In this document: positions 1 to 32,338 of the stretch, in pieces
Layout: each line of letters begins with the position of its first letter
Position numbering within the stretch: the first letter of the stretch is position 1
Source: Chloroflexota bacterium
Lineage (GTDB): Bacteria; Chloroflexota; UBA6077; FW602-bin22; JAMCYS01
DNA: 32,338 nt
Direction: 5' to 3'
Assembly (NCBI GenBank): GCA_023473795.1
Contig: JAMCYS010000019.1
Location: forward strand, 1-32,338
Notes under the pieces: generated by a model
What the model was told of the DNA's origin: nothing
The model's input: only the letters and a program-made list of their open reading frames with translations
Database searches by the model: none
Made by a program: the position numbers and the translations under genes

Positions 1-2
1 GG

Positions 3-1289
3 CAGGTCGCCTGCTACCAGGGCAGCCAGGGGTCGCGCGAGTCCTGCCAGTCCAGCAGCACCGCCAGTTCGGCGACCTTTGCCACCACCCGGGCCTTGCC
101 GGAGGGGGAGCAGCTGACGGTGGTGGTGGGCTTTGCCAAGGGGCTGGTGCCGGAGCCAAAGCCGCGGCTGGAGAACCAGCCGCGCGACTTCCCCGAGTTC
201 TTCACGGCGACTCCCTTCACCCTGGGCGGGGGGCTGTTCGTGTTCGTCGTGACGGTGGGGGCGGTCGTTTGGGCCTGGTGGCGCTGGGGCAGGGACCGTC
301 ACTACAGGACCCTCTACTACCTCACCGACAATCCGAGCGAAGAGACGCGGCCATTGCGAGAGAGCGATCCAATCGTGATCGAGTACAGCCCGCCGGACGA
401 CCTGCGCCCGGGCGAGGTGGGCCTGATTCTGGACGAGAGCGCCGACAATCTCGACGCGACGGCCACCGCCATCGATCTGGCCGTGCGGGGCTACCTGCGC
501 ATTGCCGAGGTGCAGAGCGATAGTCTCTTGGGTCACCTATTCAGCAAGCGGGACTGGGAACTGACCCGCACCGAGAAGGACGACGCCGGCCTGCTGGCGT
601 ACGAACGGACGGTGCTGGCCGGGCTCTTCTCCCGCGGATCGCCGGTCAGGCTTTCGGAGCTCAAGAACAAGTTCTACACCTACCTGAACGACGCCAAAGG
701 CCAGCTCTACGAGGATGGGATGAAGCGCCACTGGTTCGTCGTGCGGCCGGATAGGGCGCGTATCCTGTGGGTCGCCGTCGGAGCCGTCGTGGTGGTGCTC
801 GGAGTGGGCGCCGTGGCGCTGCTGGGCCTGTTCTTCGGGGCCGGGCTGGTCGCCCTGCCGCTGATCCCGGCCGGGCTATTGCTGCTGGTCTTCTCGCCCT
901 CGATGCCCAAGCGCACGGCCGGGGGCAGCGAGGCCCTGCGGCGCACCCTCGGCTTCCGCCAGTACGTCGCCACGGCCGAGACCGACCGCCAGCGTTTCAA
1001 CGAGGCGAGCAACCTGTTCTCGGAGTATCTGCCATACGCCATAGTCTTCCGCTGCGTGGACAAGTGGGCGAGCGCATTCCGCGACGTGGACACAGTGGCG
1101 GCGACGCGGGGCTGGTACGCGGGCAGCGGCACCTTCGCGGCCATGCAGTTCTCGCGCGACATGCAGGACTTCTCCACGACGGTCTCCAGGACGGTCGCCA
1201 GCACGCCCGGCAGCTCGGGCAGCAGCGGCTTTGGCGGTGGCGGCTTCTCCGGCGGGGGCGGGGGCGGCGGCGGGGGCGGCAGCTGGTAG
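3..1289 (+). CDS. DUF2207 family membrane protein, 3' part
   Basis: The frame is open from the first bases of the window, so the gene begins outside it; the TTG at 96 is internal. The piece opens with a Cys-rich beta segment (CYQG, later a second Cys) and the LPEGEQLTVVVGF stretch, which match the extracytoplasmic part of DUF2207 proteins. A membrane segment follows at about 219-285. A cytoplasmic domain contains EVGLILDE and TATAIDLAVRGYLRI. A hydrophobic hairpin lies at about 755-900, and the tail is almost pure glycine (GGGFSGGGG) ending in SW, a hallmark of the family. The function is unknown; these proteins are often encoded beside LemA, and a LemA gene does lie 2.4 kb downstream. Family assignment is firm, role is not. 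Confidence 0.88.
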   Translation, partial: QVACYQGSQGSRESCQSSSTASSATFATTRALPEGEQLTVVVGFAKGLVPEPKPRLENQPRDFPEFFTATPFTLGGGLFVFVVTVGAVVWAWWRWGRDRHYRTLYYLTDNPSEETRPLRESDPIVIEYSPPDDLRPGEVGLILDESADNLDATATAIDLAVRGYLRIAEVQSDSLLGHLFSKRDWELTRTEKDDAGLLAYERTVLAGLFSRGSPVRLSELKNKFYTYLNDAKGQLYEDGMKRHWFVVRPDRARILWVAVGAVVVVLGVGAVALLGLFFGAGLVALPLIPAGLLLLVFSPSMPKRTAGGSEALRRTLGFRQYVATAETDRQRFNEASNLFSEYLPYAIVFRCVDKWASAFRDVDTVAATRGWYAGSGTFAAMQFSRDMQDFSTTVSRTVASTPGSSGSSGFGGGGFSGGGGGGGGGGSW

Positions 1290-1372
1290 AGGCCGCCGAC
1301 AGGCCGCCAGCCTCGTCACTCTCGGCCTAAGATGGGTGATGCATATTGTCTCCTGGCGTGGTGTCTGGTTTG

Positions 1373-3457
1373 ATGGCGAAGTTGCGGCGCCTGTTTCCCA
1401 TTCCGATAGGGTTGGCGGCAATCCTTGCTGCTTACCTATTGGCGGCCAGCCTGTTCAACCTCATGCATCCCCTCTGGGAGGCGCCCGATGAGGCTAACCA
1501 CTACGCCTTCGTGCGCAGCCTCGCCGACCGCCGCGCGCTGCCCGAGGTGGTGCCTTTCTGGGCCGACCGCTTGGGCGGCGAGACCGAGGCCCATCAGCCG
1601 CCCCTATACTATGCCATAGAGGCCCTGCTTGTCGGCTGGGTCGACGACGGCACGCACGCGGACTGGCACCGCAATCCCTTCGTTACCTGGCCGGACCATC
1701 CGGCGCGCCTGGCCATCGCCCTGCACCGCCAGGAGGAAGCATTCCCCTATCGCGGCTACGTGCTTGGGGTACACCTGGCACGGCTGGTGTCGTCGCTGCT
1801 GGGCGCCGCGACTGTGCTCGTCACCTACCTCCTCGCCAGGCGGCTGACCGGACGACAGAACACCGCGCTGCTGGCGGCGGCGCTGGCCGCGTTTACGCCC
1901 GGCTTCACGTTCATTAGCGCTACGGTCAACAACGACAACGGGGTCACGCTGACCTGGGCGCTGGTGCTCTGGCGGGAGCGGTGGCGCGCCGGCCGGGTGC
2001 TGCGGGCGGCAGCGCCTCTGCCGCTGGCAAGCCTGGCCCTGGCCGGTTGGTGGCCGCTCGTGATGCGGGATGAGTGGCCGCTGATCGTCGCCAACGCCGA
2101 CATGAACGTGCCGGCTGGCGGCCTGGTGCCCCCACCGGGCGGCTACAATCTCGAACTCGTCGGGCGCGGTCTCGTGCTGATGTTTCGCGCCTACTGGGGG
2201 CAATTCGGCTGGGCCGACGAACTGTTGTTGCCGGAGTGGGTCTGCGCTATCGCGGGTCTCGTCTGCCTGATGGCGGCGTGGGGGTGGGTCCGGCGCTGGC
2301 GGCGCCCGGGGTGGCGTGCCGCCGACGCCGTGCCGCTGGGGCTGGTGAGCCTCTTCGCCCTAGGTCTGGCTTTTGTCGTCTTCAATCGCTACCAACTGGC
2401 GCCATACGGCCAGGTAATGCAGGGCCGCTACCTTTACCTGGCCATGCCTGTGATCGCCACCCTGCTCGCCGTCGGCCTGAACGAGGTCACCGGCCGGCGG
2501 CTGCTCGTCACCGCGCTGCCCGTCGCTATCCTGGCGGCGATCACCTTCGCCGTGCCGTTCACGCTCAGCCGCGACTCGTTCGTGCCGCCCTATCCAGTCT
2601 GGGGCACGTTCGATGAATCCCGCGTCGCCAGGCGGGTGGGCCTGCCATACGCCAACGGCGCGACCTACCTGGGACTTACCGCCGAGAACGCGGATTTGCG
2701 GCCGGGAGAGGCATTCGCCTTTACGTCCTACTGGCGGGCCGATGCCGACCTGACAAGCGACATGCTTGCGGCGTTCCGCTTGGTAGACCCAATGGGCGAG
2801 GCGAACGTGAGCGACCATCGACGGCCGCGGGAACAGACCTTGCCACCGCGCCTGTGGCAGCGGGGCGAGGTGGTGCCGGACCCGCGTCGGCTGACTCTGC
2901 CGGCAAACGCGCTGCCTGGCGCCTACCGCCTGCAGATGCGCCTATTGGGTGAGACGGGTATCGTAGACGTCCCTTTGCGGGCGGGGGACGGCGCGCGGAC
3001 GGGCTGGTTCGATGTCGCCGACCTGCGGGTGCGGCCCTTGGGCCAGGGCAAGCCGGGCGTCACGCTGCCGGCAGAGGCCGTGTTCGGCGGAGAGCTCGCC
3101 CTGGCGGGCTACGACCTGGAGCGGGACACCACTGGCGCGGAGGGCACATTGGCCGTGACGCTCTACTGGCGGGCGGTGGCGGTGCCGCGAGCCGACTACC
3201 ATGTCTCCTTGCAAGTACAGGACGCGGACGGCAGGCTCTGGGCCCAGCACGATGGCCCGCCCTACGGCGGGGGGTACCCCACGCGCCTCTGGCAGGCCGG
3301 CGAGCTGGTGCCCGACCGTCACGTCGTGTCCCTCCCCGAGGGCAGCGGCACCCTCGGCAAAGTGATGGTCGTCGTCTATCGCCCAGGAGACGGTCAACGA
3401 CTCGAGGTTGCGGGCGCCAGCGCCTTCGAACTGCTGCGCCTGGCCGAGTCCCGCTAA
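1373..3457 (+). CDS. multi-TM glycosyltransferase (GT39/DUF2142-like) with C-terminal beta domains
   Basis: This 694-aa polytopic membrane protein probably transfers sugar from a polyprenyl-phosphate donor on the outer face of the membrane. After TM1, the motif WEAPDEANHYAF (residues 35-46) carries the acidic pair expected of GT-C enzymes, and QPPLYY (75-80) is the second family motif. About nine further hydrophobic segments run to residue 400. The last 240 residues are soluble and contain two related beta units, each with a YWRA motif, a run ending in LW and a later G-E-V/L-V-PD motif; such tails are common on Chloroflexota membrane glycosyltransferases. I chose the ATG at 1373 over the TTG at 1346 because it directly precedes the basic MAKLRR start of TM1; neither has a strong ribosome site. 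The acceptor is unknown. Confidence 0.78.
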   Translation: MAKLRRLFPIPIGLAAILAAYLLAASLFNLMHPLWEAPDEANHYAFVRSLADRRALPEVVPFWADRLGGETEAHQPPLYYAIEALLVGWVDDGTHADWHRNPFVTWPDHPARLAIALHRQEEAFPYRGYVLGVHLARLVSSLLGAATVLVTYLLARRLTGRQNTALLAAALAAFTPGFTFISATVNNDNGVTLTWALVLWRERWRAGRVLRAAAPLPLASLALAGWWPLVMRDEWPLIVANADMNVPAGGLVPPPGGYNLELVGRGLVLMFRAYWGQFGWADELLLPEWVCAIAGLVCLMAAWGWVRRWRRPGWRAADAVPLGLVSLFALGLAFVVFNRYQLAPYGQVMQGRYLYLAMPVIATLLAVGLNEVTGRRLLVTALPVAILAAITFAVPFTLSRDSFVPPYPVWGTFDESRVARRVGLPYANGATYLGLTAENADLRPGEAFAFTSYWRADADLTSDMLAAFRLVDPMGEANVSDHRRPREQTLPPRLWQRGEVVPDPRRLTLPANALPGAYRLQMRLLGETGIVDVPLRAGDGARTGWFDVADLRVRPLGQGKPGVTLPAEAVFGGELALAGYDLERDTTGAEGTLAVTLYWRAVAVPRADYHVSLQVQDADGRLWAQHDGPPYGGGYPTRLWQAGELVPDRHVVSLPEGSGTLGKVMVVVYRPGDGQRLEVAGASAFELLRLAESR

Positions 3458-3538
3458 GTAGTCCGGCGCGACGATGCTAATAGGTGCCTGGCTATCACGA
3501 CGGTCACACAGGGCGTTGCACGCGGGGACGCCGTCCCG

Positions 3539-3568
3539 GTCTTTGCCGGCCAGCTGTGCAGCAAAGAC
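3539..3568 (+). terminator. hairpin downstream of the glycosyltransferase
   Basis: Perfect 8-bp arms, gtctttgc and gcaaagac, enclose a 14-nt loop 80 nt after the glycosyltransferase stop. No T-tract follows, so it is at best a weak or factor-assisted terminator. The remaining bases between 3458 and 3719 hold no other clear signal except the LemA ribosome site at 3703-3711. Confidence 0.3.
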
Positions 3569-3719
3569 AGTGCCGCGTCATTGAGAAGCCTCTACGGTTT
3601 GGGGCTAAGTCGAACTAGGCAGAGATCTAGCTTATGTCATTTTAAATGCCATCCCTCGGCGCAATTTGATTCAGGCGTCGGAGGGCGAGGGAACCGAACG
3701 TTAGGGAGGTGAATCCACT

Positions 3720-4277
3720 ATGGATCTGACGGGCATCATCGTCCTGGTAGTAGTGCTGCTTCTCCTATTAGGGGGACTGGCCCTCTACAACGGCCTCGTG
3801 CAGGGGCGGCTGCGGGTGCGCGAGGGCTGGAGCGGCGTGCAGGTGCAACTGCAGCGGCGCGGCGACCTGGTGCCGAATCTCGTGGAGACGGTGAAGGGCT
3901 ATGCCGCGCACGAGCGGGGCGTCTTCGAGAGTGTCACGCGGGCCCGCGCCCAGTTGCAGAGCGCGACGACCCCCGGCGAAGCCGGCCAGGCCAACAATGC
4001 TCTGACCCAGGCGCTGCGCTCGCTCTTCGCCGTGGCCGAGGCCTATCCCGACCTCAAGGCCAGCCAGAACTTCCAGCAGCTGCAGGCCCAGCTGGCGGAA
4101 ACCGAGGACAAGATCGCCTACGCCCGCAACTACTACAACAGCCTCGTGCTGCAGTACAACAGCCGCGTCTCGACGATCCCGGGCGTTTTCGTGGCCGGGC
4201 CGCTGGGCTTCCGCGAGGCCGAGTTCTTCGCCGGCGAGGAAGGGGCGATGGAGCCGGTGCGCGTGAACTTCTCGTAG
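3720..4277 (+). CDS. LemA family protein
   Basis: The 185-aa protein has one N-terminal membrane anchor (residues 5-25), then the diagnostic LemA stretch: [15 protein letters not shown], followed by [20 protein letters not shown]. The rest is predicted long helices ([20 protein letters not shown]) ending in FFAGEEG, which fits the helical bundle of the family. LemA proteins are of uncertain function and are frequently paired with DUF2207/TPM-type membrane proteins; here the pair is split by the glycosyltransferase gene. The start is fixed by a near-perfect Shine-Dalgarno, agggaggtg at 3703-3711, 8 nt before the ATG. A strong terminator follows, so this gene ends its transcription unit. Confidence 0.93.
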
Positions 4278-4282
4278 GCAAG

Positions 4283-4319
4283 GTCCCCGCGTCCTTAGAT
4301 CGTCAATGGACGCGGGGAC
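4283..4319. repeat. inverted repeat after lemA
   Basis: Two perfect 12-bp arms, gtccccgcgtcc and ggacgcggggac, enclose a 13-nt loop just after the lemA stop. The cgcggggac word recurs inside the glycosidase gene and in the 3458-3719 spacer, so this may be a copy of a dispersed palindrome rather than a dedicated terminator. Confidence 0.7.
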
Positions 4320-4331
4320 AAGGAACCGCAA

Positions 4332-4368
4332 CCCTCTTCTCTCGGCGGACGAGAGAAGAGGGGCTTTT
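4332..4368 (+). terminator. intrinsic terminator of lemA
   Basis: A perfect 13-bp stem (ccctcttctctcg at 4332-4344 with its complement at 4350-4362) has a 5-nt loop gcgga and is followed by GCTTTT. This is the clearest Rho-independent terminator in the window. Confidence 0.82.
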
Positions 4369-4383
4369 CGTGGGAACGCTCAC

Positions 4384-4412
4384 TTGACTACCAGACTGCT
4401 CCGCGCTAATCT
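4384..4412 (+). promoter_or_regulatory. possible promoter of the eqolisin gene
   Basis: TTGACT at 4384-4389 lies 17 nt before TAATCT at 4407-4412. The -35 is good (5 of 6) but the -10 is poor, and it would give a leader of about 215 nt. The stretch 4369-4632 holds no other recognisable feature. Confidence 0.3.
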
Positions 4413-4632
4413 GGTGCAGCGTGAAAGGGATTGGGCGTAGACCTTCAGGCCACGGTCAAGCCAGGTAGAGAGCCGCTGGGGCGAGCGGACGGACCCATTG
4501 GCGGTGCTACCGGGCGCTGGGTAAGGGTGCGTCTCCCGTCCGCGGTGGGGAGCCGGCGACGGGTGGCGATCGACTGCAGTATTTGGCGCGGCCCATTCCT
4601 TCGCGGCGCCACTCTTCCCCGCAGGAGCGCCC

Positions 4633-5604
4633 ATGCGCGCTGGGCTGGCCGCGACTTGGTTGCTGCTCTTATCGATGCTGCTGGCAGGCTGCGCGGCGGC
4701 CACCTCCCCCGCGCAGGCCCCCTTCGCGGGCGGGCAGACGCCGTCTGCCCCTCCCCCCACGAACATCCCGTCCGCGGCGCAGCCGACGGCGACGAGCAGC
4801 CGCCTAGCGGCGCTATCCGAACGGGGAGGCCGACCGGCGCCGACCGCGCTGCCGACGGCAATTCCCTCGCAGCCAGCGACGGCGCTTGCCAGGACTGGCC
4901 CGGATGCTCCCGTTCTCCTGCCCTCGACGGCGCCATCGCCGACTGCTACTCCCACCACGGCGCCAACCCCCGTCAGGCCGGCCTCCATCTCCGGCAACTG
5001 GTCCGGCTACAAGGCCCTGGGCGGCAACTTCACTGCCGTCGCCGGCACGTGGACGGTGCCGTGGGTGAAGAGCATGGGGAGCAGCAGCAGTAGTTCGACC
5101 TGGGTGGGAATCGGCGGTGCCGGCTACCCGGATCTCATCCAGGCCGGCACCCAGGGCTACTTCGACGGCGCGGGGGCGGTGCACTACGAGGCCTGGATCG
5201 AAACGCTCCCCCAGGCGATGAGCCGGGTGGCGCTCGAGGTCAAGCCGGGTGACGTGGTGACGGTCGTCGTCGCCCAGGCGGCGGGCGACCAATGGTCTAT
5301 CAAGATTCAAAATCGCACGAGCGGGGAGGAATACCAGACGGCGGTGCAGTACGAGTCCTCCCTCTCCTCGGCGGAGTGGATAGTGGAGGCCCCGAGCGTC
5401 GACGGCCGCACTCTGACGCTGGTGGACTTCGGCACGGTGCGGTTCAGCGGTCTCAGCGTCGTCAAGGAGGGGAAGGCTATGACGATTGCCGAGGCGAAGG
5501 CCGAGCCGATACTGCTGGCCGCCCAGGGGAAGGTCATCGCCTCACCCACCGGCTTCACCGCGGACGGCAGCGGCTTCAGCGTTACCCGGATTCCCGTCCC
5601 CTAG
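4633..5604 (+). CDS. lipoprotein glutamic endopeptidase (eqolisin, peptidase family G1)
   Basis: This 323-aa protein starts with a lipoprotein signal (LLLSMLLAGC, lipidated Cys20), followed by about 105 residues rich in Pro, Thr, Ala and Ser that act as a flexible tether. From about residue 128 it matches the eqolisin beta-sandwich: NWSGY, TWTVP, TWVGIGG, then DLIQAGT with Gln170 in the place of the catalytic Gln, YEAWIE, and AEWIVEAP with Glu248 as the likely catalytic Glu. Family members are acid-active endopeptidases first known from fungi. The mature domain has no Cys apart from the lipid anchor, unlike the disulfide-bonded fungal enzymes. Start: aggag at 4623-4627, 5 nt before the ATG. 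It is transcribed convergently with the aminotransferase gene 76 nt downstream. It probably degrades proteins at the outer cell surface. Confidence 0.85.
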   Translation: MRAGLAATWLLLLSMLLAGCAAATSPAQAPFAGGQTPSAPPPTNIPSAAQPTATSSRLAALSERGGRPAPTALPTAIPSQPATALARTGPDAPVLLPSTAPSPTATPTTAPTPVRPASISGNWSGYKALGGNFTAVAGTWTVPWVKSMGSSSSSSTWVGIGGAGYPDLIQAGTQGYFDGAGAVHYEAWIETLPQAMSRVALEVKPGDVVTVVVAQAAGDQWSIKIQNRTSGEEYQTAVQYESSLSSAEWIVEAPSVDGRTLTLVDFGTVRFSGLSVVKEGKAMTIAEAKAEPILLAAQGKVIASPTGFTADGSGFSVTRIPVP

Positions 5605-5680
5605 ACCGCGGCCGCGATTCCCTCTCCCGAAGGTGGCCTTAGACCGCGAGTCGCGCTCTCGCCTCGCCACCATCCAGACC

Positions 5681-6850
5681 CTAGCCCAGCCGGGCGTTGC
5701 GCTCCAGCGCTTGTCGCATCCTCTCCAGTGCGTCCAGCAGAGCCGACCTAGGACAGCCGAAGTTGAGTCGCACGAAGCCCTCGCCAGCGGCCCCGAAATC
5801 CGCGCCCTCGCCCAGGGCGACGCGCGCCTCGCGCAGGAAGAACTCCATCGCGGAGCCCTGTATCCCCGCCGCCCGGCAGTCTAGCCAGCCGAGGTAGGTC
5901 CCTTCGGGCCGGCCCATGGTCACGCCCGGCAGGCGGTCTTCTCCAACATAGCCCACGAGCAAGTCGCGATTTGCCTTCAGGTAGGCTAGCAGTTGGCCCA
6001 ACCACTCGCCGCCGTGCTGATAGGCGGCAAGAGCGGCGACAATATCCAGCACGCCCGGCTTACGAGGTAGAATCCCGGCGCTGGCAGCGTTCAGCTTGGC
6101 CCGCAGCTCCGGGTTGTTGACCACGGCAACGGCCAGGTGGAAGCCGGCAATATTATAGGTCTTGCTAGGCGACAATAAGGTTACCGTGCGCGCGGCTATC
6201 TCCGGAGCCAAGGAGGCAATAGGGATGTGAGTGTGGCCTTCATAGATGAAGTCCTGGTGGATTTCGTCGGAGCAGAGCACCAGGTTGTGCCGCAAGCAGA
6301 CCTCCGCCACCTGCTCCAGCTCAGCTCTGGTGAACACCCGTCCGCTGGGGTTGTGGGGGTTACACAGCAGGAACACCCTGGTACGCGCCGTCAGCGCCCG
6401 CTCTAGCTCGTTCGGGTCAACCTCGTAGCGACCCGAACGGAGCACGAGGGGAGCCGTCTCGACCGTGCGCCCGATATTCTTCTCCACCGCTAGAAACGGC
6501 GGATAGATAGGTGGCTGCACCAGCAGCCCGTCGCCGGGCTCGCTACAGGCGAGGGCAACCAGATTGAGCCCCGGTACAACCCCGGGCAAGAGGACGAGGT
6601 CCTCGTTGGCCACCTGCCAGTCATAGCGTTGGCGGAGGAGCTCTCTGACGACCTCTCGTAACAGCGGGGGCTCAATCCCGTAACCAAAAACGCCGTGCTC
6701 GACACGCCGCGCCAGGGCTTCGATGACCGGTTGGGGTGAGGCGAAGTCCAGATCGGCCACCCACAGGGGGAGGACGTCCGCTTCGTGGCGGTTCCACTTG
6801 ACGCTATCGGTCCCGCGGCGTGGCAGGATCAAGTCAAAATCGTAGTTCAC
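5681..6850 (-). CDS. PLP-dependent aminotransferase of the MalY/PatB type (C-S beta-lyase)
   Basis: This 389-aa fold-type I PLP enzyme most resembles MalY/PatB proteins, which cleave cystathionine or cysteine conjugates to thiol, pyruvate and ammonia. Visible signatures are YDFD at the start, VLPLWVADLDFASP, FGYG, CNPHNPSGRVF, CSDEIHQDF and SPSKTYNIAG with the Schiff-base Lys230. The GTG at 6850 is preferred over the upstream TTG at 6856: it gives the usual YDFD N-terminus and forms a GTGA overlap with the stop of the preceding gene, implying translational coupling. It is the last gene of a three-gene operon. The exact substrate cannot be read from sequence; a plain aminotransferase is the alternative. 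Confidence 0.88.
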   Translation of the reverse strand: MNYDFDLILPRRGTDSVKWNRHEADVLPLWVADLDFASPQPVIEALARRVEHGVFGYGIEPPLLREVVRELLRQRYDWQVANEDLVLLPGVVPGLNLVALACSEPGDGLLVQPPIYPPFLAVEKNIGRTVETAPLVLRSGRYEVDPNELERALTARTRVFLLCNPHNPSGRVFTRAELEQVAEVCLRHNLVLCSDEIHQDFIYEGHTHIPIASLAPEIAARTVTLLSPSKTYNIAGFHLAVAVVNNPELRAKLNAASAGILPRKPGVLDIVAALAAYQHGGEWLGQLLAYLKANRDLLVGYVGEDRLPGVTMGRPEGTYLGWLDCRAAGIQGSAMEFFLREARVALGEGADFGAAGEGFVRLNFGCPRSALLDALERMRQALERNARLG

Positions 6851-8004
6851 GGGCAACCCTTATAGACCCCGTACTCGCGCGCGGTCTGGAACATGGTGAC
6901 GATGTTCTGCGGCGGGACGTTAACCTGGATGTTGTGCACTGAGCCGAAGACGTAGCCCCCGCCCGGGGCAAAGGCGTCGATCAGCCGCTTCACCTCGTCC
7001 GCCACTTCGGCCGGCGCGCCGAATTGCAGGAGCACGGGGCTGCAGCCGCCGCCCCAGAAGGTGAGGTCCTGGCCAAACTCCCGCTTCAACCGCTCCGGCT
7101 CCATGTCGGCGGCGTTCACCTGCACCGGGTTCAGCACGTCCACCCCCACCTCGATCAGGTCGGGGATGACCCAGTAGACCGAGCCGCAAGCGTGCAGCCA
7201 GATGCGGGCCTGGGTGCGCTTCTTGATCGCCTCCACCACCCGCCGGAAGCGCGGCTTGTAGAGCTCGCGGAAGACCTTGGGCGAGAAGAGGGGACCGAAT
7301 TGCTGGCCCAGGTCGCCCTCCATGTGCACGAAGTCCACGTGGGGCCCGAGCTCAGCCAGGGCCATGTCCCAGAAGGCGCAGTACCACTCGGTCAGCCGCT
7401 CGGCGATGGCCTCAGCCAGTGGCTTGTTGAAGGCAAGGTCCATCATCGCCTTCTCCATGCCGCAGAGGAACTGAGGTTGGATCCAGAGCCCCAGGGTGGG
7501 GGCACTGAGGAGGACAGCGTGCTCGCCGGCGGCGTGGGCGGCCTTTACCTCCGCGGCGATGCTGGCGATGCGCTTGGGGTCGGCCGGGTCGGGCCAGGCG
7601 TACTTGTCCAGATCGGCCGGCGTCTCGGCGAAAGCCAGCGGATTCTCGACAGGGTCGTAGTAATAGCCGCCCGGAGGCCGGCGGTACTTGATGCCCCACT
7701 CGTCGTAGTAGGTATCGTCCTCGGGGTTGACGCGCAGCCGGTAATCGCCGCCGGGGCTGGGCAGGAAGTAAACCGTGTCGCGCCCCAGCAGTTCAATCAG
7801 CCTGGGGTCGGGCTCCACAGTCTGGGTCATCTGGCCGACGATGACTTCGTCTCCCCCTTCCAGGCCCAGGTGGCGCTTGAGCTCGCGGTGCGCATCCTTG
7901 TGGATGGTGGTGACGCGCCCGCCGAAGTCGAGGGGCACGCGGTCGGGTTCCCGGTGCTCAACCGCCGCCAGGACGCGCTGTCGGGAGGTCATTGGCTGCT
8001 TCAA
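6847..8004 (-). CDS. uroporphyrinogen decarboxylase-like protein, MtaA/CmuA-type zinc site
   Basis: This 385-aa TIM-barrel protein belongs to the UroD/MtaA superfamily. The N-terminus RQRVLAAVEHREPDRVP is typical of the non-haem branch, and the RQAGR substrate motif of true UroD is not seen. His271-x-Cys273 (LHACGS) and Cys321 (GGGCSP) reproduce the H-x-C...C zinc ligands of methylcobamide:thiol methyltransferases, so methyl transfer to or from a thiol is a better guess than haem synthesis. No corrinoid protein is encoded nearby. The TTG start at 8004 is preferred because aaggag at 8014-8019 lies 9 nt upstream; the ATG at 7992 would be 21 nt away. It sits 17 nt after the upstream gene and overlaps the lyase gene. 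Confidence 0.8.
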   Translation of the reverse strand: MKQPMTSRQRVLAAVEHREPDRVPLDFGGRVTTIHKDAHRELKRHLGLEGGDEVIVGQMTQTVEPDPRLIELLGRDTVYFLPSPGGDYRLRVNPEDDTYYDEWGIKYRRPPGGYYYDPVENPLAFAETPADLDKYAWPDPADPKRIASIAAEVKAAHAAGEHAVLLSAPTLGLWIQPQFLCGMEKAMMDLAFNKPLAEAIAERLTEWYCAFWDMALAELGPHVDFVHMEGDLGQQFGPLFSPKVFRELYKPRFRRVVEAIKKRTQARIWLHACGSVYWVIPDLIEVGVDVLNPVQVNAADMEPERLKREFGQDLTFWGGGCSPVLLQFGAPAEVADEVKRLIDAFAPGGGYVFGSVHNIQVNVPPQNIVTMFQTAREYGVYKGCP

Positions 8005-8013
8005 GAAGGCACT

Positions 8014-8019
8014 CTCCTT
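8014..8019 (-). promoter_or_regulatory. ribosome binding site deciding the UroD-like start
   Basis: AAGGAG on the minus strand, 9 nt before the TTG at 8004. It favours TTG over the ATG at 7992. Confidence 0.6.
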
Positions 8020-8021
8020 GT

Positions 8022-8618
8022 CTAGCGCAAGGGCCGGCCGCTGAGCCGCAGGCGGCCCTGCAGAATCTCCACCGTTTCGACGTAGATGTTGCGCTGGCTG
8101 GTAACCTGGGCCAGGGCGTCGTTGGCCGAGTTTTCGACGAGCGCGGTGATGGCGCTGGGCAAGGGCAGACCGCCGGCCTTGCTGGATTGCAGCACCAGGC
8201 GCAGGCGGCCGTCGAGGGCCAGCAGCGTACCCACCGCCTCCAGGGGAACCCCTGCTGGGTCGGCGCTCACCGCGGTGAACGTGATCTTGCCCGGGGTGAG
8301 AGCCACCGCCGGATTCTTCACCGGCGGGTCGGTCTGCTGGGCGAGGAGGGAGTTGAGCTCGTTCTGGTCGATGTCGAGACTGAAGCGCGTCCCCGGCATG
8401 GTGGCCGTCTGGGCCTTCTGCGCCAGCTGCTGGGCCAGGCGCGGATCGGGAGTCGGCGTGGCGGTGGGCGTCACGGCGGGACCGGCCACGCTGGCGAGGA
8501 AAGGCGGGCGCCAGGCGCCGGAATTGAGGGAGCCGGCGACCAGCAGCAAGACGAGGAGCAATTGTAGAGTGAAGATGACCGTGGCGCAGCCGACGTAGAG
8601 CCTCCCCAGAGTCCCCAA
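8022..8618 (-). CDS. membrane-anchored protein of unknown function
   Basis: I do not recognise this 198-aa protein. Residues 6-28 form one hydrophobic segment (TVIFTLQLLLVLLLVAG), followed by a Pro/Thr linker (TPTATPTPDP) and a domain of about 140 residues with DIDQNELNSLLAQ, a predicted beta-rich middle (LTPGKITFTAVSA) and a conserved-looking end (VETVEILQGRLRLSG). The layout suggests an anchored extracytoplasmic domain. The TTG at 8618 is chosen because gggagg lies 6 nt upstream and the promoter at 8664-8692 excludes the longer frame from 8744. It heads the operon with the UroD-like and C-S lyase genes, which hints at a shared process without defining it. Confidence 0.65.
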   Translation of the reverse strand: MGTLGRLYVGCATVIFTLQLLLVLLLVAGSLNSGAWRPPFLASVAGPAVTPTATPTPDPRLAQQLAQKAQTATMPGTRFSLDIDQNELNSLLAQQTDPPVKNPAVALTPGKITFTAVSADPAGVPLEAVGTLLALDGRLRLVLQSSKAGGLPLPSAITALVENSANDALAQVTSQRNIYVETVEILQGRLRLSGRPLR

Positions 8619-8663
8619 AGGATACCTCCCGTGGCGGCCCCCGCGGTCGGGCCGCCTGCCGCC

Positions 8664-8692
8664 ATTATAGCGGGCGGTGGGCGGGATGGGAA
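8664..8692 (-). promoter_or_regulatory. sigma70-type promoter of the UroD-like operon
   Basis: On the minus strand TTCCCA (8692-8687) is 17 nt from a consensus TATAAT (8669-8664). Transcription would start near 8657, about 40 nt before the TTG at 8618. Confidence 0.6.
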
Positions 8693-8734
8693 ACGAGTAC
8701 AGCCGCGGAGGCGGGGGGCATGAAGGAGAACGAG

Positions 8735-8769
8735 TAATCACCACCGAGACACCGAGGGCACCGAGAGCG
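8735..8769 (+). repeat. intergenic accgag repeat, copy A
   Basis: Forward copy of a repeat with the core ccaccgagacaccgag and gcaccgagag. Copies B and C lie in inverted orientation downstream, so the RNA could fold A against B or C. Confidence 0.7.
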
Positions 8770-8812
8770 GAGACAAGAAAAGAGACTACGGCTAATCCGC
8801 CTCTTCTTCCGG

Positions 8813-8845
8813 TCTCTGAGTTCTCCGTATCTCGGTAGTTATCTT
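8813..8845 (-). repeat. intergenic accgag repeat, copy B
   Basis: Read on the minus strand, this contains actaccgagatacggag and then aactcagag, matching copy A with several substitutions. Confidence 0.6.
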
Positions 8846-8898
8846 GCCTTCCTCTGTCCAGGCCCTCCCCTTCTATACGGTTTGTCTCTCCGTGTCCG

Positions 8899-8935
8899 GT
8901 CTCGGTGCTCTCCGTGCCTCGGTGGTTATCTTCTC
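8899..8935 (-). repeat. intergenic accgag repeat, copy C
   Basis: Read on the minus strand, this contains aaccaccgaggcacggag followed by agcaccgag. It is the closest inverted partner of copy A. A shorter related string, tctctccgtgtc, lies at 8885-8896. Confidence 0.7.
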
Positions 8936-8960
8936 GTCCGCTCAGCTTCCTGTCTGATGG

Positions 8961-9671
8961 CTAGCTGGCTGCCCGGCGCGGGGCGGACGCGCGTCGACGC
9001 TCGAACACTTCCACGCTCACCAGGAAGCCCAGGAAGATGATCACTACTCCCAGCAGCTCGCCCAGGAAGAATAGGCCGGAAAAGCCGAAGCGGGAAAGGC
9101 CGCCGGTGAGGCTGGGAATGAAGGCGCCCAGAGCGATGAGGATGTTAGAGACGACCCGATGGCCCATGATGCCCTTGCGCCAGAAGACCCAGGCGCTGTA
9201 GACGGCGCCTGCCACCAGTGCGCCGGCACCGAAAACGTTGAAGAAAGGTGTGAGAATACGCACGTTGCTCGGCAGGGCCTGGCCGGTGACGATCTCGCCC
9301 GCCTTGGGTAGTAGGGCCGGATCGACGGGCGCCGCCAGCACCCGGTAGGCGGCGTAGAGGGAGCCCAAGACCAAGAGCGCCATTATGGCGTGGGCGTAGC
9401 GGCGGCGGACGATGAGGTAGACGGTGCCCATGCCCAGGTAGGCAGCGACGTAGAAGGCGCCGATGATGTACCACCAGCGGTAGAGCGTCAGGTTCCAGCC
9501 GAAACCGTTGCCGAGGAACTCGGTGCCGGCGCTGATGGCGTACCAAAGCAGGCCGATGGTCCACACCAGCTGGTAGGGCTTGCGCCGGTGTCGATACTGG
9601 ACGAAGACGGTGGCGGCGAAGACCAGACTGACCAGAGTGGACAAGAGGGGTAAGGCGACCAACTGGTTCAC
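8961..9671 (-). CDS. polytopic membrane protein of unknown function
   Basis: This 236-aa protein has about seven hydrophobic segments: VALPLLSTLVSLVFAATVF, the LVWTIGLLWYAISAG region, WWYIIGAFYVAAYLGMG, the HAIMALLVLGSLYAAY region, FNVFGAGALVAGAVYSAWVF, SNILIALGAFIPSLTGG and FFLGELLGVVIIFLGFLVSV. It ends in a short basic tail. The layout recalls 7TM sensory input modules, but no output domain is attached and I see no catalytic motif. The GTG at 9671 is chosen because gggagg lies 6 nt upstream; the longer frame to 9716 has a polar, unlikely N-terminus. It is transcribed alone, divergently from the small membrane protein and histidine kinase genes, 294 nt away. Confidence 0.72.
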   Translation of the reverse strand: MNQLVALPLLSTLVSLVFAATVFVQYRHRRKPYQLVWTIGLLWYAISAGTEFLGNGFGWNLTLYRWWYIIGAFYVAAYLGMGTVYLIVRRRYAHAIMALLVLGSLYAAYRVLAAPVDPALLPKAGEIVTGQALPSNVRILTPFFNVFGAGALVAGAVYSAWVFWRKGIMGHRVVSNILIALGAFIPSLTGGLSRFGFSGLFFLGELLGVVIIFLGFLVSVEVFERRRASAPRRAAS

Positions 9672-9965
9672 GCGCGGCCTCCCATTCAGTAATGGCGCGC
9701 CCCGCGCGGGCGACACCGTGCCGGCGGCGCGAGCGATAGCTCGTTCGGACTAGCACATTAGAATCATAACATACAGCCTTGAGGCTGTCAGCCGGCATAC
9801 TCAGGGGGAACGGCGGGACATAAGATAGTAAAGATACTCTATAGCTATGCGCGCGACAGACTCGGTGGTATCATTGATTATAGAAGGCGGAGCCGGTACG
9901 AGGTGGGCGCTCGCTCGGGTGTGCACACGCCAGTCCGGCGCTCGTGAGGTGTTGAGGGGTCTGGG
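9672..9965. other. divergent intergenic region
   Basis: This holds the start region of the minus-strand membrane protein and of the plus-strand kinase unit. The stretch 9760-9890 is AT-richer than its surroundings, with promoter-like words in both directions (for example TATGAT on minus, TATCAT on plus), but none has a convincing -35 partner. Confidence 0.4.
9773..9788. repeat. palindrome in the divergent region
   Basis: acagcct and aggctgt form a perfect 7-bp dyad separated by tg. It could be an operator or one of the many short dispersed palindromes seen here. Confidence 0.4.
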
Positions 9966-10172
9966 GTGCTGACTCGTTTCTTGCTGCTGGTGGGGGCTTC
10001 GCCCCTCATTTTCGTGGCCGGCGTGTTCCTGCACAATGTCCTCAGCTGGCTGTTGCAGGTCGAGGAGCCGGTGTTCTTCCTGGTGGCCATCGTGGGAGCC
10101 CCGCTTGCCTTCGTCGTCGGCGCTGTAGGCACGACGGTCGCTCTGGTTCGCCGCCTGGCGACCCGGCCCTAG
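9966..10172 (+). CDS. small two-TM membrane protein
   Basis: This is a 68-aa protein with two hydrophobic helices, residues 4-32 and 38-60, separated by an acidic turn (QVEEPVFF) and ending in a basic tail (VRRLATRP), which would place both ends on one side of the membrane. The GTG start is preceded by a G-rich gaggggtctgg. The stop is 16 nt before the histidine kinase start, so the two are probably co-transcribed. The EEPVFF turn looks like a conserved signature of small membrane proteins, but I cannot name a function. Confidence 0.6.
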   Translation: MLTRFLLLVGASPLIFVAGVFLHNVLSWLLQVEEPVFFLVAIVGAPLAFVVGAVGTTVALVRRLATRP

Positions 10173-10188
10173 GCCCGTCCGCGGCGCG

Positions 10189-12063
10189 GTGCGCCTGGCC
10201 GGGAGAGTCCGAGAGCGGGAAGCGGAGATGGAGGAGATACTCAGCAAGGCGGACAAGGTAGAAGTCAATCGGGCTGGGACTGGACGCGTCTTGGCGGTGC
10301 GGCCGGCGGCCCTGCCGACTTTCGCCTTAGTGGCCGGCGCCTTTCTGCTGGCCTTCGTCGTGGACTCGTTTCTCTTTCCCCATCAACGCGACGAAATAGT
10401 CTATGCCGCGCCCGTGCTGATTGCTGCCCATCGCTGGCCGGCGCGTCCGGTCATCGTAACCGCCGCGGCATCTATCGTTCTGGCTCTGGCCTCGCACATC
10501 TGGGCCAACTCCCTGGCCCCAGATCTCCTCTTCAGCCTCTCCGCCCTAGCGGCGGTGGGCTATCTGGGCGTGCGTCTGGCGGAGCAGGCCGAGGACAACC
10601 AGCAGCGCCTGCGCAGCGCGGAGCGCACCGCCGGGACGCTGCGCACTCTCATCGATACCCTCCCTATCGGCGTCGTCGTTTCCGACATCACCGGCGAGCT
10701 GACCTTGCTGAACCCGGTCGCCCTCGCCACCTTTGGCGGCAAGATGGGTAACGCCTACGGCACCGAGGGTATCGCCCTGCGCCGTCTCGATGGCTCGCCG
10801 TTCCCTGCCGCCGAACTGCCGCTGCCGCGCGCTCTGGAACGGGGGGAAGAGACCCGAGACGTGCAGGTGGTCCTGCGCCGGGATGCCGGGGGTGGCGAGT
10901 CCATCCTCAGCATCGCGGCCGCGCCGGTGCGTAGTCCCGGCGGCAAGGTGGTGGGGGCGGTCTCCGTCTTCGCCGACATCACGGAGCGCTACCGGGTAGA
11001 CCTGGCTCTACGCGAGAGCGAGAACCGTTACCGGCGCATCGTGGAAACGGCGGGCGAGGGCGTCTGGGTCCTCGACGCCGACCAGAACACGGTCTTCGTC
11101 AACCGGCGTCTGGTCGAGATGCTCGGCTACCCGGCGAACGAACTGATGGGCCAGCCGCTTCTCGCTTACGTGGCCGAGGAAGCGCGCGATGCCGCCTTCG
11201 CCCATTTGCGGCGACGGGGGCGAGGCACCCAGCAGCACGATTTCCGGTTCCGCCGCTGGGATGGCACCACGCTCTGGGCCATCGTCTCCACCACGGCCAT
11301 CGTCGACCACGATGGGCGCAACGGGGGGCTGCTGGCGATGGTGGCCGACATCACCGAGCGCAAACGGGCAGAAGAGACGCGTGACGAATACCTGGGCCTC
11401 ATGTCCCACGACCTGCGGCAGCCGCTCACGGTCATCTCCGGCATGGCGGAATGGCTGTACGGCGACCTCTGCCGGCGGGAATTGACGCGCGAGGCAGGCG
11501 CCGCCGAGAGCATAATGCGCAGCGGCAAGCGTATGGCCAGAATGATCAAGGACCTGGTCGAGTCGGTGCGTCTGGAATCGGGCAACCTCGAAATGCACAA
11601 AGAGCCTACCGATCTAGGACGGCTGCTGCGCGAGACGGCCGAACACTTGGGAGCAGAGCAAACGCGCATAAGCCTGCTGGTGCCGGCTGACGCCCTGCCG
11701 GTTCTGGTGGACCCAGCGCGGCTGGAGCGAGCGGTGGTGAATCTACTCTCCAATGCCCTCAAGTACTCGCCGCCAGAGCGGCCGGTCCAGGTGTCGCTGG
11801 CGGTGCGGTCCGGCGAGGTTGTAGTAGCCGTAAGAGACGAGGGCGTGGGCATCCCTTCGGCCGAGCAGCCTCACCTCTTTGAGCGTTTCTACCGGGCGAG
11901 CACCTGCCAGAAGTCGGAGGGCCTGGGGCTGGGTCTGTACATTGCGCGTCTGATCGTGGAGGCGCATGGCGGCCGGGTGTGGGTGGAGAGCGAACAGGGC
12001 CGAGGCAGCACGTTTTTCATTGCCTTGCCGCTGAGCGACGCCGTCGAGCCGGCCGAGGTGTAG
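10189..12063 (+). CDS. membrane-associated PAS-PAS sensor histidine kinase
   Basis: This 624-aa protein has several hydrophobic helices at residues 40-125 (including FALVAGAFLLAFVVDSFLF), then two PAS domains (about 150-265 and 277-395), each ending in the ADITER motif. A HisKA domain carries the phospho-acceptor His407 in MSHDLRQPL, and the HATPase domain has NLLSNALKYSP (N box, 518-528), DEGVGIP and GLGLGLYIAR. All catalytic motifs are intact, so it should autophosphorylate. No response regulator lies beside it, making it an orphan here. The start is uncertain: the GTG at 10189 lacks a clear ribosome site, and the ATG at 10228 would remove 13 polar residues without changing any domain. Confidence 0.9.
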   Translation: MRLAGRVREREAEMEEILSKADKVEVNRAGTGRVLAVRPAALPTFALVAGAFLLAFVVDSFLFPHQRDEIVYAAPVLIAAHRWPARPVIVTAAASIVLALASHIWANSLAPDLLFSLSALAAVGYLGVRLAEQAEDNQQRLRSAERTAGTLRTLIDTLPIGVVVSDITGELTLLNPVALATFGGKMGNAYGTEGIALRRLDGSPFPAAELPLPRALERGEETRDVQVVLRRDAGGGESILSIAAAPVRSPGGKVVGAVSVFADITERYRVDLALRESENRYRRIVETAGEGVWVLDADQNTVFVNRRLVEMLGYPANELMGQPLLAYVAEEARDAAFAHLRRRGRGTQQHDFRFRRWDGTTLWAIVSTTAIVDHDGRNGGLLAMVADITERKRAEETRDEYLGLMSHDLRQPLTVISGMAEWLYGDLCRRELTREAGAAESIMRSGKRMARMIKDLVESVRLESGNLEMHKEPTDLGRLLRETAEHLGAEQTRISLLVPADALPVLVDPARLERAVVNLLSNALKYSPPERPVQVSLAVRSGEVVVAVRDEGVGIPSAEQPHLFERFYRASTCQKSEGLGLGLYIARLIVEAHGGRVWVESEQGRGSTFFIALPLSDAVEPAEV

Positions 12064-12181
12064 GCCGGGTCCGCCCGGACCGCCCTCAAGACTTGACAGC
12101 CACGAGGTGCTCTCGCCTTCATCGCGTGACATTGCCGCCTGAGCAGGCAAGCCCAGGGCATGCGTCAACCGTGAAGGCGCC

Positions 12182-12209
12182 TTGACTTGGCGCCTGCCAG
12201 TCATATAAT
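12182..12209 (+). promoter_or_regulatory. strong sigma70-type promoter of the ABC importer operon
   Basis: TTGACT at 12182-12187 and a perfect TATAAT at 12204-12209 are 16 nt apart. Predicted transcription starts near 12216, about 285 nt upstream of the ATG at 12501. Confidence 0.75.
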
Positions 12210-12500
12210 GGCTCGAGCATAGATCCATTGGCACTATGGTTTGGGCTGCGATCGCTTGCACATCGACGCTCGCGAGGAGTCACGCGGTCCGAAGTGCACT
12301 CGGGATCTTCCTCCAGTGCGTCACACGTAATGACTGCATACCACCTGCCGGTCGAACGGGCATTCTGATTCTTGTCGGAAGAAGGAGGGAAGGGAGACAA
12401 GCGAGTCGCCATCGACATTTAAGCCTGGCTGTACGGCTGTGCGTCATCGGTGCAACCTGATGAATTGCTCGCGGAGCGGAGTGAGAAAAGGAGCTCAGCG
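12210..12500 (+). other. long untranslated leader of the ABC importer operon
   Basis: About 285 nt lie between the predicted start of transcription and the binding-protein ATG. A ribosome site, aaggag at 12488-12493, lies 7 nt before the ATG. A frame through part of the leader (12236-12460) has no plausible protein features. I recognise no known riboswitch, and I see no T-tract hairpin. Confidence 0.5.
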
Positions 12501-14216
12501 ATGTCCCAGCAGAAGCCTAAGGGCAAGGAATCGGTCACAACCTCGGCAATCCGGAAATGCACTCGTCGACAGTTCATTGGCTTGACTCTGGCGGGAGGGG
12601 TCGGCGTCGCCGGCGCGTCTCTGTTCACCGCCTGCGCCCAGCCGGCACCGCCAACCGCGACTACGGCCCCAGCAGCCGGCCCGGCCGCCACAGCGGCCCC
12701 CGCTGCCGGCGCCAGCAAGACGCTCGTCGTCGGCGTCTCAATCGACGACATCGTTAGCCTCGACCCCCATCGGGCGATGGAGGTAATCTACCCCGTCTTC
12801 GATCACGCCTGTTACGAAACCCTGGTCACCTACGAGAACAACGACTTCAGCAAGCCATTGCCCGCGTTGGCTACCAGTTGGGATGTGTCGTCCGACGCCA
12901 AGGTTTACACCTTCAAGCTGCGGCAGGGCGTGAAGTTCGCCAGCGGCAACCCGATGACCTCAGACGATGTCAAGTGGAGCTACGAGCGACTGATCAATCT
13001 CAAAGGTCAGCCGGCCTTCTTCCTAGACTCGCTTGACAAGGTGGAGGCACCGGACGCGCAGACGGTCAAGGTCACGCTCAAGCAATCGGATGCGTCTTTC
13101 CTCGCGGCCATCACGGCGCCGCCCGTGGCCATCATCGACCGCAAGACGGCCGAGGCCCACGGGGCTACGGCCGCCGCCGACGCCGGCAAGACTGACAAAG
13201 CCGAGCAGTGGCTCACCAGTAACTCCATCGGCACTGGACCCTACGTGATCACCCAGTACACGGCGAAGGGGCAGGTCCAGCTCAAGCGGAACCAGAACGC
13301 CTGGAAGCCAGCCAAGTACTTTGACGAGGTCTTGGTCAAGGGCGTGCCGGACGCAGGTACCCAGCAGCTGATGCTGCAGAAGGGCGATATCGACCTGGCC
13401 GGCAACCTCCAGCCCGAGCACATCCAGGCGCTCAAGGGCAATAAGGACGTAGCGGTAGCGAGCACGCCCAGTACGGATGTGGCTTACTTGGGTATGACGC
13501 GCGACCCGAAGAAGAACGAGGCGCTGGCCAAGCCGGAGGTGGGCCAGGCCATTCGCGCCGCCATTGACTATGAGGGCCTCAAGGCCCTGGTGCCTGGCTC
13601 CGTGCGCGATGCCTTCATCGTGACGAGCGGGCTGGCGGGTAGCCTGCCGGTCTCCGAGGCGCCCGCGACCGATCTGAACAAGGCGAAAGAACTCTTGACC
13701 AAGGCCGGCTACCCCAACGGCTTCAAGGCCAAGCTGAACGTGTCGGCGACCATGGTGCGCGCGGGAGCCAAGATCGTCAACATCGCGCAGAAGGTCCAGG
13801 CCGACCTGGCCAAGGTGGGCATCCAGATCGAGCTGGTCACGGCGGAGGACAACGTCTGGCGAGACGGCTTCAAGGCCGGTGCCCACGAGATGACGATTAC
13901 CGGCTACTTTATGGACTACCCCGATACCTCCAACTATCTGGCGGTGTTCCTGCCGGACGGATTGATGGCCAAGCGGATGGGCTACACGCTGGACAAGGAC
14001 ACGCAAGGGCTTGTTCCACTACTACAGAAGGCCCTGGCCACCCCTGATGAGAGCAAGCGATTGCCGATGTACCAGGACATCCAGCGCAAAATCCTGGCCG
14101 ATGGCCCCTGGGCGGCGCTCATCGAGCCACTGATGTCTTATGCCCACCGGGCCGATATCAAAGGGGTCCTGGCGGAGCCGACGTACTACTTCTCGCCGCA
14201 GAACTTCTACAGGTAG
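12501..14216 (+). CDS. peptide/nickel-type ABC transporter substrate-binding lipoprotein
   Basis: This 571-aa protein belongs to SBP family 5 (DppA/OppA/NikA type). The N-terminus has a twin-arginine motif (RRQFIGL, Arg22-Arg23), a hydrophobic stretch and a lipobox ending at Cys45 (LFTAC), so it should be exported folded by Tat and lipid-anchored. A Pro/Ala/Thr linker follows. Family signatures are visible: LDPHRAM, YETLVTYEN, LATSWDVSSD, YTFKLRQGVKFASG, DDVKWSYERL, GTGPYVI, and near the C-terminus YQDIQRKILADG. The ATG at 12501 follows a good ribosome site; the longer frame from 12450 lacks one. The ligand is probably an oligopeptide, but nickel, sugars or other solutes are known for the family. 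Two permease genes follow. Confidence 0.93.
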   Translation: MSQQKPKGKESVTTSAIRKCTRRQFIGLTLAGGVGVAGASLFTACAQPAPPTATTAPAAGPAATAAPAAGASKTLVVGVSIDDIVSLDPHRAMEVIYPVFDHACYETLVTYENNDFSKPLPALATSWDVSSDAKVYTFKLRQGVKFASGNPMTSDDVKWSYERLINLKGQPAFFLDSLDKVEAPDAQTVKVTLKQSDASFLAAITAPPVAIIDRKTAEAHGATAAADAGKTDKAEQWLTSNSIGTGPYVITQYTAKGQVQLKRNQNAWKPAKYFDEVLVKGVPDAGTQQLMLQKGDIDLAGNLQPEHIQALKGNKDVAVASTPSTDVAYLGMTRDPKKNEALAKPEVGQAIRAAIDYEGLKALVPGSVRDAFIVTSGLAGSLPVSEAPATDLNKAKELLTKAGYPNGFKAKLNVSATMVRAGAKIVNIAQKVQADLAKVGIQIELVTAEDNVWRDGFKAGAHEMTITGYFMDYPDTSNYLAVFLPDGLMAKRMGYTLDKDTQGLVPLLQKALATPDESKRLPMYQDIQRKILADGPWAALIEPLMSYAHRADIKGVLAEPTYYFSPQNFYR

Positions 14217-14233
14217 TCACGGTCGGCAAGAGC

Positions 14234-14269
14234 GGCTGGTGGCCGGCGCCCGGCGCCCGGCTACCAGCC
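14234..14269 (+). repeat. strong hairpin between binding protein and permease genes
   Basis: Arms ggctggtggccgg and ccggctaccagcc pair over 13 bp with one G-U, around a 10-nt loop. No T-tract follows. Its place, 18 nt after the binding-protein stop, fits an mRNA-stabilising or partial-termination hairpin that makes binding protein exceed permease. Confidence 0.6.
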
Positions 14270-14452
14270 TAGACCGGCCCAGGCGAGGGCAATCCCGGGA
14301 TACCGATAGCTGCGGATCGCCCTCATGCACTGCCAGAGATTGACGGCTTGATAGGGTGGTTTTCGCAGGGCAGGCCATCACGACGGCGTGTTGGGCGCAC
14401 CGTGCCACACTGACCCTGGCGCTGGCCAGGGCAACGGAGAGAGGCCCGATGG

Positions 14453-15469
14453 GTGACTCTGCAAGCCTACGTCCTTAGACGCGTTCTGCTGCTAGTGCCG
14501 ATGATCGTCGGCATTAGTCTGCTGACGTTCGTCGTTTCCCACATGGTGCCGGCCGATCCTGTGAGCGCCATGCTCACCGACAAGGCCCGGCCGGAAACCG
14601 TGGCGGCCTTCCGCGAGCAGTGGGGCCTGGATAGGCCGCTGCCCGAACAGTACCTGCGCTACCTCGGCGGTCTTTTGCGCCTCGACTTCGGCGTGTCCAT
14701 CTTCTCCCACCACCCAGTCGCCGACGATCTGGCCCTCTACCTGCCGGCCACGCTGGAGCTGGCGACGACGGCCCTGCTGGTGACGGTGTTCCTCGGCATC
14801 CCGTTGGGCGTACTGACTGCCGTCTACCGTGAGAGCTGGCTAGACCGCGTGGTGCGGGTCGTCTCCCTGCTCGGGGCTTCGGCGCCTATCTTCTGGCTGG
14901 CCATAGTTGGGCTTCTCGTCTTCTATTCCTGGCTGGACTGGGTGCCCGGCCCCGGCCGCATCGACGCCCGCATCGCGGCCCCACAGACTATCACGGGCCT
15001 GTACACCGTCGACAGCCTGCTGACCCAGAACTGGGACGCCTTCGGTAGCAGCGTCCGACACCTCATACTGCCCGCGCTCGTTCTGGGTGGCAACCAGATG
15101 GTATACCTACTGAGGGTCACCCGCTCCAGCGTGCTGGAGGTGCTCGGCCAAGAGTACGTCCGCACTGCCCACGCCAAGGGCCTCGGCTGGTGGACCGTCG
15201 TCTACCGCCACGCCGTGCCGAATGCCCTCATTCCGACCGTTGCCTACCTCGGCCTCAGCTATGGCAGCTTGTTGGCGGGCGCCGTCGTCACCGAGATCGT
15301 CTTCGCCTGGCCGGGGATGGGCCGCTACGCGCTACAGGGCACGACGCGGCTGGACTTCCCGGCTATCGTGGGCGTCACCACCGTGATCGCCGTGATCTAC
15401 GTCGCAGTGAATCTGGTCGTTGACGTCGCCCAATCATTCATGGACCCCCGAATCAGGTTGGGCCGCTGA
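14453..15469 (+). CDS. ABC transporter permease, DppB/OppB type
   Basis: This 338-aa inner-membrane permease is of the dipeptide/oligopeptide class. It has the family N-terminus (YVLRRVLLLVPMIVGISLLTF), six predicted membrane helices, the ADPV and WGLDRPLPEQYLRYL loop, and the cytoplasmic EAA-like coupling motif EYVRTAHAKGLGWW...HAVPNALIP that docks on the ATPase. It ends in the conserved FMDPRIRLG. Translation starts at GTG 14453, 8 nt after gagg; the ATG at 14449 is in another frame. The stop TGA shares its last base with the ATG of the next permease, which indicates coupled translation and a heterodimeric channel. Confidence 0.94.
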   Translation: MTLQAYVLRRVLLLVPMIVGISLLTFVVSHMVPADPVSAMLTDKARPETVAAFREQWGLDRPLPEQYLRYLGGLLRLDFGVSIFSHHPVADDLALYLPATLELATTALLVTVFLGIPLGVLTAVYRESWLDRVVRVVSLLGASAPIFWLAIVGLLVFYSWLDWVPGPGRIDARIAAPQTITGLYTVDSLLTQNWDAFGSSVRHLILPALVLGGNQMVYLLRVTRSSVLEVLGQEYVRTAHAKGLGWWTVVYRHAVPNALIPTVAYLGLSYGSLLAGAVVTEIVFAWPGMGRYALQGTTRLDFPAIVGVTTVIAVIYVAVNLVVDVAQSFMDPRIRLGR

Positions 15470-16380
15470 TGGTTGGCGGCGGCGTCTCCCTAAGTGAGCA
15501 CCTGAGCCCACGTGGCCGTGAGCGCCGTGCGTCCTTGGCAAGCTGGCTTGCCTCCGCCTGGCGCTTCTTGCGCCGCCGTCCGCTGGCACTGCTCGGCCTG
15601 GCGATTGTAGTCGTGTGGGTGCTGGCACTCTTGGGCACGGACGTCATCGCCCCCTACGGGCCGCTCGACCTCGACACCTTCAAGCGTCTGCAGCCACCAG
15701 GAAGCGAGCACTTGATGGGCACCGACGACCTCGGGCGCGACGTTTTCAGCCGCATCCTCCACGGCGGGCGCGTTTCCGTGGTCGCCGGCATTTTGGTGGT
15801 GTTAGCAGCCTCGCTCGTCGGTACCTTCATCGGCACCAGCGCCGGCTTCTTCGGCGGCGCGCTGGACGAACTGCTGATGCGGACGGCGGACATCTTCCTC
15901 GCCTTTCCGCCCATCATCCTAGCGCTGGCGATCACCGCAGCCCTGGGCCCTGACCTCCACACCTCGATGGTCGCCATCATGCTCGTTTGGTGGCCCCAGT
16001 ACGCGCGGATGGTGCGGGGGGTGGTGCAATCGGTCAAACAGAACGAGTACGTGACCGCTTCGCGGGCCATAGGAGCCGGCGAGTGGCGGATAATGCTACG
16101 TCACGTGTTGCCGAACTCGATAATGCCCGTCTTTGTGGTCGCTACTCTGGACCTGGGCCAGGGTATTACCATAGCTGCCGTACTGAGCTTTCTCGGCCTG
16201 GGCATCAGGCCCCCGAATCCAGATTGGGGCTCCATGATTGCCAGTGGCGCCACGATGCTGAGCCAGTGGTGGCTCGGCACCTTCCCCGGCTTGGCCATTA
16301 TGTCAGTCGTGCTGGGCTTCAACCTTCTCGGCGACGCCCTGCGCGACCTTCTGGACCCTCGTTTACGTCACGAACGCTAG
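15469..16380 (+). CDS. ABC transporter permease, DppC/OppC type
   Basis: This 303-aa protein is the partner of the preceding permease. After a basic N-terminus (RGRERRASLASW) it has the first helix (PLALLGLAIVVVWVLALLG), the periplasmic HLMGTDDLGRDVFSRIL signature of the DppC family, five further helices and the coupling motif EYVTASRAIGAGEWRIMLRHVLPN. It ends with DLLDPRLRHER. The start codon overlaps the upstream stop by one base. No DppD/DppF-type ATPase follows; the next gene is a secreted glycosidase behind its own promoter, so the ATPases must be encoded elsewhere or shared between importers. Confidence 0.94.
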   Translation: MVGGGVSLSEHLSPRGRERRASLASWLASAWRFLRRRPLALLGLAIVVVWVLALLGTDVIAPYGPLDLDTFKRLQPPGSEHLMGTDDLGRDVFSRILHGGRVSVVAGILVVLAASLVGTFIGTSAGFFGGALDELLMRTADIFLAFPPIILALAITAALGPDLHTSMVAIMLVWWPQYARMVRGVVQSVKQNEYVTASRAIGAGEWRIMLRHVLPNSIMPVFVVATLDLGQGITIAAVLSFLGLGIRPPNPDWGSMIASGATMLSQWWLGTFPGLAIMSVVLGFNLLGDALRDLLDPRLRHER

Positions 16381-16431
16381 CCGGATGCCAGTGCACTGGC
16401 TCGCCTCGCCCGACAGAAGAAGACGTCCCCG

Positions 16432-16565
16432 GCAACCATGCCCTCGTTCTTGCCGGCTTCCGGCTTCCCCTGTCACTTCTGCCGCACTCGACTCGCGTCG
16501 CTTGCGGCCGAGGCTTCGGGCCCGCCTTCCCCCGTCAAGCACTCCCTGCTTGATCGCATGGGACT
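16432..16565. repeat. 134-bp direct repeat, copy 1
   Basis: This aligns without gaps to 19629-19762 with about 17 mismatches by hand count (about 87% identity). It includes the exact string ctgtcacttctgccgcactc and a small dyad near the end (aagca...tgctt). Weaker similarity extends about 20 bp upstream. It fills most of the gap between the permease stop and the promoter at 16628. The other bases of 16381-16921 show no gene I can support. Confidence 0.85.
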
Positions 16566-16627
16566 AGTTCAGGATCACTGATAGGTCGGCTGCCGTCTTG
16601 ATCTTGTTTGAGCTGGTGATAGCCATC

Positions 16628-16656
16628 TAGACAGGACGGCCGGCGCCTGGTATGTT
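16628..16656 (+). promoter_or_regulatory. putative promoter of the secreted glycosidase
   Basis: TAGACA at 16628-16633 is 17 nt from TATGTT at 16651-16656. The leader to the ATG at 16922 would be about 260 nt. Confidence 0.4.
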
Positions 16657-16921
16657 ACGGACTGCAAGACGGCTGGCCTGCCACGGCGCCGTCCGCCCCC
16701 GACAATCAGACGGAATCTCCTCGTGAAGGCGGCTCTCCGCCATTCCCGCCCCCGGGCCCCAACCGTGGACGTGGGTACCTCCGCGGGTGCTTCCGCCTTG
16801 GGTGCCGCAGGCGTAGCTTCTGGCACGTGTGCCGGCCAATCGAAAAAGGGCCGGGCGTTGGTTGCCGGCTGGGCGGGGGACGACTCTCGGCGGCTGGCGG
16901 GATGGGTTGTGGGAGGGTGTG

Positions 16922-19438
16922 ATGATGACCGGGATGCGCAGAGTGACTCTGCTCTTGATCTTGGCCTTGCTGGCGACTTCTCTCGCTTTGGCGCCGGGCG
17001 GCACGACGGCCGCGCCGAGCCCCATCGCCACGGCGGCCGGCGCCCTGCGGCAGTCCGACGGCACGCCCTTCTTCCTTCTGGGGGCCAACTACGTCGGCGC
17101 CCCCGACCGCTCGTGGACGATGTGGCAGGACGAGCTGTTCGACCTTGGCCTGATTGAGCGTGATTTCCTCCGCGCCAGGGCCGCCGGCCTCAATACGCTG
17201 CGCCTCTTCGTCCGCCCGCCCCTGCAACGGCAGCTGCTCGCCGGCCGCTGGGACAAACTTGACGCAGTCATCGCCCTTGCCGAACGGCTTGACCTGTACC
17301 TCATTGTCACCCTGTACGATTACCGGGAGGACGACCTGAGCAAGGTAGCCACGCTGAATGGCGCCGTAGCCCGGCGCTATGCGGGGAAGTCCACGATCCT
17401 TGCCTACGATTTCAAGAACGAGCCTCACTTCCAGGACTTGGCCATCGCCATCTACCCGGGTTCGCGGCCGCCCCTGCAAACCGACGCTCTCATCAAGCGC
17501 TATGGCCAGCGGGTAAGCCCGGAGGAGGCGGACGCCTGGCGGCGCTTTGGTGAAGGCAAGGACCTCGTCCCTAGCCGCTTCAGCGCCGAAGAGGCTTACG
17601 TGTACGCGAATACCTATCGCTACTACCAGGAGTTCGTCAAGGAAGCCGGCGATTGGGTCACCGCGCGCAACTACCAAGTCTCGCTGATCGACTACGTCAC
17701 CTCGGCGGACGCCGCAAAGTGGCGCCCGCTACTCGACGTCCTCGACCAAACGCTCGCCGCCTGGCTACGCCCACAAGCCGATGCCGTGCGCTCCGCCGAC
17801 CGCGCGCATCTCCTCACCGTCGGCTATAGCGACCTGGCCCTCGCCAGTCTTCCCACCGCCGCCGGCATGCTTGACTTTATCTCCTTCCACCGCTTCCCCG
17901 CCGCGAGTGCGACTGCCCTGGGGGTCGCCCTCGATGCCCTCGGCGATCTCCGGCGGGTGTTCCCGGAGAAACCGGTGGTCTTCGAGGAGTACGGCTACTC
18001 GAACTCTGAGGTCGACGTCGCCCGCTCCGCCGCCTACGAGACGGCCATAGCGCTCGGCCTCCTCAGCCAGGGTCTGGGCGGCGGTGCCAAGTGGTCGTTG
18101 AACGACGTGGCCGATGGCTGGAACCCCCGGGAGAACAGATTCGGCCTCTATCGAGTCGACGGCAGCGCCAAGCCCGTGGCCTACGCGATGCGCGCCCTAG
18201 GCGACTACCTCTCTGCCAGCGGCAGGCCGACCGGCGTCCTGAACTACCAGGCGGAGACGGGCAGCCTCGGCCTCCGTTATACTTACTCGGCGCCCGATGC
18301 CCTCTTCGTCGCCGGCCAGGGTTACGCCGACCCCGCGGGCAGGGTGCGTTTTGAGGCCGGCGCGGGGCAGCTGTTCGTCGCCTGGCCGCGGCCGAACCAG
18401 GTGGACGTGCTGGCGACCGTTTCCGGCACTTTGCACCTCGACCCTGGAGCGCTGGTAGGCCTGCGCGGCGTGCGTGACGTCTCTCTGGCGCGATCCGACG
18501 GCACCGCCGTCCCCTTCCAGCGCGGGGACATGGCCCCCGCGCCATCAGATGGTCTAGGTCGCGGGGACATGGTCAGTTTCGCCGTTGAGGCGGGCGAGCT
18601 GTACCACCTGCGCTTCAGCGGCGCGGCGGTAGACGCCAGGATCGAAATCGTCTGGCCGCACGACGGCCTACCGGTTTCGCAGGCGATGAAGGCCAACGTC
18701 GGCGCCTATCTCTTCGAGCAGGGCTCCGCGGTCGCCGTGTGCGGCACGCCCGCGCCGACCGTGCGCCTGTGGCGGGCGCTCAACAACGGCGTCGAAGAAC
18801 CGGTGGCCGTCGGCGAAATACGGACGGCGAATGTGGGAGGCCTGGCCTTCCCGGCCTGGGACTTCAACGACGTGGACGTGAGCGCCGCTCGGGACGCCCA
18901 CAACAAGTACTACTTCCGCTTGTCCCTCGACGGCCTGCGCTACGGCAGCAGCATCTGGAGCCACGGCGCGGACGCTCGCACCTACATGCCCAATCAGGAT
19001 ACGCCTAGCGGCGTGGCGACCGCGGCCCCGCCGGCCGTCGACGCGAAGATCGAGATTGTCTGGCCGCACGATGGCTTGCCCGTGGCGAAGGCGACGAAGG
19101 CCAACATCGGGGTGTTGCTCTTCGAGCGCGGCACCCTGCGCGCGGCGCCGCCGGATTGGGCGCCCACCGTTCGTCTGTGGAGGGCGCTGAACAACGGCTA
19201 TGAGGAACAGGTAGCGGTGGGGATGAAAGTGATCAAGCGAGTGGGCGACCTCACCTTCCCCGCCTGGGAGTTCAACGACGTGGACGTCAGCGCCGCCCGC
19301 GACACGCTGAACAAGTACTACTTTCGGGTCACGGTGGATGGGGTGGATAGCCGCGGCAACGTCTGGAGCCACGGCTCCGACGCCCGCACCTACTTCCCCC
19401 AGCAGGACGTGCCGGCAGGTGTCGGAGCCTGCAACTGA
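16922..19438 (+). CDS. secreted glycoside hydrolase (GH5-like) with duplicated C-terminal domain
   Basis: This 838-aa exported protein begins with a Sec signal (RRVTLLLILALLATSLALA, cleavage probably after TTAA). A TIM-barrel follows: GANYVG, LRLFVRPP, LYLIVTLYD, YDFKNEPHF with Glu167 as candidate acid/base, and VVFEEYGYSN with Glu356 as candidate nucleophile, the usual GH5/clan A pair. After residue 430 come beta-rich segments and two related domains of about 125 residues (571-696 and 707-832), each starting D-A-R/K-IEIVWPHDGLPV, containing VRLWRALNNG and FNDVDVSAARD, and ending in a WSHG motif before a DARTY motif. The ATG at 16922 follows gggagg by 5 nt. The substrate is unknown; beta-mannan or beta-glucan are family possibilities. 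The repeated domains may bind glycan or the cell surface. Confidence 0.78.
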   Translation: MMTGMRRVTLLLILALLATSLALAPGGTTAAPSPIATAAGALRQSDGTPFFLLGANYVGAPDRSWTMWQDELFDLGLIERDFLRARAAGLNTLRLFVRPPLQRQLLAGRWDKLDAVIALAERLDLYLIVTLYDYREDDLSKVATLNGAVARRYAGKSTILAYDFKNEPHFQDLAIAIYPGSRPPLQTDALIKRYGQRVSPEEADAWRRFGEGKDLVPSRFSAEEAYVYANTYRYYQEFVKEAGDWVTARNYQVSLIDYVTSADAAKWRPLLDVLDQTLAAWLRPQADAVRSADRAHLLTVGYSDLALASLPTAAGMLDFISFHRFPAASATALGVALDALGDLRRVFPEKPVVFEEYGYSNSEVDVARSAAYETAIALGLLSQGLGGGAKWSLNDVADGWNPRENRFGLYRVDGSAKPVAYAMRALGDYLSASGRPTGVLNYQAETGSLGLRYTYSAPDALFVAGQGYADPAGRVRFEAGAGQLFVAWPRPNQVDVLATVSGTLHLDPGALVGLRGVRDVSLARSDGTAVPFQRGDMAPAPSDGLGRGDMVSFAVEAGELYHLRFSGAAVDARIEIVWPHDGLPVSQAMKANVGAYLFEQGSAVAVCGTPAPTVRLWRALNNGVEEPVAVGEIRTANVGGLAFPAWDFNDVDVSAARDAHNKYYFRLSLDGLRYGSSIWSHGADARTYMPNQDTPSGVATAAPPAVDAKIEIVWPHDGLPVAKATKANIGVLLFERGTLRAAPPDWAPTVRLWRALNNGYEEQVAVGMKVIKRVGDLTFPAWEFNDVDVSAARDTLNKYYFRVTVDGVDSRGNVWSHGSDARTYFPQQDVPAGVGACN
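18522..18572 (+). repeat. dispersed cgcggggaca palindrome inside the glycosidase gene
   Basis: gcggggacatgg occurs at 18522-18533 and 18561-18572; the first copy continues into cccccgcgcc, giving a palindrome. It encodes the low-complexity segment QRGDMAPAPSDGLGRGDM and resembles the 21091-21134 repeat in the downstream glycosyltransferase gene. Confidence 0.6.
18632..19417 (+). repeat. tandem duplication of a C-terminal domain
   Basis: Unit 1 begins at 18632 and unit 2 at 19040 (spacing 408 bp). They share IEIVWPHDGLPV, VRLWRALNNG, FNDVDVSAARD and NKYYFR, and conserve the closing WSHG and DARTY motifs, but differ in the central loop. Confidence 0.85.
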
Positions 19439-19628
19439 GGGGGCGGCGTTACGGTCCGAGGGTCGTGAACCGTAGGGCCATAGGGTCTATCCGCTCAGCG
19501 GCTATAGTGGTCGTAGACCAGACTGGCTGCCTGCCTTTCGTCCGGTGCGATCTTCCCGTTCCGCAGCAGCTGGTAGGTCCTGTGCATCAGCCAGGGCCCG
19601 CTGCACCGGGCACAAAGAAGTATCCCAA

Positions 19629-19762
19629 GCAACCTTGCCTTTGTTCCTGCCGGCTTCCGACTTACCCTGTCACTTCTGCCGCACTCGACTTACGTCGCTT
19701 GCGACCGAAGTTCTGGGTCCGCCTTCCCCCGCCAAGCACTCCGTGCTTGATCGCTTGGGACT
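19629..19762. repeat. 134-bp direct repeat, copy 2
   Basis: This is the same unit and orientation as 16432-16565. The dyad near its end is better here (aagcac tcc gtgctt). It lies in the 449-bp gap 19439-19887 between the glycosidase and the glycosyltransferase. A frame that runs through it (19465-19863) has no protein features and shares only the repeat-derived segment with a frame in copy 1. Confidence 0.85.
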
Positions 19763-19832
19763 CCATTATTGAACCATCTCTGGGGACGCTTGTCAAGGGG
19801 TTTGACGCCAATTTGGCGCAAAATCGTGAAAG

Positions 19833-19861
19833 TTGTCTCCCAACGGCAGGGATGCTATTCT
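19833..19861 (+). promoter_or_regulatory. putative promoter of the GT39-like gene
   Basis: TTGTCT at 19833-19838 is 17 nt from TATTCT at 19856-19861, close before the ribosome site aggagg at 19875-19880. Confidence 0.5.
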
Positions 19862-19887
19862 AGGTCGGCTGCACAGGAGGTTCCGGC

Positions 19888-21732
19888 TTGGCTTTGGCGC
19901 CAGCGCGCCCCCAGGGGCGCCGGATTCCGCTGCCCTCACCCGGCGTACTGGCCGTTGGCGTCTGCCTGCTGGCTCTGCTAGCCGCCGCCTGGGTGGCGAC
20001 CGCCATTTTCGACCGCTTGCCCCACGTCGAGGATGACGTAGCCTTCCTGTTCCAGGCGCGCACCCTAGCGTCGGGCAGGCTGCTGGCCCCGGCGCCCGCC
20101 TTGCCGCAGTTCTTCGAGATCCCCTTTACGGTCCAGCGCGACGGCTTCTGGTACGGCAAGTACCCGCCCGGCTACCCGGCCGTGCTCGCTCTGGGGGTGC
20201 TGGCCGGTCAGCCCTGGCTGGTGGAGCCCATCTGCGGGGCCATAGCTGTTGGTCTGGTTTACTTGCTGGGACGGCATCTCTATGGCCCCTGGGTGGGGCT
20301 GCTGGGTGCCGGGTTGACCGCCGCCTCGCCCTTTTTCCTCCTGCAGGCGGGCTCGTTCATGTCGCACGCCGCCTGCCTGGCCTGGGCGACGCTCTTTCTC
20401 TGGCTCTTCCTGCGGGCGCGGCAGCGGCTCTCGCTCTGGCAGGGCCTAGCGGCGGGGGCGGCGCTGGGCATGCTCTTCCTCTCGCGGCAGCTCACGGCCG
20501 TCGGGGTGGCCCTGCCGGTGGCGCTGTGGTGCCTGGCCGACCTGGTTGGGCAGCGGCGCCGGTTGGGGCTCTACCTGGCGACGGCGGCGGGCTTCCTGCC
20601 GTTTCTGGCGATCCTACTGGCCTACAACCAGCTGACGACGGGCAATCCCCTGCGCAGCGCCTACGAGCTCTACTGGGCCTACGACAAGATCGGCTTCGGC
20701 CCGGATGTGGGCGTGCGCGGTCATTATCTGGCCGACGGCCTGCTCAACACGAGGATTAATTTCGACGCTTTCGCCACTTTCCTCTTCGGCTGGCCGGGCC
20801 AGTTGAGCCTGGCGCCGGCCGCATTGGCGGTGCTGCTGGCCGGGGCCGCGCTGGCGGCGCGGCTAGGCGGCGGCGTCCTTGACGCAGCGCGGGGGATTGT
20901 CCTTCGCGGTCCAAGCGGGAGTCGTCGGCGGGAACCGGAAAGGGCTGAAGCCCTCACTACAAACACGGAACCGGAAAGGGCTGAAGCCCTCACTACAAAC
21001 ACGGGTTCTTCGTCGTTCGTAGTGCGGACTCAACTGCCCCCGGCTAGGGGGTCAGTCCGCTTCTCGTTCCTGCGACGTCGCTCCTCAGACGGCGGGGGAC
21101 AAGCCCCCGCGCCGGGGGACACGGCCCCCGCGCCACACCAGGAGCAGCCACTCGGGCGCTCTGACCTCCCTCGCGACTGGGCCGGCTACGACCTGTTGTT
21201 GGCCGCGGTATTCGCCAGCCTGGTGCTGGTGCACGTGGCCTACTGGGCGTTCGGGCAGATGTACGGACCGCGCTACTACTTCGAAGCCCTGGGCGCGGTG
21301 GCGCTGCTCAGCGCCCGCGGCCTGGTGCGGGCCGGGCAGGCCCTCGCCAATGTGCTGGCGCGTCTGGTCTCGGCCGGGCGGGCCCGCTCGCTGGCGCTGG
21401 CCGCGGTCGGCTGCCTGGTCGTCGGCCTGTTCGCCTGGAGCTACACCCAGTTCGCGCCGGGGGAGTTCGGCAAGACGGTGCGCTGGTACGACATCGACGG
21501 CTCGGGGCCGCGAGCGGTGCGGGCGGCGGGCGTGCACAACGCCGTGGTCTTTGTCAAGCACAGCTACTGGACCGACTACGCCCCGTTCTTCAGTAACGAC
21601 GATCCGCTGCTCCAGGGCGACGTGGTCTACGCCATCGACCTGGGGCCGTCGCGCGACCGCGACCTGCTGGCGCTCTACCCGGGCCGCGCCGCCTATACCT
21701 ACGCCGACGGGCAAGTGACGCCGCTGCCGTGA
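19888..21732 (+). CDS. GT39-like (ArnT/PMT) membrane glycosyltransferase
   Basis: This 614-aa polytopic protein probably uses a lipid-phosphate sugar donor outside the membrane. After TM1 it has HVEDDVAFLFQAR with the acidic pair Asp49-Asp50, then KYPPGYPAVLALGV, and about ten membrane helices. A typical later motif is FGQMYGPRYYFE. The TTG start is supported by aggagg at 19875-19880, 7 nt upstream. Residues about 349-425 differ from the rest: a polar stretch (EPERAEALTTNT twice, then APAPGDTAPAPH) encoded by repeats of intergenic type, lying between two helices. The frame stays open, so the protein is probably made with an extended loop. Its gene lies next to the secreted glycosidase. Target and sugar are unknown. 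Confidence 0.8.
   Translation: MALAPARPQGRRIPLPSPGVLAVGVCLLALLAAAWVATAIFDRLPHVEDDVAFLFQARTLASGRLLAPAPALPQFFEIPFTVQRDGFWYGKYPPGYPAVLALGVLAGQPWLVEPICGAIAVGLVYLLGRHLYGPWVGLLGAGLTAASPFFLLQAGSFMSHAACLAWATLFLWLFLRARQRLSLWQGLAAGAALGMLFLSRQLTAVGVALPVALWCLADLVGQRRRLGLYLATAAGFLPFLAILLAYNQLTTGNPLRSAYELYWAYDKIGFGPDVGVRGHYLADGLLNTRINFDAFATFLFGWPGQLSLAPAALAVLLAGAALAARLGGGVLDAARGIVLRGPSGSRRREPERAEALTTNTEPERAEALTTNTGSSSFVVRTQLPPARGSVRFSFLRRRSSDGGGQAPAPGDTAPAPHQEQPLGRSDLPRDWAGYDLLLAAVFASLVLVHVAYWAFGQMYGPRYYFEALGAVALLSARGLVRAGQALANVLARLVSAGRARSLALAAVGCLVVGLFAWSYTQFAPGEFGKTVRWYDIDGSGPRAVRAAGVHNAVVFVKHSYWTDYAPFFSNDDPLLQGDVVYAIDLGPSRDRDLLALYPGRAAYTYADGQVTPLP
20931..21002 (+). repeat. 36-bp tandem repeat inside the glycosyltransferase gene
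   Basis: Two perfect 36-bp copies (20931-20966 and 20967-21002), each with the dyad agggctgaagccct and ending in cactacaaacac. Each copy encodes EPERAEALTTNT, so the reading frame is kept. Confidence 0.95.
21013..21134 (+). repeat. cluster of palindromic repeats inside the glycosyltransferase gene
   Basis: tcgttcgtagtg (21013-21024) is shared with the intergenic site at 28049. gcggact/agtccgc arms enclose ccccc/ggggg, giving a hairpin at about 21024-21061. Two G5/C5 palindromes follow, around gggggacaagccccc and gggggacacggccccc (21091-21134). Confidence 0.75.
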
Positions 21733-21807
21733 GGGGGCCGTCGCCCGGCCATAAATGGGCCGGTCTGAAGAAACGAAGCCGTCTGAAGCCGGCTGGGCAC
21801 GTTCTCC

Positions 21808-21858
21808 AGCCCCCTTCGAGGGGGCTTTGTACCTTCAGCCCGGGGCTTGAGCCCCGGG
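21808..21858. terminator. two hairpins between convergent genes
   Basis: agccccct/aggggggct-type arms (21808-21815 and 21819-21826, 8 bp) are followed by TTTG; a second dyad, cccggggct and agccccggg, lies at 21839-21858. They sit between the glycosyltransferase and response regulator stops and probably serve both strands. Confidence 0.55.
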
Positions 21859-21871
21859 GCGAGGGTGCGCC

Positions 21872-22510
21872 CTAGTGGACCAGCTTGTTCTGCACGGCCA
21901 GGGCGACGGCCTCGGTGCGGCTGGCCACCCCCAGTTTGGAGAGGATGCTGCTGACGTGGAACTTGACGGTGGAGCGGCTGACGATCAGCTTGTCGGCGAT
22001 GTCCGGGTTGTTGAGGCCCTCCACCATCAGCGCCAGCACCTCGCGCTCGCGGTCGGTGAGGTCGTGGCCGATGGCCGGCCTGGTGGCGGTGTGGATCAGG
22101 GCTTGCGCCGCCTCCGGCGCCAGGGTGGGACGTCCGGCCTTGGCGGCGCGGATGGCGTCGGCCAGCTGGTCGGCGGTCACGTTCTTCAGTAGATAGCCAA
22201 TGGCCCCCGCCTTCAATGCCCCTTGCACCAGATCGTCCTCTTTGAAGCTGGTGAGGGCGATGACTTGCACGCGGGGGCAGACCTGGCGGATAGCGCGCGT
22301 GGCGGCGGCGCCGTCCATTTCCGGCATCACCAGGTCCATGAGGACGACGTCGGGCTTCAGCTCGGGGCACTTGCGTACCGCCTCGGCACCACCGGAGGCC
22401 TCGCCAACTAATTCCAAATCGTCGAAGGCCAGCAGGAAGGCGCCAAGCCCGCTGCGCACAACGGCGTGGTCGTCGACAAGCATCACACGGACGGGCGGTT
22501 TGTCTGTCAC
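21872..22510 (-). CDS. NarL/FixJ-family response regulator
   Basis: This 212-aa DNA-binding regulator has a receiver domain (residues 7-122) with the acidic pair in LVDDH, the phospho-acceptor Asp59 in VVLMDLVMPEMDG, Thr/Ser in ALTSF and Lys in LLKNV. A LuxR-type helix-turn-helix follows (about 147-208: LTDREREVLALMVEG, NNPDIADKL, STVKFHVSSILSKL). All switch residues are present. Translation starts at GTG 22510 with gggagg 8 nt upstream. It lies 13 nt after its partner kinase in the same operon, so the pair forms a NarX/NarL-type two-component system. Target genes are unknown. Confidence 0.95.
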   Translation of the reverse strand: MTDKPPVRVMLVDDHAVVRSGLGAFLLAFDDLELVGEASGGAEAVRKCPELKPDVVLMDLVMPEMDGAAATRAIRQVCPRVQVIALTSFKEDDLVQGALKAGAIGYLLKNVTADQLADAIRAAKAGRPTLAPEAAQALIHTATRPAIGHDLTDREREVLALMVEGLNNPDIADKLIVSRSTVKFHVSSILSKLGVASRTEAVALAVQNKLVH

Positions 22511-22523
22511 GGGGTGTTCCTCC

Positions 22524-25500
22524 CTAGGTATCCTGCCAGACGACCGCGACCCGCGTGCCGCGGCCCGGCGCGCTTCGCAAACCTAGCGAAGCACCAATCG
22601 TCTCTGCTCTTTCGCGCATTATACCTAATCCGAGGTGATCCGGGGGCACGGCGGCCACGTCGAAGCCCCGGCCGTCGTCGCTGACCGCCAACTCCACCGT
22701 GTCTCCCAGGCAGCGCAGGCTAATCTCGACCCGGCTGGCGCCGGAGTGCTTGACGACGTTGTTGAGTGCCTCCTGGGCAATGCGGTAGAGCGCCAACTGC
22801 ACCTCCGGTGGCAAGGTACGCTGGCATTCGACCGTGAGCGCCACCGGCAGACGGGCCCGGCCGGTGACGGCCTCCGCCAGTTGCTTGAGTAGATCGCCCA
22901 GGGCGGCCTCGGTGAGGGCGGTGGGCCGCAGCTCCAATAGCAGAGTGCGCATCTCGGCCAGGGCGCCGCGCGTCAGCTGCCGCAGTTCCTCCAGGCGCCG
23001 CCGTCCCTCGTCCTGGTTCCGTTCCCAAAGGCGAGGCAGCACCTCGGCGATGAGGCTGGCGGAGAAGAGGGTCTGCGTCACGGCGTCGTGGAGGTCGCGG
23101 GCGAGGCGGGAACGCTCGGCGGCCACCGCCAGCTGTTCGGCGCGGTCGCGCAGGCGGGCGTTTTCGATGGCCAACGCCGCCTGGTCGGCGAAAGTGACCG
23201 CCAGGGCGACCTCTTCCTCGGAGAACTCCCGCGGCTGCGGGAAGTAGAGGACGATGCCACCGTACAGCTCGTTCTTGACTAGCAGAGGCACGGCGAGAAT
23301 GGCCCGCAGGCGGGAGGCAAGGCCGGGGTCGGCGCGCAACAGCTCGCCCAGGGAGCCGCTGGCGGGAGCCGCGACCGAGTAGTCGGGAATGGCAATGGGC
23401 ATGCGCTCGGCCACGGCGCGCCCTACCGCGCCCGTGCCGACCAGCACGGAGATGCGGGGGACGTACTCCGGGGGCAGCCCCTGGGAGGCCTGGACGGCGA
23501 GGGTCTGCCCATCTTCCTGCAGGCGCAGCAGAGCGCCTGTCTCGGTTCCCACGACGCGGCAGGCCTGGCCGACTATGTGCTCCAGAATCTCCTGCAACGG
23601 CCGGTTAGAGTTGAGCACGGCGACGATGTCGCGCAGGCCCTCGGCAACCTGGCGGCGCTGCTCTGCCTCCTGCCGGCGCTCCTGCTCTTCGCGGAAGAGG
23701 CGGGCGTTCTCCAGATCGATGGCTGCCCCGGCGGCCAGAGTGGTGAGTTTGCGTACGTCCTCTGAGCCCAGGATGCCGTTGGCCTTGTTGGCCAGGGCGA
23801 TGACGCCGATGGTGCGCTCGCCGTAGACCAGCGGCACCGCCAGGACGTCGCGACTGGCCGCTCGTTGGACGGTCTCCATGTGCGAACACGGGTCGGTGGC
23901 CGCCGCCAGCGAAATCTGTGCCTGGCCGGTGAGCGCCGCCGTGCCGACTACCGAGCCGTGCAGCGGGATTCTCATCCCCATCATCGAGGGATCCAGGTCG
24001 CCGGAGAGGACGGAGATGCGTAGCTCCTCCCCCTCCACCATATAGACGACGGCTTTGGCCGTGTCGGTGAGGCGACGAGCCTCGTCGGCGATCATCTGCA
24101 GCATCCGCTCGGGGTCGAGACGGCTGCTGATGGCCTGCTGCACGGAAAGGATGGTGGAGAGCTCGGCCGTACGCTCCTGGACCCGCTGTTCGAGGGTCTG
24201 ATAGGCTGCCCGCAGCTCCTCCTCCGAGCCCTTGCGCTCGAGAGCGTTGACGATGATCTCGCCCGTGAGCCGCAGCTGGGCGATGCTCTCCTCGGGCCAG
24301 CGGGCCTCCTGGCGCACGGAGTCGAAGCCGAGGAAGCCGACCGTAGCGTTGCGGTAGACCATGGGCACGGCGACGAGGGAGAGGATCGACTGGTCGCCCA
24401 GCACCTGGCGCTCGACTGCGGCCTCCGGCGGCAAATCGTCGAGGCTCTCCAAGTAGATGACCTTCTGGCTGAGCATCTGCTCCGTGAACCAGGGTGTGCT
24501 CTCCACGGGCACGAGCTGGAAGTTGCCTTTCTGCGGACCCACGCCCTCGGCGCACCACTCGTGGGTGTTGCTGCTCGTCTTGCCGTCGGGCGCGTAGAGG
24601 AAGACGTAGCAGCGGTCGACCGCGGCGAACTCGCCGACGGCGCGCAAGGTTTGGTTGATGCCCTCGTCCACCTGCTCCGGCGCCAGGTTAATGAAGTTAC
24701 TGGAGATGGAGGAAATCAGCTTCTCGAAAGCGACGCGGCGCCGCAGCTGCTCCTCGGCGCGCTGGCGCTCGGCCACCTCCTGCTGCAGGACCTCGTTGGC
24801 GCGGGTGAGCTCGCCGGTGCGCTCCTCCACCCGTCGCTCCAGCTCGTCGTGAGCGCGCTGCAGTTCCTCCTCGGCGCGCCTGCGGGCGGTGACGTCGTTG
24901 CCGACGCAGAGAATCTCCGTCAGGCGGCCCTGCGCGTCGCGGACCGCGCGGTTGGTCCAGGCGATCCACACCCGCTCGCCGTCGGCCCGAACGTTCTCGT
25001 TCTCATGGGTAGTGTAGCGCTCGGGATTGCGGCAGAGGTCGGCGAGGAACTGGCTCAGATCCGTGCCCTCGGCGTTACGCCGGGGAATGACCGTGCCGAG
25101 GGCGCTGCGGCCGAGGATGTCCGCTGGACCGAAGCCGAAGAAGCGCTCGGCGAACTCGTTGAAGAAGACGATGTTGCCCCGCGGGTCCATGCGGAAGATG
25201 ATGCTGTTGGCGTTCTCCACCAGCTCTCGGTACTGCTCTTCGCTGGCCCGCAGGGCGGCCTCGGCCCGTTGCCGCTCGGCCAGCGCCTCCTCCAGACGGC
25301 GATTGACCGCGGCCATCTCCGCCGTGCGGGCCGCGACCATTTCTTCCAGGTGGTCGTGGTGCTGCTGCAAGGCGGCTACGGCCCGGCAGCGCTCGTTGGC
25401 GTCCACCGTCACGTCGAAGATGCCGACGACCCGGTCGTTCTCGACGAGCGGCACGAGGGCGACGTCCCAGTAGGTGAGTGTCCCCCCGCTGCGCACGCGG

Positions 25501-25766
25501 GCGCCCTCCTCGCGCACTGTCTCCCCGGCAAGGGCGCGGCGGTACCGTTGGAGGCTGGTCTCGGCCGTGTCCGGCAGCAGCTCGGCGATCGGCCTGCCGG
25601 GCACGACGCGAGCCGCGGCGATGCCGGAGCAGCGTTGGACGAACTGGGCCCAGGTGGGGTTGCAGCGGTGGAGCACCAGTTCGGCGTCCAGCACGGCCAC
25701 CCCCACCGGCAGGTGGTCGAAAAGGCTCTCCAGCAGGTCCGGCTGGTGGTTGAGCGGCTCGGTCAT
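22524..25766 (-). CDS. soluble multi-PAS/GAF NarX-type sensor histidine kinase
   Basis: This 1080-aa protein has no membrane segment. In order: PAS (about 10-125), helical linker, PAS (about 190-310), coiled coil rich in Glu and Arg, three GAF domains (about 350-510, 545-690, 715-870), HisKA_3 dimerisation domain with the phospho-acceptor His893 in LARDLHDAVTQTLFSA, and an HATPase domain with EALNNVVKHSGA and DDGRGFD. It ends in VVWQDT. The second GAF contains DPCSHMET (Cys627, His629). The design suggests a cytoplasmic sensor that integrates several small-molecule or redox signals. The ATG at 25766 has no ribosome site but sits just behind a promoter, which points to leaderless translation. 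It is followed by its response regulator gene. Confidence 0.93.
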   Translation of the reverse strand: MTEPLNHQPDLLESLFDHLPVGVAVLDAELVLHRCNPTWAQFVQRCSGIAAARVVPGRPIAELLPDTAETSLQRYRRALAGETVREEGARVRSGGTLTYWDVALVPLVENDRVVGIFDVTVDANERCRAVAALQQHHDHLEEMVAARTAEMAAVNRRLEEALAERQRAEAALRASEEQYRELVENANSIIFRMDPRGNIVFFNEFAERFFGFGPADILGRSALGTVIPRRNAEGTDLSQFLADLCRNPERYTTHENENVRADGERVWIAWTNRAVRDAQGRLTEILCVGNDVTARRRAEEELQRAHDELERRVEERTGELTRANEVLQQEVAERQRAEEQLRRRVAFEKLISSISSNFINLAPEQVDEGINQTLRAVGEFAAVDRCYVFLYAPDGKTSSNTHEWCAEGVGPQKGNFQLVPVESTPWFTEQMLSQKVIYLESLDDLPPEAAVERQVLGDQSILSLVAVPMVYRNATVGFLGFDSVRQEARWPEESIAQLRLTGEIIVNALERKGSEEELRAAYQTLEQRVQERTAELSTILSVQQAISSRLDPERMLQMIADEARRLTDTAKAVVYMVEGEELRISVLSGDLDPSMMGMRIPLHGSVVGTAALTGQAQISLAAATDPCSHMETVQRAASRDVLAVPLVYGERTIGVIALANKANGILGSEDVRKLTTLAAGAAIDLENARLFREEQERRQEAEQRRQVAEGLRDIVAVLNSNRPLQEILEHIVGQACRVVGTETGALLRLQEDGQTLAVQASQGLPPEYVPRISVLVGTGAVGRAVAERMPIAIPDYSVAAPASGSLGELLRADPGLASRLRAILAVPLLVKNELYGGIVLYFPQPREFSEEEVALAVTFADQAALAIENARLRDRAEQLAVAAERSRLARDLHDAVTQTLFSASLIAEVLPRLWERNQDEGRRRLEELRQLTRGALAEMRTLLLELRPTALTEAALGDLLKQLAEAVTGRARLPVALTVECQRTLPPEVQLALYRIAQEALNNVVKHSGASRVEISLRCLGDTVELAVSDDGRGFDVAAVPPDHLGLGIMRERAETIGASLGLRSAPGRGTRVAVVWQDT

Positions 25767-25772
25767 GGCGGC

Positions 25773-25801
25773 ATTGTAGCGAAAAGCGGTCTATGGAGCA
25801 A
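25773..25801 (-). promoter_or_regulatory. promoter giving a predicted leaderless kinase mRNA
   Basis: On the minus strand TTGCTC (25801-25796) is 17 nt from TACAAT (25778-25773), which ends 6 nt before the ATG at 25766. Transcription should begin at or next to the A of the start codon. Confidence 0.5.
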
Positions 25802-25906
25802 GACGAGCTCGCCCGAACGACGGGCCCGGCCCGCCTTGGCGGCAATTTCTACCCGCGTGCGGGTCTGCTGTGTCGACAATGCCCGGTTATTGAGACTGCC
25901 GCCCGG

Positions 25907-25932
25907 CCCCGTCCCCCGCGAGGGGGACGGGG
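25907..25932. repeat. perfect inverted repeat with GCGA loop
   Basis: ccccgtccccc and gggggacgggg form an 11-bp stem closed by gcga, a GNRA-type loop. It lies between the divergent kinase and GH13-remnant starts, with no T-tract. The rest of 25802-26097 holds nothing else I can name. Confidence 0.6.
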
Positions 25933-26108
25933 AATCTACCACGCTGCCGGGCTGTTCGCCGGCTTGGACAGGCTTTGTTCCGGCAGCCTGCAGGTCAGCG
26001 GAGAGGCGTCAGCCCCCGCTGGTCGGGTTATTGCATCTATGCCCCAGCGGCGCCTCAGGGTCCAATGCGTTCGGGGAGGCGGTCTCCTACGCCCGTGCGG
26101 AGGTACTT

Positions 26109-26210
26109 ATGCAACGGCCGTGGTGGAAGGACAGCGTCGTCTATCAGATCTATCCCCGCAGTTTTCGCGATGCCGATGGCGTCGGCGATCTGCGTGATGG
26201 AATCGTGTAG
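26109..26210 (+). pseudogene. remnant of a GH13 alpha-glucosidase/amylase gene, first 33 codons
   Basis: The 33 residues after the ATG match the N-terminus of GH13 alpha-glucosidases and trehalose synthases: MQRPWWKDSVVYQIYPRSF, then DADGVGDLRDGIV and a stop. Family members run 500 residues or more, and GDLRGI is the usual form; here a codon GAT is inserted before GI, and similarity ends at the stop. A ribosome site (cggagg at 26098-26103, 5 nt upstream) is still present. Nothing like the rest of the domain follows, since the next gene starts 38 nt later. It is therefore best read as the 5' end of a gene whose body was deleted. Whether the short peptide is made is unknown. Confidence 0.75.
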
Positions 26211-26248
26211 ACATAGGCCACCGCACTAGCCATTACCGGAGGGCAACC

Positions 26249-26524
26249 TTGAAGAAATACGTGCTGTTCTACGAATCTGCCGACGACATCCGCGCGAAAG
26301 CGCCCCTACACTTCCCCGCTCACCGTGCACGCTGGGAAGGGTTCCGTGCCGGCGGTACGCTCCTAATGATTGGCACCTTTGCCAACCCCCTAGAAGGCGC
26401 CATGGCCATCTTCACCACCCGGGAGGCCGCCGAGGAGTTTGCCAGGGGCGACCCATTCGTCCTGAACGGCGTCGTCCGTAACTGGTATGTCCGTGAATGG
26501 AACGAAGCCATCGCCGAACCGTGA
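26249..26524 (+). CDS. YCII domain protein
   Basis: This 91-aa protein has a dimeric alpha/beta ferredoxin-like fold. It shows the YCII pattern: MKKYVLFYES, PAHRARWEGFRAGGTLLMIG with the conserved His, MAIFTTREAAEEFARGDPFVLNGV with the conserved Asp-Pro-Phe, and VREWNEA at the end. The His-Asp pair has been proposed as catalytic in the family, but reactions are known for few members. The start is TTG 26249 with ggaggg at 26238-26243, 5 nt upstream. It follows the GH13 remnant and could be transcribed from the same upstream region. A hairpin follows the stop. Confidence 0.88.
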   Translation: MKKYVLFYESADDIRAKAPLHFPAHRARWEGFRAGGTLLMIGTFANPLEGAMAIFTTREAAEEFARGDPFVLNGVVRNWYVREWNEAIAEP

Positions 26525-26526
26525 AA

Positions 26527-26552
26527 CCCGGTGAGCAGTTGCAGTCACCGGG
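26527..26552. terminator. hairpin between convergent genes
   Basis: cccggtga and tcaccggg form an 8-bp stem with a 10-nt loop 3 nt after the YCII stop. There is no T-tract. The rest of the gap to 26723 shows no other signal. Confidence 0.45.
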
Positions 26553-26723
26553 GCTCTCGCATCACGGACAATAACAGCCGAGCATGGAGCCGCTAGGGAA
26601 GCCAGGCGCCGGGCGGTCAGGAACAACTCGAACGAACCTCTAGTTGGCAGGGATCCCAGTCAAGAGGTCGAAGTCGCTCAACCGGGCCCGGTTTCGCTTG
26701 GCAATTACAGAGGAACCCGGCTC

Positions 26724-27800
26724 TCAGGCCTCGAAGCGGGCGGTTTCGGGGACCTCGTGGCGGCGGACGTTGTGGGCGGCGCCGGCCCGGTCGTCGCTGG
26801 GCAGCTTCTTGATCTCAAAGTCCACCCGTAGGCCCTCCTGCACCTCGTCGAAGTCCAGCCCCGGCGCCAGGTCGGTGAGGTGGAAGAAGTAGTTCTTGCC
26901 GTCGCCAGTCTCGATGAAGCCGAAGCCGCGCTCGGCGAACTTGCGGGTGACCAGGCCAACCAACGAGGAGCCCACGCCGTTGCCGACCAACGCTCCCTCG
27001 CCTTTCGCCTCAAAGGCCAGCACGAACTCGCGCTGGGCTTCCTGCTTCTGTTTGAGGAACTCCTGCCGGCAGAGATCGCAGTAGAACTTGCGCCCCTTGC
27101 GCGGGTGGTAGGTCGTCCAAACCTCGCGCTTGCCCTTGTGGATGGGCGATTCGCACTGCAGCTGGTGCCACTCGTACTTGAGCTCCAGTTTGGGCAGCAG
27201 TTCGTCCAGCCAGATTATGTCAAAATCCTTCACCCGGGCCTCGTCACGGGGGTCGGAGAGTTCGGGCGAGCAGGAGCCCTTGATGGAGGCGATGGCCACT
27301 CGCTTGCCAAGACGGCGGCAATACTGCAGCACGGGCATGAAGTCCTGGTCGCCCACGACGACCACGGCGATGTCGTAAGCGCCCGGCACGGCTGCCATAT
27401 AAAGGAGGCTGCTGGCGAGGGCGATGTCCACGCACTTCTCTTGCGGCTCGAAGCTGTCGCCGGGGTCGCGGTCGGCTTTGCGCAGGCGCCGGCCCATGAA
27501 GTTGATGGGGTAGACCTCTACTTCGTAATGGTACTCCTCTTTGAGCATCTCAAAGAAGTCGCGGCGGCGTTGCACGGCGTCGTCGTCGCGCAGGTCGTAG
27601 TTGGAAGCATAGGAGCCGAAGAGATACGTGCGGACGATGTCGACCTCGCCGGCCGGCAGGTCCTTCTTGAGCGTCTCGGCGAGGACGGCGGGCAATTTGC
27701 CGAAGTCGATGCGGAAGTCCTGCTGGCCGTAGGCCTCGCTCAGCTTCGAGGTGTTGTAGTAAAGCCAAGTGCCGTCGATAAATAGCATAACCTTCGGCAT
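26724..27800 (-). CDS. NYN-domain (PIN-like) nuclease fused to zinc and cold-shock domains
   Basis: This 358-aa protein starts with a NYN/LabA-type nuclease domain (about 1-200): LFIDGTWLYYN with Asp9, KCVDIALAS with Asp125, and VVVVGDQDFMPVL with Asp151 and Asp153, an intact acidic metal site. A Cys/His segment follows (QCESPIHKG, then FYCDLCRQEF), perhaps a zinc ribbon. The C-terminus carries a cold-shock-like domain (about 285-350) with the RNP-type motif KFAERGFGFIE and NYFFHLTDL. Known NYN proteins cut RNA, and cold-shock domains bind single-stranded RNA, so an RNA-processing or decay role is likely. The ATG at 27800 begins exactly at the domain; gagg lies 10 nt upstream. The longer frame to 27878 adds an unstructured basic stretch. 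Confidence 0.85.
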   Translation of the reverse strand: MPKVMLFIDGTWLYYNTSKLSEAYGQQDFRIDFGKLPAVLAETLKKDLPAGEVDIVRTYLFGSYASNYDLRDDDAVQRRRDFFEMLKEEYHYEVEVYPINFMGRRLRKADRDPGDSFEPQEKCVDIALASSLLYMAAVPGAYDIAVVVVGDQDFMPVLQYCRRLGKRVAIASIKGSCSPELSDPRDEARVKDFDIIWLDELLPKLELKYEWHQLQCESPIHKGKREVWTTYHPRKGRKFYCDLCRQEFLKQKQEAQREFVLAFEAKGEGALVGNGVGSSLVGLVTRKFAERGFGFIETGDGKNYFFHLTDLAPGLDFDEVQEGLRVDFEIKKLPSDDRAGAAHNVRRHEVPETARFEA

Positions 27801-28236
27801 AAACGCGGAACCTCTCTTCGACCTGGTAATTCTGGAAATAGTAATCCGTTGCGAACTGCCAATCCTGTGCGGTCCCAAGTATAGCGCAAGCGGACTGTGC
27901 AGGGGAATTGAGGAGACGGGCAGCCCCGTCGCTGGGGTGGGCAGGCCGTTTGTGGTGAGCGCTGCTGGGGCTCAAGTAATTGGCTTGGTCCGACCGCTAG
28001 GTGGCATACTGGGCAAACCGACGGTGGCACAGCCAATCCGCCGGGCTGTCGTTCGTAGTGAGCGCTTCAGCGCTTCGTTAAGTGTTTTGCGGCCAGTACG
28101 ATACAGGAGGCTGGCCTGGCCCGGCCACTTTGCGCTAGACTTGAAGAGAAGGCGCTGGCTGATCAACTCCGCCTGGCTGGTGCTGGGCGGGGCCCTGGTG
28201 GGTCTGGCGGCGCGGGCCATCGCCGGCTAGAACAGC
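27801..28236. other. intergenic stretch, no confident gene
   Basis: It contains the upstream region of the NYN gene (a TATACT on the minus strand near 27880 is the only promoter-like word), a dispersed repeat at 28049-28078, and a frame ending at 28230 whose last 29 codons (from TTG 28141) would encode a basic start plus one hydrophobic helix (WLVLGGALVGLAARAIAG). That frame has no ribosome site and may be chance or a gene fragment. Confidence 0.3.
28049..28078 (+). repeat. dispersed repeat with gcgcttcagcgc dyad
   Basis: It starts with tcgttcgtagtg, identical over 12 nt to 21013-21024 inside the glycosyltransferase gene, and continues into agcgcttcagcgctt, analogous to the agggctgaagccct dyad of the 36-bp tandem repeat. 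Confidence 0.6.
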
Positions 28237-30420
28237 CTAGCGCAGTTCGAACTCCACGGTGTGAGGCAGCGGATCGCCGGCCACGGCAAGCCACAGTTGC
28301 CACTGGCCTGCCGCCAAGTCCTTCGTCCGCAAATTGTAGACGTAGCCCGCCAGGGCGGAATCGTAGCGGAATTCGCCGTCTACGGCGGCTGCGCCGGTCC
28401 CCGCCGCGGCCAGCAGCGCCGCCTCGCCGAGCTCGGATATGCCGGTTGCCCGGACGGCCAGGTCCGCCCGCGAGAGGTTGGCGCCATTGGCGTCTCTGAT
28501 CTGGACCCTAACCGCCTGCGTGCTGCCGGCCTTGCCCGGCTTGGGCTGCTCGCGGACGACTTCAACGGTGTAAGTCACCGCGTAGTCGACCTTGAGCCTG
28601 GCGGTGTTGCCTGCCTGGTCCACCGCCTCTACCTCGAACTTCGTCTTGCCCGCGGAGCCCGTGGCCAGCGGGGCGCCGGGGGCCGCCGAGCCCGTACAGG
28701 CGGCCACGCCGGAGGCCTTGTCGGCGCAGGTATAGTCCGCGGCGACGCTCGCGTTCAACGTGTAGACCGCGCCGTCGGTGGGGCTTGCCAGGGTGATTGT
28801 GGGCGCTGTCTTGTCGATCCGGACCGTCAGGGTGTTCGTCGGCGCCAGGTTGCCGGCGTTGTCGCTGGCAGAGTAAGAGACGGTGGTCGCGCCCTCGGTC
28901 GAGATGGAGAACTGGACGGATGTTGCCGGCTTGTTGGTCGCCGCTGCCGGCGCCGGGCCGGTGACGCTGTAGATTATCTCCTTGACCCCGGAGCCACCGG
29001 CCTCGTCATCGGCGCTCAACTGCACGGTCACGTCGCCGACGTACCAACCGTTCTCACCCTGCTTGCCGGATAGCTTCGCCGTGACGACGGGCGGGACGGC
29101 GTCGACCGGGGCCAACGAGTAGACGAAGATGTCGCGAGTCGCGTTGTCGTCGCTCGCCACTAGATTGCTGGCGTCCGACGCCAGGGCGACAAGACCGCCG
29201 TCGGCGGAGAGAGCCGGATTCAAGCTGCCTCCGTTGGCCTGCTGGCCATCCAGACCCAAAGTCACGCGTCTGGTCTGGGCGGTGGCGCGCTCGTGGACGA
29301 AGATGTCGGCGTAGCCGTTGGTGTCGCCGGGGCTGAGCTCGGCGGCGGGCGAGGCGAAGGCTACGTACTTCCCATCCCTGGAGAGGGAGGGACTGGCGCT
29401 GCTGGCGCTGGCTTGGCCGCCGCCGCTGCTCAGCGAGACGCGGCTGGTCTGGCCGGCTTGGAGGTCGCGCACGAAGACGTCGGCCGCGCCGTTCGTGTCG
29501 CCGGCCACCAGGTTCGTCGCGGAAGACTGAAAGGCCACGTATCGCCCGTCGGGCGAGATGTCGGCGGTGAGACTGGCGCCGTCAGCCTGGGCGCCGCCCG
29601 TGCCGAGCGAAGCCCTAACGGTTTGGCCGGTGGTGCGGTCGTAGACGAAGACGTCCGCCGTCCCATTGCTGTCCTCTGGTACCAGGTTGGTGGCGACGGA
29701 GTCGAAGGCCACGTACCTACCGTCGGCGGAAAGCGACGGGCGATAGCTGTGGCCGTTGGCCGTACTCCCGTCCGGGCCTGCGCTCACGAGGCTGGTCTGC
29801 CCAGTGGCCCCGTCGAAGACGAAGATTCGCGACAAGGTTCTGCTCTGGTATTCGGCCAGCAGGTTGCCGGCCAACGAGGAGAAGACGACGTAGCGGCCGT
29901 CCGCCGAGATCTTCGGATCGGCGCTGCCGCCGTCGGGGGGGCCCCCGCCCGCGGCGACCGAGACGCGAGAGGTCGTGCCCGTCTGCCGGTCGTGGAGAAA
30001 GACGTCGTTGTAAGCGTTGCCGTCGTTTTCCACGAGGTTGTCGGCCTGGGAGTAGAAGACGACGTAGCGGCCGTCTGCGGATATGGATGGTGCATAGGAA
30101 TGCCCATTGGCCTGGCTGCCGTTCGTGGCCACCGAGACGCGGCCCGTCTGCCCGGTAGCGCGGTCGTGGACGAAGATATCGGCGTAACCGTTTGTGTCGC
30201 CGGGCACCAGGTTGCCGGCGTAGGACTGGAAGGCCACGAAGCGGCCGTCGGCGGAGACGGCCGGCCTCGCGCTGACGTCGTTGGCCTCGAGCCCACCCGT
30301 GGCCAGCGACACCCGCACTGCGCCGCCCGCCCCGGGCGCTGACTGGGCATTGGCCAAGCCGGTAAGCAGGCTGAGACAGATCACGCTCGCGGCGAATGCC
30401 GCTCCGCCCGGTATCTTCAT
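28237..30420 (-). CDS. secreted seven-repeat beta-propeller protein with Ig-like C-terminal domains
   Basis: This 727-aa exported protein has a Sec signal (AASVICLSLLTGLANA, cut before QS). Residues about 30-440 hold seven repeats of some 58 residues, each with the pattern SADGRYVAF, NLVPGDTNG, AD-IFVHDRATGQT and RVS, a TolB/PD40-like propeller. The acidic DTNG loops could bind calcium. Then come Ig/cadherin-like segments (PPVVTAKLSG, VSYSASDNAGNLAP, TAPTITLASP), a pair of Cys (YTCADKASGVAACTG) that may form a disulfide, and a final beta domain. No enzyme motif is visible; it may be an adhesin or a periplasmic or surface binding protein. ATG 30420 follows ggggg-ag by 7 nt. It is a single-gene unit. 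Confidence 0.82.
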   Translation of the reverse strand: MKIPGGAAFAASVICLSLLTGLANAQSAPGAGGAVRVSLATGGLEANDVSARPAVSADGRFVAFQSYAGNLVPGDTNGYADIFVHDRATGQTGRVSVATNGSQANGHSYAPSISADGRYVVFYSQADNLVENDGNAYNDVFLHDRQTGTTSRVSVAAGGGPPDGGSADPKISADGRYVVFSSLAGNLLAEYQSRTLSRIFVFDGATGQTSLVSAGPDGSTANGHSYRPSLSADGRYVAFDSVATNLVPEDSNGTADVFVYDRTTGQTVRASLGTGGAQADGASLTADISPDGRYVAFQSSATNLVAGDTNGAADVFVRDLQAGQTSRVSLSSGGGQASASSASPSLSRDGKYVAFASPAAELSPGDTNGYADIFVHERATAQTRRVTLGLDGQQANGGSLNPALSADGGLVALASDASNLVASDDNATRDIFVYSLAPVDAVPPVVTAKLSGKQGENGWYVGDVTVQLSADDEAGGSGVKEIIYSVTGPAPAAATNKPATSVQFSISTEGATTVSYSASDNAGNLAPTNTLTVRIDKTAPTITLASPTDGAVYTLNASVAADYTCADKASGVAACTGSAAPGAPLATGSAGKTKFEVEAVDQAGNTARLKVDYAVTYTVEVVREQPKPGKAGSTQAVRVQIRDANGANLSRADLAVRATGISELGEAALLAAAGTGAAAVDGEFRYDSALAGYVYNLRTKDLAAGQWQLWLAVAGDPLPHTVEFELR

Positions 30421-30770
30421 CGGCGCACTCCCCCTTTTCGTTTGGTCAAGAGCAAGTCGACGTCTGCATGGCAAGAGATTCGCCAACTATCTATCTGATA
30501 CCCAACCTGGCGCTCTCGCACAAGCCGCGCTTTCGCCACCTTGGGCACGGAGGTGTCCCCCTACGTTTGGCAGGATAGGGGTTTAGGGATCGCTACCGTG
30601 GACGTGACGGTGTTTGGGAAAAGCGGGCGGGGGCTAGTACTCCCTGCCTTGAAAGACGGGGGTAGGGGTCCCCCTCTGGGGTGAGGGACGGGCCATAAAT
30701 GGCCGCCGTGCCGTAGGGCGCTCCCTCTGGCTCTGGCCAGTGAGTCAGATTACGCCGAGGGGTGCTTCGG
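30421..30770. other. intergenic stretch upstream of the propeller gene
   Basis: No supported gene lies here. It includes the propeller gene ribosome site and a gggccataaatggcc dyad at about 30687-30702, which recurs in near-identical form (ggccataaatgggcc) at 21748-21762 beyond the GT39-like gene. I could not identify a convincing promoter pair. Confidence 0.35.
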
Positions 30771-30914
30771 CTGTCATTCTGAGGCCCCGCAGGGGCCGAA
30801 GAATCTGCTTGCCTGGCGGCAGGCGGCCATTCTCGGCCGCGGGACTGACGTGTGGTCACCCTGCCGCCACCAGCCAGATTCTTCGCCCGCCCGAGGGCGG
30901 GCGAAGAATGACAG
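30771..30914. repeat. nested inverted-repeat element
   Basis: The outer arms, 30771-30807 and 30875-30914, are inverted copies that share ctgtcattct at one end and gaagaatctg at the other. Each arm has its own hairpin (ggcccc gca ggggcc; cgcccgccc ga gggcgggcg), and inner arms (ctggcggcagg and cctgccgccac) also pair. It has no open reading frame of note and ends 14 nt from the cyclopropane synthase stop, so it may also terminate that gene. Confidence 0.75.
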
Positions 30915-30928
30915 AATCAGCGCTCTAT

Positions 30929-32263
30929 CTAGCTGTAGATGTATGCCCTGCTCCAGGGCAGGCCGGAGCGCCCCTTCTCGTCGGGCTTGACGAGGAGCGT
31001 CTGGTAGACGTTGAGGCGTGCCGTGTTGAAGGCGTGGGCGCAGCCGGCGATGTATAGCCGCCACACCCGGTAGGTGGGCTGGTCCACCAGACGCAGGGCC
31101 TCCTCGCGCTTAGTTTCCAGGTTGTGCAGCCAGTGGCGCAGCGTCCGCGCGTAGTGCTCGCGCAGACTCTCCACGTCGCGCACCTCGAAGCCGGCCCGCT
31201 CCGCCAGGTCGTTGGTCTCGCTCACGGGTACCAGCTGGGCATCGGGGAAGACGTACTTGTGCATGAAGTCGCCCCGCATCTCTTGCAGGCGGCGGGCGAC
31301 GTTGCCCAGCGGGCCCGCCTGCGCCATGTGGACGCCGGCGATGCCGTGGTTAAGGAAGAGGCCGCCGGGCGCCAGCAGGGTGTAGGCCTGCTGGAAGTAC
31401 TGCGGCAGCGTGGCCCGTCCCACGTGCTCGAACATGCCGACCGAGACGATTTTGTCGAAGCGCTCCCAGGGACCCAGCGAACGGTAGTCGCGGAGATCCA
31501 CCCGGCAGCGGTCACCCAGCCCCATTTGCTGGATGCGCCACTTGGCCATCGCGGCCTGTGAGGGGCTGAGGGTGATGCCCAGGGCCTCAACGCCGTAGCG
31601 CTCGGCGGCGAAGGAGATCAACCCGCCCCAACCACAGCCGATGTCCAACAAGCGCTCGCCGCGTTGCAGGCGCAGCTTGCGGCAGATGTGCTCCAGTTTG
31701 GCCTCCTGGGCGGCGTCGAGACCCTCCTCGCCGGTGGGGAAGTAGGCGCAGGAGTACTGCATGTACTTGTCGAGAAAGAGGGCGTAGAACTCCCCCGGTA
31801 GGTCGTAGTGGTACACCACTGCTTGCTGGTCGCGGTGCGAGGAATGCAGCTCGCCATGCAGCTGAGCGCCACCCCGCCAGCCCGGATCGGCAAGGCGGGA
31901 ATTCGGCAGGGAGAGCAGCAGGCGGGCGAGGGGCGGCCAACGCCGGGGATCGGTGAAGAGCGGGGCGACGACGTCGGCCAGTCCGGTGCAGGCCACCAGA
32001 TCTCCCTCCACGTCGAAGTCCCCGTGCACGAAGGCCTCGCCGAGGACAAGCTCGCTCGGCGGCAGGAACATGCGCCGCAGGGCGCCAGGGTGATTGAGCA
32101 CGATGGTGAAACGCGGCGTCTGCTCGGGTGCAGGCGACCAGGTGTCGCCGTTCCAGAGGCGAACGGCAAAGTCCCGCTCGGGGCAGCCGGCAAACACGGC
32201 CGCCAGCACCGCCCGGGAAGCACGGGCAGCGGTTTCGTCGCGGGCGATCGTCGGCGCTGCCAC
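30929..32263 (-). CDS. cfa: cyclopropane-fatty-acyl-phospholipid synthase family protein
   Basis: This 444-aa cytoplasmic, membrane-associated methyltransferase uses S-adenosylmethionine to add a methylene bridge (or, in relatives, a methyl group) to unsaturated acyl chains of phospholipids. The N-terminal lipid-binding part (RFTIVLNHPGAL, LGEAFVHGDFDVEGDL) is followed by HYDLPGEFYALFLD, YSCAYFPTG with Cys172, the SAM motif LLDIGCGWGGL (205-215), GMFEHVG with Glu279, LNHGIAG with His306 and KYVFPDAQL. These match the active-site residues of the CFA family. The start is GTG 32263, with aggagg 6 nt upstream and a good promoter near the window end. Products such as 10-methyl chains cannot be excluded. 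Confidence 0.93.
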   Translation of the reverse strand: MAAPTIARDETAARASRAVLAAVFAGCPERDFAVRLWNGDTWSPAPEQTPRFTIVLNHPGALRRMFLPPSELVLGEAFVHGDFDVEGDLVACTGLADVVAPLFTDPRRWPPLARLLLSLPNSRLADPGWRGGAQLHGELHSSHRDQQAVVYHYDLPGEFYALFLDKYMQYSCAYFPTGEEGLDAAQEAKLEHICRKLRLQRGERLLDIGCGWGGLISFAAERYGVEALGITLSPSQAAMAKWRIQQMGLGDRCRVDLRDYRSLGPWERFDKIVSVGMFEHVGRATLPQYFQQAYTLLAPGGLFLNHGIAGVHMAQAGPLGNVARRLQEMRGDFMHKYVFPDAQLVPVSETNDLAERAGFEVRDVESLREHYARTLRHWLHNLETKREEALRLVDQPTYRVWRLYIAGCAHAFNTARLNVYQTLLVKPDEKGRSGLPWSRAYIYS

Positions 32264-32302
32264 AGGGCACCTCCTAAGATAAGAATGATAGCCTCTACTT
32301 TG

Positions 32303-32331
32303 ATGGTAGGCCTGAGGAAGCGCTTTGTCAA
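32303..32331 (-). promoter_or_regulatory. promoter of the cyclopropane synthase gene
   Basis: On the minus strand a perfect TTGACA (32331-32326) is 17 nt from TACCAT (32308-32303). The leader would be about 35 nt and includes the ribosome site. Confidence 0.65.
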
Positions 32332-32338
32332 CGCCGGG

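Follow-up and report, generated by a model that had tools for sequence, protein, structure and literature searches.

A composite cluster of GTAG REPs in frame within a membrane glycosyltransferase gene of a Chloroflexota bacterium

GTAG REPs, as described by Di Nocera et al. 2013 (PMC3733652), lie mainly in intergenic regions, and some occur in frame within genes, where they encode up to 43-82 amino acids. Intragenic clusters reach 82 codons in that account and are argued to survive in flexible loops, and one Chloroflexota GTAG REP is on record there, GTAG-23 of Thermomicrobium roseum. In REPINs and BIMEs, REPs are arranged as inverted doublets whose spacer has a conserved length; each doublet is believed to travel as one element through the action of a RAYT, and alternating clusters also occur (PMC3116915, PMC2817692). 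HuH single-strand transposases of the RAYT type recognise GTAG hairpins (PMC8266576, PMC6006769), and in-frame REPs inside tnpA-REP genes of subclass 2.4 have already been described (PMC6006769, section 13). The Rickettsia RPEs, in the summary given in PMC3733652, are palindromic repeats that lie in frame in genes whose proteins are presumed to be functional. In-frame REPs in genes are therefore already known, and the glycosyltransferase gene reported here is a clear new example that does not open a new class.

The window studied here is the whole stretch of DNA that was analysed, 32,338 nucleotides long. It carries a gene whose frame is open throughout, as the earlier note had stated, and specifies 614 amino acids (Table 1); the TTG start at 19888 is a mechanical choice. 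The protein matches Pfam PF13231 at 38.3 bits against a cut-off of 26.1, and Foldseek gave ArnT (5f15) as the best structural match and OST/PglB (STT3) as the next. The AlphaFold model has a mean pLDDT of 86.7, with 463 of the 614 residues at 90 or above. Values below 50 are found only at residues 1-3 and 352-427, and the latter stretch, which is predicted to be disordered, falls between helices 309-339 and 431-451. The model places the insert in the loop joining two membrane helices, where it should leave the fold undisturbed, and we infer that the glycosyltransferase carrying it still works. An imperfect 27-bp G+C-rich tandem repeat (20809-20874) is present in the membrane helix directly upstream of the insert, and it probably results from alanine/leucine codon bias.

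Table 1. Coordinates of the host gene, the parts of the insert and an intergenic R1 arm of the window
Feature	Position	Strand	Basis or remark
Host gene, GT-C-fold membrane glycosyltransferase (PMT_2 / ArnT-STT3-like)	19888..21732	+	Pfam, Foldseek, 21 aligned homologues
Whole in-frame insert, composite REP cluster	20883..21134	.	252 bp = 84 codons, approximately residues 333-416
Left outer R2 REP, CGCAGCGCGGGGGATTGTCCTTCGCGGTC	20883..20911	+	Score 42 against a 99% genomic null of 28
36-bp unit copy 1, contains R1 REP arm (hairpin AGGGCTGAAGCCCT then CACTACAAAC)	20931..20966	-	
36-bp unit copy 2, R1 REP arm	20967..21002	-	Identical to copy 1
14-bp spacer of the inverted R1 pair, ACGGGTTCTTCGTC	21001..21014	.	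Commonest spacer length
Right R1 REP arm, long-hairpin variant GTTCGTAGTG-CGGACTCAACTGCCCCCGGCTAGGGGGTCAGTCCG-C	21015..21060	+	
Right outer R2 REP, hairpin GCGGGGGACAAGCCCCCGC (at 21092)	21088..21112	-	
Degenerate second R2-like copy, CCGGGGGACACGGCCCCCGCGCC	21110..21134	-	
Intergenic R1 arm, AGCGCT type, TCGTTCGTAGTGAGCGCTTCAGCGCTT	28049..28075	+	Within the window

The limits of the insert were set from the outermost R2 match on the left to the end of the second R2-like copy on the right. The repeat-bearing segment had previously been delimited as 20931-21134; the repeats in it are real, but its left edge was about 48 bp short of the true start, where there is an extra REP. The two 36-bp tandem copies are perfect, as had been observed, and the palindromes described at 21013-21134 are present. 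As single-stranded DNA, this 204-bp segment folds far better than shuffled sequences do (-50.3 against -38.4 kcal/mol, z = -3.5). The layout of the insert is an outer R2, two inward-facing R1 elements, one arm of which is tandemly duplicated, and inverted R2 copies. Three of its arms hold exact 16-base R1 words. The R1 tags are intact and the R2 tags are mutated (GCAG in one case, lost in the other), and the left R2 is identical to the R2 consensus CGTAGCGCGGGGGCTTGTCCCCCGCGGTC at 25 of 29 bases. The right R1 arm has an additional dyad, CTGCCCCCGGCTAGGGGG, in its loop, and the long-hairpin form is common to eight R1 arms in the set. Only one of the six frames across the insert is free of stops, and it is the one used by the host gene.

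R1 consists of a GTTYGTAGTG tag followed by a short hairpin, which in the matches from the bacterium's own genome is usually CGGACTTCAGTCCG, AGCGCTTYAGCGCT or AGGGCTTYAGCCCT. The R1 pattern found 148 arms genome-wide, against 13 for a reversed control pattern. The hairpin has a 7-bp stem and a 2-nt loop, and among 54 distinct arms the stem changes on both sides at three pairs (A-T/C-G, G-C/C-G and A-T/G-C). Most arms form inverted pairs with the tags face to face and the arm positions approximately 30 bp apart, and the spacer most often measures 14 bp (13 of 27 dimers). R1 belongs to the GTAG REP superfamily, as judged by its tag, stem compensation, copy number and inverted dimers. The assignment follows from the GTAG at the foot of the hairpin, the dimers and the mainly intergenic sites, which are the marks given in PMC3733652. 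The 'TT' inverted dimers, with GTAG inside, and the clusters are likewise as in the superfamily, whereas neither the stem and loop sequence of R1 nor the R2-R1-R1-R2 composite corresponds to a family in the text descriptions of that source considered here. The doublet arrangement and the fixed-length spacer also resemble those of REPINs and BIMEs (Bertels and Rainey 2011; Nunvar et al. 2010). Unlike in REPINs, no RAYT bracketed by R1 was found among the five RAYT-like genes of the genome. No R1 hairpin was found in viral contigs, and the insert region was not found in plasmids. At another intergenic locus of the genome (L113:1980-2150, contig C154 of G000), six R1 arms are arranged in tandem in one orientation with a period of 31 bp.

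Read on the other strand, the hairpin of the right outer R2 corresponds to GTAGC-GCGGGGGCTTGTCCCCCGC in intact copies, and this defines R2; both the GTAGC tag and GCGGGGGCTTGTCCCCCGC are present in most R2 copies. R2 copies that reached the 99th percentile of genomic windows flank 6 of the 27 R1 dimers on each side with the expected orientation; wrongly oriented copies number 1 and 0 on the two sides. Because R2 is present at 20883 and flanks R1 dimers elsewhere in matching orientations, the composite spans the whole of 20883-21134. R2 is word for word alike in many Chloroflexota genomes from several families and classes (L062-L070, with own-genome copies at L127-L143). REPs are usually fast-changing, and the sameness of R2 in these genomes might be due to horizontal transfer or to conservation of its RAYT.

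The earlier note proposed a dispersed palindromic element that tolerates coding sequence and grows protein loops. Dispersal between genes is borne out at genome scale: dozens of copies between genes match the insert DNA at 82-93% identity, with E values as low as 1e-26, and the repeat is not confined to the glycosyltransferase gene. The element is of a recognisable kind, however, namely a GTAG REP cluster, and intragenic REPs had been described before (PMC3733652, PMC6006769). The repeat words had also been said to recur between genes of the window. TCGTTCGTAGTG does so exactly at 28049-28060, but GGGCTGAAGCCC occurs only in the glycosyltransferase gene, its nearest intergenic dyad in the window being GGGCTCAAGCCC at 21843-21854, with one mismatch. 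The genome is a 4.44 Mb draft in 170 contigs with 4.8% contamination, and the census of R1 and R2 covers the stretches around matches, exclusive of contig ends and of unlisted two-mismatch arms. Coding at these places was checked with a codon-usage model trained on the same genome. Of the 68 distinct places examined, the one in the glycosyltransferase gene is the only one within coding sequence. At two places, this gene and L010, the frame was open and coding-like to the left and to the right, and L010 was rejected as a second coding insertion since two real genes lie on the strand opposite its open frame. In the GTAGGGGCG census, L203 was flagged and was rejected because it has no hairpin. 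Two RAYT genes of the genome contain in-frame REPs of another family. Tolerance of coding sequence is thus seen in the glycosyltransferase gene and, for that other family, in the RAYT genes, but at a single R1/R2 place. Likewise, the growth of a protein loop by REPs holds for the glycosyltransferase gene, yet such growth is uncommon and probably neutral.

A homologue search with an alignment as query gave 51 loci, and a single-protein query of contigs gave none. The segment is absent from 21 of the 21 homologues in the final alignment and is not conserved in distant ones, which is the outcome that the earlier note had named in favour of insertion. The six closest homologues (L151-L156; Thermomicrobia) come from Thermomicrobiaceae, Thermalbibacter and Sphaerobacter (L151-L153, L155, L156) and from Chloroflexi CFX8 (L154), and they are 48-58% identical to the host protein. 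Between a conserved W-P (302-303) and D435, the linker of the host protein is 131 residues long, against 34-47 in these six and 20 in most of the others. Without the 252 bp, the host linker would have 47 residues, which is inside the range of the closest homologues, and the C-terminal half of the protein is colinear with the family. Insertion of the REP cluster in the glycosyltransferase gene is therefore supported and well bounded, its bounds being set by protein homologues at 48-58% identity, with 13 genomes in the order.

As for the Rickettsia RPEs, the insert is palindromic, in frame and missing from homologues, the fold is predicted to remain intact and the function of the protein is presumed to be retained. 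RPE-4 and RPE-6 are CGTC-tagged in the summary of PMC3733652, whereas the tag found here is GTAG, and the present elements belong to another phylum and are rarely intragenic. Compared with the intragenic cases in PMC3733652, the host is a membrane glycosyltransferase, and 84 codons stands at the top of the reported range. The host gene is also unrelated to the tnpA-REP genes of subclass 2.4.

The reading that we favour, with a probability of about 0.92, is that a REP composite entered the glycosyltransferase loop in frame and that one arm was then duplicated by whole codons. The composite, with inverted R2 copies outside and an inverted R1 pair inside, would have entered the GT-C inter-helix loop by the REP route, through either a RAYT acting in trans or recombination with another copy. 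With its length of 252 bp and its chance placement in the one stop-free frame of six, the insert would have left the frame open, and the loop would have accommodated it since the native linker varies and lies outside the fold. The second 36-bp copy is probably a later tandem duplication, retained because 36 is a multiple of three.

A recently hit pseudogene, with the REP cluster in frame by chance and the enzyme dead or dying, is an unlikely reading. The 36-bp copies are still identical, which makes at least the duplication recent, but coding statistics are strong on either side of the insert (+25.5 on the left and +35.7 on the right over 100 codons) and the invariant residues of the family are kept in the downstream half. 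Moreover, the left R2 copy has already diverged at 4 of 29 bases, and AlphaFold is confident on both flanks of the insert. It is also conceivable, with very low probability, that the loop is adaptive, either because the proline-/arginine-rich segment plays some part in the protein or because hairpins in the RNA control how the downstream half is translated. The strong predicted single-strand structure and the in-frame REP segments kept by the two RAYT genes would fit such a role; however, the segment is predicted to be disordered and occurs in no other family member. We regard an assembly artefact, in which the gene was wrongly fused with a REP cluster from between genes or the assembler doubled the 36-bp unit, as still more improbable. 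Repeats are classic points of misassembly in a draft genome of 170 contigs, but frame and coding signal run on to the native stop, the C-terminal half is colinear with homologues, and a chance join would have to preserve both the frame and the partner. Finally, an ordinary lineage-specific low-complexity linker, resembling REPs by chance or through G+C bias, is refuted by the genome copies at 82-93% identity, the R1 census and the linker-length result: the homologue linker varies naturally (20-47 aa) and the genome is G+C-rich, but exact R1 words stand inverted around a spacer of standard length and removal of exactly the REP cluster restores a linker within the family range.

This locus is a clearly delimited instance of a selfish-type DNA repeat turned protein, in which insert length, homologue linker length and predicted disorder closely agree. 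It adds an uncultured lineage of Chloroflexota to the range of intragenic GTAG REPs and presents REPs as nested, inverted composites. Gene finders and protein families will encounter such segments, and their recognition guards against over-interpretation.

A single-strand transposase of the RAYT (TnpA-REP) type, acting in trans, probably moves the REPs of this lineage. The RAYT genes L073 and L148 of the genome are bracketed by inverted GTAG REPs of the sister GTAGGGGCG type. In the relative G040 (contig C46, L236:1383 and 1945), a RAYT gene lies between inverted R2-type REPs, GTAGCGCGGGGCCTTGCGCCCCGC, and is a candidate for the autonomous partner of R2. It is a doubtful proposition that the REPs of the lineage are a recurring source of in-frame loops which later expand by codon-multiple tandem duplication. 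If true, REPs would offer a functioning way for non-repair proteins, and for the transposases of the REPs themselves, to gain new linker sequence. The periods of the two intragenic arrays, 36 and 42 bp, are multiples of three, against 31 bp for the intergenic array at L113; the arrays are few, and the difference is no more than suggestive.

Two RAYT genes show internal repeats. At L148:1042-1704, where the gene lies between inverted GTAGGGGCGAGGCTTGCCTCGCCC REPs, a further copy is in frame near 1385-1408. Another RAYT gene (L147:1130-1381, contig C40 of G000) has an in-frame array of approximately six 42-bp units, sited between the HuH motif and the region of the catalytic tyrosine. This array ends in a perfect palindrome, GTAGGGGCGACCGGCCGGTCGCCCCTAC, which is also found at L210, L218 and L222 in the genome.
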